In this document: piece by piece, positions 1 to 64,000 of the stretch
Position numbering within the stretch: position 1 is the stretch's first letter
Layout of the letters: each line of letters starts with the position of its first letter
DNA from: Taibaiella sp.
Lineage (GTDB): Bacteria; Bacteroidota; Bacteroidia; Chitinophagales; Chitinophagaceae
DNA length: 64,000 bases
Direction of reading: 5' to 3'
Assembly: GCA_013815385.1 (NCBI GenBank)
Contig: JACDGL010000002.1
Coordinates: 62,001-126,000, forward strand
Translations under genes and position numbers: made by a program
Notes under the pieces: model-generated
Databases searched by the model: none
Told to the model about the DNA's origin: nothing
Seen by the model: the letters and a program-made list of their open reading frames with translations, nothing else

Positions 1-1818
1 TTCCCATAGCCTGATAAAAAAGAAAAAACGGATGAGCATCTTCTGGCTATCATCGCCTGAAAAGAACTGGGTAATAAGGGTTTCTTTATCCATATCTTTA
101 AATAATCCCATCTGCAGCACATTGCTATCTTTTATGGAAAGAAGCACGTTTCTAAATTCTTCCTTCTGGCGAAGATAACGTTCCCAGGGTACGCCAAGCC
201 CTACCTTTTTAAAATTGGTTATATAGTCAGGTAACTGCTTGCCAATAGAGTTAGCCAGTATATATTTCCCTTTTTTGTCTTTTACAAAATAAGAGGCAGG
301 CAATGACATAAGACCTTCCACAATAGTGCTACTAAGAAAAGGCTCGCGGCACTCTATTCCTGCCGCCATAGTGGTACGGTCATTCCTATCAAGCAAAGAT
401 TGCAGATAGATATGCTGATCGAGATATAATACCTGCTTTATATAATTACTACCCATATACTCTTTTGCTTCCTGCAGTATTTGTTTACGGTAATAAATAT
501 TGCTGGCAGCTTCATCCTTATTCATAAAAAACTCTTCCGGATAGAAATTAGAAGCATTTAACAGGATCGCTTCATCAGTGGTACGGTTCTGCAAGTATCT
601 TTTTAGCTTATGCAGCCTGGTAATATCTTTTGCATAAGGCAGATCAAGTAGTGAAGAGAAGGCCTTCACTTTATCCCAATGCTTTAATGGTTTATAACGT
701 ACATATCCCCCCATCAGTTCATCAGCACCTTCTCCTGAAAGCAATACTTTAACGTAGCTCTTGGAATAAGCCGATATGGCTACCAAATGCGGATCGCTCT
801 GGTGTATAAGCGGCTCGTCGTGCGCCCACACTGCTTTTACCATATTTTCATATAGCAACTCATCTTCTACTAGTAAAGTATGAGAATCAAAACCATAAGA
901 CTTTGCAAGTTTTTCCGCCTGCACCGATTCATTCAGCTCACTTTCTGTAAATCTTATGGTAAATGTATTAATGCCCTTATAGCCCTGTGAAGCCAATGAA
1001 TAAGCAACCGCGCTGGAGTCTAAGCCTCCACTTAGCAGTATGCCTACAGGCACATCGCTTACCATACGATAACGGATAGAACGGTTGAAGTTGTACTCAA
1101 ACCATTCCATAGGATCGGCATCCAACTTAACATGAGCCGAACGTTCGCCCAGGTTCCAATACCTTTCTGAAGTTTGCCTTCCATCCGCATATAATATTAA
1201 GAAGTGGCCGGGCAATATTTTAAACACTCCCTGGAATATTGTATTGGCGCCTGCTATGTACCTGTAAAAAAATAATTCATTCAGGCCATTCTCGTCTACA
1301 GATAAGGGTACACCAATTGTAAAAAGCGCCTTTGGCTCAGACGCAAAATACCATGCATTATCCCATTGCGCGTAGTATATGGGCTTCACCCCTAGCCTAT
1401 CACGGCATACGAATATACTGCCATCTGCATCATCATGTATCGCAAAAGCCCACATACCCTCTAACCTTAGGAGCATGCTACTGCCGTATAATATATACAG
1501 GTACAGCAACACTTCAGTATCGGAGGTGGACCTGAACTTTACACCTTTCTCCTCCAGTTCTGGTATAAACTCCTTGTAATTATAAATTTCACCATTGAAA
1601 ATGATCGTGTACCGTCCATCGGCAGATGTGAAGGGCTGGCTTGCGCAATCGCTAAGATCAAGAATTGATAACCTACGGTGTGCAAGGGCAACATTGCGCT
1701 TAATAAAAGTACCTGCGCCATCGGGACCACGATGCGCTAAGCTATCCCTCATTCTCGTTACCAGTTCTTCATTAATAGGTTTGTTATCAAACCTTATGAG
1801 TCCCGCAATTCCACACAT
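1..1818 (-). CDS. asnB: Asparagine synthase (glutamine-hydrolysing), C-terminus beyond the left edge
   Basis: Partial gene: 606 codons are visible and the frame runs off the left edge without a stop. The start codon at 1816-1818 begins MCGIAG, giving the N-terminal nucleophile Cys2 of class II glutamine amidotransferases. The glutaminase-type half is followed by the PP-loop SGGLDSS at residues 263-269, the ATP-pyrophosphatase signature of the synthetase half. The family transfers ammonia from glutamine to an aspartyl or other carboxylate after AMP activation. It is the last visible gene of the leftward polysaccharide run, 35 nt after the preceding glycosyltransferase. AsnB-like enzymes inside polysaccharide loci often appear to amidate uronic acids or other glycan carboxylates rather than make free asparagine; that role is inferred here. 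The family is clear, the substrate is not. Confidence 0.9.
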   Translation of the reverse strand, partial: MCGIAGLIRFDNKPINEELVTRMRDSLAHRGPDGAGTFIKRNVALAHRRLSILDLSDCASQPFTSADGRYTIIFNGEIYNYKEFIPELEEKGVKFRSTSDTEVLLYLYILYGSSMLLRLEGMWAFAIHDDADGSIFVCRDRLGVKPIYYAQWDNAWYFASEPKALFTIGVPLSVDENGLNELFFYRYIAGANTIFQGVFKILPGHFLILYADGRQTSERYWNLGERSAHVKLDADPMEWFEYNFNRSIRYRMVSDVPVGILLSGGLDSSAVAYSLASQGYKGINTFTIRFTESELNESVQAEKLAKSYGFDSHTLLVEDELLYENMVKAVWAHDEPLIHQSDPHLVAISAYSKSYVKVLLSGEGADELMGGYVRYKPLKHWDKVKAFSSLLDLPYAKDITRLHKLKRYLQNRTTDEAILLNASNFYPEEFFMNKDEAASNIYYRKQILQEAKEYMGSNYIKQVLYLDQHIYLQSLLDRNDRTTMAAGIECREPFLSSTIVEGLMSLPASYFVKDKKGKYILANSIGKQLPDYITNFKKVGLGVPWERYLRQKEEFRNVLLSIKDSNVLQMGLFKDMDKETLITQFFSGDDSQKMLIRFFFFIRLWE

Positions 1819-1853
1819 TTATAAGTAGCAGCTTAAAATCAACAATCGCAAGT

Positions 1854-2882
1854 TTAAATTCTTTCAGTTAACAATGCATCCCATTTTTTAAATACCTCTT
1901 CTGCTGAATATTTATTCAGCATATTCTTTCCATTAGCGCTCAATGTTTTGCCCGCGCCAGGTGTGCTGATGAGGTAATGTATTTTTTCGGCCATACCTAC
2001 ATGGTCGTTCTGATTGACTAAAAGGGCTGTTTGGTTATCTGTAACAATATGGGGAATACCCCCAACATTAGTACTGACGATAGGAAGGCCGAACGCGATC
2101 ATTTCCAAAAAGGATACAGGCGCATTATCTATATTATTTGTACATATATAAATATCAGATACCTTAGCAAAGTAGGCCTTATTTCTCATATTTACAAAGC
2201 CTACTAATTCTATATTGTCCCGTAAGCCCATTTTTTTTATCATGCCCAATACCTCCGATTTTAGGCCCAGGTCTGGGCCAGCCATATATAGCTTAATGTT
2301 GCTATAGTTATATCGATCTTTCAATTCTTTTATTACCCTTACAGCCATCTGAGGATTATAGATAGGCGAGAACGCCCGCATCCAAAAAAGTACAGGTTGC
2401 AGCTTTTCTCTTGGATCGTAAGTATAGTAATTCATGTCTATAACATTCTCCACTAACTCACAATCCATGCCATATTCCTTCATAGCATTTATCATGAAAT
2501 TGGAGGGGCATGTGATAATATGCGCGCTACGAAGCATCTTAAGATAAATACCTGGATCGATCTTCATTTTAGCAGGTATTCCACCACCCCTTATCGTAAC
2601 TATTATTTTTTTATTAAGCGTCTTTAAAAGTCTTACAGATACATATCCCCAATACACGCTTAAACCTGAAAATAGTTGAACCATTCCTACGTCATACTTA
2701 TTTCTATAGATTACGAGGAAGTAAATAGCATGTAGTAATCGCAATATTCTATTCTTCTTATCTGATATTGTGAGAACTTCATATCCCTTGTTTTTTAATA
2801 GGCTGGCAATCTCCATTGCCTGGGTAGGGATATATGACTCTTTATCGAGAAACAACCCTATAATCAGGATCCTTTTTTTCAT
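1854..2882 (-). CDS. Glycosyltransferase, GT4/GT-B type
   Basis: 342 residues, slightly short for GT4. The N-terminus is the usual Rossmann start (MKKRILIIGLF) and the C-terminal half carries the sugar-nucleotide-binding region around residues 195-275. The usual E-x7-E motif is altered: D252 takes the place of the first Glu and E260 is the second, followed by GLPIVSTNVGG. Members of this family transfer a sugar from a nucleotide donor, retaining configuration, on the cytoplasmic face during repeat-unit assembly. The start overlaps the end of the upstream glycosyltransferase gene by 41 nt, an unusually long overlap suggesting translational coupling. Donor and acceptor cannot be told from the sequence. 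Confidence 0.85.
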   Translation of the reverse strand: MKKRILIIGLFLDKESYIPTQAMEIASLLKNKGYEVLTISDKKNRILRLLHAIYFLVIYRNKYDVGMVQLFSGLSVYWGYVSVRLLKTLNKKIIVTIRGGGIPAKMKIDPGIYLKMLRSAHIITCPSNFMINAMKEYGMDCELVENVIDMNYYTYDPREKLQPVLFWMRAFSPIYNPQMAVRVIKELKDRYNYSNIKLYMAGPDLGLKSEVLGMIKKMGLRDNIELVGFVNMRNKAYFAKVSDIYICTNNIDNAPVSFLEMIAFGLPIVSTNVGGIPHIVTDNQTALLVNQNDHVGMAEKIHYLISTPGAGKTLSANGKNMLNKYSAEEVFKKWDALLTERI

Positions 2883-3960
2883 TTGTATTATTAGTGTTGA
2901 TAGAGTTATTATTTTGTATTAATCGCCTATACATTGCGCCAAACAATTGCATATTTTTTTTAAGACTGGTGTTCTGCTTTATATACTGTATGTTTTCTAA
3001 AATGGCGTTGTTGAATATAGATTCGTTGTTTAATGTTGTCTTTATTTTATCAAATAGCATCTGTTCATTGCCTACCTCTACGAGGTAGCCGTTTTTGCCA
3101 TCAATGATAAACGCCCTATTTGCCGGAAGATCAGATACTATAGGGAGACAACCGCAGCCCATTGCTTCTAACAGGGAAGCAGATACGCCTTCTGTATCAG
3201 GCATAGATATATATATATCAGATCGCCTTAGCAACTCAGGCAACTCCCCATTAGGCACATAACCAAGAAAGGATACATGCTCTGACAATCCATTTTTCTT
3301 CACAAAACTTTGAAGATTTTCTAACTCAGTTCCGTTACCGGCTATTGCTAAAGATATATCATAGCCATTATCCACCAGCAATTTGAGCGCTTTTAATATA
3401 ACCATATGCCCATATTCTGGAAACAAAGCACGGGTAACGCACATATTTATCTTCTGTCCTTTAATATATTGCTTCTGTACCGGATAGAATATACCTAAAT
3501 CAATGCCGCGCGGCAGTACGAACAATTGCGATGGGCTCGCTCCGTAATGTACTATGCTATCCGTCATGTGCTGTCCCCACGCATGTATCTTATCCGCGTG
3601 TTTTATCGCGTAGCGGGCCAGTAAAGCTTTGAAAGGGGTTGTCCAATGGTTCTGAGGCCAAACATCAGTTATACCTTGTGCGGCTATTACGCAGGGATGA
3701 TAACCGCTCCATGCTGCAAGAAAACCATAGCTGGTAAGACGGTAGCCTATAATAATATCAGGGGCAAAGCGCTTTACTTTTTTCTTTATGGTCAGTAACA
3801 TCGTTATCCACTCCAATGTTCTTTTTATGCGCCCAGTCTGATTCAGATGCCAGTTGGTTACTTCGGCATCACCATATTGTTCCAATCCATTTATCCAATG
3901 CTTTGCATTAGCCAGGGGATCCGCAAGCAATAATATTTTTAATTTCTTTTGGGCAGCCAT
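2842..3960 (-). CDS. Glycosyltransferase, GT4/GT-B type
   Basis: 372 residues with an ATG start at 3958-3960. The N-terminal domain starts with a beta strand (LKILLLADP) and the C-terminal GT4 domain has the donor-site motif E257-x7-E265 in EGVSASLLEAMGCG, then PIVSD. It belongs to the same unidirectional polysaccharide run: only 7 nt separate it from the asparagine synthase gene upstream, and its 3' end overlaps the next glycosyltransferase by 41 nt. The C-terminus is rich in Asn and Lys, encoded by the overlap zone, and is probably not part of the fold. Specificity is unknown. Confidence 0.87.
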   Translation of the reverse strand: MAAQKKLKILLLADPLANAKHWINGLEQYGDAEVTNWHLNQTGRIKRTLEWITMLLTIKKKVKRFAPDIIIGYRLTSYGFLAAWSGYHPCVIAAQGITDVWPQNHWTTPFKALLARYAIKHADKIHAWGQHMTDSIVHYGASPSQLFVLPRGIDLGIFYPVQKQYIKGQKINMCVTRALFPEYGHMVILKALKLLVDNGYDISLAIAGNGTELENLQSFVKKNGLSEHVSFLGYVPNGELPELLRRSDIYISMPDTEGVSASLLEAMGCGCLPIVSDLPANRAFIIDGKNGYLVEVGNEQMLFDKIKTTLNNESIFNNAILENIQYIKQNTSLKKNMQLFGAMYRRLIQNNNSINTNNTNEKKDPDYRVVSR

Positions 3961-3967
3961 TTATTTA

Positions 3968-5875
3968 CTAACTTATTGCAGGCTTGTAATGTTGTAACCA
4001 AAGCTCCAATGACAATAGCATGTAGATACGCTGGTATAAACCTATACGGCTGATTGATAGCTGATCGTTGGTGCCTGTAAAAAACATATCCAGCCACTTG
4101 CCCACTACTTCTTTTTTGATAAAGTGATATATTAAGGCATCATCGGCGGATAGGGTATGCCTGATAAAATCCATAGCATCGGGCGCGAGCGCCTTATCAA
4201 GCGGTATGCCAAACCCCCATTTCTTTTTATTCACTACCTCATCAGGTGCCATAGTTGCCAGCAAATCCCTTAGCATCAGCTTTCCGTGACCGAACTTATA
4301 TTTCCATTCTTTAGGTATCTTCCTCGAGCAAGCTATAACATCCTCGTACAATAGTGGCACCCGTACTTCTATACTTGCCTTCATGCTCATCATGTCTACC
4401 TTCTTCAGCATATCCCCCGGCAAGCTATAACGTTTATTATATGCCTCTACAGACCCTTCGCTTCCATACTTTTGAAATATCTCTTTGAAAAGCCGTGTGG
4501 TGGGCACTACATTTTTTATAGCTCGGAAACCAGCAATGTATAGTTCATCTTTATCCTTCTCATTCAGGTAGGAAAAAAAATTCTGCAGAATGATATGCTC
4601 TTCATTAAATGTAAGCTGCACTAACTTTTTATATTGCCTGTAGCGCGAAGAGGATAGATACCTGAGCGGATAAATACCAGCTACAAGTAGTTTGCGTATC
4701 GGCAACGGAATCTTCTTAAGCTTTAGCACAAATGGGAAGCGCCACGAAACTTCGTACCCGCAGAAAAATTCATCCCCGCCATCGCCAGATAATGCCACAG
4801 TTATCTTATCCCGTATCATACACGATATAAGATGCATAGGTATAGCTGATGAATCGCCAAAAGGCTGATCGAAATGAATAAGTATGTCCTTTAGTTGCGC
4901 CGCGCTTACTTGTCCTTGTTCAATATTTAATTCATTATAAATAGTTCCGGCGCTTTCCGCCATCAACTTAGCATAGTAAGATTCATCAAAAGCCTGATCG
5001 GGAAACTTTACGGTAAATGAATTGACCTTTTTATCAGAAGCAATTGCACTGAATGCTGTTACCAAAGAAGAGTCAATGCCACCGCTTAAAAATGTACCTA
5101 TCGGTACATCGGACATTAGTTGCTTGCTTACTGAATTTGAGATGATATTTTTTAATTGTTTAGCAGCTTCCTGGGGTGTTGCATACATTTCCACAGCAGT
5201 ATTTTCTTCTTCGTAACGCTGTATAGAAACCTTGCCATTGGCGCATTTCAGATAATGGCCAGGTAGCAAACTGTAAATACCTTTAAAGCCCGTAGCAGGT
5301 TCGGGTATATAACTAAGACTCAGATAATCATATATAGCCTGGTGATCTATTTCCGGCTTTATATCTTCATCTGCCAATATTGCCTTCAGCTCACTTGCCA
5401 AAGAGAGATAAGTATCATTTTCGTAATAGTATAATGGCTTAATGCCTATCCTGTCTCTGATCAGAAAAAGTTCATTCTTCTGCTTGTCATACAGCGCTAT
5501 TGCAAATATTCCTTTTATAAACTGAATAAATTCAATTCCATATTCCTGATAGAGATTGGGAATAATCTCTGTATCAGAATGACCTTTAAATACATAGCCT
5601 TTTTGTAACAGCAGCTCCCGATATTCATTATAATTATAAAGCTCCCCGTTGAAGATGGTAATTATATTCCCATCATTACTGACCATCGGCTGATGGCCGT
5701 TAGGTGAAACATCTATTATGCTCAATCTTTTGTGTCCAAGAAACAGCTGATCATCATTATAATATCCTTCGTCATCAGGGCCCCTGTGGTTCAATGTTTG
5801 CAGGGCACGCTTACCTAGATCCAGCAGCTTATCAGCGGAGGATTTTTTAAAGTATATTCCACAAATGCCACACAT
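3968..5875 (-). CDS. asnB: Asparagine synthase (glutamine-hydrolysing)
   Basis: A complete 635-residue protein, the normal length for bacterial AsnB. The glutaminase domain has Cys2 (MCGICG), the LSIID region near residue 51, NGELYN at 76-81 and GHSDTE at 98-103, all expected to line the glutamine site. The PP-loop SGGIDSS is at residues 264-270. The protein therefore appears fully competent for glutamine-dependent amidation. It sits between two glycosyltransferase genes with spacings of 7 and 2 nt, so it is co-transcribed with glycan genes. An amidated sugar in the exported polysaccharide is a reasonable inference; a housekeeping asparagine synthetase cannot be excluded, though this is one of three related proteins in the locus. 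Confidence 0.92.
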   Translation of the reverse strand: MCGICGIYFKKSSADKLLDLGKRALQTLNHRGPDDEGYYNDDQLFLGHKRLSIIDVSPNGHQPMVSNDGNIITIFNGELYNYNEYRELLLQKGYVFKGHSDTEIIPNLYQEYGIEFIQFIKGIFAIALYDKQKNELFLIRDRIGIKPLYYYENDTYLSLASELKAILADEDIKPEIDHQAIYDYLSLSYIPEPATGFKGIYSLLPGHYLKCANGKVSIQRYEEENTAVEMYATPQEAAKQLKNIISNSVSKQLMSDVPIGTFLSGGIDSSLVTAFSAIASDKKVNSFTVKFPDQAFDESYYAKLMAESAGTIYNELNIEQGQVSAAQLKDILIHFDQPFGDSSAIPMHLISCMIRDKITVALSGDGGDEFFCGYEVSWRFPFVLKLKKIPLPIRKLLVAGIYPLRYLSSSRYRQYKKLVQLTFNEEHIILQNFFSYLNEKDKDELYIAGFRAIKNVVPTTRLFKEIFQKYGSEGSVEAYNKRYSLPGDMLKKVDMMSMKASIEVRVPLLYEDVIACSRKIPKEWKYKFGHGKLMLRDLLATMAPDEVVNKKKWGFGIPLDKALAPDAMDFIRHTLSADDALIYHFIKKEVVGKWLDMFFTGTNDQLSISRIGLYQRIYMLLSLELWLQHYKPAIS

Positions 5876-5877
5876 AA

Positions 5878-7008
5878 TTACTCAGCTATAAATTCTTCTT
5901 TAATTCTCTTCTTGTATGCTGAATAGCTAAATAAAGCAGCAGCTTTAATACCATTAAGCGATTGCCGCTGCCAAAGCGCATTGTCATTCGCAAGCCCGAT
6001 CATGTAATCACCAAACCCTTTGTAATCCTGCCAATCGAAACATGCACCTGATTGTACCCGGGCAAGCACCTGTGGTATACAGGAAACGTTACTGCTTACT
6101 GGTATTGCGCCATATGCCATGCCTTCACTTAGCACCTTAGGCCATCCTTCTCCTTTAGATGGCAGCAATATAAAATGAGCCTTTTTGTATAATTCTTTTA
6201 ATTCTTCCTTATTTCTCCAGCCCATAAAATGAACATTGGCTGCTACACCAGCATTTTTGCAAGCATCCAGAAATTTTTCTTTTTCGCTGCCGTCACCGGA
6301 TATATATAATTCGTAAGCTATTTTATTGTGCAGGTATTTGACTATCTCAGCAATAGTATCTGTACCCTTGTAGCTTTCAAAAGACCCTACAAATAGTATA
6401 TTCACGGGCTGGGATATAGTTTTCTCAATCGCATTACCGGAAATTTCTTCATCATAAAGACTAGGATTTAAAAAATTTCTGAAATGTGATGGCATACCAT
6501 CAAAAAAACCATTTACTGTTATAAATGATTTTTTGAATTTTTTCTTCAACAGCCATTTTTGTATTCGGTATGCTATGGGTTGATTAGTGTGCTGCCAGTT
6601 GCCTGCATATTTTATCCAAACATTTTTATGCTTACCTGGCGTGAAAAACAAAATCACTAATGCTAACAAAGATATGTTAGCCGGGCAGCGTAAATGTACA
6701 TAGGTATGTTTCCTGATGTTTCGTGCTAACAAATTGTAATTTTTCAGCCACGAAAAGATCACCTGTATTTTATCACCAACCGTATCACCACCTGCTGCTA
6801 CTGCGGGAACAAAAACTACATTACTCCGTTTATAAATATCATCCTGATTAGATAGCAAGCCCCTATTCAATGGCGCAATATGGGTAATGTTATCGAATAT
6901 ATCAGCCAATTCATCTATTTCTCGCACGGTAGCACCCCAGCCATAATATTTACCTTCTTTCAAGTAGTGAGCCGTATGGGATATTATCAGTAATGAGCTA
7001 TCGGGCAT
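5878..7008 (-). CDS. Glycosyltransferase, GT4/GT-B type
   Basis: I place the start at the ATG at 7006-7008 (MPDSSLLIISH, 376 aa). A GTG nine codons earlier is also open but lies deeper inside the upstream gene, and the ATG gives a normal beta-strand N-terminus. The C-terminal donor-binding motif is E287-x7-E295 within GEGWPKVLSEGMAYG. With the ATG start it overlaps the preceding glycosyltransferase by 11 nt and is followed after 2 nt by asnB. Residues 34-38 (RNIRK region) and a hydrophobic stretch near residue 115-125 are unremarkable for GT-B enzymes that contact the membrane. Donor and acceptor are not identifiable. Confidence 0.83.
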   Translation of the reverse strand: MPDSSLLIISHTAHYLKEGKYYGWGATVREIDELADIFDNITHIAPLNRGLLSNQDDIYKRSNVVFVPAVAAGGDTVGDKIQVIFSWLKNYNLLARNIRKHTYVHLRCPANISLLALVILFFTPGKHKNVWIKYAGNWQHTNQPIAYRIQKWLLKKKFKKSFITVNGFFDGMPSHFRNFLNPSLYDEEISGNAIEKTISQPVNILFVGSFESYKGTDTIAEIVKYLHNKIAYELYISGDGSEKEKFLDACKNAGVAANVHFMGWRNKEELKELYKKAHFILLPSKGEGWPKVLSEGMAYGAIPVSSNVSCIPQVLARVQSGACFDWQDYKGFGDYMIGLANDNALWQRQSLNGIKAAALFSYSAYKKRIKEEFIAE

Positions 7009-8137
7009 TCTCGATCTCCACGAAATATTTTTCACCTATCAGTTTCCAGTCAAATTCATTACATGCTCTTTTACGTGCATTTTCGCCAAGCTGCTTTCTA
7101 AGCGGTGCATTATCTAACAATTTTATTATTTTTTCTGCCAATGCAACAGGATCTTCCTGCGGCACATGGTAGCCGGTTATTGTATCCTCTACCGCATCTT
7201 CCAGACCACAATCATTTGTAACCACTGCCGGCTTTGCGCAAAGCGCCGCCTCTATAACAGATATGCCAAATCCTTCAAAATCGCCCCAACTTGTATGCCT
7301 GCTGGGCAATGTATACACATCACAGGCATTATAAGCCTTCACTATCTCCTCATTGCTTAAGATACCCGTAAAGCGTATATTATCCTTTAGATTATAGCGG
7401 GCTATTATTTCCTCCAGGTCAGGCCATTCCTGTCGCTTGCCAATGATCAAATATATAATATCAGGGTGTTGCTGCCTTATGATGGGTAATGCCCTAAGGG
7501 CTATATCATGGCCTTTGCGAGGATCTACAGACCCAACGGTTAGTAATATCTTTTTATTTTTTAGACCGTATTGTTCAATTATATCATCATATTCGTCCAC
7601 AGGAAAAAACCTGTTTACATCCGCGCCATTAAATATTACGGCCGTGTTACGCTTATCTACTCCTCTTTCCAATACTTTTTTCTGTGTATAGTGGCTTACA
7701 CATATCACTTTATCTGAGGCAAGCAGACCCTTTGCTGTTAGGTACCTTCTGAGCTTATTACTTTCCGTCACTTCTCCCCCATGTGCTACGCTTACAATTG
7801 CAGACCCTTTAAAATACTTTTTCAGCAAGTAAATTGACCAAAGCGAAAAACCGCCAGTGGCCACAATAACGGCAGGCCGAAAAGATCTATAAAGGCGCAT
7901 AATGATGTAAAGCCTGCTGATGTATTTAGATACACCACTACTGCTTCCTAATGATACTACCTGGTAAGGTTCGGACTTATTAAAAGCATTAATATTCTCA
8001 ACTGAAGCATAGTTTTGAGTGGTGCAGACAATTAATTCATTGCCCTGGGCTATTAACTCTTTGGTGAGATGATATGCGTGATTGCCTATGCCTCCAGGGC
8101 CGGGAGGATACTCGTTTGATAACAGTAAGATTCTCAT
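6998..8137 (-). CDS. Glycosyltransferase, GT4/GT-B type
   Basis: 379 residues with a textbook GT4 N-terminus: NEYPPGPGGIGNHAYHLTKEL gives the glycine-rich loop that contacts the acceptor or donor phosphate, here at residues 8-28. The donor-site E288-x7-E296 motif lies in EGFGISVIEAALCAKP, with SVDPRKGHD at about residue 203-211 as the usual R/K phosphate-binding segment. Of the glycosyltransferases here it looks most like a canonical mannosyltransferase- or PimB-type GT4, but that says nothing firm about its sugar. It lies 24 nt after the GT-C-like membrane protein gene and overlaps the next gene. Confidence 0.88.
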   Translation of the reverse strand: MRILLLSNEYPPGPGGIGNHAYHLTKELIAQGNELIVCTTQNYASVENINAFNKSEPYQVVSLGSSSGVSKYISRLYIIMRLYRSFRPAVIVATGGFSLWSIYLLKKYFKGSAIVSVAHGGEVTESNKLRRYLTAKGLLASDKVICVSHYTQKKVLERGVDKRNTAVIFNGADVNRFFPVDEYDDIIEQYGLKNKKILLTVGSVDPRKGHDIALRALPIIRQQHPDIIYLIIGKRQEWPDLEEIIARYNLKDNIRFTGILSNEEIVKAYNACDVYTLPSRHTSWGDFEGFGISVIEAALCAKPAVVTNDCGLEDAVEDTITGYHVPQEDPVALAEKIIKLLDNAPLRKQLGENARKRACNEFDWKLIGEKYFVEIENAR

Positions 8138-8161
8138 TAAATAACGTTATTCTTTCGCTTT

Positions 8162-9832
8162 CTATCTCGATGCTATTTCAAAAATGCACGAGAAAGGGCC
8201 CGTCTGCCTGACAATATTGATACCCTTATCCGGCGCATCTTTTATAAACTTTGCCATGAGACTGGAATAAGTAAAAAATCCTACAAAGCGGTGCGTAGGT
8301 ATTAGCTTCTTTATCATACTAAAATTACTTATATCCCTTTTGTGCTTAAACAGTTCCCAAACAACAGTATCCTTAGCATTGGTAAAATTCCTCACTATAA
8401 AATCGCCGGCAGGCTGCATACTATCAGTAGTTTGATAGTTTAGCCTACAAAGGCTTGCTAATAACATAGGATTAGGTCTGTCAGTATATATATACATGTG
8501 TTCTTTGGCACTGGTGGCTACTACCGTGTCTGCTTCATCAAAAAGTTTTTTATCCAGCTTATCCAGCTTGCCGCAAAAGAGTACATAAAAATTCCCCCAT
8601 AATGGTCTTGCACCTTCTGGGGCTGTTATGGCAAAGCCCGCTCCTAAGCGTGGCTTTATATTACTTATCTTAAGCCTGTTATCCAGCTTCTTATCCGCAT
8701 TGACCATTCCAAGTGCATTGGTTTTGATATCAAAACCGGGGCCCCATAAGGTAGTGTTGGAAAAAACCTGAAAACCAATAAACCACGGAAGTAACAGTAA
8801 TACCCAAAAAAGTGGCTTTACCAATTTAGTACGCGCTGCAAGATCGTTGTAGATATATTGACAACCGACTATTAATATAATGCACAGAGCAGGAAATAAA
8901 GTAATAAGAAATTTCAGGTTGGGGTATAGGCCCAGATACATCATGGGCAATAATGAACAGAGAAAATAAATTATTATTCTCCAATTGTCTTTATATCGGG
9001 CTATAGTTATTGCCATTCCAATAATAATAAGAATAATAAATGCTGGTGTTAACATATCAATTCCAGCGCCTAATATACTCATAAGTTGAAAATCGTTATG
9101 CTCTATATATTCCTTTCCCCACAGCACAACCTCAAGGAATTTATTAACGTTATATCCACTGATATTTATAAACAGTACAAATGATATTATTGCTAAACCG
9201 CCCCAAATAAGGGGTTTAAATAGACCTCTTGATTTACTTTTTTGATAATATAGATAAGCTGTATCGGCAAATATCGGTAGGCCATATATTATGAGGTTCC
9301 ACCTGCAGCAGACGCCAAAGCCAAATACAATAGCAGATAAAAAAAGCATACCTATGGATGCACTATTTTCCTTATCATTATTTTTTATCAATATGTAATG
9401 AGAAAGCAACACGAAAAAGAAACCAATAATGCTGCTTTTAAAACTTAATAACAAGTAGTCAAATGCTGGCACAGCTATCAATATCAGGAACGTGAAGAAA
9501 TATATTCTATACACTCTCTCGCCAAGAAAATTAGAAGCCATCTTACCGATAAGCACAAATATACCTACCCCACACAAAAACGTAGCTGTTATCATTGTAC
9601 CCAACAGAACCTTATAATTGCGGGGTAAAAAAGACAGCAAGTAGTCGCACATGCTATCATAGGCGCTATATGGAGTTTGTACAGTACGATTTCTTCCAAA
9701 AAAATGATATGCCAATGTATATGGATCATCGTCATCAAAAATATTCCACGACCAGTTCAGTATTAGGATCACTAAGAGAAAAAGGACTCCTATCCACAAA
9801 AAAGTTTTTTTATTTCGCATAGTTGTATACAT
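8162..9832 (-). CDS. Polytopic membrane protein, possible GT-C-type glycosyltransferase
   Basis: 556 residues. One N-terminal membrane helix (about 12-28) is followed by the acidic loop motif FDDDDPYT (about residues 32-39), several more hydrophobic helices up to about residue 360, and a soluble C-terminal domain of about 190 residues. A short first helix followed by an acidic motif in the first extracytoplasmic loop is how GT-C enzymes (for example the ArnT/PMT superfamily) present their catalytic carboxylates, so I propose a lipid-linked-sugar-dependent transferase. This rests on topology, not on a specific family match. It sits between the O-antigen ligase-like gene (9 nt) and a GT4 gene (24 nt). 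Alternatively it is an uncharacterised polysaccharide-locus membrane protein. Confidence 0.6.
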   Translation of the reverse strand: MYTTMRNKKTFLWIGVLFLLVILILNWSWNIFDDDDPYTLAYHFFGRNRTVQTPYSAYDSMCDYLLSFLPRNYKVLLGTMITATFLCGVGIFVLIGKMASNFLGERVYRIYFFTFLILIAVPAFDYLLLSFKSSIIGFFFVLLSHYILIKNNDKENSASIGMLFLSAIVFGFGVCCRWNLIIYGLPIFADTAYLYYQKSKSRGLFKPLIWGGLAIISFVLFINISGYNVNKFLEVVLWGKEYIEHNDFQLMSILGAGIDMLTPAFIILIIIGMAITIARYKDNWRIIIYFLCSLLPMMYLGLYPNLKFLITLFPALCIILIVGCQYIYNDLAARTKLVKPLFWVLLLLPWFIGFQVFSNTTLWGPGFDIKTNALGMVNADKKLDNRLKISNIKPRLGAGFAITAPEGARPLWGNFYVLFCGKLDKLDKKLFDEADTVVATSAKEHMYIYTDRPNPMLLASLCRLNYQTTDSMQPAGDFIVRNFTNAKDTVVWELFKHKRDISNFSMIKKLIPTHRFVGFFTYSSLMAKFIKDAPDKGINIVRQTGPFSCIFEIASR

Positions 9833-9841
9833 CTGTATGGA

Positions 9842-11254
9842 TTAAGCGTCTGGAAGCAACTGAGGTGTTGTGTCTTTTACTTTTAATACTTTAGTAACGT
9901 GTATTCCCGCAAAGCCTAATCCAAAAAAGAAAGGCGTTATCATAGTGCGCATAGCCGAGTGTGCGCACATAGAGAGGGCGAAAATTAAAAAGCTAAAATT
10001 AAAAAAATAAGCAAAATTATCTTTGTTCCTTCTTCTTCTTCTTATAACATCAAAGAAAGAATAAAATAAAAGAATATCTATTATTAAGCCAAATAATCCA
10101 TGTTCTGCCAGTAAACGCGTAAATTCTGTATGGGAGGCTGTATTTGATTCAATGTCAAATTCATTCCAGTAATCAGTACATTGGCCTGGGCCAACCCCGA
10201 AGATAGGGTGTCTGGAAAAGATTTCTAATTCAGCGAATAGAATCCCCGACCTGCCATCTGTTTGCGTTTCCAAATCAGCTTCCTTATCACCACTTTGCGT
10301 ATCTAGTGTTTCGCCCGTATATCGTTCAGCTAGTACATTACCTGATAATTTATTGACAAACTGAAACATAAAATATACCCCTGCACATATAACAATCATT
10401 GTAAAAATCTTCTTAGCAAATTGATTGCTAACCCCTTTGGTTTTACCAAGAAAATAAACAGGTAAAATGCCTAAAACTGCTGAAAATGCGCCTCCTCTGG
10501 TTACAGTTAATAAGCATCTAAACACTATTATTAGCAACAGAGCAATATCTATTATCTTCAATTTATATAATCTATAGTTCATAATAAGCGCTATTGCTAA
10601 TATAAATATGCCTATACCCAAGCTGCTAGCAACTTGGTTGGGTCCAAAATTACCTGCCGCTGCCGCGTTTGCACCTACAGTATATTCAATTTTAGATATA
10701 GATAGCGTATTAAATATTAGATAAGAACACATGGTAATAACAGGAAGTACCATCATACGGAACAACTTGATAATTTCTTCTTTAGAGAAAACAAAATTGC
10801 TGAAAAAAATAACAAATAACCCAAGATCAAATATTCCAAACCACGCAAACACCAGGTTGTCCCAAAACCCTTCGTATGACATTAATACAATAGACGGCAT
10901 ACATAGAAATACTATTGCCGCGCCAATCTTGTTTATTTTAAATTTCCCAGTATTATTCAGTTTATATACCAGACCCAGTATCAAAAATAACGCGCATAGA
11001 TATTTGCCCGATTCCTGCGGAATGTATGGAGTTAACTTTAGCATTCTTCCAAATACTTCAAAAGGAATGTAGTAACTGAAAAACAATGGTAAAAAAACCT
11101 TCCCCTTATTGGTAAAGGCGGCACTTAGTGTATTGAATATAATGATGTATAACCATGCAATAACAAATATAGAATTAATGCCAGCCAGTATGCCTAATAT
11201 AAAATGGAAAGCTAACCAGACGTATACATTCCCTTCAGCAATTTTTTTAAGCAT
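9842..11254 (-). CDS. O-antigen ligase / Wzy-type polymerase family membrane protein
   Basis: 470 residues with roughly 11-12 hydrophobic helices. In the last third a large periplasmic loop carries the Wzy_C/WaaL-type signature: R-containing segment GRSGILFAELEIF, then HPIFGVGPGQ and SHTEFTRLLAEHGLFG, with the conserved His and Glu. The family either ligates undecaprenyl-linked glycan to lipid A core or protein, or polymerises repeat units; sequence alone does not separate the two. The gene overlaps the GT2 gene upstream by 8 nt and is followed after 9 nt by the GT-C-like gene. Together with the Wzx-type flippase further upstream it indicates a lipid-linked, flippase-dependent route. Confidence 0.82.
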   Translation of the reverse strand: MLKKIAEGNVYVWLAFHFILGILAGINSIFVIAWLYIIIFNTLSAAFTNKGKVFLPLFFSYYIPFEVFGRMLKLTPYIPQESGKYLCALFLILGLVYKLNNTGKFKINKIGAAIVFLCMPSIVLMSYEGFWDNLVFAWFGIFDLGLFVIFFSNFVFSKEEIIKLFRMMVLPVITMCSYLIFNTLSISKIEYTVGANAAAAGNFGPNQVASSLGIGIFILAIALIMNYRLYKLKIIDIALLLIIVFRCLLTVTRGGAFSAVLGILPVYFLGKTKGVSNQFAKKIFTMIVICAGVYFMFQFVNKLSGNVLAERYTGETLDTQSGDKEADLETQTDGRSGILFAELEIFSRHPIFGVGPGQCTDYWNEFDIESNTASHTEFTRLLAEHGLFGLIIDILLFYSFFDVIRRRRRNKDNFAYFFNFSFLIFALSMCAHSAMRTMITPFFFGLGFAGIHVTKVLKVKDTTPQLLPDA

Positions 11255-12827
11255 TCTTATGTAAATTATCCATTGCCAGCAAATAATTTTTCTTATATTC
11301 TTTTCGCAATTGCAGACTTTTTATAAGGAAGAAAACTATTCGTAAAATTTTCTTTACTACATTCCCATTAATAACCAATTGATTAAAATATCTGATTTTA
11401 ATATAACTCGTATACTGTCTATCGTTATAATATTTTTTAACTAAATATATTTCTGAAGAGGTAGGCGTAGCAAACTTATTCACTGAATTTTTGGACATAT
11501 AATTAGTGATTACCCTTGCATTATGCGCTCTTAAGCCCCCTGCGGGTGCTCTATGATGATAAACAACGGCAGACGGGTCATATATCATCAACGCGCCTTG
11601 TAGGTGACAACGCATGGCCAGTTCATGATCTGCACGAATATTTTTATTAAAGAACATATCCATGAAACCTGTCTTTAATAATAAATCTTTTTTAATGAGT
11701 GTTATAGGAAATGTACCCGATAGATAATAATGTTCATTAATTTCTTCATACTTTATGCCCAACTCAATAACATGGGTCGCCACCATATCACTATCAAAAC
11801 GCGCTCTGCTCTGTAACAACTTTTCTATGAGGTCGGGTTTAATACCATCGGCATCATCTCCCAGGAATAATACATATTCGCCGTTTGCTTCTTCAAGCAG
11901 CTTATTCCAGGCTACACATTGTCCTCTTTCCTTTTGTGGAAAATATCTGACATTAATATTAGCATATTTATCAAAATTGAGATCAATAGCGTTAACCTCA
12001 CTTGTCTGATCCGTTATTAGAACCTCGTATGGCAATACGGTTTGTGCCGACAGTTGCTCCAATTCGTTAATAAGATAGTTATATCTATCCAATGTTGGTA
12101 CCAAAATGGATACAGAAGCTTTAGGTAATGATTCTATTCGCTTTTTAGAACTGTGCAGCACTGGCATCAGTTTGTTCCCTTTCACCTTCCTCGTTTTCCG
12201 CCATAGTTTGTAATTAGATATAAAACCAGGTTTATTAAACAAAGTCCACAGTTGCCATTTTTTAGGAAAAAATTCCCTTATAAAAACCCATTCATCTTTT
12301 TCAGGTACCTGTAATGGTTCAAGTTTTTTACCTACTAGCCCTGGATGGTAACGTATAATGCCGCCCTGTTGATGAATACGATATCCTAATGCTACTCCGC
12401 TCATCTCTAACGATGAATATTCAGCAGACAAGCTGCCTACCATTCTTAATACTTCTGTTCGTACCAGACAGGCCCTAATGCTCATCCTAAACGAGGTATG
12501 AAGTTGGGTCTCCGCAGCGTCCTTATTATATATCCATGCGGGCTCCATGTAGTCTAATGCAATAGGCACACCCTGTAGCCCTAACTTCAAACCCGCATGC
12601 CATACATCTATAGGCATTTCAGCCAGTTGCAAAATCAATTTTTCATCAGGTGCTCCTAAAGAATAATCCCAGAATAATATCCATTTCGCATCGCTTTGCT
12701 CAACCAGGCAATCTATAGTAAAAGATAAATGTTTTAATGGTAATGCAATTGCTCTTTTCTCCCCATATATCCATGTAGGTTGAATGCAGCCATCTGGTTT
12801 GAAAAAATAGGCAAGATCAATTTTCAT
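11247..12827 (-). CDS. Family 2 glycosyltransferase with an extra N-terminal GT-A-like domain
   Basis: 526 residues. The C-terminal part, from about residue 235, is a canonical GT2 domain: VSILVPTLDR at 239-248, then the nucleotide-binding acidic motif LGDDADG (GDDAD at 323-327), and a later RADHELAMRC segment supplying the catalytic-base region. The N-terminal 170 residues resemble the back half of a GT-A fold (WILFWDYSLGAP, SFRMSIRACLVRTEVLRMVG, EMSGVALGYRIHQQGG), as if a second, degenerate transferase domain had been fused in front. It overlaps its upstream neighbour by 11 nt and its downstream neighbour by 8 nt. One domain may transfer and the other bind or position the acceptor; that is inference. 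Confidence 0.82.
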   Translation of the reverse strand: MKIDLAYFFKPDGCIQPTWIYGEKRAIALPLKHLSFTIDCLVEQSDAKWILFWDYSLGAPDEKLILQLAEMPIDVWHAGLKLGLQGVPIALDYMEPAWIYNKDAAETQLHTSFRMSIRACLVRTEVLRMVGSLSAEYSSLEMSGVALGYRIHQQGGIIRYHPGLVGKKLEPLQVPEKDEWVFIREFFPKKWQLWTLFNKPGFISNYKLWRKTRKVKGNKLMPVLHSSKKRIESLPKASVSILVPTLDRYNYLINELEQLSAQTVLPYEVLITDQTSEVNAIDLNFDKYANINVRYFPQKERGQCVAWNKLLEEANGEYVLFLGDDADGIKPDLIEKLLQSRARFDSDMVATHVIELGIKYEEINEHYYLSGTFPITLIKKDLLLKTGFMDMFFNKNIRADHELAMRCHLQGALMIYDPSAVVYHHRAPAGGLRAHNARVITNYMSKNSVNKFATPTSSEIYLVKKYYNDRQYTSYIKIRYFNQLVINGNVVKKILRIVFFLIKSLQLRKEYKKNYLLAMDNLHKNA

Positions 12828-14031
12828 CGTAAGGGACTAATGAATTATATAACTCTATAAACTTATTTGTCTGATCCTCTATTCTATATTTATTTATTAC
12901 GCGCTCACGACCATTTTTCCCCATTCTTATTCTTTCTTCAGGATTATTAAATAAATAAAACAATTTTTTACCCATAGCATTATAGTCCCATTTCTTTACT
13001 CCATACCCTGTTTCACCATCCTCTATATTTTCCAACAGTCCATCGGCATCAGAGCATATTACAGGCAGTTCCATTGCCTGAGCTTCTATCACTGAATTAC
13101 AAAATCCCTCTGAAATAGCCGGATGTAAGAATACATCGCTTTTTTGTAATAGCTCTTTTGTTTCCTCCGGTTTCAGCTTGCCATGCAATATTACTTTATC
13201 CTGCAGACCTAATTCGTATATGGTAAATTTAATGCTTTCTGCACTTGGACCATCACCAACAATATGATAAACACCCTCACCCCCTTTATCTATAAAATAT
13301 TTAAACGCAAGCAACCCAAATTCAACACCTTTTTTCCAAACCAGGCGTGATACACTTATTATATTAATAGCCTTGCCTATAATAGCTATTTTTGCATCCC
13401 GGTTCTTAAAATGCATTACATTGATAGCTGGCGGTATAAAGAAATTTTTCTTATCTCCCCGATACCCTCTTAACAACGCCCTGTTATACAAATCTTTACC
13501 TAAAAAATGAAATGCATCTGTATTATTCCATACAGCCTCATAAATCTTGTCATTGCCAAGCCGGTAGTAATTAATATCATATCCTCTGAAACTAGTTACC
13601 ACTTTACAGGAAATAATTTTAGCCAGATATGATTTCGTTACCGCCATAGTCCCAAACTCAAAATGTAATATATCAGGCTTTAGTCGCATTAGTTTATAAT
13701 CATCAAGCAGAGCCGACAAATACTTTCTGAACGGCTTATTTTTAAATTGGCTATAATGCTTTTGGGATATTTTCGGATTGTTTAGTAGAAACCATATAAC
13801 ACCTAACAACTCACTAAATATTTTTAGGGACCTTACATTACTAATACCTGAAATGATTACTTTTTTCTTCTCCTGTTTAGTGATATTCTTTGTCCAGAAT
13901 TCCCAAGATTCTGGTTTAGACTCCCAGCAATAAACGTGATAATCTATTGTATCGCTTTTTACCAAGTGCTCAAAGCGCCCAATCACAATAGAGTTTTCTG
14001 GAAATGCAGAAATTACAGATACTACTTTCAC
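12817..14031 (-). CDS. Glycosyltransferase, GT4/GT-B type
   Basis: 404 residues. The start is GTG (14029-14031), giving MKVVSVISAFPEN; no ATG follows early enough to preserve the first beta strand, so GTG is preferred. The donor-site motif is E308-x7-E316 in EGFCNSVIEAQAMELP, preceded by VSRLVWKKGVEF at about residues 227-238 and GDGPSAE at about 259-265. An N-terminal segment ILHFEFGTMA and SFRGYD at 148-152 resemble colanic-acid-type GT4 transferases (WcaL/AmsK-like); this resemblance is only suggestive. The gene starts 9 nt after the divergent asparagine-synthetase-like gene and overlaps the GT2 gene. Confidence 0.86.
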   Translation of the reverse strand: MKVVSVISAFPENSIVIGRFEHLVKSDTIDYHVYCWESKPESWEFWTKNITKQEKKKVIISGISNVRSLKIFSELLGVIWFLLNNPKISQKHYSQFKNKPFRKYLSALLDDYKLMRLKPDILHFEFGTMAVTKSYLAKIISCKVVTSFRGYDINYYRLGNDKIYEAVWNNTDAFHFLGKDLYNRALLRGYRGDKKNFFIPPAINVMHFKNRDAKIAIIGKAINIISVSRLVWKKGVEFGLLAFKYFIDKGGEGVYHIVGDGPSAESIKFTIYELGLQDKVILHGKLKPEETKELLQKSDVFLHPAISEGFCNSVIEAQAMELPVICSDADGLLENIEDGETGYGVKKWDYNAMGKKLFYLFNNPEERIRMGKNGRERVINKYRIEDQTNKFIELYNSLVPYDEN

Positions 14032-14040
14032 TGATTAACT

Positions 14041-15759
14041 CTAAAAGACTGTGCTTATAAACTGTGAAAAAGTCAATAGCATGGAGATAGTATAACCATT
14101 CCCCGCAGATGGATCTTTATAAAACATATCTAAAAGTGAATTTATTTTCTCTGCAGGCACTATATTATTAAATATAGGATTCAACAATTTAGTCTCAAGG
14201 CATTTTCTACCTTCAGGATTTAGATAAAACACTTCCCACGGACGCCTAATTTGAGCCTCTTTAGAAAGCATGCGCCTTACTTTATTTATGACCCGATATA
14301 TAATATTTCGGTTATTAAGCCATTTATATAAATACAGATTACTCCCGTACTCCTGCCACTTAATCCTTGCCAGATCAGGTTGGTATTTCTTAATATATTC
14401 AATTTGCAGATTACGGCCTTTCACTAAAGAAGTTGGAATGGTAGTAAAAAGGTCTACTATTCTTTTATCATAGAAAGGTAGAATAGGAAAAGCACCGGCC
14501 TGGTACATCCTAATGCTTGCCAATGTCCACCTAAAGGACCATTGATCGGACTTAAATATTTTCATTCGGAAATCCGGATCCGCTATATAACTGTATTTGC
14601 TGATATAGGAGCTAAAGTAAGAATCAAGATATTCTTTCCCTTTCGAAAAATATGGAGAACAAACCTCATTTAGTAACCACGCGCTACCGCGTTTTATGAT
14701 TTTTTTTCTAAAAGCCTCCAGCATACCCATGTCTGTCCCGTCTGTTACGCCCATGTCGTCCATCCATACATCTCCCCAATGCCCACCTATCACTACTTCA
14801 CTATTCTGTTCCAATAGCTCAGACATACAAGCCTGGCGCGTTCCGTCTATATATTGGAAAAGCTCTACCGAATCTGTTACCAGATCTATTTTATCAAACA
14901 AATAATTTGGTACAGTATAATGGCTAAAAGGTATACTCCGCGCTACAGCAATTTTGCCTGCTATATCTGTTTCTACCGATGTATTGCTATACCCATAAGA
15001 AAAACCCCACAAAGAAGCTACTCCTATATGACTATCAGTAACAGCGCCTGCTACTGTTCTGGAATCCAGCCCTCCTGATATAGGCAATGCAACGCGTTTA
15101 TTATGTACTGCAAATCTTAGTGAAGATTGCATGATATTATGCAATAGCCCTACGTTTTCCTGTGTGTTTTTCACAGATGGCTCATGCTTCCATTCCCAGT
15201 ACCTTCTTTTATGTAATAAATTTAATTTTGCATCAAAGCAATAGTGGGATGCAGGCTCCAGTATTTTTATGTTTTTCAGATAAGTGGTATTTAAAGGAAA
15301 AAATCCCATTCCCATAAAACCAGTAATACCTTCCCAATCCAATTGTTTATCATTTGATGACTTTGCAAGGCCTAAATAATAAGTGCTGATTGCATTATTA
15401 CCTTGTTCCTGCCGGTAATATGCGTGGTAGGTACCTAACCTGTTAGTAAATACATACCAGTTAGCATTTGCCTTGTTTTTTAGAAAAAGAATATAATGGC
15501 CGGCTGGATCAGTAAACGTATGCTCCTTCCCTTCCGCATAATTTATACAATGCGAAAAAAGATGCCCAATATCAATGGGCTCATAAAATGCACCTACAGC
15601 TATTAAGGAATAAGTTTCACTTTCTTCAACAGTGATATAGTCTGTTTTACCTTCAGGCAGGCTTAGGCTATAATGCAATCCATTGACCCATGGGTCATTT
15701 AGCATACGCCTGTATTCGGGAACTCTTTTGCTTATCCAGATATCGTAGAATGCGCTCAC
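14041..15759 (-). CDS. Asparagine-synthetase-like protein without the glutaminase nucleophile
   Basis: 572 residues starting at a GTG that shares four bases with the stop of the upstream gene (GTGA at 15756-15759). The N-terminus is MSAFYDIW, so there is no Cys2, and the amidotransferase-fold half keeps only structural features (TDPAGHYILFLK, FTNRLGTYHAYY at about 104-115). The ATP-pyrophosphatase loop is intact as SGGLDSR at 228-234, with Arg where Ser is usual. Loss of Cys2 with a preserved PP-loop is also seen in beta-lactam synthetase and related ligases, which adenylate a carboxylate without using glutamine. I infer either use of free ammonia or another amine, or carboxylate activation in glycan decoration. 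The product is unknown. Confidence 0.8.
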   Translation of the reverse strand: MSAFYDIWISKRVPEYRRMLNDPWVNGLHYSLSLPEGKTDYITVEESETYSLIAVGAFYEPIDIGHLFSHCINYAEGKEHTFTDPAGHYILFLKNKANANWYVFTNRLGTYHAYYRQEQGNNAISTYYLGLAKSSNDKQLDWEGITGFMGMGFFPLNTTYLKNIKILEPASHYCFDAKLNLLHKRRYWEWKHEPSVKNTQENVGLLHNIMQSSLRFAVHNKRVALPISGGLDSRTVAGAVTDSHIGVASLWGFSYGYSNTSVETDIAGKIAVARSIPFSHYTVPNYLFDKIDLVTDSVELFQYIDGTRQACMSELLEQNSEVVIGGHWGDVWMDDMGVTDGTDMGMLEAFRKKIIKRGSAWLLNEVCSPYFSKGKEYLDSYFSSYISKYSYIADPDFRMKIFKSDQWSFRWTLASIRMYQAGAFPILPFYDKRIVDLFTTIPTSLVKGRNLQIEYIKKYQPDLARIKWQEYGSNLYLYKWLNNRNIIYRVINKVRRMLSKEAQIRRPWEVFYLNPEGRKCLETKLLNPIFNNIVPAEKINSLLDMFYKDPSAGNGYTISMLLTFSQFISTVF

Positions 15760-16868
15760 CTTTCTGTTAGTTTATGGTATAATTTTGAAAAATTATACGC
15801 TTCTATATCCAAAGTATATTTTTCCTGTACTGTCTTTTGCGCGTTTCTCCCCATATTTTCCGCAAAAGACTTATTAGTTATATACTCTTCAATACATTTT
15901 TTTAATGCTTCAGGATCATCAGGGGTAAACAATTGACCATTATCATTTACTAACAGATCGTTACTACCTGCTACATTACTTGCTATACAGGGAATACCAC
16001 AGGCCATAGCTTCCAGCAATGCTACGGGGCATCCTTCTTCATGGCCACCATACATGGAAGTTGGTAATACAAAAGCATTACTGGCATTCAGTAATTTATA
16101 AACGTTCGATATTGGCCCTGGTATTATCACTCTGCTTTCCATCCCAAAATCTCTTACTATTTTTCTTAATTCCTCTATATATTGTTCATCCTTTATAGCT
16201 CCTGCCAGTACCACATAAACTTCTGGTAAATTTACTATCGCCTCCAAAAGTATATGCTGACCTTTTACCTTTACTATTTGGGCTACGCAACTTATCAGGT
16301 AGGCATCCACTGGTATATTCAATTCTTCTCTTACTACAGAGATGCCTCTATTATACTGGGAAATATCTACACCTCCGGGTATTAAAATAGTTTTTTTGCT
16401 CAGGTATGGAGAAGCGAAATGTTTTCTTAATAAGGTAGTATTACGTGCTATTATAGTATGAGATAAAAAGCTTTTTACTCTCCAGGCCTTTCTTTCCCAG
16501 TTCATGTTTTTCTTTACATACAAGTATTTTGCACCAGCCCACTTTGCCACCAGAGCTTCTGTAAAGTCAGAAGACCAATTAAAAGATTGCCATAGATCAA
16601 AATGGTATTGTTTAAAAAAACGTGCAAGTTCTCTTGCAGCAAATAGCTTTTTTATTATATTACTTATATCTTCTGTATTAAATTTCTTTATTATTACACG
16701 ATAGCCTTTACTAATAATTTCATCGTATAATGCTCCGCCGCCCGATTTAATGCATATAAATGGCTCAAATGTACTTTTATCCAGACCTTCTATAATATTA
16801 AACATCTCACGCCCACTGCCCGCAGTAGTAAAATTGGGTATCGTAAAAAGGATTTTAATTTTTTTCAT
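15756..16868 (-). CDS. Glycosyltransferase, GT4/GT-B type
   Basis: 370 residues. The N-terminus has the glycine-rich acceptor loop NFTTAGSGREMF (about 12-23) and the C-terminal domain has the E278-x7-E286 motif in EGCPVALLEAMACGIP. Between them are VAQIVKVKGQH (about 195-205) and a LAGA strand typical of the donor domain. It overlaps the next gene by a GTGA and abuts the previous glycosyltransferase stop at 16868, so the three genes are very likely co-translated. Sequence does not reveal the sugar. Confidence 0.88.
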   Translation of the reverse strand: MKKIKILFTIPNFTTAGSGREMFNIIEGLDKSTFEPFICIKSGGGALYDEIISKGYRVIIKKFNTEDISNIIKKLFAARELARFFKQYHFDLWQSFNWSSDFTEALVAKWAGAKYLYVKKNMNWERKAWRVKSFLSHTIIARNTTLLRKHFASPYLSKKTILIPGGVDISQYNRGISVVREELNIPVDAYLISCVAQIVKVKGQHILLEAIVNLPEVYVVLAGAIKDEQYIEELRKIVRDFGMESRVIIPGPISNVYKLLNASNAFVLPTSMYGGHEEGCPVALLEAMACGIPCIASNVAGSNDLLVNDNGQLFTPDDPEALKKCIEEYITNKSFAENMGRNAQKTVQEKYTLDIEAYNFSKLYHKLTER

Positions 16869-18040
16869 TAACTCTCTGATGTCGTAACATATAACTCTAT
16901 CATCTCATTTACCATAGCTTCCACAGTATGTTGTTGCTCTATCTTTGCACGAGCTGCTTTTCGTATTGTATCTTTTTTTGCTTCTTGCAGTGCAGTTATA
17001 AATTCTATTTTATCCGCTATTGCTTTACTGTCTCTTATTGGTATCAAAAAGCCATTATCTCCATCATTTATCACCTCCCGCATCCCTCCACAATCTGTAG
17101 AGAGAACAATAGTGCCTACCGCCATCGATTCTAATACTACATTCGCTATTCCTTCGGCGATACTTGGCAGTAATAATACATCTGCCCGCTGCATCTGCTT
17201 TATTACTTCTTTATGTGGCATTTTCGGCTTTATTGTTACCCTGTTTTCTAATCCCAGTGATCTTATCTGGTAAAGTATTTCTTCTGGGGCATTCCCTGCA
17301 ATGAGTGTATAAGTAAACCTCACTCTTCTATCCATCAATAATTTACATGCATCTATTGCATACTGATAACCTTTTACCCAATGCCACCTACCTACGCTTA
17401 TTATATTTATATAGTTGTCCTTCTTTTCTTCAGCCACCTGTGGTACTATGTACCGTTTCATATCCAAGCCAGAATACACTACTTTTATATTTGACGCAGT
17501 ATAGGCAATCGCTTTTATTTCAAGGTCTTTTGATACCGAATGGAAAGCGTCCACGAGAGGAAAATTATTTTTGTAAATATCCACTAGTTTAGTATCTATT
17601 ATAGGAGAGTAGTTAACATGCGAACCACGTAGGCTCAATATTAATTTTATGTCAAATTCTTTTACCCATACTAAGTCATCAATATACTTAGCCCACTGTA
17701 GATGAAGAATATCCGGCTTGTAGTATAAAAGAGGTAGATATTTTACCAATCTATCGTAATATGAGTAGAAGCTATCAGATCGTTTTTTAAACAAACGATT
17801 AGCTTTAAAAAGATCTCCTCTCCTGCTTAAGAATAATAAGGTCCCGTACTTAATTATATTTCTCACTTTTGACAACGTGCCGTTATAACTCACAACCTTA
17901 ATATTTGGAGGATATTTTATCGCACTACCCTGTTTACCAAACAGGTACACAGTTATATTCTCTTCGGCAACTCCTAATATAAGACGTTCTATAAAAGTGG
18001 AAGAAGGAATGCCGCCTGAATATATAGCCACCTTAAGCAT
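16868..18040 (-). CDS. Glycosyltransferase, GT4/GT-B type
   Basis: 390 residues beginning MLKVAIYSGGIPS, with the GT4 donor-site motif E296-x7-E304 in EGIANVVLESMAVG and the basic phosphate-binding segment VGRWHWVKGYQ at about 216-226. The segment ILHLQWAKY (about 111-119) parallels ILHFEFG in the GT4 encoded at 12817-14031, and both have a SLRGS/SFRGY segment about 25 residues later, so the two enzymes look like close paralogues within the locus. It overlaps the flippase gene by 8 nt. Confidence 0.87.
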   Translation of the reverse strand: MLKVAIYSGGIPSSTFIERLILGVAEENITVYLFGKQGSAIKYPPNIKVVSYNGTLSKVRNIIKYGTLLFLSRRGDLFKANRLFKKRSDSFYSYYDRLVKYLPLLYYKPDILHLQWAKYIDDLVWVKEFDIKLILSLRGSHVNYSPIIDTKLVDIYKNNFPLVDAFHSVSKDLEIKAIAYTASNIKVVYSGLDMKRYIVPQVAEEKKDNYINIISVGRWHWVKGYQYAIDACKLLMDRRVRFTYTLIAGNAPEEILYQIRSLGLENRVTIKPKMPHKEVIKQMQRADVLLLPSIAEGIANVVLESMAVGTIVLSTDCGGMREVINDGDNGFLIPIRDSKAIADKIEFITALQEAKKDTIRKAARAKIEQQHTVEAMVNEMIELYVTTSES

Positions 18041-19508
18041 TAATACCAGGAACTGTTTTGTTTCTAATAAAGTTGAGTGCCGGAAAAAATTTATAAATAA
18101 GCAGGTAATCCTTTAGCATTCTTTTCTTGTACAGTAAATAAGTTAAAAAATAGGCACTCGGCATATAAAAGACCATCATCAGGTACTTTAGATTCAGATT
18201 ATGCAAAAAGTGTAGCGTTACCAGAGTTAGCCCACCTAATAAAAGGTTGGCAATCACCAAATGTTTTATCTCACTAAAAAAATTAAAAAAAGTCAAGGAT
18301 ATAAGGCTTCCGGACTTATATATATAATACATAGTGTTTACTATGCGCAATGCTGCTATTACAATACACGCCGCTATAAGTCCCTTTTGCGAAAAAATCC
18401 ATACTAATAATAGAAAAACAGGTGCGTATATCAATGTGGTATAAAAGTCGATCTTAGGCTTACCAAGAGCATAAAAGAGTGTAGCAGTAGGATAACTGAT
18501 CGTTTTAACCAGTGAGCAGATGCACAGGATTTGCAAGGGCAAAATAGCATCCACCCATTTTTCTCCATAAAGGCTGGTAATTATAATAGGCGCGAAAATA
18601 ATCAGCAGAAAATAAAATGGGGTAAGAAATAAAGAGGTAACTCTTATTACATACAAAAACTGTTTTCTTATAATGGTATACTTTGTATTATTTTTTACAA
18701 ATAAAGGCATACTTACATCATCAAGTATGGGCATTATGTTTTGGTTTAGCAGGTTTGATAACTTGCTTGAAATATTATAAACTCCCAAAGCCGCCAATCC
18801 AGTCATCTTACCTATTATTAAGCTATCTCCGTCATTGGATAAACGACTCAATATCTTACTGCCTATTGAATAGCGGATATATCTTATTATCTCTACCCAG
18901 TATTTTGTGCCAAAATTTAGTTTGATCGCAGGTCTTGCTTTATAAAAAAGGTAAATTCCTGCTACAAGAGGGAAAATAGCAGTAGGTATAGCAAGGCTAT
19001 ATACGCCAAAGCCAATAATAGCTAATGCCAACTGTGTCAACTGAAATAATGTACCAGTAATAGCCTGAATAAAGATAACAGGTTTAAAATCCATTCGCTT
19101 CTTCAGCATAGCAGTAGGAATTGCAGAAAAGATGCTGCCAAAAAATCCCGCTGCCAGCAGGTAAGTCATGTATTTTATTTTATCATTGTTATAATAATGG
19201 GCCCAATAGGGCGCTAATATTATAGTGATACAAATTATAATTACGTGAATGAACAAATTAAGCCAGAATGCGCTATTTATTACACCCGGCTTTTCTTTAT
19301 CATCATAGTATATAAGATATTCGCCTATGCTTGCCGGACCCAGCGTGTCCATAAAGCTTATAAAAACGCCTGAAACCACCAGTAACCCGAAATCTGATTT
19401 ATCGAGCAACCTAGCTATGAAGGAAATAATAAAAATATTCAGTACCCCCGCCCACAGTTTTCGCAGCAGTAATAACGTGCCAATGTTACCGGTACTACTC
19501 CCTTTCAT
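18033..19508 (-). CDS. Wzx-type polysaccharide flippase (MATE/MOP superfamily)
   Basis: 491 residues from the ATG at 19506-19508 (a TTG one codon upstream is also open). Twelve to fourteen hydrophobic segments cover the chain; the N-terminal part includes the ARLLDKSDFGLLVVSG region typical of the RfbX/Wzx branch of oligosaccharide flippases. The family moves undecaprenyl-pyrophosphate-linked repeat units across the inner membrane in exchange for protons. Its partner would be the ligase/polymerase-type protein encoded at 9842-11254. It opens the dense downstream block of genes: the 270 nt upstream of it are untranslated, whereas everything after it is overlapping or nearly so. Confidence 0.87.
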   Translation of the reverse strand: MKGSSTGNIGTLLLLRKLWAGVLNIFIISFIARLLDKSDFGLLVVSGVFISFMDTLGPASIGEYLIYYDDKEKPGVINSAFWLNLFIHVIIICITIILAPYWAHYYNNDKIKYMTYLLAAGFFGSIFSAIPTAMLKKRMDFKPVIFIQAITGTLFQLTQLALAIIGFGVYSLAIPTAIFPLVAGIYLFYKARPAIKLNFGTKYWVEIIRYIRYSIGSKILSRLSNDGDSLIIGKMTGLAALGVYNISSKLSNLLNQNIMPILDDVSMPLFVKNNTKYTIIRKQFLYVIRVTSLFLTPFYFLLIIFAPIIITSLYGEKWVDAILPLQILCICSLVKTISYPTATLFYALGKPKIDFYTTLIYAPVFLLLVWIFSQKGLIAACIVIAALRIVNTMYYIYKSGSLISLTFFNFFSEIKHLVIANLLLGGLTLVTLHFLHNLNLKYLMMVFYMPSAYFLTYLLYKKRMLKDYLLIYKFFPALNFIRNKTVPGINA

Positions 19509-19778
19509 CAATGCCGAGGGCTGGTTTATCTGGTTAATATACTTTTGCTTATAGATTCCTAATGCTATTCGACCTAATGTAAAAGGATCGTCCTTATACG
19601 AAATCTTCCCATCTCTAGTGGTAAAGCATTTTTATGCCCATTTTCTCTTTGGCTAGTCATTTTCTTGCTGCAATACCTCTATTCTTTGATCTGATGCTGC
19701 TATTCCTGCATTTACACCATGCTCCGCAGGCTTACCTCAGTTTTTCAATAATATTTACACTCCATCCAATTTAACGTG
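19509..19778. other. 270-bp gap inside the glycan cluster
   Basis: No convincing open reading frame on either strand, and I see no clear TAnnTTTG box or hairpin terminator. It is the only sizeable break between 1 and 24.9 kb, and it separates the AT-rich block (19.8-24.9 kb) from the overlapping glycosyltransferase block. It may hold a promoter for the downstream block that does not match the consensus, or mark a junction where the right-hand genes were joined to the locus. Confidence 0.5.
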
Positions 19779-20891
19779 CTAAACTGTGAGATTTGACGAA
19801 TTAATTATCTTTAAATTACACCTGAAAACATCCAGCAAACTATCGAAACATTTCTTAGTTGTGTATCTTTCCCTAATTACGTTTATAGCATTTTCCTTAA
19901 ATTTTTCCCTTAAATCGTCATTCTCTATAAGTAGTTTTAAATTGTTATACCACTCTTCCCTATTATTGACTAGATAACCATTAACCCCATTATTAATTAT
20001 TTCCTTATTATCCCCAATATTTTGAGCTATAATAGCACATTTACCACTCATATATACTTTTACTTTCAATGCGCCCCTCATTATTGAATCCTCATTATTA
20101 AACAAAGGAAAAATAGCAATATCCATTTTCCGAATTTCATCAATCATCATTTTTTGATCATAGGTTGGTAATGAAGTATAACGAACATTTTCAAATCTTG
20201 GTATTTTACCAGATGCGCCAACAATTCTTAATTCAATATTTTTATATTCTGAAAAAAGTCTTTCTAACTCTTCATATATATAATACAACGAATCTACAGT
20301 GCCGTCAGATCCAATCCATCCAATAATTAATTTCTCCTTTTCATTGAGCTGTTGATTATTTTCTTCAAATAATTCAAATTGAGGTGAATCAGGAACGATA
20401 TACGAATTAGGATTTTTATTTACACAATAGTTAAAAAGGAATTTGTTTTCACAAATAACTCCTAGTGACATTTCTAATCTCTTATTAAAATTTATATAAT
20501 AACCGTTATTTGTAAATGATGGAAGCCATAAAGCATCATTTACATCAATTAAAATATTCTTATTAACGCTATAAAGCGATTCATGAAAAGAAAATGAAGG
20601 TATTCTGGTTAAATATATTAGATGATGATGTTTAACCTTTTTCAAGATGCACTTTTCTCTTATAGAATTATATTTTTTTGCTACTATCCTTAAGGGGGAT
20701 GATATCAGATACTTGATTTTATATTTAGAAACTTTGCGCTGTAAATTTGAAAAAAACGGGCTTCTCAATGAATAAATATCAAAGTTGTATTCAGTATCGC
20801 CAAAATATTTCTCATACTGAACAGCTCTAACCATTGCCGTTAAGTTATTAACTGTACACTCAACTATGATACTTATCTTCTTTTTTTTCAT
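19779..20891 (-). CDS. Glycosyltransferase-like protein, GT4 superfamily, AT-rich
   Basis: 370 residues, ATG at 20889-20891. The C-terminal half has GT-B landmarks: LIIGWIGSDGTVDSLYYI (about 187-204), a LRIVGASG strand, then DIAIFPLFNNEDSIMRGALKVKVYMSGKCAII, in which the usual E-x7-E is replaced by a variant arrangement with a conserved Lys pair, as in some teichoic-acid and capsule GT4 enzymes. The gene is strikingly AT-rich: two lines that I counted by eye have 22% and 28% GC, against about 37-50% in the glycosyltransferase genes to its left. This suggests recent acquisition. It stands alone, 267 nt or more from the next gene on its 3' side and 49 nt from the aminotransferase on its 5' side. 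Confidence 0.72.
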   Translation of the reverse strand: MKKKKISIIVECTVNNLTAMVRAVQYEKYFGDTEYNFDIYSLRSPFFSNLQRKVSKYKIKYLISSPLRIVAKKYNSIREKCILKKVKHHHLIYLTRIPSFSFHESLYSVNKNILIDVNDALWLPSFTNNGYYINFNKRLEMSLGVICENKFLFNYCVNKNPNSYIVPDSPQFELFEENNQQLNEKEKLIIGWIGSDGTVDSLYYIYEELERLFSEYKNIELRIVGASGKIPRFENVRYTSLPTYDQKMMIDEIRKMDIAIFPLFNNEDSIMRGALKVKVYMSGKCAIIAQNIGDNKEIINNGVNGYLVNNREEWYNNLKLLIENDDLREKFKENAINVIRERYTTKKCFDSLLDVFRCNLKIINSSNLTV

Positions 20892-20940
20892 GCTAATATC
20901 TGACCCCTATTTTACTCTGATAAGTAGATATGGAGAAATA

Positions 20941-22095
20941 CTACCACCCTGTTTTAATTACATCACAAACTCTTTTTGCATCTTCTCCGCTCATTCTTGT
21001 ATGTAGGGGAAGTACTAAATAGTTGTCTTCTATCATATCCATATTAGGCAGGTTATGCCTTCTCTTACCAAATATTGAATAACGATCATTTCTATAATGA
21101 ACCTGCGCGGATTCAATATTATAGTCCCTTAGCTTGGATTGCAATGCCAACCTGTTTTCAACATATATAGTACATATCCATGCGGCATGTTCTCTATCAG
21201 TACAGTTGGTACCTATTAACTTTACATCATTAAACCCAACTAGATTTTCATTGTAAACCTTTAAAATATTTTGACGATGAGAGAGAATTTCGTCAAACTC
21301 CTCAAGTGCAGTTAGTCCAAGTGAGGCACCAATATCTGTCATTTGATATTTATACCCCACCTCATAAATATCATTCTCCCAAATACCACCTTGTTTAGCA
21401 GACCTATCTATGCCAAACCATCTTAATCGTTTTGATTTCTCCAAAAGGTTTTTGTTTTTAAAAGTCAACAACCCACCATCACCGGTAGTAATATGCTTTA
21501 TAGCTTGAAAGGAGTACATAGTAAAGTCGGATATTTCACCAATACTTTTCCCCTTATATTTAGCACCCAGTGCATGCGCTGCATCTTCAATAACAGGAAT
21601 ATTGTATTCGTCCGCTATCGCCTTTAGCTCGTCCATATCACAGGGCAACCCTCCATAATGAACACACACGATGGCCTTAGTCTTTTCATTTATGAGTTCT
21701 TTAACGTGAGCAACACTTATGTTCATAGTTTCAGCATCAATATCAGCAAAAATTATTTTGACGCCCATATATAGAAATGGTATATTAGTGGCCGTACATG
21801 TAAATACAGGCACGATTACTTCATCGCCTTCTTTTAATTCCGCTAATAAATATGCCAGGTGCAAAGCATCGGTACCTGAACCTACAGCTATACTGGGGTT
21901 GCCATTGGCAAACTTTGAGGAAAATTTTTGCTCAAACATATCCACCTTAGGGCCTTGACCTATCCACCTGGAATTGAGCGTATTAGTTACCTCATTAATA
22001 CCATTTTTAGGTATGTGCGGGTGAAAAAGGACTACATTATTTTCTCCCTTTTCCATTAATGGAAATTCATTCTGGGCACTACTTCTATTTTTCAT
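20941..22095 (-). CDS. DegT/DnrJ/EryC1/StrS-family sugar aminotransferase
   Basis: 384 residues, the usual family size. PLP-binding landmarks are present: SGTDALHLA near residues 73-81, EDAAHA at 170-175 with the Asp that contacts the pyridine nitrogen, and the Schiff-base lysine in FQAIKHITTGDGG (K200). The family transaminates nucleotide-linked 3- or 4-keto sugars using glutamate. Its presence together with the Gfo/Idh/MocA oxidoreductase at 25161-26207 fits synthesis of an amino-deoxy sugar, although no sugar 4,6-dehydratase is visible in the window. MEKGENNVV at residue 14 is an alternative start. Confidence 0.88.
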   Translation of the reverse strand: MKNRSSAQNEFPLMEKGENNVVLFHPHIPKNGINEVTNTLNSRWIGQGPKVDMFEQKFSSKFANGNPSIAVGSGTDALHLAYLLAELKEGDEVIVPVFTCTATNIPFLYMGVKIIFADIDAETMNISVAHVKELINEKTKAIVCVHYGGLPCDMDELKAIADEYNIPVIEDAAHALGAKYKGKSIGEISDFTMYSFQAIKHITTGDGGLLTFKNKNLLEKSKRLRWFGIDRSAKQGGIWENDIYEVGYKYQMTDIGASLGLTALEEFDEILSHRQNILKVYNENLVGFNDVKLIGTNCTDREHAAWICTIYVENRLALQSKLRDYNIESAQVHYRNDRYSIFGKRRHNLPNMDMIEDNYLVLPLHTRMSGEDAKRVCDVIKTGW

Positions 22096-22108
22096 GTTTA
22101 TTATTTGT

Positions 22109-22738
22109 TTATTTTTTTACAATTATTCTTGAATCACTATGAGGTCTGTTGTGTGATGCTGAGTTAGACATCTCTACAACTTTAAAACCAATATTAACTA
22201 GTTGTAATTCTATAAAATCTAATGACCAGCCAAATTTATAGGGTAGGTGCACTTCTCTGTTTTTTAATTGTATTGTATCAAAAGCATAAAAACGCCTTAT
22301 AGATTCGATATACTCTGCTTCATTCTTGCTATCTAATAATAATTGGGAGCATTTTTTTACATCTGGAAATTCAATTTCCAGAAGGCCGCCATCTTCAAGC
22401 ATATTATAAATGTCATTAAAAAAATCTTTAGCCTGCCATAACGTAAAATACCCTATAACATGGGAAAGTAAAATTTCGCTTACAGAATTTTTTTTTATAA
22501 ACTTTTTAATTCCCAGTACATCTGTATGTAGATCAGCCTTGACATTGTAATTGTTATCAACATTTATCCACTTTTCCTTATATTCATTGCCGCTACCCAG
22601 ATGTAACTTTATTTTATTATGCGGTTGGAAAGAAAAAATTAAACGTACAAACGGGCTGGATATTCTTCTTCCAAAAGAAAACCAGTCTTTTGTAAGCTTT
22701 TTTTTAGCTATGTATAATTTCTCTTTAATGCTACTCAT
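22109..22738 (-). CDS. Small SAM-dependent methyltransferase-like protein
   Basis: 209 residues. KIKLHLGSGNEYKEKWINVD (about 43-62) is the SAM-binding motif I of the class I fold as seen in the short methyltransferase-11-type proteins of polysaccharide loci, followed by ILLSHVIGYF (motif II region) and MLEDGGLLEIEFPDV (motif III region). Such proteins are usually assumed to methylate sugars, but many are uncharacterised and some lack activity. Its start overlaps the Wzt-like gene stop by ATGA (22735-22738), so translation of exporter and methyltransferase is coupled; capping of the chain end before export would fit, as in other ABC-dependent O-antigen systems. Confidence 0.72.
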   Translation of the reverse strand: MSSIKEKLYIAKKKLTKDWFSFGRRISSPFVRLIFSFQPHNKIKLHLGSGNEYKEKWINVDNNYNVKADLHTDVLGIKKFIKKNSVSEILLSHVIGYFTLWQAKDFFNDIYNMLEDGGLLEIEFPDVKKCSQLLLDSKNEAEYIESIRRFYAFDTIQLKNREVHLPYKFGWSLDFIELQLVNIGFKVVEMSNSASHNRPHSDSRIIVKK

Positions 22739-23997
22739 TGTTTATTAATCTCCCATTTTAATTTAGGCCTTATAATACCTTTCCATTCACCTAAATAAGC
22801 AATTTCTCTTCCTTCAGGATTATCATGCAACTGAAAAGCTAAAACATGGCGAAGCTGATATAAAAGAGCGAGATTCCCGTCTAAAACCGCAAAATTAATT
22901 ACATAATTACCGTTGTTTAATAAATTACTACTTATAGCAACCCGTGTAGTATAAATGCCGGTACTGAATTCAGTCATAGGCGTACAAGAGTTAAAAATCA
23001 TTAAACCTTCCAGGTTATATAATTGTACATCAAGAACAAATTGACCAGAACTTAAAAAATCATTAGTTACACTTAAATAAATACTACTATTTACGTCAAA
23101 GAGGCCTTGGGGATGATCATTAACTAATTCTATCGATTTAGTTTTTACGGCACCTTTTTGTTTTTCAATTTCCTCTTCATTAAACACTCTTTTAGTTACA
23201 TCTGTAACATTTTCTTGCAGATACCTATTTATAACATCTTTAGTGCTACCCCCGTATTCGAACAAGCCATTACTCAGAAAAATTGCTTTGTTGCAAAGCG
23301 ATTCAACTGCTGTCATATTATGACTTACGAAAAGCACAGTTCTTCCTTCTTTCTGACTAATATCTTGCATTTTACCTAAGCATCTTTTCTGAAAAGCGGC
23401 ATCACCAACAGCAAGGACTTCATCTAACAATAATATCTCCGCTTCTAGAAAAGCAGCAACAGCAAACGCTAACCTAACGGTCATACCCGAAGAATAACGC
23501 TTAACAGGTGTATTAATATATCTTGCTATTCCTGCAAAATCAATAATATCGTCAAACTTTCTTTTTATTTCGGCTTTGCGCATACCTAATATTGCGCCAT
23601 TCAGATACACGTTTTCCTTGCCTGTCAAGTCTGGATGAAACCCAGTACCTACCTCAAGTAAACTAGCTATCCTACCTTTTATTTTAATCTCGCCTGTGGT
23701 GGGTGCTGTAACTCTAGAAAGAATCTTTAACAAAGTTGATTTACCGGCCCCATTCTTTCCTATTATTCCAAGCACTTCTCCCTGTTTTACTTCAAAATTT
23801 ATATCCTTTAGGCTCCATACAAATTCAGAACTTCCTTTTACGCTACGGTCATTTATCTCGCCGATTCTTTTATTTGGGTTCTCTTTACCACGTATTCCTG
23901 CCCACCAGCTATTAATATCTCTGGCCAATGTACCTGTTCCTATTTCACCAAGACGATATAGCTTCCCTAAATTATTTACTTCTATTACATTTCCCAT
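22735..23997 (-). CDS. wzt: Polysaccharide ABC exporter ATP-binding subunit with C-terminal glycan-binding domain
   Basis: 420 residues. The ATPase domain has Walker A GKNGAGKST (80-88), signature YSSGM (168-172), Walker B ILLLDEV (188-194) and the switch His in SHNMTA (H226). Residues from about 270 to 415 form a separate beta-rich domain matching the position of the Wzt C-terminal carbohydrate-binding domain, which in characterised systems recognises a capped chain end. It pairs with the permease encoded 9 nt upstream. Together they would export a completed lipid-linked polysaccharide across the inner membrane. Confidence 0.9.
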   Translation of the reverse strand: MGNVIEVNNLGKLYRLGEIGTGTLARDINSWWAGIRGKENPNKRIGEINDRSVKGSSEFVWSLKDINFEVKQGEVLGIIGKNGAGKSTLLKILSRVTAPTTGEIKIKGRIASLLEVGTGFHPDLTGKENVYLNGAILGMRKAEIKRKFDDIIDFAGIARYINTPVKRYSSGMTVRLAFAVAAFLEAEILLLDEVLAVGDAAFQKRCLGKMQDISQKEGRTVLFVSHNMTAVESLCNKAIFLSNGLFEYGGSTKDVINRYLQENVTDVTKRVFNEEEIEKQKGAVKTKSIELVNDHPQGLFDVNSSIYLSVTNDFLSSGQFVLDVQLYNLEGLMIFNSCTPMTEFSTGIYTTRVAISSNLLNNGNYVINFAVLDGNLALLYQLRHVLAFQLHDNPEGREIAYLGEWKGIIRPKLKWEINKQ

Positions 23998-24006
23998 CTT
24001 TATCTT

Positions 24007-24861
24007 TTATACATTATCCATAAATTTTTTCTCTACTTTATTAAATATTAATATGCCCGCTAAGAGAAAAACAATAGAAACAATGCAGCTTTTCACTAAA
24101 GCCTCAGGCAAATAACTTCCCTTACCTAAAAAACTATATTTGAATGTTTCAATAATTGCTGTCATAGGATTTAACTCCATTATCCATCTCCTTTTAGGAG
24201 AGATAGTGGATAAGGGATAAATAATAGGTGTAGCATACATTAATAACTGCACGCCAAATGTGATCAAAAAACGTAGATCTCTATATTTCGTTGTCAGCGC
24301 AGATATTATCATCCCCAAACCAAGCCCCAATATACCCATAATGATAATAAGCACTGGCAATAGCAGCAACGTACTATTTGGATGTATATTGAAGCCCGAC
24401 CAGGCATAATACATATATACCACTAGGAAAAGGATCATTTGGACGCCAAACTTTAATAGATTAGATATTACTACTGATATGGGCACAACCAGGCGTGGGA
24501 AATATACTTTACCGAAAATATTAGCGTTTTTTATAAATGTATCTGAAGTGCTAATAAGGCAATCTGAAAAATAGTTCCAGAGTGTAATTCCAGATAAATA
24601 GAATAATGTACGCGGAATACCGTCTGTGGGGATTTTAGCGATATTGCCAAATACCACTGTAAACATTAACGTAGTAAGTATGGGCTGAATAAAAAACCAC
24701 AGTGGTCCTAATATTGTTTGTTTATATACAGTAGAAAAATCCCTTTTTACAAACATTAATACAAGATCCCGGTTCATCCACAACTCTTTAACTTTAAACT
24801 CTAAAATCAAAGACTTCGGTTTTATAATCAAATCCCAGTGTTCTTGTGCGTGATCACTCAT
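24007..24861 (-). CDS. wzm: Polysaccharide ABC exporter permease subunit (ABC-2 type)
   Basis: 284 residues with six hydrophobic helices and the N-terminal amphipathic segment KELWMNRDLVLMFVKRDFSTVYKQT that precedes helix 1 in Wzm/TagG-type permeases, then TILGPLWFFIQPI. NPMTAIIETFKYSFLG near residue 225-240 is the typical segment before the last helices. Partner ATPase is the next gene. It is the first gene of the exporter block, with about 300 nt of non-coding sequence upstream. Confidence 0.9.
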   Translation of the reverse strand: MSDHAQEHWDLIIKPKSLILEFKVKELWMNRDLVLMFVKRDFSTVYKQTILGPLWFFIQPILTTLMFTVVFGNIAKIPTDGIPRTLFYLSGITLWNYFSDCLISTSDTFIKNANIFGKVYFPRLVVPISVVISNLLKFGVQMILFLVVYMYYAWSGFNIHPNSTLLLLPVLIIIMGILGLGLGMIISALTTKYRDLRFLITFGVQLLMYATPIIYPLSTISPKRRWIMELNPMTAIIETFKYSFLGKGSYLPEALVKSCIVSIVFLLAGILIFNKVEKKFMDNV

Positions 24862-25160
24862 GCTTTCTTAATTTAATTATAGATTCTAAAAATTATTTTA
24901 TCAGGAAAATTTACCAGTGCTATCATACCCTTTTTCTGGTACCTTACTTTCTTAACAAATATATTATGTTCTTATGTACGCCATATTTCTTTTGATCTTG
25001 AAGTGATACTATTTCAGTTATTAAACTCATTTTAAAACCTGGTCTAAAAACGCTTACACGATCAGTTTCGTATGCACTTAATAATTGACAGTTTAAACTA
25101 CTTTCCGCGTTCTGAGCGATTAGTAATTATAGATCTATTGTATTTAGCTGTCAAATAATG
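24862..25160. other. Intergenic region between the exporter genes and the Gfo/Idh gene
   Basis: 299 nt without a credible gene. On the minus strand a TATATTTG box (24956-24963 on the plus strand as CAAATATA) could be the -7 element for the exporter operon, but I find no TTG at the expected upstream distance, so it is weak. AGTTTAAACT at 25090-25099 is a 10-bp palindrome, and TTGACAG (25085-25091) pairs with CTGTCAA (25148-25154). These could form a long-loop hairpin downstream of the oxidoreductase gene. Confidence 0.35.
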
Positions 25161-26207
25161 TTATGCAAGGGTCCGTTTTTTCGCTTTCATTGCGCCATCC
25201 TTGCATTGGTATATTCTTTCTATTATATCTACCACTTTCATTCCTTCCAGCGCATTAGTAGTTATCGTAGTGTTGCCTCTTAGCACTGCCACTACATTTT
25301 CTATAATGTAATGATGGTTGGCGGCAGACCCTTTATACGCACCATAATCATTACCAGGATTAGTGGGTGCCAGTGCGGGCATTGTGTAGTCTTTAATATG
25401 GCAGTATTCCACCTTATCCATATATTGTCCGCCTATTTTCACACTGCCATTTTCACCTATTATTGTCATGCTGCTCTCCAGGTTCTTATCCCATATTGAT
25501 GTTGAATAGGATAACGAACCCATTCCACCGTTCACAAAATCAAAGCTCACAAAGCCGCTGTCTTCAAAATCAGTGGTATCAGCATGATTATTATCTGCAA
25601 ATTTTGCCTGTATATTATTTATGTCGCCGAACAGCCAGTAAAGTATATCTATAAAATGGGAGAATTGGGTATATAGTGTCCCACCGTCCAGTTCCTGCGT
25701 ACCATGCCAGCTTCCCTCTTTATAATATCGCTCATCACGGTTCCAATAGCAGTTTAGCTGCACTATATATACCTTTCCCAGTATGCCGCTTTCTATTACT
25801 TCCTTTATCCATTCAGATGGTGGCGAGAATCTGTTTTGCATTACAGCAAATACATGCTTGTGTACATGCAGCGATTTATGTATTACCCGTTCTGCATCTG
25901 CTTTATTTAATGCTACAGGTTTTTCTACTACTACATGTTTCTTTGCTTCCAGGCATTGTAGAGCCTGCCTTGCATGGTAGCCATTTGGGGTAGCTATATT
26001 CACCACTTCTATATCAGTATGCGCTGCAAGCATTGCATCCAACGATTGATAAAACGGCACATCATAATTAGTTATATTCAGGTCTTCTGCATTTTTCACA
26101 TCTGCCAGTGCTACCAGTTCCGCATCTTCATTACGACTTATCATTTCTGCATGCCGCTTACCAATATGGCCACAACCCACAACCGCAAATTTTATTTTCT
26201 TACTCAT
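25161..26207 (-). CDS. Gfo/Idh/MocA-family oxidoreductase
   Basis: 348 residues. The N-terminal Rossmann motif is VVGCGHIGKRH (G11-x-G13-x-x-G16) and the family hallmark EKP is at 95-97, supplying the Lys near the nicotinamide. The C-terminal alpha/beta domain is complete. Family members oxidise or reduce sugars, inositols or nucleotide-sugar carboxylates; in glycan loci WbpB/WlbA-type members make 3-keto nucleotide sugars used by a DegT aminotransferase. That pairing is available here (20941-22095) but not proven. It follows the winged-helix regulator gene by 11 nt and probably shares its transcript. Confidence 0.87.
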   Translation of the reverse strand: MSKKIKFAVVGCGHIGKRHAEMISRNEDAELVALADVKNAEDLNITNYDVPFYQSLDAMLAAHTDIEVVNIATPNGYHARQALQCLEAKKHVVVEKPVALNKADAERVIHKSLHVHKHVFAVMQNRFSPPSEWIKEVIESGILGKVYIVQLNCYWNRDERYYKEGSWHGTQELDGGTLYTQFSHFIDILYWLFGDINNIQAKFADNNHADTTDFEDSGFVSFDFVNGGMGSLSYSTSIWDKNLESSMTIIGENGSVKIGGQYMDKVEYCHIKDYTMPALAPTNPGNDYGAYKGSAANHHYIIENVVAVLRGNTTITTNALEGMKVVDIIERIYQCKDGAMKAKKRTLA

Positions 26208-26218
26208 AATAAATCACT

Positions 26219-26758
26219 TTATTCAAATGCGTTTGTTTTATCCCAAAGCAGCAGGTACTTATCAGGTGCATTGTTTTCATGCTGCCATTCTTCTTGTGAA
26301 TATATTAAATACCTTATTTTTCTGGATACGAGGCCTTCTGCTTTTGATATCAGGCTGTGCAGGTATTCTTTATCAAGCGCTCCTATAAATACAAGGTCTA
26401 TGATACCGGTGTCTTTCCCTCTCGCATAGTCGCCTATCAGGTATAGCTGCTCTAGTTGCCCCATCCGGCCTATTACTGTTTCTATTATCCTATCTATGCC
26501 AATATATTTCAGAATTATTTTCTGTAAGTCGCTAAATAAGGGGTGTTGGTTATTAGCCTTATATACCTTTTTATTTCCCTGTGTTTCTGTTACCAGCATT
26601 CCTGCTCCTTCAAATCTGTTAAGCTCTACGCGTATGGCATTAGTACTTTCATTAAATTCCTCAGCCAGTCCGCGCAGGTATGCTGTACTGCGTGGATTAA
26701 CGAAGAATTTAAGTAAAAGCTTAATCCTTGTACGTGATGATATTAATGTTTCAAGCAT
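26219..26758 (-). CDS. Winged-helix regulator with nucleotidyltransferase-like C-terminal domain
   Basis: I place the start at the ATG at 26756-26758 (MLETLISSRTRIKLL, 179 aa); a longer reading from 26806 adds 16 residues unlike the family. Residues 5-75 form a winged helix (LRGLAEEFNESTNAIRVELN is the recognition part). The second half has LIGDYARGKDTG, which resembles the GSYARG loop of MNT-type nucleotidyltransferases, but only a single Asp follows (IIDLVF) where active enzymes have two, so it is probably a sensory or inactive domain. Such proteins commonly sit at the head of Bacteroidota surface-glycan loci. A perfect palindrome lies beside its likely promoter, suggesting autoregulation. 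Confidence 0.75.
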   Translation of the reverse strand: MLETLISSRTRIKLLLKFFVNPRSTAYLRGLAEEFNESTNAIRVELNRFEGAGMLVTETQGNKKVYKANNQHPLFSDLQKIILKYIGIDRIIETVIGRMGQLEQLYLIGDYARGKDTGIIDLVFIGALDKEYLHSLISKAEGLVSRKIRYLIYSQEEWQHENNAPDKYLLLWDKTNAFE

Positions 26759-26834
26759 TGATAAACGCTCTACAGAGTGGGGGTAGAAATTACACGGCTT
26801 CGCCACCGTGAGTCACACTCATCTATTCAATAAC

Positions 26835-26870
26835 GAGTAATTTAATTACTCAATAATGAACGCAAAATTA
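26835..26870 (-). promoter_or_regulatory. Promoter -7 box and palindromic operator for the winged-helix gene
   Basis: On the minus strand TAATTTTG (plus 26863-26870) matches the TAnnTTTG -7 element of Bacteroidota. Just downstream in the transcription direction is the perfect palindrome GAGTAATTTAATTACTC (26835-26851, 8-bp arms around one base), which would cover the start-site region. I see no clear -33 TTG. A repressor bound there would block the promoter; the winged-helix protein itself is the obvious candidate. Confidence 0.5.
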
Positions 26871-26906
26871 GGTAATAAGATGTAAAAACCTAATAACAGT
26901 TTAGGT
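26867..26906. repeat. Cluster of three TTAGGT half-sites
   Basis: ATTAGGT (26867-26873), its inverse ACCTAAT (26888-26894) and TTTAGGT (26900-26906) lie in alternating orientation upstream of and overlapping the -7 box of the winged-helix gene. The first pair forms a perfect 7-bp inverted repeat and the second pair a 6-bp one (ACCTAA/TTAGGT). This could be an additional protein-binding region. Confidence 0.4.
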
Positions 26907-27052
26907 ATTTTAATTCCTATAATGTAATATTAAGCTATTTAGTTAAAGGTCTAGCTTATTGCATACAATTAATAATAATGTAGATATCTTAATTTGGAAC
27001 GCAGGTCTTGACGCTCATGTATTGCAACTATAATCCATCTATATGAATCTTC

Positions 27053-27151
27053 TCCTCAAATTTCCATTTTATAATAGAAGTGCGAACTGAAGTTCGGGTA
27101 AAATCCTTGCCCGCAAATTATATTAAATTTACTTGAATGGAAATTTCAGGA
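27053..27151. repeat. 99-bp element with terminal inverted repeats and nested stems
   Basis: The ends are 16-bp inverted repeats with one mismatch (27053-27068 and 27136-27151; perfect core AAATTTCCATT / AATGGAAATTT). Inside are nested pairs TATAAT (27070-27075) with ATTATA (27117-27122) and GCG (27082-27084) with CGC (27112-27114), plus hairpins CGAACT-GA-AGTTCG (27083-27096) and GGGTAA/TTGCCC (27096-27101 / 27107-27112). It may be a MITE-like element, a structured RNA or a binding region. Confidence 0.45.
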
Positions 27152-27229
27152 AGTTTGAATGGATAGTAGAATCCCTCATTTAAACTTTAGTTTGGGAATA
27201 TTGACTTTAAATACCCCAACCCAAATTAC

Positions 27230-27237
27230 TACCTTTG
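27230..27237 (+). promoter_or_regulatory. Promoter -7 box (TACCTTTG) for the 2-oxoacid oxidoreductase gene
   Basis: TACCTTTG, followed by CAT, is an excellent match to the Bacteroidota TAnnTTTG element and lies 36 nt before the ATG. The nearest upstream TTG is at 27201-27203, a 26-nt spacing, which is longer than the usual 17-23. Upstream lie two AACTnnAGTT palindromes (27085-27094 and 27183-27192). Confidence 0.6.
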
Positions 27238-27273
27238 CATATCATTTAATAAATATTTGTTATAGATCATCGT

Positions 27274-29118
27274 ATGTCAGTTCCGGTACAGGTTGTAGAA
27301 GATGTTGTAATAAAATTTGCAGGTGATAGTGGCGATGGCATGCAGCTTACCGGCAGTCAGTTTACTAACAATACAGCCCTGATAGGCAATGACCTTTCTA
27401 CTTTCCCCGATTTTCCAGCTGAGATACGGGCCCCCCAGGGTACTGTACCGGGGGTCAGTGGGTACCAGCTTCACTTTTCAAGCCAGCGCATTTTTACACC
27501 AGGCGATAACTGTGATGTACTGGTGGCTATGAATGCTGCTGCACTTAAAGTAAATCTAAAAACTTTAAAGAAAGGCGGCATTATTATAGTCAATACTGAT
27601 GGGTTTGATAATAAGAACTTGCGTCTTGCCAATTATCCGGATGGCATCAATCCTATAGAAGATGGCTCGCTGGAAGGGTATGAAGTCCATAAAATAGATG
27701 TTACCCGCCTTACCAGGGAAGCGCTTAAAGACATGCAGCTTGGCACTAAAGAAAAAGACCGGGCTAAGAATATGTTTGTACTTGGTTTTTTATACTGGCT
27801 CTATAGCCGCGACCTTACAAGCACATTCTCGTTTTTGCACGATAAATTTAGCAAGCAGCCAGATATACTGGATAGCAATATAAAAGTATTGCAGGCCGGT
27901 TATAATTATGGCGATACTGTAGAGGCCTTTAGTGTACGTTATAAAGTAGAGAAAGCTAAGTTACCTTCCGGCAATTACCGCAGCATTACAGGCAACACAG
28001 CACTTTCATATGGGTTAATAGCTGCGTCAGAAATGTCGCAGTTACCTATCTTCCTCGGCACTTATCCTATTACCCCTGCATCAGATATTTTGCATGAGCT
28101 TGCACGTTACAAAAATTTTGGCATCCGCACTTTCCAGGCCGAGGATGAAATAGCAGGTATCTCGGCAGCCATAGGTGCTGCCTATGGGGGCAGCCTGGGC
28201 ATTACCACTACGTCCGGGCCTGGCATGGCACTCAAAACAGAGGCTATGGGCCTGGCAATGATGCTGGAGGTGCCGTTATTAATAATAAACATTCAGCGCG
28301 GTGGCCCATCTACAGGTTTACCAACCAAAACTGAGCAAAGTGACCTATTGCAGGCTTATTACGGGCGCAATGGCGAAAGTCCTATACCTATTATATCTAC
28401 CTCTACACCCAGCGATTGCTTTTATGCAGCTTACGAGGCTGTGCGCATAGCCGTACAGCACATGACACCTGTTATTCTGCTAAGTGATGGATATATAGCT
28501 AACGGTGCGGAGCCATGGCGTTATCCGCAAACCGCAGATCTTGAGCCAATTAAAGTTTCCTTCAAGAAAAAGCTGGAAGAAGGGGAGTTACAGTTCCAAC
28601 CTTATCTGCGCGATGAAAAGCTGGTACGCCCATGGGCTGTACCCGGCGAACCAGGACTGGAGCACCGTATAGGGGGTCTGGAGAAAGAAGATATCACTGG
28701 CAATATATCTTACGAGGCAGAAAATCACCAGCATATGGTGAAGACCCGCCAGGCAAAGGTGGACAAGATAGCAGATTACATTCCACTACAGGATCTGGAT
28801 AGCGGTCCTGCCGAAGGAGATGTGCTGGTACTCGGTTGGGGCTCTACTTATGGAGCAGTAAAAAGTGCTGTGGCAGAGCTGCAAGGCAAAGGCGTAAAGG
28901 TAGCACATGCCCATCTCCGCTATATGCGTCCTTTCCCACGCAATCTGGGTGAAATATTAAAGAGCTATAAAAGGGTATTGATACCGGAAATAAATAATGG
29001 CCAGCTGATTAAGATAATCCGCGATAAATACATGGTTGATGCTGTTGGATACAACAAAATCAAAGGCGTACCCATTACCCGAGCTGAGCTTGCTGATGCC
29101 ATTACCAACCTGCTATGA
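27274..29118 (+). CDS. korA: 2-oxoacid:acceptor (ferredoxin) oxidoreductase, fused gamma-alpha subunit
   Basis: 614 residues. The first 190 or so form the gamma domain (KFAGDSGDGMQLTGSQF, FPDFPAEIRAPQGTVPGVSGYQ) and residues from about 200 on form the alpha, pyrimidine-type domain (YPITPASDILHELA, EDEIAGISAAIGAAYGG, TTTSGPGMALKTEA). The enzyme class makes acyl-CoA, CO2 and reduced ferredoxin from 2-oxoglutarate or related acids. The beta subunit, which binds TPP and the 4Fe-4S cluster and normally lies directly downstream, is absent: the next gene (29181) is unrelated and 62 nt away. The beta subunit must be encoded elsewhere if the enzyme is active. Its start is fixed by the promoter and by the family N-terminus. 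Confidence 0.93.
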   Translation: MSVPVQVVEDVVIKFAGDSGDGMQLTGSQFTNNTALIGNDLSTFPDFPAEIRAPQGTVPGVSGYQLHFSSQRIFTPGDNCDVLVAMNAAALKVNLKTLKKGGIIIVNTDGFDNKNLRLANYPDGINPIEDGSLEGYEVHKIDVTRLTREALKDMQLGTKEKDRAKNMFVLGFLYWLYSRDLTSTFSFLHDKFSKQPDILDSNIKVLQAGYNYGDTVEAFSVRYKVEKAKLPSGNYRSITGNTALSYGLIAASEMSQLPIFLGTYPITPASDILHELARYKNFGIRTFQAEDEIAGISAAIGAAYGGSLGITTTSGPGMALKTEAMGLAMMLEVPLLIINIQRGGPSTGLPTKTEQSDLLQAYYGRNGESPIPIISTSTPSDCFYAAYEAVRIAVQHMTPVILLSDGYIANGAEPWRYPQTADLEPIKVSFKKKLEEGELQFQPYLRDEKLVRPWAVPGEPGLEHRIGGLEKEDITGNISYEAENHQHMVKTRQAKVDKIADYIPLQDLDSGPAEGDVLVLGWGSTYGAVKSAVAELQGKGVKVAHAHLRYMRPFPRNLGEILKSYKRVLIPEINNGQLIKIIRDKYMVDAVGYNKIKGVPITRAELADAITNLL

Positions 29119-29119
29119 C

Positions 29120-29146
29120 CTGTATCTTTTCGAAGATCTACAGTTT
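29120..29146 (+). terminator. Possible weak terminator after korA
   Basis: CTGT-ATCTT / AAGAT-CT-ACAG forms a stem with a TTCG loop and a two-base bulge (29120-29143), followed by TTTATAGTTTATA rather than a clean T-run. It starts 2 nt after the korA stop and precedes a gene of unrelated type. Confidence 0.35.
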
Positions 29147-29180
29147 ATAGTTTATATTAGATACTGATCTTAGTCTATCT

Positions 29181-30128
29181 ATGCGCCGCATTTTTTTGTT
29201 TCTTTTATTTATCTCTTCTTATTGCGCGCAGGGGCAGGAAGTAACTATTATCACTTATCCCAATGGAGCACCACAATATCTCATTACACATACCGGCGAC
29301 ACTATCTTAAAAAATGTATGCCTTTCTGTGTTTGGCGATACTATCTATACATGGGATACGCGTACAGCTACATTTACAGATTATCCAATCACTGGTATGT
29401 ACCTCTTACCCACAGAGTACGATACGTTTAAAAAGCAACTCCTCACCCGTCACGCTATTGATAAAAAGCAAATAGACATTACTACCCTTAGCCCGCCATC
29501 GCCAAGAAAGAACGAGTGGAACCTGATGTACGAATATTTTTTTAAACGCTGCCCCGACCATAAAATCATAGTGCGCCAGGGGCCATTTACTGTAGTTACG
29601 GGCTATAGAAATAATATACAGGATGGGCTATACCAAAAATATTATAAAGACACAATGGTAGTGCAGGGCCAATATAAGAATGGATCCAGAAGCGGCATAT
29701 GGACCTACCACGCATACACTTTCTATCCTTATGAAGACAAAGAAGTAGCCGACCTGTACGGGAAAAGTTTCTCTCTTTATTATGGCATCATTCCAGGTAT
29801 GATCCTGGCAATATTCATATTGCTCTTTGGCATACAGGCCGCGGGGAGTAATAATTATTACCTGATCTATTTTTATGTAGTAATTCTCTTATCCTGCATT
29901 GCATTATACATCCGCCTTGATGTAATCTATGACCGGCAAAATATCTGGATAAGAGAAACTATCCCTGCCATCTGGTTTAGTCTATGGCATTGCATGATGC
30001 TGCAGGCAGCAGTGAATCTATTCCTGTCACGTAAACTAAAAACTCCTGTTTTCCTGAATATGGTGTGTATTTTGGTAGGGCTGGCATTCTCGTTCTTTAT
30101 TCTATTCTTCAAGCATTTGAATTTTTAA
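29181..30128 (+). CDS. Exported N-domain protein with MORN/YwqK-like repeat and C-terminal membrane helices
   Basis: 315 residues. An N-terminal signal sequence (MRRIFLFLLFISSYCAQGQ, cleavage likely near residue 18) is followed by a soluble domain. Around residues 160-178 the segment VVQGQYKNGSRSGIWTYH is the short Gly/Tyr-Trp repeat of MORN/YwqK-type proteins. From about residue 195 there are four hydrophobic helices to the C-terminus. I do not recognise a named family for the whole protein. It reads like an inner-membrane protein with a periplasmic N-domain. The photolyase gene follows, its ATG 38 nt after this stop. Confidence 0.6.
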   Translation: MRRIFLFLLFISSYCAQGQEVTIITYPNGAPQYLITHTGDTILKNVCLSVFGDTIYTWDTRTATFTDYPITGMYLLPTEYDTFKKQLLTRHAIDKKQIDITTLSPPSPRKNEWNLMYEYFFKRCPDHKIIVRQGPFTVVTGYRNNIQDGLYQKYYKDTMVVQGQYKNGSRSGIWTYHAYTFYPYEDKEVADLYGKSFSLYYGIIPGMILAIFILLFGIQAAGSNNYYLIYFYVVILLSCIALYIRLDVIYDRQNIWIRETIPAIWFSLWHCMMLQAAVNLFLSRKLKTPVFLNMVCILVGLAFSFFILFFKHLNF

Positions 30129-30166
30129 AATCTCAACAATCCTGCTCTTCATTTGTTTCTAATTTT

Positions 30167-31474
30167 ATGCCCGATGAAATTGTATTATTCTGGTTTCGCC
30201 GCGACCTTAGGTTATCAGACAATGCCGGATTATATTATGCCCTGACCTCAGGCCTGCCCGTATTGCCGGTCTTTATTTTCGATACGGAGATACTGGAAGA
30301 CCTGGGAGATAAAAAAGACAAACGCGTTTCCTTTATTCATGATACCCTCCAGCAGATGATAGATACGCTACGCGATGCAGGCAGCAACATGCAGGTATTG
30401 CATGGCACACCCTTAGCATCGTTTCAAAAGCTTGCAGAGCAATACACTATCAGAGCTGTATATACTAATAACGACTACGAACCCTATGCCATTCAACGCG
30501 ACCAAAAGATAGCTACCTACCTGAAAGGAAAAAACATCGCTTTCCACTCTTTTAAAGATCAGGTGATCTTTGAAAAAGACGAGGTAGTAAAATCTTCGGG
30601 TGATCCCTATACCGTGTTTACTCCCTATAGCAAACGGTGGAAAGAATTGTTGAATGGCTTTTACCTGAAGCCCTATCCGTGTAGCAAATATTATTCTGCA
30701 TTTATAAAACAAGAATTAGTTCACATACCATCATTACAGTCGCTGGGTTTTGAATATGCTGACTATCATATATCACCAGCCCAATTAAACGTGGATGTTG
30801 CGAGAGACTACAGTAACGCACGCAATTATCCCGCAGCGGATGGCACTACACACCTTGGCATTCATTTACGGTTTGGGACTATAAGCATAAGAGCACTTGC
30901 GGCACAGGTACAGAAACTGAGTGGCACTTTACTTAACGAACTGATATGGCGCGAATTTTACCAAATGATATTATGGCATTTTCCGCATGTGGTTAACCAT
31001 TCATTTAAAAAAGAGTATGATAATATCAACTGGCGAAATGATGAAACAGAATTTAAATTGTGGCGTACCGGCAACACGGGTTATCCTATAGTAGATGCAG
31101 GCATGCGGCAACTGAATGAAACGGGCTACATGCATAACCGGGTGCGTATGATCACAGCTAGTTTCCTCACTAAAGACCTATTGATAGACTGGAGATGGGG
31201 AGAAGCCTATTTTGCTGAGAAATTACTGGATTACGATCTTGCAGCCAACAATGGTGGCTGGCAATGGTCAGCTGGTAGCGGGTGCGATGCGGCCCCCTAT
31301 TTTCGAATTTTTAATCCTGAACTGCAAACAGAAAAATTCGACCCGCTGCACAAATACATTGATCAATGGGTACCGGAAATTGCCACACCTGCTTATCCCA
31401 CACGTGTCGTAGATCACAAACAGGCACGCGAACGATGCCTTGCCGTTTATAAAGCAGCCTTAACCCAAAGGTGA
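30167..31474 (+). CDS. phrB: Cryptochrome/DNA photolyase family, class I
   Basis: 436 residues from the ATG at 30167 (MPDEIVLFWFRRDLRLSDN); a GTG 102 nt upstream is open but lies inside the previous gene and adds residues not found in the family. The N-terminal antenna-binding alpha/beta domain is followed by the FAD domain: ELIWREFYQMILWHFP (about 290-305), GYPIVDAGMRQLNETGYMHNR and NNGGWQWSAGSGCDAAPYF near residue 375-393, which carries the Trp residues of the electron-transfer and lesion-binding site. It most likely repairs cyclobutane pyrimidine dimers in blue light. No light or SOS regulatory site was recognised upstream. Confidence 0.92.
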   Translation: MPDEIVLFWFRRDLRLSDNAGLYYALTSGLPVLPVFIFDTEILEDLGDKKDKRVSFIHDTLQQMIDTLRDAGSNMQVLHGTPLASFQKLAEQYTIRAVYTNNDYEPYAIQRDQKIATYLKGKNIAFHSFKDQVIFEKDEVVKSSGDPYTVFTPYSKRWKELLNGFYLKPYPCSKYYSAFIKQELVHIPSLQSLGFEYADYHISPAQLNVDVARDYSNARNYPAADGTTHLGIHLRFGTISIRALAAQVQKLSGTLLNELIWREFYQMILWHFPHVVNHSFKKEYDNINWRNDETEFKLWRTGNTGYPIVDAGMRQLNETGYMHNRVRMITASFLTKDLLIDWRWGEAYFAEKLLDYDLAANNGGWQWSAGSGCDAAPYFRIFNPELQTEKFDPLHKYIDQWVPEIATPAYPTRVVDHKQARERCLAVYKAALTQR

Positions 31475-31563
31475 TCTGTATTAGAATACCGAGGCTATCA
31501 GACTTCCTATTTTATTTAATATCTCATTATCTTGCACTGCAAACCCTCTAATAATCGTTGTTC

Positions 31564-31926
31564 ATGAAGACCATTTTCCTGGTGGATGATGTGGCCATAG
31601 CCAATTTTATAATGAAGAAGCTAATTCGTATTATTCTGCCATCTGCTGTAGTGCACGATTACACTAACTCAGCCGTAGCATTTGAATCTATCGGCACGCT
31701 TCATCCTGATATTATTCTTCTAGATCTGAACATGCCGGATTTTAGCGGATTTGAATTTCTGCAAAAGATGAGTAAGCTGGGTATGAACCACAAAGTGGTC
31801 ATCCTTGCCGCATCAACAAGCAATGCCGATAAAGAAGAAGTAAAAACCTATAAAAATGTAACCGGCTATTTTGTAAAACCAATAGATCGCCGCCAGCTAA
31901 AGCAAATATTGCTAGGAAGTATTTAA
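31564..31926 (+). CDS. Stand-alone response-regulator receiver domain protein
   Basis: 120 residues from the ATG at 31564 (a TTG two codons earlier is also open). It is a single CheY-like domain with D8/D9 as the acidic pocket, D54 in IILLDLNMP as phospho-acceptor, and K105 in GYFVKPID. There is no output domain, so it must act by protein contact. No histidine kinase is encoded nearby. A 39-codon ORF starts 3 nt after its stop and a MoxR ATPase gene follows, so it may signal to that module; this is inference from position. Confidence 0.87.
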   Translation: MKTIFLVDDVAIANFIMKKLIRIILPSAVVHDYTNSAVAFESIGTLHPDIILLDLNMPDFSGFEFLQKMSKLGMNHKVVILAASTSNADKEEVKTYKNVTGYFVKPIDRRQLKQILLGSI

Positions 31927-31928
31927 GT

Positions 31929-32048
31929 ATGGATAGCTACAGCAACCGCCCGGTAATTAAAATTGAGCCTACTCCTGTAGATAGAGTTACGGAAACCAAC
32001 AGCAAGGTATTACTGACTGTCATACTTCGCTACGTTTTCCAGGAGTGA
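31929..32048 (+). CDS. Possible small protein, 39 aa
   Basis: An ATG at 31929-31931, only 3 nt after the receiver-domain gene stop, opens a 39-codon frame (MDSYSNRPVIKIEPTPVDRV...) ending at TGA 32046-32048. The product is mixed polar then hydrophobic, with no clear membrane helix. The tight position suggests real co-translation, but a degraded remnant of a longer gene is equally possible. I recognise no family. Confidence 0.35.
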   Translation: MDSYSNRPVIKIEPTPVDRVTETNSKVLLTVILRYVFQE

Positions 32049-32139
32049 TGCCTCTGTTTACTTTCACAAAAAATTATCATGTGTTGCTGCTATCCTATGC
32101 TTTAAATCAGTAAACTTGTATAAAGGAGCAATGTAATTT

Positions 32140-33129
32140 ATGGAGCCTGCTTATGAGCCTGCAAGTATTAATGCGAGTGAGGCAATACAACAATTGATCA
32201 ACCAGGTAGAAACTGTGATACGTGGTAAAAGACACCAGGTAGAGCTGGTGATTACCTGCCTGCTGGCTGGTGGCCATATATTAATGGAAGATAACCCCGG
32301 CACCGGGAAGACAGTGCTGGCAAGAACATTATCACAATCTATCAGCGGTGAGGGCAACGGCGGGCATGTACTATTTAAGCGCATCCAGTTTACCCCAGAC
32401 CTTCTGCCCATGGATCTGATAGGAACTCATATATTCGATGACCGGAATAAAGAATTTGTCTTTAAAAAAGGGCCTTTATTCTGTAATGTGCTGCTGGCAG
32501 ATGAGATAAACCGCGCTTCGCCAAAGGTGCAAAGCGCCCTGCTGGAAGCAATGGCAGAACATCAGATAACCTCAGGAGATGCTACGTTGAAACTGGAACA
32601 ATTATTTTTTGCCATAGCCACACAAAACCCAATAGAAATGGAAGGCACCTATCCATTGCCTGCCGCCCAGCTAGACCGGTTTTATATGAAGATTAAATTT
32701 GGCTATGTAGATGAGGAAACAGAGCTGGATATATACCGCGACTATCTTAATATTTCCCACAACCTTACCGGCCTGCAACAAGTATTAAGCATGGAGGATA
32801 TACTGGCGCTGCAACAACAAAGCGAACACGTATTTGTACATGACGAGGTGGTAAGGGCAGTAAGCCATATAGTACGTGGTACCCGTACCCATGCCGATGT
32901 ATCGCTTGGCGCATCTACCCGTAGCGGCATCGCTTTTTTAAAATGCCTGCGTGCATATGCACTGATAAAGGGCCGCACCTTTGTTATAGAAGACGATGTA
33001 AAGGATATAGCATATGCAGTACTGGAACATCGCCTGATATATCGTAACAAAGATGGCCGCGAAAAAGCCCTGGATAGTATCATCAATAAAGAAACGGACA
33101 GGCTGGCGAAGCTGAAATTATATGCATAG
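32140..33129 (+). CDS. MoxR-family AAA+ ATPase
   Basis: 329 residues, normal for MoxR. Walker A is DNPGTGKT (51-58), Walker B LLADEINRA (118-126), followed by SPKVQSALLEAMAEHQ and the sensor-1 segment FFAIATQNPIEMEGTYPLPAAQLDRF. The C-terminal lid domain is complete. MoxR ATPases act as chaperones, usually with VWA-domain partner proteins, and in Bacteroidota often head Bat operons; no VWA or BatA-E gene is found here. Instead its last 8 nt overlap the start of a large periplasmic repeat protein gene. AAAGGAG at 32122-32128 is a recognisable ribosome-binding site, uncommon in this phylum. Confidence 0.9.
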   Translation: MEPAYEPASINASEAIQQLINQVETVIRGKRHQVELVITCLLAGGHILMEDNPGTGKTVLARTLSQSISGEGNGGHVLFKRIQFTPDLLPMDLIGTHIFDDRNKEFVFKKGPLFCNVLLADEINRASPKVQSALLEAMAEHQITSGDATLKLEQLFFAIATQNPIEMEGTYPLPAAQLDRFYMKIKFGYVDEETELDIYRDYLNISHNLTGLQQVLSMEDILALQQQSEHVFVHDEVVRAVSHIVRGTRTHADVSLGASTRSGIAFLKCLRAYALIKGRTFVIEDDVKDIAYAVLEHRLIYRNKDGREKALDSIINKETDRLAKLKLYA

Positions 33130-35215
33130 GCCGTGGCTTCACTATAATCTTTTTTTTGTTGCAGCCATCGCTTTGCTGTCGGGCATTTATTGCAATAGTG
33201 CTAAAGCACAGGCACCTCCTGCACAGCCCACACAGCAGCAGATACAGCAGCAGATAATACAAATGGCCCACCCGCACCCGGCAGGTAAAGAAGTGCTGCG
33301 CTACGAAGTAGATGCAAAACGCATGGGTGTAGACCCTATGAGCGATGATGCATTACCACGCTCACGGGAGTTTAAGCGTACAGACAGCACCTATTATGTA
33401 GGCTGGCTATTTGAAGGCGCTTATAAATACAACCATGCTGCCGATTACCTTGGATTTCGTAATGCATCATTGCCACTGGAGCGGGCATTGGCATTAATAG
33501 AACGCGACTACCGCAAACAACTGGCCACACACACCGCTGATGTAATTGGTTTTATACCTGTTTATAAATTCCAGGTAGACTATACAATGATCGCTTACCT
33601 GCTCATGAATTGCTATAGCAACATGGAGCTGCCGGACAAAGTATACACGCTGCTTCGCCGCGACCTGCGATGGAACTTCCAGCGCAATATGTACCTCGAT
33701 GCATACAACCTGCTTGGCTGGACTGTACACCGCAACCGTTTTTACACCGATGCCCGATATCCCTTCCTTAAGAACACTATAGCTGATAACGAACGGCTGG
33801 CACAAAGCTATCTTGATTCGCAAATGCGCCAGATAATCCATAATGAATCTGTCAACGCGCATATCTTCCAGCCCGGTTATGATGCTGCTGATAAGCTGGG
33901 CGTGTATCATTACAAAAACATCCTGTACAGCTATGCCTTCAACATAGATTCTGCCGAGCATTATTTTGACCTGATGCGCGGCTCTGCAATATTTCCGCAT
34001 AATAACTATGCTACCTTCCGGGCGGTATGCGGCGACTTCCGAACAGCAGAAAAAGAATACAAGGAAGCATCGCAGCAGGAAACAGGCGATAAACGGCTGA
34101 AAGAATGGGCTTATTACACCTCTATCCTTGACATCTATAAAAGCCAGCCAAAGGACGGCGCCGAACTGATGAAGGACATGATAAAGGCTACCGGCTCTAC
34201 GCCCGGGTTTGGCTGGTACAATCTTGCACTGGGCCGTGCCCTTATGTATGATGGCCAGACCGAAGAGGCAGAACGTTATGTAAAGAAAGCAGAAGGCTTT
34301 AAAGAACTGCATCTTGGTACCACGCTTGGGCAAAGCCAGTACGACTTTAGCATACAACTTGTTCATTTAATGGATAAGCAAAATGCATGGGAAGCGCAAC
34401 GATTTGAGAACCGTAACTGGTGGTATAACCCCGCTGTGCTGGGGCGGATGGCAGAGCTGGTGAGCCAAAAGTACCTGCAGCAATTCCTTATCATCAGCCA
34501 ATTTTCGCAAAACCCCGAGCGTGACAGGGTCATATACAAGCTCTTTTCGACCGAAAGTACGGTTACGTGGGATGAAGTATGGTACCTGATACGCGACTTC
34601 AGCACCCAGTTCTTTCTGGACCGTTTCCGAAAAGAGGCTGCAACTGATAAGCGGAGGCTGGTACATAAGTACTTCCAGTATTTTGTGGCACGGCTGGAAA
34701 TGAAGCAGGGCAATTATAAAGATGCACAGCGCCTGCTGGACGAAGTGCTGCACGCCCCTGCCACCGACCTGGAATATGAAAAGCTATTTGTGGCACGCGT
34801 GTGCCAGGCGCAGGCGGAATGCGCCCGTGAGCTGAAACAGGAACCCGCCTTTAATGACTGGCTGTACCGTGTGTACCTGCTGTACCCCCAGCTGCTGCCT
34901 TATAGTGGCATGGCTGTAAATATGGGCTTGCATATAATCGGCCAGGCAGACCCACTGGTAACCACCCGGCTGAAGGCCTGCAATATCAACTGGGTAACCA
35001 ATACTGCTATACCCGCGCCACAGGTGTATATAACATTCCGGCATAGTGGTGCAGAGAAGTTCATTGATTACTATGTGCTCGACAGGAGCGGCGGGTATGT
35101 GGTACCACGCCAGTCCTTAAGCTACCGCAATGCTACCGATGCAGGCGTAAACCTTGCCTTTGCCCTATTTAATATAGGCGGCTCCAGCCCAAACACGAAA
35201 GGCGGTGACCAATAA
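33122..35215 (+). CDS. Large exported repeat (TPR-like) protein of unknown function
   Basis: 697 residues beginning with a signal peptide (hydrophobic core LFFVAAIALLSGIYC, cleavage likely near AKAQA at 26-30) and a Gln/Pro-rich linker. The remainder is mostly helical, with TPR-like pairs around residues 95-130, 270-300 and 350-400 (for example YNLALGRALMYDGQTEEAERY). There are no obvious catalytic motifs. The start codon lies within the MoxR gene (overlap 8 nt), so the two are probably made together. Base composition is more GC-rich than the glycan locus. I do not recognise a named family; a periplasmic scaffold assisted by MoxR is a guess. Confidence 0.65.
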   Translation: MHRPWLHYNLFFVAAIALLSGIYCNSAKAQAPPAQPTQQQIQQQIIQMAHPHPAGKEVLRYEVDAKRMGVDPMSDDALPRSREFKRTDSTYYVGWLFEGAYKYNHAADYLGFRNASLPLERALALIERDYRKQLATHTADVIGFIPVYKFQVDYTMIAYLLMNCYSNMELPDKVYTLLRRDLRWNFQRNMYLDAYNLLGWTVHRNRFYTDARYPFLKNTIADNERLAQSYLDSQMRQIIHNESVNAHIFQPGYDAADKLGVYHYKNILYSYAFNIDSAEHYFDLMRGSAIFPHNNYATFRAVCGDFRTAEKEYKEASQQETGDKRLKEWAYYTSILDIYKSQPKDGAELMKDMIKATGSTPGFGWYNLALGRALMYDGQTEEAERYVKKAEGFKELHLGTTLGQSQYDFSIQLVHLMDKQNAWEAQRFENRNWWYNPAVLGRMAELVSQKYLQQFLIISQFSQNPERDRVIYKLFSTESTVTWDEVWYLIRDFSTQFFLDRFRKEAATDKRRLVHKYFQYFVARLEMKQGNYKDAQRLLDEVLHAPATDLEYEKLFVARVCQAQAECARELKQEPAFNDWLYRVYLLYPQLLPYSGMAVNMGLHIIGQADPLVTTRLKACNINWVTNTAIPAPQVYITFRHSGAEKFIDYYVLDRSGGYVVPRQSLSYRNATDAGVNLAFALFNIGGSSPNTKGGDQ

Positions 35216-35296
35216 GGGAAGTTAACCTTGCAGAAACAATATTATTTATTAGCTTTATTGTCCTGCGCCAAGTGTTGCGCCAAATGCATTTCTGCT

Positions 35297-36034
35297 ATGT
35301 TCATTGCATCATTGTACAACCTGAAAGGTGGCGTCGGCAAGACCTCTGCCTGTGTCAATTTTGCCTTTATGGCCGCTAAAGATGGCTACCGAACCTTGCT
35401 ATGGGATATAGACCCCCAGGGCGCAGCAAGCTTCTATTACAAATCGCAACCACGTACCAAGAGCAGCATTAAAAAGATAATGGAACAATCCATATCGCTT
35501 GATGAGGCTATCATGTCGACAGGCTATCCTAACCTGGATATAATACCTGCCGATATATCTGCCCGCAAGCTGGAACATATGCTGGGACATGGCTCCTCTA
35601 AAAAACAAATAAGCAGCCTGCTGAAGACACTGGAAGATGAATATGACTTTATATTCATCGACTGCCCCCCTGGTTTTTCATTAGTAGCGGATAATATCTT
35701 TTATGCATCTGATGTAGTGCTGATGCCGGTGATACCCTCTACCCTTTCTATACGCAGCTACGAGCTGGTAAAGGACTACTTTGCCGATAAAGAAATAGAC
35801 CTTGCAAAGCTCATGTGCTTCTTCAGCATGGTGGATGTACGCAAGAACATGCACAATGATGTAATGCAGCAACTTTATAAAGACAAACGCTTTTTTGAGT
35901 ACTACATACCCTACACATCGGGCGTAGAGAAGATGGGCTTACATCATGCGCCCGTTGAGGCTTTCGCACCATCATCTTATGCTTCTGTATGCTATCGCGC
36001 ACTATGGCGGGAGATAAAGGAAGGCGTACTTTAA
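35297..36034 (+). CDS. ParA/Soj-family ATPase without a ParB partner
   Basis: 245 residues from the ATG at 35297 (MFIASLYNLKGGVGKTS). A TTG 69 nt earlier is open, but the extra residues form a Cys-rich segment unlike the family. The deviant Walker A motif KGGVGKTS spans residues 10-17, followed by LLWDIDPQGAAS (Walker A' region, about 34-45) and FIFIDCPPGF (Walker B, about 117-126). The family positions DNA or protein cargo through ATP-dependent nucleoid binding. No ParB and no parS-like palindrome was seen. It follows the repeat-protein gene by 81 nt and precedes a GNAT gene by 24 nt. Cargo positioning for a non-chromosomal substrate is possible. Confidence 0.85.
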   Translation: MFIASLYNLKGGVGKTSACVNFAFMAAKDGYRTLLWDIDPQGAASFYYKSQPRTKSSIKKIMEQSISLDEAIMSTGYPNLDIIPADISARKLEHMLGHGSSKKQISSLLKTLEDEYDFIFIDCPPGFSLVADNIFYASDVVLMPVIPSTLSIRSYELVKDYFADKEIDLAKLMCFFSMVDVRKNMHNDVMQQLYKDKRFFEYYIPYTSGVEKMGLHHAPVEAFAPSSYASVCYRALWREIKEGVL

Positions 36035-36058
36035 TACTGTTATTGATCTCTTTCACGA

Positions 36059-36652
36059 ATGAATCCCTGGCTACAACATCCTGTTCTATTAGAAGGCAAG
36101 CGGGTAACGCTGCGTCCACTTGAACGAGCAGACCTACCAGCGCTGCATAACATAGCCACTAATGAAAGGATATGGGAACACTACTCTGTAAAGGGTAATT
36201 ATCCTGCCGTGTTTGCTACAGAAATGAGCAGTGCGCTGCTGATGAAAACAGCAGGCGAACAATATCCATTTGTAATTACAGACAAGCAGAAAAATATCAT
36301 CATCGGCAGTACCCGATTATATAACCTATACCAGCAACACCGCAAGGGAGAGATAGGCTGGACATTTTACCACCCTGATTACTGGGGCACGGGGTACAAT
36401 ACAGAATGTAAGCTGCTATTGCTTACTTACTGCTTCGAAACCCTGAAGCTGGTACGGGTACAGTTCCAGACGAATGAAACAAACCTGCGCAGCCGCGGCG
36501 CTATTGAGAAGATAGGCGCTACCTATGAAGGCCTGTTGCGCAAAGAACGCATCATCAGTAATGGAACTTTCCGTAATACAATGATGTACAGTATTACAGA
36601 TGAGGAATGGGAAGGAGTAAAGAAGATGCTGGCAGGAAAAGTTAATGGGTAG
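36059..36652 (+). CDS. GNAT N-acetyltransferase, RimJ/RimL-like
   Basis: 197 residues, with the family N-terminus VLLEGKRVTLRPLERADLPAL and the acetyl-CoA binding segment near EIGWTFYHPDYWGTGYNTECKLLLLTYCF (about 101-129), where the pyrophosphate loop is of the W-G-x-G-Y type. NLRSRGAIEKIGATYEGLLRKERI (about 142-165) is a hallmark of the RimJ/RimL subgroup that acetylates protein N-termini or small amines. The target is unknown. It ends the ParA-containing run; a 490-bp non-coding stretch follows. Confidence 0.87.
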   Translation: MNPWLQHPVLLEGKRVTLRPLERADLPALHNIATNERIWEHYSVKGNYPAVFATEMSSALLMKTAGEQYPFVITDKQKNIIIGSTRLYNLYQQHRKGEIGWTFYHPDYWGTGYNTECKLLLLTYCFETLKLVRVQFQTNETNLRSRGAIEKIGATYEGLLRKERIISNGTFRNTMMYSITDEEWEGVKKMLAGKVNG

Positions 36653-36994
36653 CGGTGCTATCGCGAAAGAAGATCAGCAGGCCCTCCACGTCATGTCTTT
36701 TTCTGACAATTATTCCTGTTATCCACAAAAAGGTAAAGAAAAATTTAAAAAAATCCATGAAATGTGGATAGCGCGAGAGGAAAGCCTTTGCCCACAACCA
36801 TATTGCAAAATAAAATATGGTAATTTACGTCCGAAAAAGGTAATAAAAGGTAAAGAAAGTGCGATTTTACTTCCATTTTACTACCATAAAGGTAATATTC
36901 CCCGAGATGAAACGCGTTTACCCTTGTTAGCTAATCATTGATGTAGATCAGCATCACTGCTATTTTATTTTCAATATTTCAAAGAACTTGTTGG

Positions 36995-37043
36995 GTGCAA
37001 GATAAGGTAGCAAAGAGGGGGTTTCCAAATAATGATATCCACA
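36995..37043 (+). repeat. Dispersed intergenic repeat, copy A
   Basis: A 49-nt block aligns without gaps to 60265-60313 at 39 of 49 positions. It contains GGGGTTTCCAAA (37018-37029), five variable bases, then ATATCCACA (37035-37043). It lies between two plus-strand genes. Confidence 0.6.
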
Positions 37044-37096
37044 TTTCAGTAGCGTTAATAGTGTAACGATCTAAGCTAAATGAGAGAGCCGCTTTG

Positions 37097-37125
37097 TTTG
37101 AAAGGATAGTATTGTTGTATTTTTA
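37097..37125 (+). promoter_or_regulatory. Candidate promoter for the class V aminotransferase gene
   Basis: TTTG at 37097-37100 and TATTTTTA at 37118-37125 (TAnnTTTG with the last base changed) are 17 nt apart, within the usual range, and 17 nt before the ATG at 37143. Confidence 0.4.
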
Positions 37126-37142
37126 TCCGGAATTATTTATTC

Positions 37143-38219
37143 ATGGAGCCATCATCAAAAGTTATTTATCTGAATACTGCCGCATGCGGTCTTATTGAAG
37201 AGGAAGTGATAGCAGCAGGCAATAATTTTTATAGTGCGCTTGCAGTAAAAGGCAGCGGATGGGCGGAACAATGGCGGATGACGGCAGAGCCCCGCATACG
37301 CGCAACTATTGCTTCCTTTATAGGTGCAAAGCCCGACAATGTAGCTATGGTGCCTAACTTCTCGTGGGCGCTGAATGGCGTAGTACAATCGCTGAAAGGA
37401 GATGAAAGAGTGCTGCTGTACCGGCATGATTACCCATCGCTAATAGAACCTTTCCGTATCAATAACTTCGATATAAAATGGATAGACACTGAGGACGGTT
37501 TTACATTACCTGTAGAAGAAATAAAACAACTCATCAGGAATAATGAGATCGATATTGCAGCACTAAGCCATGTGCAGTATAACAGCGGGTATATGCTGGA
37601 TATACAAGAGATAGGCGCACTGTGCAGGAAACATAATGTACTCTTTATCGTAGATGCCACCCAGAGCATGGGCGCTATGCCCATCAGTATTGATACAACA
37701 CCGGTTGATATACTTATCTGGAGTAATTACAAATGGATGAATGCCGGGTTTGGTACCGGCGTGCTATATATAGCAGACGGCTTCCTGCATAAATATACTC
37801 CTGTTATGGGCGGACATAACAGCTACCAAATGCGCAATGATACGTGGATGTATGTGCCCTCTATACTTAGCTACGAACCGGGGCACCCTAATATGTACGG
37901 GCTTACTATACTGGAAGCTGCGATAAATCACAAACAGAAGGCAGGTATAGAAAGTATAGCGAAACACAATAGCCTGCTCACCGCACTATTACTTGATAAA
38001 ATAAAGGAGCTACCGGTAGCAATGATAGGCCCTGCAACAACTGATAACCGTGCATCTTTTATACTACTAAAGGATAAGGATGGCTTAGAGGACTGGCTGA
38101 AGCAACATAACATAGTTACCACTAACCGTAACGGACTTATCCGTATCAGCATGCATTATTATAATACAGCGGCAGATGTAATGGGATTGGTGGAGTGCAT
38201 CAGTAATAAGTATAAATAA
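37143..38219 (+). CDS. Class V PLP-dependent aminotransferase / cysteine desulfurase-like
   Basis: 358 residues, complete. The PLP-site features are DATQSMG (D171 and Q174) and the Schiff-base lysine K197 in LIWSNYKWMNAGFGTGVLYI. NTAACGLI at 11-18 is the N-terminal substrate loop. It lacks the extended active-site Cys loop expected of a dedicated IscS or SufS, so it is better called an aminotransferase of uncertain substrate. It stands as a single gene with its own candidate promoter, followed by the toxin-antitoxin pair. Confidence 0.83.
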   Translation: MEPSSKVIYLNTAACGLIEEEVIAAGNNFYSALAVKGSGWAEQWRMTAEPRIRATIASFIGAKPDNVAMVPNFSWALNGVVQSLKGDERVLLYRHDYPSLIEPFRINNFDIKWIDTEDGFTLPVEEIKQLIRNNEIDIAALSHVQYNSGYMLDIQEIGALCRKHNVLFIVDATQSMGAMPISIDTTPVDILIWSNYKWMNAGFGTGVLYIADGFLHKYTPVMGGHNSYQMRNDTWMYVPSILSYEPGHPNMYGLTILEAAINHKQKAGIESIAKHNSLLTALLLDKIKELPVAMIGPATTDNRASFILLKDKDGLEDWLKQHNIVTTNRNGLIRISMHYYNTAADVMGLVECISNKYK

Positions 38220-38241
38220 CGTTCCTTCCCAATTAGTTGCT

Positions 38242-38249
38242 TAAATTTG
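38242..38249 (+). promoter_or_regulatory. Candidate -7 box for the toxin-antitoxin operon
   Basis: TAAATTTG matches TAnnTTTG and lies 21 nt before the antitoxin ATG, a normal distance in this phylum. No convincing -33 TTG was seen. Confidence 0.42.
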
Positions 38250-38270
38250 TAATAATAATGGGCACGTGTT

Positions 38271-38474
38271 ATGCTACCAATACATCCACAATATATTACA
38301 GATACAAACGGCAAAAAGCTGGTAACTCTTCCCGCCGAAGAATTTAAAAGTATCCTGGAAGAACTGGAAGACTTTAGCGACATACGTATTTATGATGAGG
38401 CTAAGGCTAATGATGATGGTGAAAGGATCTCATTTGACGAATATATAAAAACACGCAAAGCCAAAAATGGCTAA
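38271..38474 (+). CDS. RelB/Phd-type antitoxin
   Basis: 67 residues, ATG at 38271. The N-terminal segment (YITDTNGKKLVTLPAEEFKSILEELEDFSD) matches the DNA-binding and dimerisation part of short antitoxins that carry a beta-strand start then helices, and the acidic C-terminal tail (YDEAKANDDGERISFDEYIKTRKAK) is the toxin-binding part. It would neutralise the RelE-type toxin and repress its own promoter. The stop overlaps the toxin start by 8 nt, the usual coupling. Confidence 0.75.
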   Translation: MLPIHPQYITDTNGKKLVTLPAEEFKSILEELEDFSDIRIYDEAKANDDGERISFDEYIKTRKAKNG

Positions 38475-38724
38475 ATACACAATCACTTTAACCAGGAGAG
38501 CACAAAAGCAATTGGATAGATTGTCAGATAACATTGCTGAACCTATTTTTATTGCTATTGAAAATTTGTCTTCCGAGCCCCGGCCTCAAGGTTGTAAAAA
38601 ACTACAAGGCAGAGATGGTTATCGCATACGCGTGGGTGATTACCGTATTATTTATTAAATATTTGATAAAATACTGCTGATAGAAATTATAGATGCCGGC
38701 CACCGGAAAGATATTTATCAGTAG
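38467..38724 (+). pseudogene. RelE/ParE-type toxin interrupted by an in-frame stop
   Basis: The frame begins MAKYTITLTRRAQKQLDRL, as in RelE/ParE toxins, and continues to GDYRIIY, where TAA at 38656-38658 ends it at 63 residues. The same frame carries on without any other stop for 21 codons encoding IFDKILLIEIIDAGHRKDIYQ, then TAG at 38722-38724. Including one residue for the TAA codon the product would be 85 residues, the usual family length, and the resumed part is the conserved last strand with the HR residue pair near the RNase site. A GAA-to-TAA or CAA-to-TAA change is the simplest cause. The toxin is therefore probably inactive, unless suppressed or read through. Confidence 0.8.
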
Positions 38725-38742
38725 AGGTGTTAAATACCTGCA

Positions 38743-39084
38743 TCAGATACCAGCAAAGAAAAACGCAAGGCCTATTGCAGCAACAACGCCGGATGCTAAC
38801 AAACCTTTTATTAATACAGCCAAAACCTTATCAACTGATACCTTTTTATTAGCTATAAGATAGTACGCTATATTAAAGAATACCAATGCTGCCAATAATA
38901 CCAGGCTAACGCACATGAGGGTGAGGAACCGGGAAATAAATGATGTGAACAAATGTTCCTTCAACCCATCTAACTGCCCTTTAGCGGCGAGGGAGAGAAT
39001 GCTCAGGAACCCTACCACACCAGCAATGAGGCCAATGCAGAGGAGGTTTACATTACCGATCCTCACCTTTAGATACTGTTTCAT
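38743..39084 (-). CDS. Small membrane protein, three to four helices, unknown function
   Basis: 113 residues with hydrophobic stretches at about 13-33 (LLCIGLIAGVVGFLSILSLA), 50-76 and 86-110. No recognisable family. It is the last gene of a convergent pair with the toxin remnant, separated by 18 nt, and is 30 nt from the next minus-strand gene. The N-terminus MKQYLKVRIG is basic, so cytoplasmic. The gene could be a conserved hypothetical of the phylum. Confidence 0.55.
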   Translation of the reverse strand: MKQYLKVRIGNVNLLCIGLIAGVVGFLSILSLAAKGQLDGLKEHLFTSFISRFLTLMCVSLVLLAALVFFNIAYYLIANKKVSVDKVLAVLIKGLLASGVVAAIGLAFFFAGI

Positions 39085-39114
39085 AGGTACAAAGTAAAGC
39101 TAAGGATCAAAATT

Positions 39115-39879
39115 CTATCGTTGCCTATCCAAAAACTGTAGTATCGTATTTTTATCAATTTTATGTTCTTCGTAGTCCACACTTATTTTAAATGACTCCA
39201 GGCTTAATTCAAAAGCGCTAGGACAATATTCCTCCTGGCAATACTTGCCGGATTCTCCACCATGTTTCATCAGATATATAACAAACATGTAGTGGTACTT
39301 ATCTAAACAAAAGAGGTAGCTCCTATTATTTTGAAATTGGCGGTCTTCTCCACTAGAATAGCCCACCCTGCCATTAGAATCTTTAATTATGCCATAATGC
39401 ATAATTTTTACTAACACGGTATCGCCAACGTTCACTTTGTATTTGCTTTTTATAACATCGTTAATTCTAATTAAAATATTTGTATGATATATAAGAGATT
39501 TTCTTTTTGATGCCTGTAAGAATATTGTATCGTAAATGGTTTGGATCACGGTACCATCTATTACTAATGGACTAAATGCAAGCAGATGTCTATAATCTGA
39601 TTTAATTGCATCAAACTGATGGTAATGCTTGGGATCGAACAAAGCTGTATCTGCAAGGCCTCTTGTTATTGCCGTGTATTCATATAAAAACACACTTGCG
39701 AATCCCTCGTCCTGATGGTGTTTATAAAATGATAAGAAGTTCAGCGTATCCTGCTTTACAGGATATAATAGCTCCTCGCTAAGATTAGGTTTGTGCAAGC
39801 AGTGAGTGGACGATTGTATTTCCTGCCCATGCAGATTCATACATGCTGCCAGAAATAATAACAGTAGCAAGTATTTCAT
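39115..39879 (-). CDS. Exported protein of unknown function
   Basis: 254 residues with an N-terminal signal sequence (MKYLLLLLFLAACMNLHGQ). LAAC at 10-13 resembles a lipobox, so the protein could be a lipoprotein, though MNLHGQ would also allow signal peptidase I cleavage. The mature part has a beta-rich mid-section (INDVIKSKYKVNVGDTVLVKIMHYG) resembling a small barrel, and three Cys residues near the C-terminal third (CLDK, CQEEYC) that may be structural. No catalytic motif is visible. It starts 1 nt after the stop of the OmpA-family gene, so the two are almost certainly co-transcribed. Confidence 0.6.
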   Translation of the reverse strand: MKYLLLLLFLAACMNLHGQEIQSSTHCLHKPNLSEELLYPVKQDTLNFLSFYKHHQDEGFASVFLYEYTAITRGLADTALFDPKHYHQFDAIKSDYRHLLAFSPLVIDGTVIQTIYDTIFLQASKRKSLIYHTNILIRINDVIKSKYKVNVGDTVLVKIMHYGIIKDSNGRVGYSSGEDRQFQNNRSYLFCLDKYHYMFVIYLMKHGGESGKYCQEEYCPSAFELSLESFKISVDYEEHKIDKNTILQFLDRQR

Positions 39880-39880
39880 C

Positions 39881-42178
39881 TTAGTTCTTCAACTGCATAT
39901 CCATTACTACACGTCTGTTCTTAGCACGGCCGACTGCAGTCTTGTTGGTGGCTACAGGCCTGGTTTCGCCATAGCCGCTGGTAGTAAGACGTTCCATCTT
40001 TATACCCTGGCTTACGAAGTAATTTTTTACAGAGGCAGCACGCTGTTGTGATAACAGTAGATTCTTAGCAGGCTTACCTACATTATCCGTATGTCCGGCA
40101 ATGGCCATGTTGTAATCAGGATAGTCGCGCAGTATCTGTACTATTTCGTTCAGTATTTTATGCGATGCCTTTTTAATAACCGCCTTACCCGTCTCAAACT
40201 GTATAGCAGTGGCGGCAAAAGCCAAACGCTTCTTTACTTCTTCTTTTATAAGCGGGCAGCCATGATTGGATGCAGGGCCGGGTACCGTAGGGCAATTGTC
40301 TTCGCGGTCGGGTACACCATCACCGTCCCTATCGGGGCAACCACGCAGGGCTATAGGGCCGGGTACATCGGGGCACATATCCAGGTTATCGGGCACGCCA
40401 TCGCCATCCGTATCAGGACAGCCATGATATATAGCAGGGCCGGGCTTGTAAGGGCAAGCATCTTCTATATCCGCTATGCCATCACCATCTGTATCAGGGC
40501 AACCATTGAGCGAACGCAGGCCCGGAACATCAGGACATTTATCCACATCGTCGGCCACACTATCGAGATCCTTATCAGGGCAACCATTTGCTGTAATACT
40601 ACCGGGCAGATCAGGACAATCATCGAGCGAATCGGGTATGCCATCCTTATCCCTGTCGAAATCAGGGCAACCTTTATTTTCCCACGGGCCGGGCACATCG
40701 GGGCAAAGATCTTTTTTATCAGATACCCCATCATGGTCACGATCGCGACGGTGCTTACGCGCTATAGGCACAAAACCACCAAGGTAGAAATTGACACCGT
40801 ACTGGCTATTGCTGAAGAAGGCCAGCATATCATCGCTGCCTATAAAGAACCCACCAAGACGTATGCCTGTACCTATCTTTACCCCTTCTGTAAGTGTGCT
40901 GTAAGTGATGGGCACCCCAACACTGAACACACGGGTATCGAAACGCGGAGTGAGGGTAACCTGGCTGTAATAAGTGTTACCTACATTATCCCTGTTAGCC
41001 ACATTGCCTATGTAAGTAACATTGGCATATACATGGCGGTATACCTTATAATCTACCGAAGCAACAATAGCCGTGGGCAGGTACACCTTAGTAGTAGCCG
41101 CACCGCTATCGCCATTAAAGCCATGGCGCTGCGCATACCCCACAAAGCTTTTATAATCCTTTACGCTGTCTTTTATCTGCGATGCTATAAGGGTACCATT
41201 ACCTGTAAAGTGCGCTGCAAAGTTGTTGGTATTGTAGGTAATAGCGCCTATATCCGTAACTGCCACAGATAGCCGCAGCTTGTACATATTCTTAGTATAG
41301 TCTTTATGCTTGCGGCCATCCATTTCGTAAACATAACGCTGGTAGTGCGGGCGCCACTCATATACCAGGCCGGCATCGCCACCTATACCCTTGCCGCCGT
41401 TACTGCCAAAGAAACTTTTAATGATATCAAGATTGCCAATACCGTTCTGCAGGCTGTTTTGGGAGTTAATGATATTGCTAGTGAACTTTACATCGGTATT
41501 GGTAATCTTAAGCTGATCATTTGCCCGGGTGTAATTAACATCGAGGTTTTTACTGGTCATATTGATATATGCCGCACCTGCAAGGTAGCGTACAGTAAAG
41601 CCACCCTTGAGGAAATGCTGGCCGTTATTGAATATAACCCCTGCGTAGCTGAGGCCTATCTCGCTCCACAGGTGAGCGGTCCAGTTAAAGCTATTGGCAT
41701 TAAGGGTATAATCACCGGTGTTATTGTTATAGTCCTGCCCTGCTATAGACTGATATAGGCTTTGGCTGAAATTATGATACTGGTTGAAGACACGTACACG
41801 TGTGGTGAGGGCTATGCTATGATTGTGGTTGATGCTGTACATAAAGCCCGGAAGGCGCACCTCAGCATAAGGGGCCATGAGGTCAAAACGCTGCCTGCTG
41901 TTGTAATTGAAAATATTATTGATATTGACACTATCGCCCCGGAAAAAACTGCGGATAGCACTGTTGGTATTGAGCGATGCAAAGTTATTATCTACACCAA
42001 AGTTTACAGAAGCTAAATCTATAACAAACCTATCGCGCGAGTCGGCGATATTAGCAGGATTGAGGTAGATGCTATTGGTAGGCGCCCAGTTGCCTGTGGC
42101 TATACCCATATAGCGCTGCGCATATATATTGCCGATGCAAAGCACAGCAATAACAGAAAGGCCCAATTTCCTTATCAT
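39881..42178 (-). CDS. OmpA-family outer-membrane protein with thrombospondin type 3 repeats
   Basis: 765 residues. A signal peptide (about 1-21) precedes a region of about 450 residues (22-470) of beta-strand-rich sequence, a PorP/DUF5723-like barrel. Residues 479-642 hold six TSP3-type calcium-binding repeats of 27 residues with CPDvPG and DxDxDG motifs. From about 655 comes the OmpA peptidoglycan-binding domain, with AIAGHTDNVG (692-701) and KNRRV (753-757). The protein would anchor the outer membrane to the cell wall, calcium stiffening the linker. It is followed after 1 nt by the gene at 39115-39879. Upstream the DNA has two overlapping hairpins. Confidence 0.86.
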   Translation of the reverse strand: MIRKLGLSVIAVLCIGNIYAQRYMGIATGNWAPTNSIYLNPANIADSRDRFVIDLASVNFGVDNNFASLNTNSAIRSFFRGDSVNINNIFNYNSRQRFDLMAPYAEVRLPGFMYSINHNHSIALTTRVRVFNQYHNFSQSLYQSIAGQDYNNNTGDYTLNANSFNWTAHLWSEIGLSYAGVIFNNGQHFLKGGFTVRYLAGAAYINMTSKNLDVNYTRANDQLKITNTDVKFTSNIINSQNSLQNGIGNLDIIKSFFGSNGGKGIGGDAGLVYEWRPHYQRYVYEMDGRKHKDYTKNMYKLRLSVAVTDIGAITYNTNNFAAHFTGNGTLIASQIKDSVKDYKSFVGYAQRHGFNGDSGAATTKVYLPTAIVASVDYKVYRHVYANVTYIGNVANRDNVGNTYYSQVTLTPRFDTRVFSVGVPITYSTLTEGVKIGTGIRLGGFFIGSDDMLAFFSNSQYGVNFYLGGFVPIARKHRRDRDHDGVSDKKDLCPDVPGPWENKGCPDFDRDKDGIPDSLDDCPDLPGSITANGCPDKDLDSVADDVDKCPDVPGLRSLNGCPDTDGDGIADIEDACPYKPGPAIYHGCPDTDGDGVPDNLDMCPDVPGPIALRGCPDRDGDGVPDREDNCPTVPGPASNHGCPLIKEEVKKRLAFAATAIQFETGKAVIKKASHKILNEIVQILRDYPDYNMAIAGHTDNVGKPAKNLLLSQQRAASVKNYFVSQGIKMERLTTSGYGETRPVATNKTAVGRAKNRRVVMDMQLKN
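40253..40744 (-). repeat. Tandem repeats of 81 bp encoding TSP3 modules
   Basis: The linker of the OmpA-family gene is made of six units of 27 codons (one 29), marked by Gly-Cys-Pro-Asp at residues 503, 532, 559, 586 and 613. Acidic DxDxDG motifs match the calcium-binding repeats of thrombospondin type 3. The DNA is diverged enough to be stable but is a possible site of unequal recombination. Confidence 0.8.
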
Positions 42179-42256
42179 GTGAAAAAAGTGAATACGAGAC
42201 CAATATAATGCAGATTTTTGATTTATGATGTATGATTTTCGAATTAAATACTAGTA

Positions 42257-42289
42257 AGTATTTTGATAATATCAAATACTCTTGAGTAT
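42257..42289. promoter_or_regulatory. Two mutually exclusive hairpins upstream of the OmpA-family gene
   Basis: AGTATTTTGATA (42257-42268) can pair with TATCAAATACT (42270-42280, one base shorter), while ATACTC (42276-42281) can pair with GAGTAT (42284-42289). The two stems share the ATACT segment, so only one can form. They lie 80-110 nt upstream of the ATG on the minus strand and could act as a switch or protein-binding site. Confidence 0.35.
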
Positions 42290-42344
42290 CGCCTTAAAAC
42301 CTCACTATTGAGATTAAATAAGCCTCTGATAAGCTTTAAATACA

Positions 42345-42366
42345 AAAAGCGCCTGATGGCGCTTTT
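42345..42366 (-). terminator. Rho-independent terminator after tRNA-His
   Basis: AAAAGCGCC / GGCGCTTTT form a perfect 9-bp stem with a TGAT loop. On the minus strand the stem ends in a run of T residues (TTTTTG), and it lies 5 nt downstream of the tRNA 3' end, so it terminates the minus-strand tRNA transcript. Confidence 0.75.
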
Positions 42367-42371
42367 ATGTG

Positions 42372-42446
42372 GGAGGCTAAAGGGGTTCGAACCCTCGACT
42401 TTCGGTACCACAAACCGACGCTCTAACCAGCTGAGCTATAGCCTCC
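42372..42446 (-). tRNA. tRNA-His, anticodon GTG
   Basis: The minus-strand sequence folds as a complete cloverleaf: acceptor GAGGCTA paired with TAGCCTC, an additional G-1 at the 5' end opposite C73 (a feature specific to tRNA-His), D stem GCTC/GAGC, anticodon stem TCGGT/ACCGA with loop TTGTGGT (anticodon GTG), variable loop, and T stem GAGGG/CCCTT with loop TTCGAAC. The CCA tail is not encoded. It reads CAC and CAU codons. It has a consensus promoter 20 nt upstream and a terminator 5 nt downstream. Confidence 0.93.
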
Positions 42447-42466
42447 GTGTTTCCCTTTTGGGGAAG

Positions 42467-42498
42467 CAAAGGTAATGTTTTTTATAAATCCGTATCAA
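42467..42498 (-). promoter_or_regulatory. Promoter of tRNA-His
   Basis: On the minus strand TACCTTTG (plus 42467-42474) is a consensus -7 box and TTG (plus 42496-42498) lies 21 nt upstream as the -33 element. The box is 20 nt before the tRNA 5' end. Confidence 0.62.
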
Positions 42499-42564
42499 GG
42501 TGTACATTAAAAAATATGGATGATTGCATAGAAATGTTGAATTTTACTTTCTAAACGCACAGAT

Positions 42565-42909
42565 ATGTCTAAAAAGCATAATGGCAGACCTGATGGACTG
42601 GTGTACTCTACCAACAATGACTATTATAATGACTATGAAGCGGAAGGACAAGGTGATGAAACGCTGCCGAAAGAAAAACAAAAATTACGCGTGAAGCTGG
42701 ATACCAAACAACGCGCAGGGAAAGTAGTGACACTGATAGATGGCTTCTCCGGCACTACCTATGACCTGGAAGCGCTTGGCAAGCAGCTAAAAACAAAATG
42801 CGGGGCAGGGGGCAGCGCTAAGGATGGCTTTATAATAGTACAAGGTGACTATAAAGAAAAAATAATAGGCTGGCTGAAGGATTGGGGATATGTTTTAACC
42901 AAAGGATAA
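42565..42909 (+). CDS. SUI1/YciH-family translation factor
   Basis: 114 residues. The N-terminal 55 residues are charged and probably disordered (MSKKHNGRPDGLVYSTNNDYYNDYEAEG). The C-terminal half is the SUI1 fold with the conserved RAGKVVTLIDGF, LKTKCGAGGSAKDGFIIVQGDYKEKIIGWL segments. The eukaryotic homologue eIF1 monitors start-codon choice; bacterial YciH inhibits aberrant initiation in vitro, and its role in Bacteroidota is unknown. The transketolase gene follows after 28 nt with its own -7 box. Confidence 0.88.
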   Translation: MSKKHNGRPDGLVYSTNNDYYNDYEAEGQGDETLPKEKQKLRVKLDTKQRAGKVVTLIDGFSGTTYDLEALGKQLKTKCGAGGSAKDGFIIVQGDYKEKIIGWLKDWGYVLTKG

Positions 42910-42912
42910 GTA

Positions 42913-42920
42913 TATTTTTG
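42913..42920 (+). promoter_or_regulatory. Candidate -7 box for the transketolase gene
   Basis: TATTTTTG followed by CACCC matches the TAnnTTTG consensus and lies 17 nt before the ATG at 42938. The only upstream TTG (42882-42884) is 28 nt away, longer than usual. Confidence 0.42.
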
Positions 42921-42937
42921 CACCCTCATAATTACCT

Positions 42938-43903
42938 ATGCTACAGGATATAACTATACTGAACGAGAAAGAAACAAGGGGCGGTTTTGGCGAAGGCATT
43001 GCTGAAGCAGGACGCCGCAACCCAAATGTGGTGGCGCTTACCGCCGACCTGGCAGGCTCTCTGAAGCTAAACGATTTCATAAAGGAATTTCCAGAACGCT
43101 TTATACAATGCGGCATAGCAGAGGCCAATATGATAGGCGTGGCAGCAGGGCTTACCATAGGTGGTAAGATACCCTACACCACTACGTTTGCCAACTTTTC
43201 CACATCGCGCGTGTATGACCAGATAAGGCAGAGCGTAGCCTACAGCAATAAAAATGTGAAGATATGCGCATCGCATGCGGGACTGACGCTGGGCGAGGAC
43301 GGCGCTACGCACCAGGTGCTGGAGGATATCGGGATGATGAAAATGCTGCCGGGTATGACTGTGATAGTGCCCTGCGATTTTAACCAGACCAAGGCCGCAA
43401 CAATAGCAATAGCTGAATATGAAGGACCGGTGTACCTACGCTTTGGCCGCCCGAAGTGGCCGAATTTTACTGCTGAGGACCAGCAGTTTGAAATAGGGAA
43501 GGCACAGGTACTAACAGAAGGTACTGATGTGAGCATAATAGCCTGCGGCCACATGGTATGGCTGGCTGTAGAAGCCGCTAAAGAGCTAGCTGAAAAAGGG
43601 ATATCTGCAGACCTGATAAACATACACACCATAAAGCCGCTGGATGAAGCGGCCATAATAAAGAGCCTTACCAAAACGGGCTGCGTGGTAACCGCCGAAG
43701 AGCACCAGGCCAATGGCGGGCTCGGCGACAGTGTGGCCAATGTAGCCAGCCAGCACTGCCCCGTACCCCACGAATATGTAGCAGTAATGGATACTTTTGG
43801 AGAAAGCGGCAAACCTACCGACCTGCTAAAAAAATATGGACTTACGAAGGAACATATAGTAGAGGCAGCGGAGAAAGCGGTAGCAAGGAAGAAAGGAAAG
43901 TAA
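42938..43903 (+). CDS. Transketolase C-terminal subunit (split transketolase)
   Basis: 321 residues, matching the pyrimidine-binding plus C-terminal domains. Evidence: RGGFGEGIAEAGRRNPNVVALTADLAGS (about 11-38), FIQCGIAEANMIGVAAGL (about 55-72) with the catalytic-type Glu in the E-A-N-M motif, and ASHAGLTLGEDGATHQVLEDIGMM (about 111-134). In this arrangement the TPP-pyrophosphate domain is a separate protein (N-terminal subunit), usually adjacent. No such gene is found on either side here, so the partner must lie elsewhere. Terminated by a strong hairpin. Housekeeping role in the pentose phosphate pathway. Confidence 0.88.
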   Translation: MLQDITILNEKETRGGFGEGIAEAGRRNPNVVALTADLAGSLKLNDFIKEFPERFIQCGIAEANMIGVAAGLTIGGKIPYTTTFANFSTSRVYDQIRQSVAYSNKNVKICASHAGLTLGEDGATHQVLEDIGMMKMLPGMTVIVPCDFNQTKAATIAIAEYEGPVYLRFGRPKWPNFTAEDQQFEIGKAQVLTEGTDVSIIACGHMVWLAVEAAKELAEKGISADLINIHTIKPLDEAAIIKSLTKTGCVVTAEEHQANGGLGDSVANVASQHCPVPHEYVAVMDTFGESGKPTDLLKKYGLTKEHIVEAAEKAVARKKGK

Positions 43904-43923
43904 TTTCCTCTTACAATAAATTA

Positions 43924-43951
43924 AAAGCCCTTCGGTATCCCGGAGGGCTTT
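43924..43951. terminator. Bidirectional terminator between transketolase and porX
   Basis: AAAGCCCTTCGG and CCGGAGGGCTTT pair over 12 bp with one G-T wobble and a TATC loop. The stem is followed by TTTCTCATT on the plus strand and, on the minus strand, by TTTTAATTT. It lies between the convergent transketolase (+) and porX (-) genes, so it probably serves both. Confidence 0.72.
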
Positions 43952-43997
43952 CTCATTCTGTTACTATTGCTATCAACATTTATAAAACGCACATAGT

Positions 43998-45557
43998 TTA
44001 CTTACTCTGTAGTCTTATCACAGGCACTATCATTTCTTCGAGTGATATGCCACCGTGCTGAAAGGTATTGCGGTAATAATTGACGTAGTGGTTGTAGTTG
44101 TTGGGGTAGCACAGGAATACGTCTTCTTTTGCGAAGATGAATGTGGAGCTAACATTAGGCTTTGGTAGCCCCGCCAATTTAGGATCGCGGAATGCGAGCA
44201 CATCCCGTTCTTCATACTGGAGATTGCGGCCATGCTTGTAGCGGAGGTTGGTAGTAGTGGCCCTGTCACCTACTACTTTGCTGGGATTCTTTACCCGCAT
44301 AGTGCCATGATCTGTTGTTATGATCACCTGTATACCTTTCTCTGATATTTTACGCAATGCGCGATACAAAGGTGAATGCTCGAACCAGCTAACCGTAAGC
44401 GAGCGGTAAGCAACTTCATCACTCGCCATCTCTTTCAGCACTTCCATTTCGGTACGCGCATGAGATAGCATATCCACGAAATTATACACAATCACTGTGA
44501 GATCATTATTCAGATAGTTGTGTATGTTATCCTCCATTATCTTCCCATTCTCATTGTTGGTGATCTTGAGATACTGGGTTTTAAGATGATCCAGCTTCAA
44601 TTGTTTTAGCTGGTAGCGAAGGAATGTTTCTTCATAAAGATTTTTGCCGCCATCCTCATCATCATTTTTCCACTCATCCGGAAATTTGGTAGCAATATCG
44701 GCCGGTAGCATCCCCGCAAAAAGTGCATTACGTGCGTATTGTGTAGCGGTAGGCAGTATGCTGTAAAACATATCTTCCTCCATGATGCGAAAAGACTCAT
44801 TGACAGTAGGCTGCAATACCCGCCACTGGTCGAAACGCAGGTTATCTATTACCACCAGAAAGGTTGGCGTACCCTGCTGCAGGTGTGGGGCTATTTTGCG
44901 CTTGAATACCTGGTGCGATAAAAGCGGCACGTCATTGCCTTCATCCTTTATCCATTTAGCGTAGTTCTTAGATACATACTTGAAGAACTCTGTATTGGCC
45001 TCTGACTTTTGCGACTGGAAAACTTCCATCATCTCAACACTATCGCTCTTGCCCATCTCCAGTTCCCAGTACACCAGTTTCTTATAGAGCTCTTTCCACT
45101 CTTCGCTGTTCTGGTTAGAGCTAAGGGCCATGAACAGGTTCCTGAAATCCTGCTGGTAGGCTATTGTGGTCTGCTCTGATACGAGGCGCTTGCTATCCAT
45201 TATTTTTTTTAATGAAAGCAATACCTGGTTGGGGTTAACCGGTTTTATAAGGTAATCGGTTATCTGTGAGCCAATGGCCTGCTCCATTATATCTTCTGCC
45301 TCATTCTTTGTTACCATTACCACCGGCAGCAAGGGAAACAACTCTTTTATTTTTGACAGGGTTTCTAAACCTGTCATTCCGGGCATGCTCTCATCGAGCA
45401 GCACCACATCTATATTCTTTTCTTTAAGCAGTTCTAGGGCATCGTAGCCATTGGTAAGGGGGGTGACTTCGTAGCCTTTGTTCTTAAGGAACAGTATCTG
45501 CGATTTCAGCGAATCTATCTCATCATCCACCCATAATATTTCAGCTTGTATGCTCAT
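43998..45557 (-). CDS. porX: PorX-like response regulator with PglZ/alkaline-phosphatase-like effector domain
   Basis: 519 residues from the ATG at 45555-45557 (MSIQAEILWVDDE); the longer TTG reading adds four residues. Residues 1-120 are a receiver domain with D11/D12, phospho-acceptor D55 in VVLLDESMPG, and K107-108 in YLIKPVN. Residues from about 150 to the C-terminus form a PglZ domain of the alkaline-phosphatase fold (VVIDNLRFDQWRVLQP, SILPTATQYARNALFAG, ITTDHGTMRVKNP), whose Asp, Thr and His residues bind zinc. In known species PorX with PorY controls type IX secretion, partly through nucleotide-messenger hydrolysis. No PorY kinase gene is nearby. Known cargo and porV are 2-9 kb away. 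Confidence 0.9.
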   Translation of the reverse strand: MSIQAEILWVDDEIDSLKSQILFLKNKGYEVTPLTNGYDALELLKEKNIDVVLLDESMPGMTGLETLSKIKELFPLLPVVMVTKNEAEDIMEQAIGSQITDYLIKPVNPNQVLLSLKKIMDSKRLVSEQTTIAYQQDFRNLFMALSSNQNSEEWKELYKKLVYWELEMGKSDSVEMMEVFQSQKSEANTEFFKYVSKNYAKWIKDEGNDVPLLSHQVFKRKIAPHLQQGTPTFLVVIDNLRFDQWRVLQPTVNESFRIMEEDMFYSILPTATQYARNALFAGMLPADIATKFPDEWKNDDEDGGKNLYEETFLRYQLKQLKLDHLKTQYLKITNNENGKIMEDNIHNYLNNDLTVIVYNFVDMLSHARTEMEVLKEMASDEVAYRSLTVSWFEHSPLYRALRKISEKGIQVIITTDHGTMRVKNPSKVVGDRATTTNLRYKHGRNLQYEERDVLAFRDPKLAGLPKPNVSSTFIFAKEDVFLCYPNNYNHYVNYYRNTFQHGGISLEEMIVPVIRLQSK

Positions 45558-45666
45558 AGTATTTTTCAATTATCAATAAAATTACATGCTATTAAGGCAA
45601 CAACTATGTCTTTAACGCAATATTGGGAAATATGGTGCCTTTGGATTTTAAAGAGGAAGAGGAATA

Positions 45667-46452
45667 TCAGATAGCACCTGTACGTCCGCCATCAACCGGT
45701 ATACTGGTACCATTAATGTAAGCTGCCGCGGGTGTGCAGAGAAATGCGATGAGTGCAGCTACTTCTTCAGGCTGGCCAAAACGCTTAGCAGGTATCTCTT
45801 CCAGCATCTCTTCAGTTACTGCTCCCGCACTTGCGCCTGTTTTGGTAACCTTGTTCTTAATGATGGCTTCCAGCCTACCTGTGGCAGTGGCGCCAGGCAG
45901 TACGTTATTGACCGTGATGCCGAAAGGGGCTAGCTCGATAGACATTGTTTTTGCCCACGATGCTACGGCACCGCGTATGGTATTGGATACGCCAAGGCCT
46001 TTTAATGGGATCTTAACAGAAGTAGATATGATGTTTACTATGCGGCCATACCCGGCTGATTTCATGCCCTGCATTACCGCCTGGGTAATGATGTGGTTGC
46101 AGATAAGGTGCTGATTGAAAGCGCTAAGAAAACTTTCCGAGTCCGCCTCAGTAACAGGACCTGCAGCGGGGCCACCGCTATTATTTATAAGTATGTGTAT
46201 GGCTGTATTACTTACCAGGTTTGCAACTGCAGCCTTTACTTCTTCGGGATTTGAAAAATCGGCTACAACGTAAGTGTGTTGCTGGCCTTTGCTATTATCA
46301 AGAGTAGCTACAGCTTCCTTTAGTTTTTCTTCGTTACGGGATATGAGTACGCAAGACGCACCCAATAAGGCCAACTCACGAGCAGCCGCCAGGCCTATAC
46401 CTTGTGTACTGCCGGCTACTAATGCTCGTTTACCTGTAATATCTAATAACAT
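45667..46452 (-). CDS. Short-chain dehydrogenase/reductase-family protein with altered catalytic site
   Basis: 261 residues. The Rossmann fold is intact ([30 protein letters not shown]). The usual catalytic Tyr-x-x-x-Lys is replaced: the segment reads [26 protein letters not shown], so Tyr and Lys are absent at the expected places and the sub-family pattern SNxxR is present instead. This is a recognised sub-group of SDR proteins, often annotated as 3-oxoacyl-ACP reductase-like, with uncertain chemistry. It lies 17 nt downstream of the HIT gene in the greA-HIT-SDR run. Confidence 0.83.
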
Positions 46453-46469
46453 AAAGCCTGATTTGTGGA

Positions 46470-46862
46470 CTATAAATGTGCAAGTATCTTTTGCTGTACA
46501 GCCCTAAGTTCACTATCAGAAGGGATAAGCTTGAGGCGGGTGAAATTAATATCCTCTGCGGTATTAATAGGCAGCAGGTGCATATGCGCATGAGGCACTT
46601 CGAGGCCTATAACGCTGATACCGCAACGATTACAATCAAATGCTTTTTCAATAGCTTTTGCTATTGGCTTTGCGAATATAAGCCACTCGCTTAGCAGGGC
46701 ATCATCCACATCGAATATTTTATCAACTTCTGTTTTAGGCACTACCAGTACATGGCCCTCGACCAAAGGAAACACATCAAGAAATGCAAGAAAATGATCG
46801 TTCTCTGCAATTTTGAAAGAAGGAATCTCCCCTGCTATAATTCTGGAGAACACGCTGCTCAT
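46470..46862 (-). CDS. HIT-family nucleotide hydrolase or transferase
   Basis: 130 residues with the histidine-triad motif [11 protein letters not shown] (H-x-H-x-H) near residues 90-100 and the N-terminal [15 protein letters not shown] typical of HinT-like proteins. The family hydrolyses nucleoside phosphoramidates or diadenosine polyphosphates. The gene overlaps greA by ATGA, which suggests co-translation, and the SDR gene follows after 17 nt. Confidence 0.9.
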
Positions 46863-47332
46863 ATGGATATGCTGTCGATCTTTAGCTTTAATATACCACC
46901 CGGTGTAGTAATTTCAATTGTATCTCCGGGATCCTTCCCTAAAAGGCCTTTACCTATAGGCGATGTAACGGATATCTTGCCCAGTTTCAGATCGGCTTCC
47001 GTTTCGGAAACTATCTGGTATTCAAAAGGTTTTTTGTTTCCCAGGTTCACGCCTTTTACCTTGCTTAATATAGACACCTTAGTGGTATCTATATCTTTTA
47101 CATCTATGATGCGCGCACTAACAATAGCAGTTTCCAGTTGTGATATTTTTGCTTCGTGATGTCCCTGTGCTTCCTTAGCAGCATCATACTCTGCATTTTC
47201 TTTCAGATCGCCCTTTTCGCGGGCTTCGGCTATCTGGTGTGCTATCTCTGCCCTACCTGAGGTTTTGAGTATGGTCAACTCATCTCTCATTTGCTGCAGG
47301 GTTTCTTTGCTCACATAGTTAATAGCAGACAT
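46859..47332 (-). CDS. greA: Transcript cleavage factor GreA
   Basis: 157 residues from the ATG at 47330-47332 (MSAINYVSKETLQQM); a TTG two codons earlier is also open. The N-terminal coiled coil (residues 8-75, with REKGDLKENAEYDAAKEAQG carrying the acidic tip D/E residues) and the C-terminal domain with ISVTSPIGKGLLGKDPGD are normal. It restarts backtracked RNA polymerase. It heads a greA-HIT-SDR run; the terminator of porV lies directly upstream. Confidence 0.93.
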   Translation of the reverse strand: MSAINYVSKETLQQMRDELTILKTSGRAEIAHQIAEAREKGDLKENAEYDAAKEAQGHHEAKISQLETAIVSARIIDVKDIDTTKVSILSKVKGVNLGNKKPFEYQIVSETEADLKLGKISVTSPIGKGLLGKDPGDTIEITTPGGILKLKIDSISI

Positions 47333-47354
47333 AAACAATTCATTTATCAGTTAT

Positions 47355-47392
47355 AAGAAAAAAATACAACGCTTCTGCGATGAGAAGCGTTG
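47355..47392 (-). terminator. Terminator of porV
   Basis: CAACGCTTCT and AGAAGCGTTG (47367-47376 / 47383-47392) form a perfect 10-bp stem with a six-base loop. On the minus strand it is followed by a run of T residues (plus-strand A-run 47357-47364). It lies between porV and greA. Confidence 0.8.
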
Positions 47393-47417
47393 TAAATCAA
47401 AATTAAGGTATTTCAGC

Positions 47418-48494
47418 TTATTTACGAACCAGGCGAAGCGAAATTACATGTACGCCATTATTAGGCTTAGCCGTAGGCCTGAAAGAATAATCAAGACCAA
47501 GGATAGGGCCATTTTCAGTAATGCGTTTTTGTATGGTAACGCCTGCTGCCAGCCCTGTGTACATGGTAGTGCTGGTAGTAGTACCTATGCCATTTTCGTA
47601 GCGGTAAGCTGCGCGCAACATAAGCATTTCGCGGAATGAATATTCAAGTCCACCGCCCAGGTAATCGTTATTGAATGAGTTGGATGTGAAATCAACCAGT
47701 ACCGTCAATCTATGCTTAGGCTTATCATCTACACTTTTCAAATGATTTTCGTCAAGATAGAAATCATAAGACGACCCAATACTGAGGTAAGTAGGCATCT
47801 GGAATTTATCGGTTGGGGTTTCCTGCGTCAAGCTATAATTGCCTTTTGGCGCTTGTGCATTAATAGAAAAACCAGGTCCTGTAAAGCGCATATTGGTACC
47901 CACATTACGGAGGGTAATACCAAAATGGAAGTTATCGCGCTTGCCGGTAACATACTGAACGCCTGCTTCGAAACAAGCGCCTGTAGCGTGTATAGAAGTG
48001 AGCTGCTCAGATACAAAAGTAGCAGCCAGGCCCGCACGTACATTATTAGAAAATTCTTTTGCAAAGCCTAATTCAAAATTCAGAAACTGTGGCTTAAATG
48101 TACCTGTACCTTCAGGATTATCTACTGTGGTGATCTGGATATCTCCAAAGCCCATAGACATGATGTTGAGACCAATAACGCCAATGGTACCCAGCTTCTG
48201 TGCTATAGCCAGGTTATTAACGGTAACCTGTGAATTGGTAAGATAAATAACGTGCGATACACCAACATCTGTCTTCTCTACACCAGCCAAGCCTGCTATA
48301 TTGGTTTTCATAGCTTCCACCCCTGATACATAGGAGACGTTCATACCGAATACCCCTGTAGACTGTGCCCAGGGATTTATAAGCAACTCGGTAGCTCCTG
48401 CCTGTCCGGTGCGATCTTTGTTGCCTGCAAAGGATTGTGTAGTAATGCTTAATACACCTACAACTAGAGCAGCCCTGATAAAAACGTTTTTCAT
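47418..48494 (-). CDS. porV: PorV/PorQ-family outer-membrane protein of the type IX secretion system
   Basis: 358 residues from the ATG at 48492-48494 (a TTG three codons earlier is open). A signal peptide ends near residue 23 (TTQSFAGNKD). The rest is a FadL-like beta barrel with alternating strands (GTNMRFTGPGFSI, KHRLTVLVDFTS, LMLRAAYRYENG). In characterised systems PorV receives cargo from the SprA translocon and passes it to the PorU sortase. It follows the large CTD-bearing cargo gene by 67 nt, across a hairpin, and ends at a strong terminator. PorV and PorQ are hard to separate by sequence. Confidence 0.8.
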   Translation of the reverse strand: MKNVFIRAALVVGVLSITTQSFAGNKDRTGQAGATELLINPWAQSTGVFGMNVSYVSGVEAMKTNIAGLAGVEKTDVGVSHVIYLTNSQVTVNNLAIAQKLGTIGVIGLNIMSMGFGDIQITTVDNPEGTGTFKPQFLNFELGFAKEFSNNVRAGLAATFVSEQLTSIHATGACFEAGVQYVTGKRDNFHFGITLRNVGTNMRFTGPGFSINAQAPKGNYSLTQETPTDKFQMPTYLSIGSSYDFYLDENHLKSVDDKPKHRLTVLVDFTSNSFNNDYLGGGLEYSFREMLMLRAAYRYENGIGTTTSTTMYTGLAAGVTIQKRITENGPILGLDYSFRPTAKPNNGVHVISLRLVRK

Positions 48495-48509
48495 AATTAA
48501 CAAGTAAAG

Positions 48510-48545
48510 TATTTAAAATAAGCAGGGCTTGTGTCCAAACCCTGC
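48510..48545 (-). terminator. Hairpin between the cargo gene and porV
   Basis: GCAGGG (48522-48527) and CCCTGC (48540-48545) form a 6-bp stem, with an inner TTG/CAA extension across one mismatch. On the minus strand TTATTTTAAATAC follows. It lies between the cargo stop and the porV start, so it may attenuate readthrough and set the cargo-to-porV ratio. Confidence 0.5.
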
Positions 48546-48561
48546 ATAAAATCTAAAACAA

Positions 48562-51500
48562 TTAGAATGAAGTAATGTCTATAGGGCGTAGTGCACCAAA
48601 CCAGCGGAGCACTTTTTCACCTATACCATCAGCCTTAACATCCATAAGATACATACCGCTTGCAACCTGCAAACCAACATTATTCCGAAGATCCCAGTCA
48701 ATATATGCAGTATTTGGATCCACCTTAGTTAAAGTCCGAATCAGTGTACCATCCAATGCATATATGTATACAGTAGTACGGGCCGGTAAGTTTATGATAC
48801 GTACCCGTGTATCTAACCTGTTATTTTCATATCCTGCATAGCCATAGTAAGGATTAGGCACCACATTTATCTTATCTAACAGCGGGTTCTTATCTGTGGC
48901 ATCTGAAACAGGGGTAGCAATAAGACTTCTGGTTGAGAACCTGTAGTACGGGAATCCGTTGTTTAGGGAGTCCGGCTGTCCTGTAGGCCTATTTGCATTA
49001 TTACCTGTTTTATAGTTAGTATTTTGGGGATTATAAAAAGCATAAGGCCTCTTTACGCGTATCCTTACCGTAGCCTGGTTAGGTATTTGTCCCTGACTTA
49101 GAGGAAGATAGGAACTGCGAGAGCTAAGCAATGGAACACCCACCCATTGGAATGTTTCATAATTGAGCAATTTAAGGAAAGCATTGGTACCCTTTATTAC
49201 AGATACAAACGCTGAATCACCATCATACCTGGTATTAGCAATATAAATATAGTGCTTGCCACCAAATATAACGTCCCCAGTAGTAGTATTCAAGATGTTT
49301 GATGTTGGGTTCCATATCATATCTCCACCGTTCTCATTCTTGAGCCATGAATCTTCGCCAAAAACTATATTTACGCGTTCGCCTGTTTCTACATTGATAG
49401 CATAACCCGGGAACCAGGACATACCGGAAGAGCTATTATCATAGATAGGACTGCCATATGCATCCACATTCTGGGTCCAGCTGGCATGTGCCCTGAGCGC
49501 AAACTTAGCAGCATTACCCTCAGCAAGCGCCGGATCTTCCTGCTGCTCGAGCACGGCACATCTGCTCCATTTTGATTTATCTGATGTAAAGACTACATCT
49601 ACACTAAAAAGACTATCAATACCTACTTCCGTATTGGGAATAGAGACAGCAAAGCCACAAGGCGAGGCATTGGCAGCAGTAACAGGCTGGCCATTGATCT
49701 TACCATGAGCATCTAATATAGCACCTAAGGAGTATGGCCCCCATGATGACTGGGTAAATGTACTATTAGCTAATAAATTCTGATAGGCAAGCAGCGTATC
49801 AAATTTCTGCGTTGGATAGTAATTACAGTTCAGACTTGTATCACCGGGTGTGCCATTACCTGTCCTTAACCAGTTAAGCGGAGTTACACCAGGCTGATCA
49901 TGAACGCCAGCTAACCAGGGATTGGTAGTATCAGCAAATGAGATGTTTGAAGTAATATAACCATTACCGTTAGTCTCATCGTCTCCCGGCCTAGTAACCT
50001 GCTTCAGGCTCACCGATATTCCGTATTTTTCCAATATCTGTTCATTAACTATTGACAGGCTATGTTCGCTATAAATAGTATCAGGGTTAGGTAAAGCACC
50101 ATTAGATGGGTGTGCTATCAACATCCAGGTTGCCGAATCAGGCAATATACCTTTCGCGGTATTTGCATACAAAGCAGTAGTACTGTTATGGGCCCCTGCC
50201 TTTATATATAATTCCCAATCGGCCGGCACCACCTTTATAGGATCAATAACCTTTATATTTATTGGACCACGACCTGGCCTATAGGTTGCATATGCATCAA
50301 TATATCCCAGAGCGCCATGTGACACCAACGCGTTGTTTATAGAAGAGTCGGTAAGTTCCAAATTATTACCACCATTCCCTTCGCCCATAATACGGGTGAT
50401 CACAACGCCAGAATCAAATGCTGTATTGAGTGTAGTGCCCAATGTGCCATTTACCGGGTTAGGCATGACCGTATCAACAGTTATCGGTATGCCGCCTTCG
50501 CCATGCGAACTGCTGAGGTACGGGATATCCTGACTAGAGTCTATATGCCTGGCGCTAAAGGGCGAAAAACCATTGTATGCATAGGCGATAGCCACATAGT
50601 AATAATTGCGATAATTAACCAACTGCTTATCATTACCTGTAGCAAACTGATCCTGGTCTATTACAAAGCTATGCACTATGCCACTGTCTCTACCCTTTAC
50701 CTTTACCTGTGGTACATAAGTACTATCAGATACATCTGATCTTTTAGCATAGTTAATAATTGTAGTAACGCCATTCTGTATGTCACATTCAAACACTTCT
50801 GCAGCTTTTGTAGCATCTAACTCGCCTGTAGTACTGTTAAATATATCAGCTACAGATACCGAACTATTAGCAAGCTGGAAGACACGATACCCCTCGAACT
50901 TGTATAGGGAGTCAGGATTATGCTGTTGCTTGGCTTTTAGAGCAGGCTGGTGATATTTTAATGAATCGGAATAACCGTATTGTTCTCTAAAGTTATTACT
51001 TTGAGGATCATTTTCCAGATAGAATACTACCTTTCTATCCAGTTCACGGAATACAAGACGAGGAGCCTCAGGGCCCTCAATTGCCTTAAAATTAGCATCA
51101 AATAGTGCCTGTGCTGCATCGTCAGCAGCACGCAATTGCTTAAAACTGGTATTAGGGCAGCCACCTACACCAGATACCCATACTGCACCTATAGTGATAT
51201 CTTCCACATCGCCGGCCGCCAATGTAACAGGACCAGAGGAGTGTATAAAACGGCGATCGCCGGGTATATTACCACATACGCACTCAGACCATGTATTAGA
51301 AGCAGGCTCCGGATCGCCATAGAATACAAATTTAGAAATAGGTCCCTTGCCATAACCACGGGAAACAGAACCCGCAGCGCCGCTCCAGTCATTAGAGAAG
51401 CGTTCTCCTTTTCTTAAAGAGCCCGACATGTAATTGTATATTTCTATACCATTGCTCGGGTTACCTATATCGGTGAAATCATTATTGTAATAATCAAATA

Positions 51501-52596
51501 CAGTCATACCCAGTGTGGTATCCTTCATTTGCCCAGGATGCTGGTAATCAGGTATCTTCTTTTTAGGGCCTTTAAAGAAGTCGACCCCAACCATAGGCAC
51601 ATTAGCACCATAAGTACCAGGACCACCTTGACCATCGAAACTGGTACCGTTATATAATATACCAAGGCCACGTGAGGTATCGCAACCAATATAATCATCA
51701 AATGCGTATCCAAGGTCAGCATCACTCCATGTAGCGATATAAGTGCTATCTAATGAAAAAGAACCGCGATTAATAATACGATAATTATAAAAAGTGGCAT
51801 TATTCAATGCATCGTTTGTAGAATAAGCAAAAGCACTGGCCTGAACCTCAAGCCCTATGGAGGCAGTTTGCGTCTGTCCTTTAATATTACCAGCATCGTT
51901 AAATACCCACCAGATATACTGATCACCATCTATAGCAGGATAATCTCCCTTGGTAGGATCATACAGGCCATTGTTATCCGCATCTACAAATGGGGCATAA
52001 GACCTGTTAGGATCTAATGTGTTAAGCGGGTTACCATCGGCTCCTAAAATATTCTGATTACCTGTAGCAGGCCATCCATATATATCCTGAAACTGAGATC
52101 CATCCAATGCGCTTCCTGATTTCTGCAGGCTGCGGAATCGAATAAGATCAGACTTATTGATCTTCCAGAAACGATCCCATTTAGAGCAGGAACCAATAGA
52201 AGACAAACCTGCATCTAGTGCACCCGGCCAGTAATCATTACCATCCTGGCGATAGGTTTGTGCTGCCACTTTTAGCTGGCCGGTGTTATCAGAGCCTCCT
52301 ATCCATATAGAACCTGCAAATAACGAACTGGCACCGCCTCCTTTTGGTACTTCGTACGCAGCTTTGCTGGTACCCTGGTTCCACCACATATCACCACCCG
52401 TCATCAGACGCGCGCGAACATTATTTATATCAAGATCTAAGGTAGCAGTAGCAGGCTGACAAGCAGCCGCTGTAGTACGAAGTAAGCCTGCATGCCCGGC
52501 TCTGGTAACATTGGGCAGGGCCGATACCTTGACGCTACACAACATACCGATGGAAGCTAATACTATTGCAATGCCCTTATTATTTGTAAAGTTCAT
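48562..52596 (-). CDS. Large secreted protein with C-terminal type IX sorting-like domain
   Basis: 1344 residues with a signal peptide (MNFTNNKGIAIVLASIGMLC). The bulk is beta-rich with many Asn, Gly and Asp residues; there are no repeats I could name. The last 90 residues resemble a T9SS type A sorting domain: INVVPNPYYGYAGYENN, then VRIINLPARTTVYIYALDGTLIRTL, and SGMYLMDVKADG, ending KVLRWFGALRP. The gene lies between a TonB receptor (33 nt upstream) and porV. Function of the cargo body is unknown. The neighbours suggest it is made together with its own export component, though cargo-porV linkage is by position only. Confidence 0.75.
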   Translation of the reverse strand: MNFTNNKGIAIVLASIGMLCSVKVSALPNVTRAGHAGLLRTTAAACQPATATLDLDINNVRARLMTGGDMWWNQGTSKAAYEVPKGGGASSLFAGSIWIGGSDNTGQLKVAAQTYRQDGNDYWPGALDAGLSSIGSCSKWDRFWKINKSDLIRFRSLQKSGSALDGSQFQDIYGWPATGNQNILGADGNPLNTLDPNRSYAPFVDADNNGLYDPTKGDYPAIDGDQYIWWVFNDAGNIKGQTQTASIGLEVQASAFAYSTNDALNNATFYNYRIINRGSFSLDSTYIATWSDADLGYAFDDYIGCDTSRGLGILYNGTSFDGQGGPGTYGANVPMVGVDFFKGPKKKIPDYQHPGQMKDTTLGMTVFDYYNNDFTDIGNPSNGIEIYNYMSGSLRKGERFSNDWSGAAGSVSRGYGKGPISKFVFYGDPEPASNTWSECVCGNIPGDRRFIHSSGPVTLAAGDVEDITIGAVWVSGVGGCPNTSFKQLRAADDAAQALFDANFKAIEGPEAPRLVFRELDRKVVFYLENDPQSNNFREQYGYSDSLKYHQPALKAKQQHNPDSLYKFEGYRVFQLANSSVSVADIFNSTTGELDATKAAEVFECDIQNGVTTIINYAKRSDVSDSTYVPQVKVKGRDSGIVHSFVIDQDQFATGNDKQLVNYRNYYYVAIAYAYNGFSPFSARHIDSSQDIPYLSSSHGEGGIPITVDTVMPNPVNGTLGTTLNTAFDSGVVITRIMGEGNGGNNLELTDSSINNALVSHGALGYIDAYATYRPGRGPINIKVIDPIKVVPADWELYIKAGAHNSTTALYANTAKGILPDSATWMLIAHPSNGALPNPDTIYSEHSLSIVNEQILEKYGISVSLKQVTRPGDDETNGNGYITSNISFADTTNPWLAGVHDQPGVTPLNWLRTGNGTPGDTSLNCNYYPTQKFDTLLAYQNLLANSTFTQSSWGPYSLGAILDAHGKINGQPVTAANASPCGFAVSIPNTEVGIDSLFSVDVVFTSDKSKWSRCAVLEQQEDPALAEGNAAKFALRAHASWTQNVDAYGSPIYDNSSSGMSWFPGYAINVETGERVNIVFGEDSWLKNENGGDMIWNPTSNILNTTTGDVIFGGKHYIYIANTRYDGDSAFVSVIKGTNAFLKLLNYETFQWVGVPLLSSRSSYLPLSQGQIPNQATVRIRVKRPYAFYNPQNTNYKTGNNANRPTGQPDSLNNGFPYYRFSTRSLIATPVSDATDKNPLLDKINVVPNPYYGYAGYENNRLDTRVRIINLPARTTVYIYALDGTLIRTLTKVDPNTAYIDWDLRNNVGLQVASGMYLMDVKADGIGEKVLRWFGALRPIDITSF

Positions 52597-52628
52597 AACT
52601 ATTAAAAGTTATATTATAATTACTGTTG

Positions 52629-55600
52629 TTAAAAACTAAATTGTACTCCTAAAAATATTTGCCTTGGCAAATTTAACAAGCCGGGATTCTGAATTGCCAG
52701 CCTGTAAAGATCCGTATATGATAAAGCGTTGGTCTGAACAGGAATAGCCTGTTTACCATAAGATGAAGTAAGATATCCATTGTCGCTTGAGCTACCCGTA
52801 TAACCATACACGCCTAATACATCCCTAATATTAAATACATTCTTCACCAGCAGATAAGCATTAAATGTATATTGTTTCTGATGTTTCAGACTTTCGGGAG
52901 CCGGTTTTTTACCAAATGCTACAGCAAAATCTTTATCTACCCTCACATCGGCACTAAAATGCCATGGAAGGCGTGAACCATTTACCTGGCCTACTATGGT
53001 CCTGTCACCAGGCTGTGGGCTTGCTAATTGTGTATATGGCTCTCCGCTTCTTGTTCTCAATATAAGGTTGATACCTGCATTTTGTAAAATGTGGCGATCA
53101 CCAACAACTGGCCCTTCGCCCTGTGAAAAACGATAATCTATATTAGCAGCAATGTTGTGCCTCGAATCTATATCAAGAGGAAACACATAACGAAGATTAG
53201 GAAGACCGGCACTCAACAAACTAGATATGATACCATTATTAGATACCTGCCCACCACTGCCGCCATTAGTTGATGTAGCGCTGGAACCCGTACCATCGGC
53301 AAACTGCAGGGTGTATGCTAAAGTCATTTGCAAATGTCCTATTCTGCGCAGATCGTACGAAACGGTCATACCCTTTGTGGAAGAGAAATCCCTATTGGTA
53401 TAGCTAAAATAAGTAATAGGATATGCATCGAAGTAAGGGCGCAGGGTGACCATGTCTTTGCGCTCGCGATAGAAACCTGTGATAGTAACCGCTGACTGAT
53501 CAGAAAGCTTTTGCTTAAAGCCCATCTCATAATCAAAAGTACGCTCAGGCTTCAGGGCCGGGTTATTAAACACGGAATTTGCATTCTGGGTCATAAAGTA
53601 ATAATCATACGGCGTAGTGATCACATACGCGGAAGCCGGATTGTGTGAATACACATCATAGTGGCCGTAAAATAATGCTACGTCTGATACAGGAAATGAG
53701 AATGCGAGGCGTGGCATAACATTGACCTGCGGCGTGTAATTGACAAAAGAATTTTTGGGGTCAAATATATTAGAATCAATTTTAACATGTCCATCCTTAC
53801 TCAGCGCTGGCTGAGGATCGCGGCCTGTGGTGATCTTTAAGATACTCGGGTCTTCTATATAGTTGCCCTTTATATCATACCAGTTATCCCCATTCCTGTA
53901 GCCTATTATATTGGGAGTTTTAGAATTGTTATTATCAACGTATGGTATATAGCTTCCTCCTATATTGGCAGGATGGGAAAGGCCTGGATGGTCACCGTCA
54001 AATTGAGTAACGGTCTGCTCCTGGTATAGTGAATATGGGTCAATAAGTGTCTCATTTGCTGCATCGTAGCGTTCTACACGTACGCCTACATTAAAGAGTA
54101 TATGATTTATCTGGAACTTATCCAGTATGTACCCAGCGGTGTAGTTGGGTCTGAAAGCTCCTATAGGGCGAGTGTAATGCTTATTTGCATCTTTGGCAGT
54201 AAAATAATCATTAAAATTCACCTGGCCATTTTGTATCTGGCCTGTATAGCTATAACCCTGGTATGATACGAAAGGATTACCTGAATTTAATAACTCGTCT
54301 GGTGAGAACATATCTAATGAAAATGTAGATGGATCTAAACCAAAGACGTTGACATAATCAGTTCCGTTAGTAGCGAGACCTAATTTTTTACGAAGACTGG
54401 AATCAAATACAGATTGATTGTTGCCTGCCTTATAGTTATACTTTATAGTATCCGTAGGGCCGGGAGCAGCCAAGCCATTTTTAATATCTTCTTTTGAAAA
54501 AGTTCTGCCACCTACTATAAATATAGGATTAGCTTTATCGAGTGTTATGTGCCTGTTGGTAAGCTGATAAGCAAGCTGCCAAAGAGAAGCTGTACCTCCA
54601 TTATAATTAGCAAGAGCAAGAAAAGAGCGTTCAGTACGTTGCTGATAATAAAGGCCAAACTGTATAGCATGCCTGGTAGCGCCAGTAAGCAGATCGAAAG
54701 AGGCATCTACCGAAACCGATACCTGATCACTTCTACCTTTATTATATCCACTAAGGCCTGTGCCGGCATTTGCCCAAAGGCCATATGTAGAAGAAGGTTC
54801 ATCGCCGTTTACAACCGAGCGATTATTCCTTATCTGATCTATACTAACAGGTGTATAGCCTGCAGTGTTATAATATTCACTGGTATAGTTAGCTAAGCTT
54901 GGGTTTAGATCGGAGCGCTGAAAAGTAACACCCGTAAAAGCGCGGCCTTCATATAATATACCGAGTTTTTTTGTAGCAGTATCCTGATCAGGAGCATAAA
55001 TATCCTTAGTTATCTGATTGAATTTACCCACGTACAAGTAGTCAAAAATATTATGCTTGAAACGTGGATCCTGATAACTTGAAGTTGTTATCTGATAATC
55101 GGCCTGGATAGTATAATAAGCATTGGAGATAACACCTGATTTATCTGTGGAATTAGCCTTGCCAAATTTTTGTGTAAACCTAACCCATGCACGACCAGTA
55201 AGGGAATTTACCTCTGGAGTGGCTTCCGGCGCAAAAAGTGAAAATCCACGTGAGCTCTGCTGCTGATTAGCATAAGTAAATGTACCACCGGCTGTAAGGC
55301 TCAGATTATCCTGAAGGTGAAAGTCAAGCTTACCATTTAAACGAACAACTTTGGCTAATGAATTAGGATTTGCCTTTGTATAGGTCAGATTGCTATTATT
55401 TACATACTCTGTAGCATATTTATAAACCCTTTGCCCATTTGCATCGGTGGTAGTTACCAAAGGATTATTTCTAACACTATTCAATGTGGCGTTATTTGCC
55501 ACATAATTACCATTATAAGAAGGGTTATCATCTTTATCATACTGGTAATCGCCCCCAAGGAAGAAACCGATAATGTTTTTTGATTGTTTGTTGCCATTAC

Positions 55601-56408
55601 TATCTGTCCATCTTTTCTTATACAGCGGGCCACTTAGAGAGAAATTGAATATATTATTATTATATCCGTCAAGTGAATGTTCTGCAAAAATGCTTCCTGC
55701 TAACTTTTGGGTGGCGCCTCTTGTAACAATATTAATAACCCCACCTGTAAGATTGCCGTATTTAGCTGATATGCCAGATGGCATTATCTCTATCTGGTCT
55801 ATAGAACTGGCAGGAAGATTATAGGTAGAGCCATTGGTCTGTACCCCATCTATTATTACCTGGTTACCATCTCCACGGCCACCTGCTATACTAATACCTC
55901 CACCACTTTTCTGCTGGTAGGTATTAGCAGCTAAGGCCACCATATCGGCAGTATTGTGTGTAGGCAGGTCTTTTATGGCTTCCCGACTAATTGTAGTGTT
56001 GGGCCCAGATGAGTTTGAATCTATAAGTGGAACTTTATAGGCAGTAACCTGTACTTCCTTCAAAGAACTTTTATCCTGCATGGTAAACTTTAGCCCTGTT
56101 GTTTTATCAGAGTTTACTACCACGTTAGAGATAACTGTCTTCTGCAGACCTGCATAAGAAGCACTGACATCATAACGTCCTGCATCTACTGGTTTGATAA
56201 TAAACCTACCGACGTCATCTGTCTGAGCGCCGCCTTTTTGTATGTTACCCTCGGTAACCACAACTATTGCCCCAATTACCGGTTCTCCCTTAGTATCCAA
56301 AACAATACCGGATATTTCGCCCGGTACTGACTGCGCTGATGCGCTGAAAGAAACTCCTAAAAAAAGCAATACGAATAGATAACGTAATGTACGTGCCATA
56401 TCCTGCAT
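52629..56408 (-). CDS. TonB-dependent outer-membrane receptor with N-terminal regulatory-like domain
   Basis: 1259 residues from the ATG at 56406-56408; another ATG at 56397-56399 (MARTLRYLF) is equally plausible. A signal peptide ends near ASAQ. Next come a carboxypeptidase-regulatory-like domain (GEISGIVLDTKGEPVIGA), then the plug domain (DLPTHNTADMVALA, GGRGDGNQVIIDGVQ) and the 22-strand barrel, ending FLGVQFSF with the terminal aromatic. There is no SusD partner, so this is not a SusCD pair. Minus-strand TATCTTTA (plus 56435-56442) could be a -7 box with one mismatch. The substrate is unknown; the T9SS cargo gene follows after 32 nt. Confidence 0.85.
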   Translation of the reverse strand: MQDMARTLRYLFVLLFLGVSFSASAQSVPGEISGIVLDTKGEPVIGAIVVVTEGNIQKGGAQTDDVGRFIIKPVDAGRYDVSASYAGLQKTVISNVVVNSDKTTGLKFTMQDKSSLKEVQVTAYKVPLIDSNSSGPNTTISREAIKDLPTHNTADMVALAANTYQQKSGGGISIAGGRGDGNQVIIDGVQTNGSTYNLPASSIDQIEIMPSGISAKYGNLTGGVINIVTRGATQKLAGSIFAEHSLDGYNNNIFNFSLSGPLYKKRWTDSNGNKQSKNIIGFFLGGDYQYDKDDNPSYNGNYVANNATLNSVRNNPLVTTTDANGQRVYKYATEYVNNSNLTYTKANPNSLAKVVRLNGKLDFHLQDNLSLTAGGTFTYANQQQSSRGFSLFAPEATPEVNSLTGRAWVRFTQKFGKANSTDKSGVISNAYYTIQADYQITTSSYQDPRFKHNIFDYLYVGKFNQITKDIYAPDQDTATKKLGILYEGRAFTGVTFQRSDLNPSLANYTSEYYNTAGYTPVSIDQIRNNRSVVNGDEPSSTYGLWANAGTGLSGYNKGRSDQVSVSVDASFDLLTGATRHAIQFGLYYQQRTERSFLALANYNGGTASLWQLAYQLTNRHITLDKANPIFIVGGRTFSKEDIKNGLAAPGPTDTIKYNYKAGNNQSVFDSSLRKKLGLATNGTDYVNVFGLDPSTFSLDMFSPDELLNSGNPFVSYQGYSYTGQIQNGQVNFNDYFTAKDANKHYTRPIGAFRPNYTAGYILDKFQINHILFNVGVRVERYDAANETLIDPYSLYQEQTVTQFDGDHPGLSHPANIGGSYIPYVDNNNSKTPNIIGYRNGDNWYDIKGNYIEDPSILKITTGRDPQPALSKDGHVKIDSNIFDPKNSFVNYTPQVNVMPRLAFSFPVSDVALFYGHYDVYSHNPASAYVITTPYDYYFMTQNANSVFNNPALKPERTFDYEMGFKQKLSDQSAVTITGFYRERKDMVTLRPYFDAYPITYFSYTNRDFSSTKGMTVSYDLRRIGHLQMTLAYTLQFADGTGSSATSTNGGSGGQVSNNGIISSLLSAGLPNLRYVFPLDIDSRHNIAANIDYRFSQGEGPVVGDRHILQNAGINLILRTRSGEPYTQLASPQPGDRTIVGQVNGSRLPWHFSADVRVDKDFAVAFGKKPAPESLKHQKQYTFNAYLLVKNVFNIRDVLGVYGYTGSSSDNGYLTSSYGKQAIPVQTNALSYTDLYRLAIQNPGLLNLPRQIFLGVQFSF

Positions 56409-56514
56409 TAATAAATTATTAACCAAATGAAGGGTAAAGATAAAAGATTCTGTTAAAACTTCGAATTCAATTTTAAATATCTTTGTCAGAGTAGTGTAGA
56501 ATTAAATATATTCA

Positions 56515-57450
56515 TTACACATTTATAATCTTTGACAATAAGGTGATGCTCATTTTATAAACTGCTTCAAAGCTGTAGCCCGCAATATGGGGGGTAATTA
56601 TTACCTGTGGCATTAAAACAATTTCCTCAAAATTCTTTCTGCTGTTTGCATTCATTTTACTTAAAGGTTCCTGCTCCCAGACATCGAGGCAGGCGCCTTT
56701 TATTTTACCACTATGCAACCCCCTCAACAATGCCGCTGTATTGACTACGGGGCCACGGGAGGTATTAATAAGTATAAAAGGCTTACGTATGCTTTCTACA
56801 AATTTATCATTGAAATAATTTACTGTATCTGCCTGTAAGGGTACATGAAAACTAACAATATCTGCCTCCTCGTATAAGGGGAACAAATCGGTACACCCCC
56901 GTACAGGAGCCTGCATGGCACTTTGGTAGTATTTATCATACGCTATTACGTTCACATCCATCCCTTGCAGCTTGCGTGCAAAGGCGCTTCCGGTGTGACC
57001 GTACCCTATTATCCCGGCAGTCATACCTTCCAGCTCTATGCCCCGGTTTTCCTCCCGGAGCCAGTGGCCTTTTTTTACTTCCGCATTGCTCCAAACTATG
57101 CGCTTTGTAAGGCCCAGCAGCATACCCAGTGCGTGCTCGGCAACCGCATTACAGTTACCCTCGGGGCTACTGTAGCAAGCAATACCTTTTGCAGTGGCAT
57201 AAGGAACATCTATAATCTCCATACCAGAGCCCATACGGCCTACCCATTGCAAGTGGGGCGCGGCATCTATCATCTCTTTATCGAGCTGGAGCCTGGTAGA
57301 GGTAATGATGCCTGTACAGTCTTTTACTATTTCGTACGCCTGCTGCTGTGTAATATTTTCCTGGTGCACACAGGTATATCCCTCTGCTGCGAGCCCATCT
57401 ATTAATGCTTTGTGCACAGGTGCCGCTATCAGTACCTTGCCTTTATTCAT
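56515..57450 (-). CDS. D-isomer 2-hydroxyacid dehydrogenase family (3-phosphoglycerate dehydrogenase-like)
   Basis: 311 residues. The NAD-binding Rossmann motif is GIIGYGHTGSAFARKL (about 138-153), followed by the family active-site residues in NTSRGPVVNTAALL (Arg, about 229-242) and PHIAGYS (His, about 290-296) with a Glu between. No ACT regulatory domain is attached, unlike many SerA proteins. It overlaps ksgA by 8 nt. Confidence 0.85.
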   Translation of the reverse strand: MNKGKVLIAAPVHKALIDGLAAEGYTCVHQENITQQQAYEIVKDCTGIITSTRLQLDKEMIDAAPHLQWVGRMGSGMEIIDVPYATAKGIACYSSPEGNCNAVAEHALGMLLGLTKRIVWSNAEVKKGHWLREENRGIELEGMTAGIIGYGHTGSAFARKLQGMDVNVIAYDKYYQSAMQAPVRGCTDLFPLYEEADIVSFHVPLQADTVNYFNDKFVESIRKPFILINTSRGPVVNTAALLRGLHSGKIKGACLDVWEQEPLSKMNANSRKNFEEIVLMPQVIITPHIAGYSFEAVYKMSITLLSKIINV

Positions 57451-58207
57451 GAGTGTTATATTGGTTGTACAAGGTTACAAATTCAGCCACAGAGAGCTGC
57501 TCTGCCCGTTTATTCATTATATCCTGCGCCAGCAGATCAGGCTGCAGGGTACCCTTCAGGGCATTGCGCAGGGTTTTGCGACGCTGGTTGAAGGCGGCCT
57601 TCACCATATTGATAAATTTCCGCTTGTTCGCTATGCCATGCGGATCGTCGAGGTTTGTGAACCTTAATACAGCGCTTTTTACTTTGGGAGGTGGGGTAAA
57701 ACAATTCTCATTTACTTCAAACAGATATTCTACTTTAAAGAAAGCCTGCATCAGCACACTGAGGATGCCATAGGTTTTGGAGCCCGGGCCAGCAGCTATA
57801 CGCAAGGCTACCTCTTTCTGAAACATTCCTATCACTTCCTCTATCTTCGGCTCCCACTCGAGTACGCGAAATAATATAGGGGAAGAAATATTGTAAGGGA
57901 AATTCCCGATGATGCTGAACCTGGATTCAAAAGGAGCATCTGCCTTTAATATATCCTGCGTGGTTATTTTGCTGATAAGCTGCGGGTAGGTGTGGTGTAG
58001 ATAAGTAACCTTTTCCTGGTCTACCTCTATAGCATGATAGTTTACATCATCCCATGCTATCAGGTACTTCGTAATGGCGCCACCGCCAGGACCTATCTCC
58101 AGCAGATTCATCTGCGGGGTGCGGGTAACCTGCGCTACTATCTTCTGGCACATCTGCTCATCATGCAGAAAGTGCTGCCCTAGGCTTTTTTTTAGTGTGT
58201 ATTGCAT
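57443..58207 (-). CDS. ksgA: 16S rRNA dimethyladenosine transferase KsgA/RsmA
   Basis: 254 residues. Motif I is NLLEIGPGGGAITKYL (about 34-49), motif IV is IGNFPYNISSPILFRVLEW (about 97-115), and the C-terminal RNA-binding domain contains NQRRKTLRNALKG. It dimethylates two adjacent adenosines near the 3' end of 16S rRNA. The N-terminus MQYTLKKSLGQHFLHD is the family consensus, fixing the start. Confidence 0.94.
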   Translation of the reverse strand: MQYTLKKSLGQHFLHDEQMCQKIVAQVTRTPQMNLLEIGPGGGAITKYLIAWDDVNYHAIEVDQEKVTYLHHTYPQLISKITTQDILKADAPFESRFSIIGNFPYNISSPILFRVLEWEPKIEEVIGMFQKEVALRIAAGPGSKTYGILSVLMQAFFKVEYLFEVNENCFTPPPKVKSAVLRFTNLDDPHGIANKRKFINMVKAAFNQRRKTLRNALKGTLQPDLLAQDIMNKRAEQLSVAEFVTLYNQYNTHE

Positions 58208-58245
58208 GCGCGAATTTATATGCTGAGGGCCCTATTACCCCAAGC

Positions 58246-60042
58246 CTATTTTTTCTTACCACGCTCCGCCTGTGCTTTCTGTAGCTCTTCCATCTTCTGC
58301 GCCCACTTGGAGGGTGCTACAGGTTTGTTCTTATTTTCCTGCAGCTGTGCGTGTATGGCTTTTTCATTAATGAAGTAGCGCTGTATCACAAATTGCTGCA
58401 ATATGCTAAGGGTATTGGATACAAAGTAATATAACGTAAGCGCCGCAGCCATTTTATTGAACACACCAAGGAACACGAACGGGAAGATGAAGGGCATATA
58501 CTTCATCATAGGATTATTAGGATCCTGCGGGGTCATATTGCGGTTGTACACAGCCAGGAATAAGCTGGATGCCGTCATCAGCAATGTAAACAGACTAACA
58601 TGATCGCCATAAAGCGGTATGCTGAATGGCAACTGGGCTATACTATCGTAAGTAGAAAGATCGTGCGCCCATAGTACCGATTTCTGCCTGAACTCAATAA
58701 GAGAAGGGAACAGGTAATACATGGCAAATAATATAGGTAGCTGGAACAGCATAGGCAGACAGCCCCCCAATGGATTAACGCCCACTCTGCGGTACAATTT
58801 CATCTGTTCCATGCCAAACTTCTGCTGGTCGCCTTCATGCTTTTTGCGCAGCTCATCAAGCTCCGGCTTCATAACACGCATTTTAGCGGCGGAGAGATAG
58901 CTCTTGTAAGTAAAGAAGGAGAGCACCAAACGCATAAGCAATGTAAGTATCAGAATGATGACCCCATAATTGCTTACTACAGAGGTAAGGAAGAAGAACA
59001 GCGGTAGCAGTATCCATTTATTGATGTACTTAACAAATGCCATGATGCCATTGCCCATAGGCACCATTTCTTCCATGCCCAGCTTATACCTATCCAGAAT
59101 GCGGTAATCATTAGGGCCTATATACCACTGAAGCGATACCGTACCATTACCCTTTACCGGCGCTTCCAGCACATCTTTTGTAACTACAGCAGTGTTACTA
59201 TCCACCTTTACCGATGCATCTATATTTACTTTATTAAACCCATCCTTACAAACCAGTATGGAGTTGAAGTATTGCTTGCGGAGCCCTACCCAGTAAGCAA
59301 CATCGCTAAGTGATTTTTTGTCTTCGCTCTTTATGGTAAAATAATCATGGTCTGTATTTTTGTAGCGGTAGTATACCTGCGAGTTGAGGCGCTCTGTAGC
59401 TATATCCTTCTCGGTGGGCAGTGCCGCGGTATTCCAGTTGAGCGAAACAGTATTGGCAGGCATGCCGCCCAGGCGTATATCGCAGCGCATCATGTAGTCA
59501 TCAGCAGGAAGGGTATAAATTATATCCACGCGCTTGCCATTGCCCATATCTGCGCCAAAGTCTATGGTCTTGTCGCCGTTAGGCTCGTCTTTTATAACAG
59601 GGGTAAAATACAGATCACCCGTAGCTACTGCACCACTATTAACAGGCAGTATAGCGCTTAGTTCATTACCCTTGCCATTAAACAGGTACAATGGCTGCTG
59701 GGAATACGTCTTGTAGTTTTTGACCAGCGCACTTACAGGGTACGCCCCCTTGGTATTGAACTGTAATATCAGTTTCTTATTCTCCAGTGTTACCGTCTGC
59801 GCCTGGCCATTGAATGCTGCGGGGAGGCTACGGCGGATAGAATCATTCACCGTGTTATCCGGTGCGGCCATTTGCCTTACCCTGCTGCTATCTACCACAG
59901 GTACGGGATGCGCTTTGGCATAAGCCACAGAGTCAGTATGTTTTTGTTGTAAATATTGTGTCTGGGTATGCTGGTTATAGCTTACATAACCAATTACCAG
60001 CACCGCCAGCAATGAAAAACCAATGACTGAATTGCGATCCAT
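58246..60042 (-). CDS. yidC: Membrane protein insertase YidC
   Basis: 598 residues. A first membrane helix (about 7-22) is followed by the large periplasmic beta domain (about 60-340) and the Oxa1-type core from about residue 345 with five helices. PLGGCLPMLFQLPILFAMYYLFPSLIEFR (about 421-449) is the signature. The C-terminal tail is basic (RGKKK), as needed for ribosome contact. It inserts inner-membrane proteins alone or with SecYEG. A consensus -7 box lies 17 nt upstream. It is followed by ksgA after 38 nt. Confidence 0.94.
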   Translation of the reverse strand: MDRNSVIGFSLLAVLVIGYVSYNQHTQTQYLQQKHTDSVAYAKAHPVPVVDSSRVRQMAAPDNTVNDSIRRSLPAAFNGQAQTVTLENKKLILQFNTKGAYPVSALVKNYKTYSQQPLYLFNGKGNELSAILPVNSGAVATGDLYFTPVIKDEPNGDKTIDFGADMGNGKRVDIIYTLPADDYMMRCDIRLGGMPANTVSLNWNTAALPTEKDIATERLNSQVYYRYKNTDHDYFTIKSEDKKSLSDVAYWVGLRKQYFNSILVCKDGFNKVNIDASVKVDSNTAVVTKDVLEAPVKGNGTVSLQWYIGPNDYRILDRYKLGMEEMVPMGNGIMAFVKYINKWILLPLFFFLTSVVSNYGVIILILTLLMRLVLSFFTYKSYLSAAKMRVMKPELDELRKKHEGDQQKFGMEQMKLYRRVGVNPLGGCLPMLFQLPILFAMYYLFPSLIEFRQKSVLWAHDLSTYDSIAQLPFSIPLYGDHVSLFTLLMTASSLFLAVYNRNMTPQDPNNPMMKYMPFIFPFVFLGVFNKMAAALTLYYFVSNTLSILQQFVIQRYFINEKAIHAQLQENKNKPVAPSKWAQKMEELQKAQAERGKKK

Positions 60043-60058
60043 GAGAAAAAATGAGGTG

Positions 60059-60066
60059 CAAAGGTA
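60059..60066 (-). promoter_or_regulatory. Promoter -7 box of yidC
   Basis: Minus-strand TACCTTTG (plus CAAAGGTA) is a perfect TAnnTTTG box 17 nt before the yidC ATG. I could not find a -33 TTG at the expected distance. Confidence 0.58.
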
Positions 60067-60486
60067 GTGGTAAATTAACTAATTGAACCGTTGATGCTTA
60101 TAAGGTGAAAATGTTATATTTTGAAACTTCCGCAAACTTCCATTAAGGTAATATTCTATAACTGCTACTGTAAAGGTTTTGCGGTGAAACTTCCGGTGCT
60201 AAGTGGTAGATAGGAATGGAGGTTTGAAGTATTATTGGGGGCGCATGGTGGATAGTTTAGGTAAGTGTAAGATACGGTGGCAGGGAAGGGGTTTCCAAAA
60301 GAAAATATCCACAAATATTAAGGTATTTTTTGGATCGGCTGCTGTATATGGGCAAACTTGAGGCTATCGCAATGGCTATTAGCTTTTTCATCTCTTTTGC
60401 AGGCGGTGGACTGCATGAATTACGAATAAGGTACTATAACAGTTTAAATAAAAACTATACCTGAACCTATATTTGAATGATATATC
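60067..60486. other. Intergenic region between nuoN and yidC
   Basis: 420 nt with no protein-coding signal. It contains ACTTCCATT (60136-60144) directly followed by AAGGTAATATTC (60145-60156), repeated GAAACTTCCG segments (60123-60132 and 60186-60195), GGTGGATAG (60248-60256) and copy B of the dispersed repeat. The yidC -7 box is at its left end. No terminator hairpin for nuoN was recognised. Confidence 0.45.
60265..60313 (+). repeat. Dispersed intergenic repeat, copy B
   Basis: Aligns without gaps to 36995-37043 at 39 of 49 positions. It carries GGGGTTTCCAAA (60288-60299), five variable bases and the DnaA-box-like ATATCCACA (60305-60313). Orientation is given relative to copy A. It sits between the minus-strand genes nuoN and yidC. 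Confidence 0.6.
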
Positions 60487-61863
60487 CTACACACTCAAAA
60501 ACAACTGCGGGAATATTCCTATCAGGAGTACGATAGCACAGGTGAGGATAAGCAGGAACTTATCAGTTTGCGTAACAGGGGAATTCAATTCTGGATTGCC
60601 GGGCTTGAAGTACATGGCTATGATGACGCGGAAATAATAATACACACTGATGGCTGCCATCAATAATGCAAAGATTACCAACCACATTAAATGGCCCTGC
60701 TGCATGGCAGCCGAAAGGACATAGTATTTTGCCATAAAGCCACCTGTAAGCGGTATGCCAGCAAGCGACAAGAGGAATATAGTAGCAACGAAGGCAAGGG
60801 TAGGTTCTTTTTGCGCCAGTCCGTTGAAGCCATCATAAGTGTAGTCTTTCAGTTTTAGGAGCACAGCGAATATACCTATGGTGGCCACGCTGTAGGCTAC
60901 CGCATAGATAATAATGCCCTGCCAGGCAATAGCATTGACAGAGATGACCGCGAACAGCATAAAGCCTGCCTGTGCTATGGATGAATACGCAAGCATACGC
61001 TTAACGCTCTGCTGGAAGACCGCTGTAATGTTACCAACAAACAGTGTAGCCGCAGTGATAACAGAGAGCACTAAGGTCCAGCTATTGCTAAGGCTGCCAA
61101 ATGCTACCTGGAACAAACGAAGGAATGCTATGAACGCTGCCGCCTTCGCAACAGTAGCCATGAATGCGGTAAACGCAGTGGGTGCGCCATCATACACATC
61201 GGGTGTCCACATATGAAATGGAGCCGCAGATACCTTGAATGAAAGGGCGATCATGACGAGAATGATACCAGCCAGCGCAAGTACATTTAATGAATCGGCC
61301 TGCAGGAAGGTGAAGTTGGTAATATAAAATGAGCCTGTAGCCCCATACAGCAATGTAATGCCCATGAGCAATATGCCTGTAGAAAACGCCCCCATTAAAA
61401 AGTACTTAAGCGATGCCTCACTGCTTTTGAGATTCTTCTTATCGCTGCCAGCAAGTATATACTGGGGAATAGAAATTATCTCTATGCCTAAAAAAAGCAT
61501 CAGCATATTGTTATAACCGGAGAGTATATACAGGCCACAGAGAATAAAACAGATGAGCGCAAAATACTCAGCCACATGTGAGCCAACCTTTGCTATCTCT
61601 TTACCAATAAGCAACACATAAAGAAGCGTGCAGCCTGTAAGCAGGGTATTGAACCAAACCGCATAGCGATCTATACGCAGCATGTTGTTGAAAAAAGCCT
61701 GTGGCGCAGCAGCCGGAGTAGAAACAACTTCATATATATTAACGCCAAGGAGGGCCAGCAATAGTATAACCGCTAATGTGACGGCATTCTTTTTCTCCTT
61801 CACCAGTATTCCGGCAAACATCAAAATGACACCCGATATTGTAGCAGCAATAATTGCTTTCAT
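60487..61863 (-). CDS. nuoN: NADH-quinone oxidoreductase subunit N
   Basis: 458 residues with about 14 membrane helices of the Mrp-antiporter-like proton channel type. Landmarks are the conserved ELISIPQYIL-like segment (about 126-136, here EIISIPQYILAGSDKKN), FKVSAAPFHMWTPDVYDGAPTAFTAFMATVAKAAAF (about 212-247) and the mid-helix KRMLAYSSIAQAG. It forms part of the proton-pumping arm of complex I. It follows nuoM after 48 nt and ends the operon in this window. Confidence 0.94.
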   Translation of the reverse strand: MKAIIAATISGVILMFAGILVKEKKNAVTLAVILLLALLGVNIYEVVSTPAAAPQAFFNNMLRIDRYAVWFNTLLTGCTLLYVLLIGKEIAKVGSHVAEYFALICFILCGLYILSGYNNMLMLFLGIEIISIPQYILAGSDKKNLKSSEASLKYFLMGAFSTGILLMGITLLYGATGSFYITNFTFLQADSLNVLALAGIILVMIALSFKVSAAPFHMWTPDVYDGAPTAFTAFMATVAKAAAFIAFLRLFQVAFGSLSNSWTLVLSVITAATLFVGNITAVFQQSVKRMLAYSSIAQAGFMLFAVISVNAIAWQGIIIYAVAYSVATIGIFAVLLKLKDYTYDGFNGLAQKEPTLAFVATIFLLSLAGIPLTGGFMAKYYVLSAAMQQGHLMWLVIFALLMAAISVYYYFRVIIAMYFKPGNPELNSPVTQTDKFLLILTCAIVLLIGIFPQLFLSV

Positions 61864-61911
61864 ATTCTATTCAAAAAGGTAAAATCAAAAAAATCTTAAA
61901 AACCCTATCAA

Positions 61912-63342
61912 TTATTTCACCATGCCTGAGGTCATATCGAGCAACGGTTGCGGATAAATACCAAGGAACAGTATAATGCAAATAATTATAGCCACACCTA
62001 TATATTCATTCATGCTCAGGTCTTTAGCTATCACCATATCGGTAACATTACCATAGGCCGTCTTCTGTATCATATTAAGGGTATAGACTGCCCCCAGTAT
62101 AACACCCAGACCTGCTATTATCATGTACACCATATGATATTGCGAACTACCCTGGAAGATGCCATTGAACAACATGAACTCACCCACAAAACCATTGGTC
62201 AGTGGCAGCGCAATATTGGCCAGCGATATAATTACTAATGCGATGGCCATGAGCGGAGCTGCTGTTGCCATGCCACCCAGCTTACTCATATCGCGTGTGC
62301 CCCAGCGGTTTTCGATCAGGCTTACCATCAACCACATGCCCGTAATGTTGATGCCATGATTGAACATTTGTACCATAATGCCGTGCATGCCGATATTATT
62401 AGCGGAGAATGCCGCGGCACACATAAGGCCCATGTGGGCAATAGAAGAGTAGGCAACCAGGCGTTTAAGATCGGTCTGCACAATAGCTATAAGCGATGCG
62501 TAAACAATACCTATGACAGAAAGAACAATAACCGTATCGGACCAGTAAGCAACACCTGATGGAAGCACCGGCAGCAACCAGCGAAGCACCGCATATAATC
62601 CCATCTTCACCATCAGCGCACTGAGGATAATGGTAACGGGGGTAGGCGACTGCTCATAGGTATCGGGCTGCCAGGTATGGAAAGGAAATACCGGCATCTT
62701 GATAGCAAAGGCTATAAACAGCAACCAGAACAGCCATTGCTGTGTAGCGGGCGGCAGTGATGCGCCAGCATGCACAATATTGATCCATGAGTAGCTATTA
62801 GCACCGGGCGTTTGCTGAGATAAAAAGATAAGTCCCGCCAGCATCATAAGGCTACCAACAAAAGTGTACACAAAAAATTTGAACGTAACCGGAATACGCT
62901 TTTCGCCACCCCAGCGGGAACAAAGGAAATAAACCGGCACTAAAGCCAGCTCCCAGAATACATAAAAAACCAGCGCATCATAAGCAAGAAACACGCCCAT
63001 AAGCCCTGCCTGCGATAAAAGCATAAAGCCCCAGAAACTATTGGGTTTCTCGAATTTTTTATTCCAGCTGACTATTACCACAACCAGCAGAACTATTGCC
63101 GTAAGGAGGCACAGCATGCCGGACATACCATCGGCCATAAGGCTGAACTGTGTACCTATATTGGGTATCCAGGGGGCAGTGAAAGAGATGGATGCATTAT
63201 AATTGTTACCACTCACATATGCAGCTATGCCCAGGGTAGCCATAGCGCTGAGCAGCGCAAGTATCTTAACGCCCTCGCCTTTGATAGCAAAAGCCAGGAT
63301 ACCAGCAAGTAATGGAATGGTTATGAGTAATACTAATATCAT
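61912..63342 (-). CDS. nuoM: NADH-quinone oxidoreductase subunit M
   Basis: 476 residues, about 14 helices. FFVYTFVGSLMMLAGLIFL, FAIKMPVFPFHTWQPDTYEQSPTPVTIILSALMVKMGLYAVLRWLLP and LKRLVAYSSIAHMGL carry the conserved Glu/Lys channel residues of the family. WELALVPVYFL near residue 130-141 has the functional Glu. It starts 22 nt after nuoL. Confidence 0.94.
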   Translation of the reverse strand: MILVLLITIPLLAGILAFAIKGEGVKILALLSAMATLGIAAYVSGNNYNASISFTAPWIPNIGTQFSLMADGMSGMLCLLTAIVLLVVVIVSWNKKFEKPNSFWGFMLLSQAGLMGVFLAYDALVFYVFWELALVPVYFLCSRWGGEKRIPVTFKFFVYTFVGSLMMLAGLIFLSQQTPGANSYSWINIVHAGASLPPATQQWLFWLLFIAFAIKMPVFPFHTWQPDTYEQSPTPVTIILSALMVKMGLYAVLRWLLPVLPSGVAYWSDTVIVLSVIGIVYASLIAIVQTDLKRLVAYSSIAHMGLMCAAAFSANNIGMHGIMVQMFNHGINITGMWLMVSLIENRWGTRDMSKLGGMATAAPLMAIALVIISLANIALPLTNGFVGEFMLFNGIFQGSSQYHMVYMIIAGLGVILGAVYTLNMIQKTAYGNVTDMVIAKDLSMNEYIGVAIIICIILFLGIYPQPLLDMTSGMVK

Positions 63343-63364
63343 AATGCTAAAGCCGCTATAAATT

Positions 63365-64000
63365 TTATCTTATCCAAAAAAAGCCGAGTGTAAAAAGGGC
63401 TATTATACCCAGCACCATAACAAATATGTAGAAGCCAACCTGGCCGCTCTGTAACAAGCGTACCCTGTCGCCACCCCACCCAACTAACTTACCTACCCCA
63501 TTTACAATACCATCTATACCTGCACGCTCTGCAAAACGATCGAGCAGGCGGGAAATGGCACCTATAGGACGAACAATGACCGCATCATATAACTCATCCA
63601 CATACCACTTATTCTCCAGGAATTTAGCGACACCAGTATTGGGTGCGAACGCCGGTTTCTTATTCCTTACATACGCTACTATTATCATCAATACAGATAC
63701 ACTTACTGATATCCCCATCAACATCCATTCAGTACCTGCCAGCATGTGGTGTTCACCAGTATTTGCAACTACGGGAGCCAGATAAGAGGCCAATGCGTGG
63801 TGCTCGCTGATAACAGCAGGCAAGCCTACATAACCACCTACTACGGACAAAATGGCCAATATGATAAGCGGAATGGTGATAGCCCAGGGGCTCTCGTGGA
63901 GGTGGTGTTCCTGATCGTGTGTGCCGCGGAATATGCCGGTAAAAGCAAGGAAGTAAAGTCGGAACATGTAGAAGGCAGTCATCATTGCTGCAAAAACGCC
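63365..64000 (-). CDS. nuoL: NADH-quinone oxidoreductase subunit L, N-terminus beyond the right edge
   Basis: Only the last 211 residues are present; the frame is open to the right edge. The visible part starts GVFAAMMTAFYMFRLYFLAFTG, a conserved NuoL segment with the MTAFYMFR pattern, and ends with the long C-terminal amphipathic helix and last membrane helix (QVGFYIFVMVLGIIALFTLGFF). The stretch EDRFAERAGIDGIVNGV-like (here LDRFAERAGIDGIVNG) is typical. It is the distal proton-pumping subunit of complex I. Confidence 0.93.
   Translation of the reverse strand, partial: GVFAAMMTAFYMFRLYFLAFTGIFRGTHDQEHHLHESPWAITIPLIILAILSVVGGYVGLPAVISEHHALASYLAPVVANTGEHHMLAGTEWMLMGISVSVSVLMIIVAYVRNKKPAFAPNTGVAKFLENKWYVDELYDAVIVRPIGAISRLLDRFAERAGIDGIVNGVGKLVGWGGDRVRLLQSGQVGFYIFVMVLGIIALFTLGFFWIR

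Follow-up and report, generated by a model that had tools for sequence, protein, structure and literature searches.

Regulators of the OmpR/PhoB type act on operators made of tandem sites, and boxA sequences also occur at CRISPR arrays among the targets of the Nus factors. The repeat arrays described below resemble OmpR/PhoB operators in that their direct repeats follow one another at roughly one helical turn, and differ from them in that the sequence code varies by copy and by genus while the layout is kept, and in lying downstream of the promoter. In Flavobacterium psychrophilum, a transcription start-site map identified the promoter motif SM5, TAnnTTGY at -12 to -5, beside the sigma-A motif TAnnTTTG, and mutations at one operon support SM5 (PMC9723704, available text). 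The element studied here shares with SM5 promoters this -7 box, one base shorter than that of sigma-A. There are also differences: the TGTGGATAT site that is present here is not mentioned in the available text of that study, and the SM5 genes reported there concern LPS, amino-acid scavenging and gliding, whereas housekeeping genes are common here. Many copies also carry the boxA word GTTCTTTGA, which recalls the boxA leaders of rRNA operons targeted by Nus factors (PMC4807359, PMC5725501, available text) in its sequence, its strand and its place near the leader start; here it is found at dozens of loci preceding protein genes rather than rRNA, and its antitermination role is putative. Each part of this cassette is of a known kind, and we did not find the combination, preceding dozens of housekeeping genes, described in the available text of the literature on Chitinophagaceae and Bacteroidetes intergenic repeats, TAnnTTGY, boxA leaders and CRISPR boxA.

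Our starting point was a 49-nt block that occurs in two intergenic regions of a 64,000-nt stretch (the window, G000:C30:62001-126000) of the genome of Taibaiella sp. (G000, 3.25 Mb in 39 contigs). A sequence-only reading of the window had aligned positions 36995-37043 with 60265-60313, and we recovered the same ungapped alignment, with 39/49 identical bases and with GGGGTTTCCAAA, 5 nt and ATATCCACA at the same spacing in both blocks. When the 49-mer was compared on both strands with the intergenic sequence of the window, 15 pieces that total 5445 nt and lie outside ORFs of at least 100 aa (the query's own piece excluded), the best real match was 39/49, against a maximum of 30 in 200 dinucleotide-preserving shuffles. 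The proposal that the block is a common dispersed element, for which more than five further copies had been set as the test, was borne out by 52 copies at E<=0.01 in the genome itself. On the opposite strand, the block has the look of a promoter (AATGTGGATAT-n5-TTTG-21 nt-TAnnTTGY), a reading that fits most of the data and that was missing from the earlier proposals. From its sequence, we consider that the block is probably a dispersed distal promoter, which at each of the two reported sites reads along the minus strand. The features of the three copies in the window are as follows.

36995..37043, minus strand: candidate promoter core of copy 1, the reported block (sequence, profile match, base counts, spacing)
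36997-37043, minus strand: boxes of the copy 1 core, with TGTGGATAT at 37035-37043, the -33 TTTG at 37026-37029, 21 nt, and the -7 box TATCTTGC at 36997-37004
36979..36987, minus strand: putative boxA of copy 1, GTTCTTTGA (sequence, pattern search)
36763..36900, minus strand: type A repeat array of copy 1, with TTTTACTTCCATTT at 36866-36879 and TGTGGATAG at 36763-36771 (plus-strand letters)
60265..60313, minus strand: candidate promoter core of copy 2 (sequence, profile match, base counts)
60267-60313, minus strand: boxes of the copy 2 core, with TGTGGATAT at 60305-60313, the -33 TTTG at 60296-60299, 21 nt, and the -7 box TATCTTAC at 60267-60274
60124..60229, minus strand: type B repeat array of copy 2, with tandem GGAAGTTTGCGGAAGTTT at 60124-60141
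60059..60066, minus strand: sigma-A-like box TACCTTTG, proximal to the gene downstream of copy 2 (sequence)
58246..60042, minus strand: yidC, the co-directional gene downstream of copy 2 (ORF; YidC models)
26977..27025, plus strand: degenerate core of copy 3 (profile match and sequence)
26979-27025, plus strand: boxes of copy 3, with TGTAGATAT at 26979-26987, TTTG at 26993-26996, 21 nt, and TGTATTGC at 27018-27025
27057..27159, plus strand: type-B-like array of copy 3, with AATGGAAATTTCAGGAAGTTTGAA at 27136-27159 (sequence)
27230..27237, plus strand: TACCTTTG box, proximal to the gene downstream of copy 3 (sequence)
27274..29118, plus strand: 2-oxoacid:acceptor oxidoreductase subunit alpha, the co-directional gene downstream of copy 3 (ORF; TIGR03710 above cut-off)

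Copy 1 has no co-directional gene downstream, the GNAT acetyltransferase at 36059-36652 being on the plus strand, and copy 2 showed no boxA when one was looked for downstream of its core. Copy 3 was absent from the sequence-only reading; its -7 box TGTATTGC agrees with TATMTTGC at 6/8 positions, and the profile matches its upstream half only (C30:88976-88999, E 0.0048). A second shared block had been described beside the first two copies: a GGAAGT core is indeed common to both, and the array around it is of type A in copy 1 and of type B in copy 2, so that the two regions are only partly one homologous block. The 11-nt insert that had been noted there is as long as one repeat unit of these arrays, which are phased at 10-11 nt. 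As a side observation, a 98-aa ORF at 36645-36941 on the plus strand overlaps the array downstream of the copy 1 core; it has no Pfam match and is probably spurious.

A 66-bp query returned 41 matches at E<=10 in the Taibaiella genome, and a sequence-only profile built from 26 copies returned 62, which include the 52 at E<=0.01. With the same profile, six of 59 genomes (Taibaiella and its relatives, none of the latter from the same genus) had a match at E<=0.01: 52 in Taibaiella, 49 in G033, a genome of another genus, and one weak match in each of four others. A second profile, built from 43 Taibaiella and G033 copies and searched with stricter filters, with at most 14 copies scored per genome, matched 31 of 394 genomes of the family at E<=0.001, with at least six copies in 11 genomes of 7 genera, Taibaiella and G033 included. 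The genome counts of both profiles therefore indicate that the element reaches many copies in only part of the family. In a wider search of genome contigs, the exact core pattern had two matches, both in "Bacteroidetes bacterium" MAGs (SZAS-30; UBA1947, DDET01000011.1). For the analyses below we pooled 141 cores from six genomes (Taibaiella 50, G033 48, G305 15, G085 10, G188 10, G266 8). One locus of G266 (L249, G266:C3:140800-143705) holds three closely spaced core copies.

Base counts over the 50 Taibaiella and 48 G033 copies delimit a conserved unit of about 50 bp with sharp edges, which reads AATGTGGATAT[CG]TTTATTTGGAAACCCC, then a stretch of weaker conservation, then TAGTATMTTGC. The core consensus can be written AATGTGGATAT[CG]TTTATTTGG-...-TAnnTTGC; each of two genera has about 50 copies of it, and several more have many. 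The TTTG at -33, which we take to be a promoter box, lies 21 nt from TAnnTT in 126 of the 127 pooled cores that have both. At -7, 112 of the 141 cores have TAnnTTGY, 7 have TAnnTTTG, 17 have another TAnnTT and 5 have no box, so that one of the two promoter forms (TAnnTTTG or TAnnTTGY) is present in 119/141. The spacing and box counts are partly circular since the profiles themselves contain the boxes. The ten G188 copies examined have TAnnTTT[GA] at this place. Upstream, the 9-mer is TGTGGATAT in 71 of the 141 cores, TGTGCATAT in 21, TGTGGACAT in 15, TGTGAATAT in 10 and TGTGTATAT in 7; in these 9-mer and box counts one core is truncated at a contig end and a few are one base out of register. 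This 9-mer had been taken for a possible site of DnaA or of a nucleoid protein, given that ATATCCACA is one base off TTATCCACA, the DnaA consensus. We regard such a site as extremely unlikely: the strict box, which on this strand would read TGTGGATAA, occurs in 0/141 copies while the four variants above are common, the 9-mer keeps a constant place next to the -33 and -7 boxes, and the orientation of the element follows the genes. Separately, at two Taibaiella loci (L180 and L189, C22:4239 and C31:70492) type B arrays follow TTTTGG-n-TATCTTGC, with CTGTAGTATCAT or a similar word replacing TGTGGATAT, and these are possibly a second promoter class with a different activator site.

The orientation of the core was examined at the 118 of 141 copies where both flanking genes were called, with genes taken as ORFs of at least 100 aa by length alone, the 23 copies without a called flank left out and cores in tandem at a single locus (L047, L100, L104, L241, L249) counted separately. 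The downstream gene is co-directional with the core in 88/118 (binomial p 8.6e-8), and the upstream gene lies on the core's strand in 61/118. By arrangement, the 118 loci comprise 46 same-direction tandems, 42 divergent pairs in which the downstream gene is read, 15 convergent pairs and 15 opposite tandems, and the tandem comparison alone is 46 vs 15 (p 9e-5). At the remaining 30/118 loci, copy 1 included, the downstream gene is on the other strand. The co-directional gene mostly lies about 250-600 nt from the core, and it is often a housekeeping gene. Among 34 Taibaiella proteins scanned (co-directional, at least 120 aa, at most 800 nt away), 18 scored above NCBIfam cut-offs, mainly as core enzymes: paaA, sucC, prs, uppS, yidC (domain model), der, pntA, dnaX, ffh, frr, paaE, icd, priA, acn, polA, carA, fusA and hflX. 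As judged from the genes of this list, housekeeping genes may thus be common downstream of the cores. Four orthologues (dnaX, carA, a CshA-like helicase and a GH3-like gene) stand downstream of a core in both Taibaiella and G033, against about 0.3 expected for roughly 38 and 25 genes out of an assumed total of perhaps 2900, and ffh is downstream of a core in both Taibaiella and G188.

A sigma-A-like box of the gene's own, TAnnTTTG between 90 nt before and 60 nt after the called start, was found for 42 of 87 co-directional genes, where shuffles give about 6; for these genes, the distal promoter may therefore be dispensable. The same figure bears on a different explanation, proposed in part by the sequence-only reading, in which the copies are small RNA genes of one family, each promoting a separate trans-acting RNA of boxA and array that does not feed the gene. 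Such a family could account for promoter, boxA and repeats forming one unit, for the many genes with their own box and for copy 1 with no co-directional gene. Terminator-like sites are nevertheless present in just 7/87 leaders (3 after shuffling, and 19/87, commoner, on the reverse strand), and orientation follows the downstream gene. Covarying stems had been suggested as a check; over the alignment of 26 copies, 0 base pairs were predicted in the core, and six singly folded stretches gave z-scores from -1.1 to 1.9. Rfam at gathering score returned tRNA only in the window, with no Flavo-1, and at 15 loci, at E<=1, it returned two sub-threshold matches (Bacteroides-1, 29 bits of 43, at L051; RefA1) and again no Flavo-1. 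The Flavo-1 and Bacteroides-1 RNA motifs are likewise widespread Bacteroidota elements (Weinberg 2010; PMC9723704, available text; Rfam), and Flavo-1 has been reported both sense and antisense to transcripts (PMC9723704, available text). Our element differs in having no Flavo-1 match and a Bacteroides-1 match, below cut-off, at one locus. Based on this, we consider a small RNA family very unlikely, and both this reading and that of a DnaA site weak.

Within 210 nt downstream of the core, the boxA word GYTCTTTGA occurs on the same strand in 67/141 copies, on the other strand in 0 and upstream in 1. It is found in 24/50 Taibaiella copies, 35/48 of G033, 7/15 of G305, 1/8 of G266, 0/10 of G085 and 0/10 of G188; being absent from the last two genomes and rare in G266, it is not a fixed part of the element. 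In Taibaiella it goes mostly with type A arrays, and most type B copies are without it. The longer word GYTCTTTGAMATNNTG has 23 occurrences in that genome, vs 0 for a reversed control. A search for the 16S gene did not find it in the Taibaiella assembly (completeness given as 100), nor in G014 and G021, and so the word was compared with the rRNA leaders of relatives. There, GTTCTTTGAAAG lies 120-168 nt upstream of the 16S start word in G022 (two copies), G004 and G033, and the exact boxA word was missing from the two 16S leaders examined in G018. By analogy, the word may act as a boxA in the leaders described here. At three further Taibaiella loci (L142, L152 and L157; C22:28813, C31:9458 and C35:34333) a type A leader with boxA occurs without the TGTGGATAT core, and GTATCATAC words are abundant upstream.

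The interval from promoter to gene contains direct repeats with a phase of 10-11 nt, which fall into several sequence types, to which we gave letters: AATGGAAGTA/AACCTTTTT (A), GGAAGTTTG (B), GACATTTTG (D), CCGGAAATT (E), TTTATACCC (F) and ATGGGGCA (G), with the words CGGGCA, CGGACA, CGGCAGAAA and GGAAATAAC in other genera. Repeats of 8/9 bases at exactly 10 nt are present in 74/135 downstream stretches, compared with 9 upstream and 4 in shuffled downstream sequence; at 11 nt, the figures are 41/135, 16 and 9. As this phasing is one helical turn, it suggests proteins placed side by side on the DNA. The type of array can differ between orthologues, that of dnaX being B in Taibaiella and E in G033, and that of the helicase D in Taibaiella and E with G in G033. 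Types A and B of Taibaiella, screened by motif in G033, were not found there save for one weak B call. In Taibaiella, the type B tandem has 32 occurrences (at most 2 mismatches, control 0), some of them without a recognisable core. We also considered that type B arrays might be reversed copies of the others. A common-centre profile from 14 G033 and G305 seeds matched G033 (two matches on the other strand), G305, one G266 site and three weak sites in Taibaiella; no type B array was among these matches, so the idea is not supported.

The copies could also be a mobile miniature element carrying a promoter, in which the cassette of core, boxA and array would be copied by a transposase acting in trans, and insertions reading into a gene would be kept while those against a gene would be lost. 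About 50 intergenic copies, arrays that are tandem and mixed, and the 17 type A copies, which are 42-87% alike (median 65%) over about 300 nt and are of a type not seen in G033, all point in this direction, and the type A similarity suggests spreading inside the Taibaiella genome. An 8-nt inverted pair, TGTGGATA/TATCCACA, lies near the ends of type A and was found in that type only, but the type A homology extends past the TATCCACA word. Furthermore, the same orthologues are occupied in two genera, and the Y1 transposase (PF01797) has one gene in Taibaiella but was not found in G033, which carries 49 copies and is a draft assembly of 90% completeness. The Taibaiella Y1 locus is devoid of array and core words save one 9-mer; with this near-absence of cassette words and no Y1 transposase in G033, a link to RAYT is not supported. 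The element resembles REP/BIME and MITE repeats in its many intergenic copies and mosaic or tandem layout, and differs from them in its non-palindromic core, an orientation that follows genes and the lack of a RAYT in G033 (PMC3733652, PMC4596501, available text). We therefore see a mobile element as an unlikely explanation of the set as a whole; mobile spread does fit type A, and the promoter and mobile readings may both be true in succession.

Returning to the distal promoter, the arrangement that we find likely from the sequences is a promoter with an activator site, a partly antiterminated leader, an operator array, and then a gene that often has its own promoter. Evidence from outside the profiles that favours it comes from the strand bias of boxA, the orientation of the downstream genes, the orthologues shared between genera, the phased repeats downstream and the scarcity of terminator-like sites in the leaders. 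Counting against it are the 30 loci with an opposed downstream gene, the genomes lacking boxA, the genes with a box of their own, the terminator-like sites on the reverse strand, and array types that differ between Taibaiella and G033 and between orthologues. RNA polymerase would start just past the TAnnTTGY box, at a rate set by a regulator on TGTGGATAT (about -51 to -43). Where boxA is present, a Nus complex would prevent early Rho termination of the untranslated leader, and a DNA-binding protein, occupying neighbouring units of the phased repeats, would determine how much transcription reaches the gene. The set would then be a growth-linked regulon superimposed on each gene's own promoter, and where no co-directional gene follows, as at copy 1, the element would have arisen as a by-product of cassette spread. 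To our knowledge, control of core growth genes in Bacteroidota is little known beyond a few model genera, and our data suggest a shared control of such genes within one branch of this phylum. A bolder version, possible but on balance doubtful, is that a Bacteroidota clade has a genome-wide second layer of control, in which dozens of growth genes (replication, translation, the TCA cycle, protein export) stand behind distal promoters sharing an activator site, many leaders carry the rRNA boxA, tying supply to Nus-factor availability, and the phased operator array switches its sequence code between lineages and orthologues at constant layout, with several regulators competing. If the promoter reading is right, it provides a defined list of genes, a promoter site and a boxA, all open to direct testing, and raises the question of why antitermination in the manner of rRNA operons would serve housekeeping genes. 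The arrays, constant in layout and changing in code, would also be a natural case of regulator-site turnover traceable across genera.

Finally, other dispersed repeats, for example GGCGAGATTGCTTCGCTACGCTCGC and GGCCAGCGATTACCGCTTGCTGCC, adjoin cores at several loci (L009, L013, L028, L029 and others), forming a mosaic of intergenic repeats.
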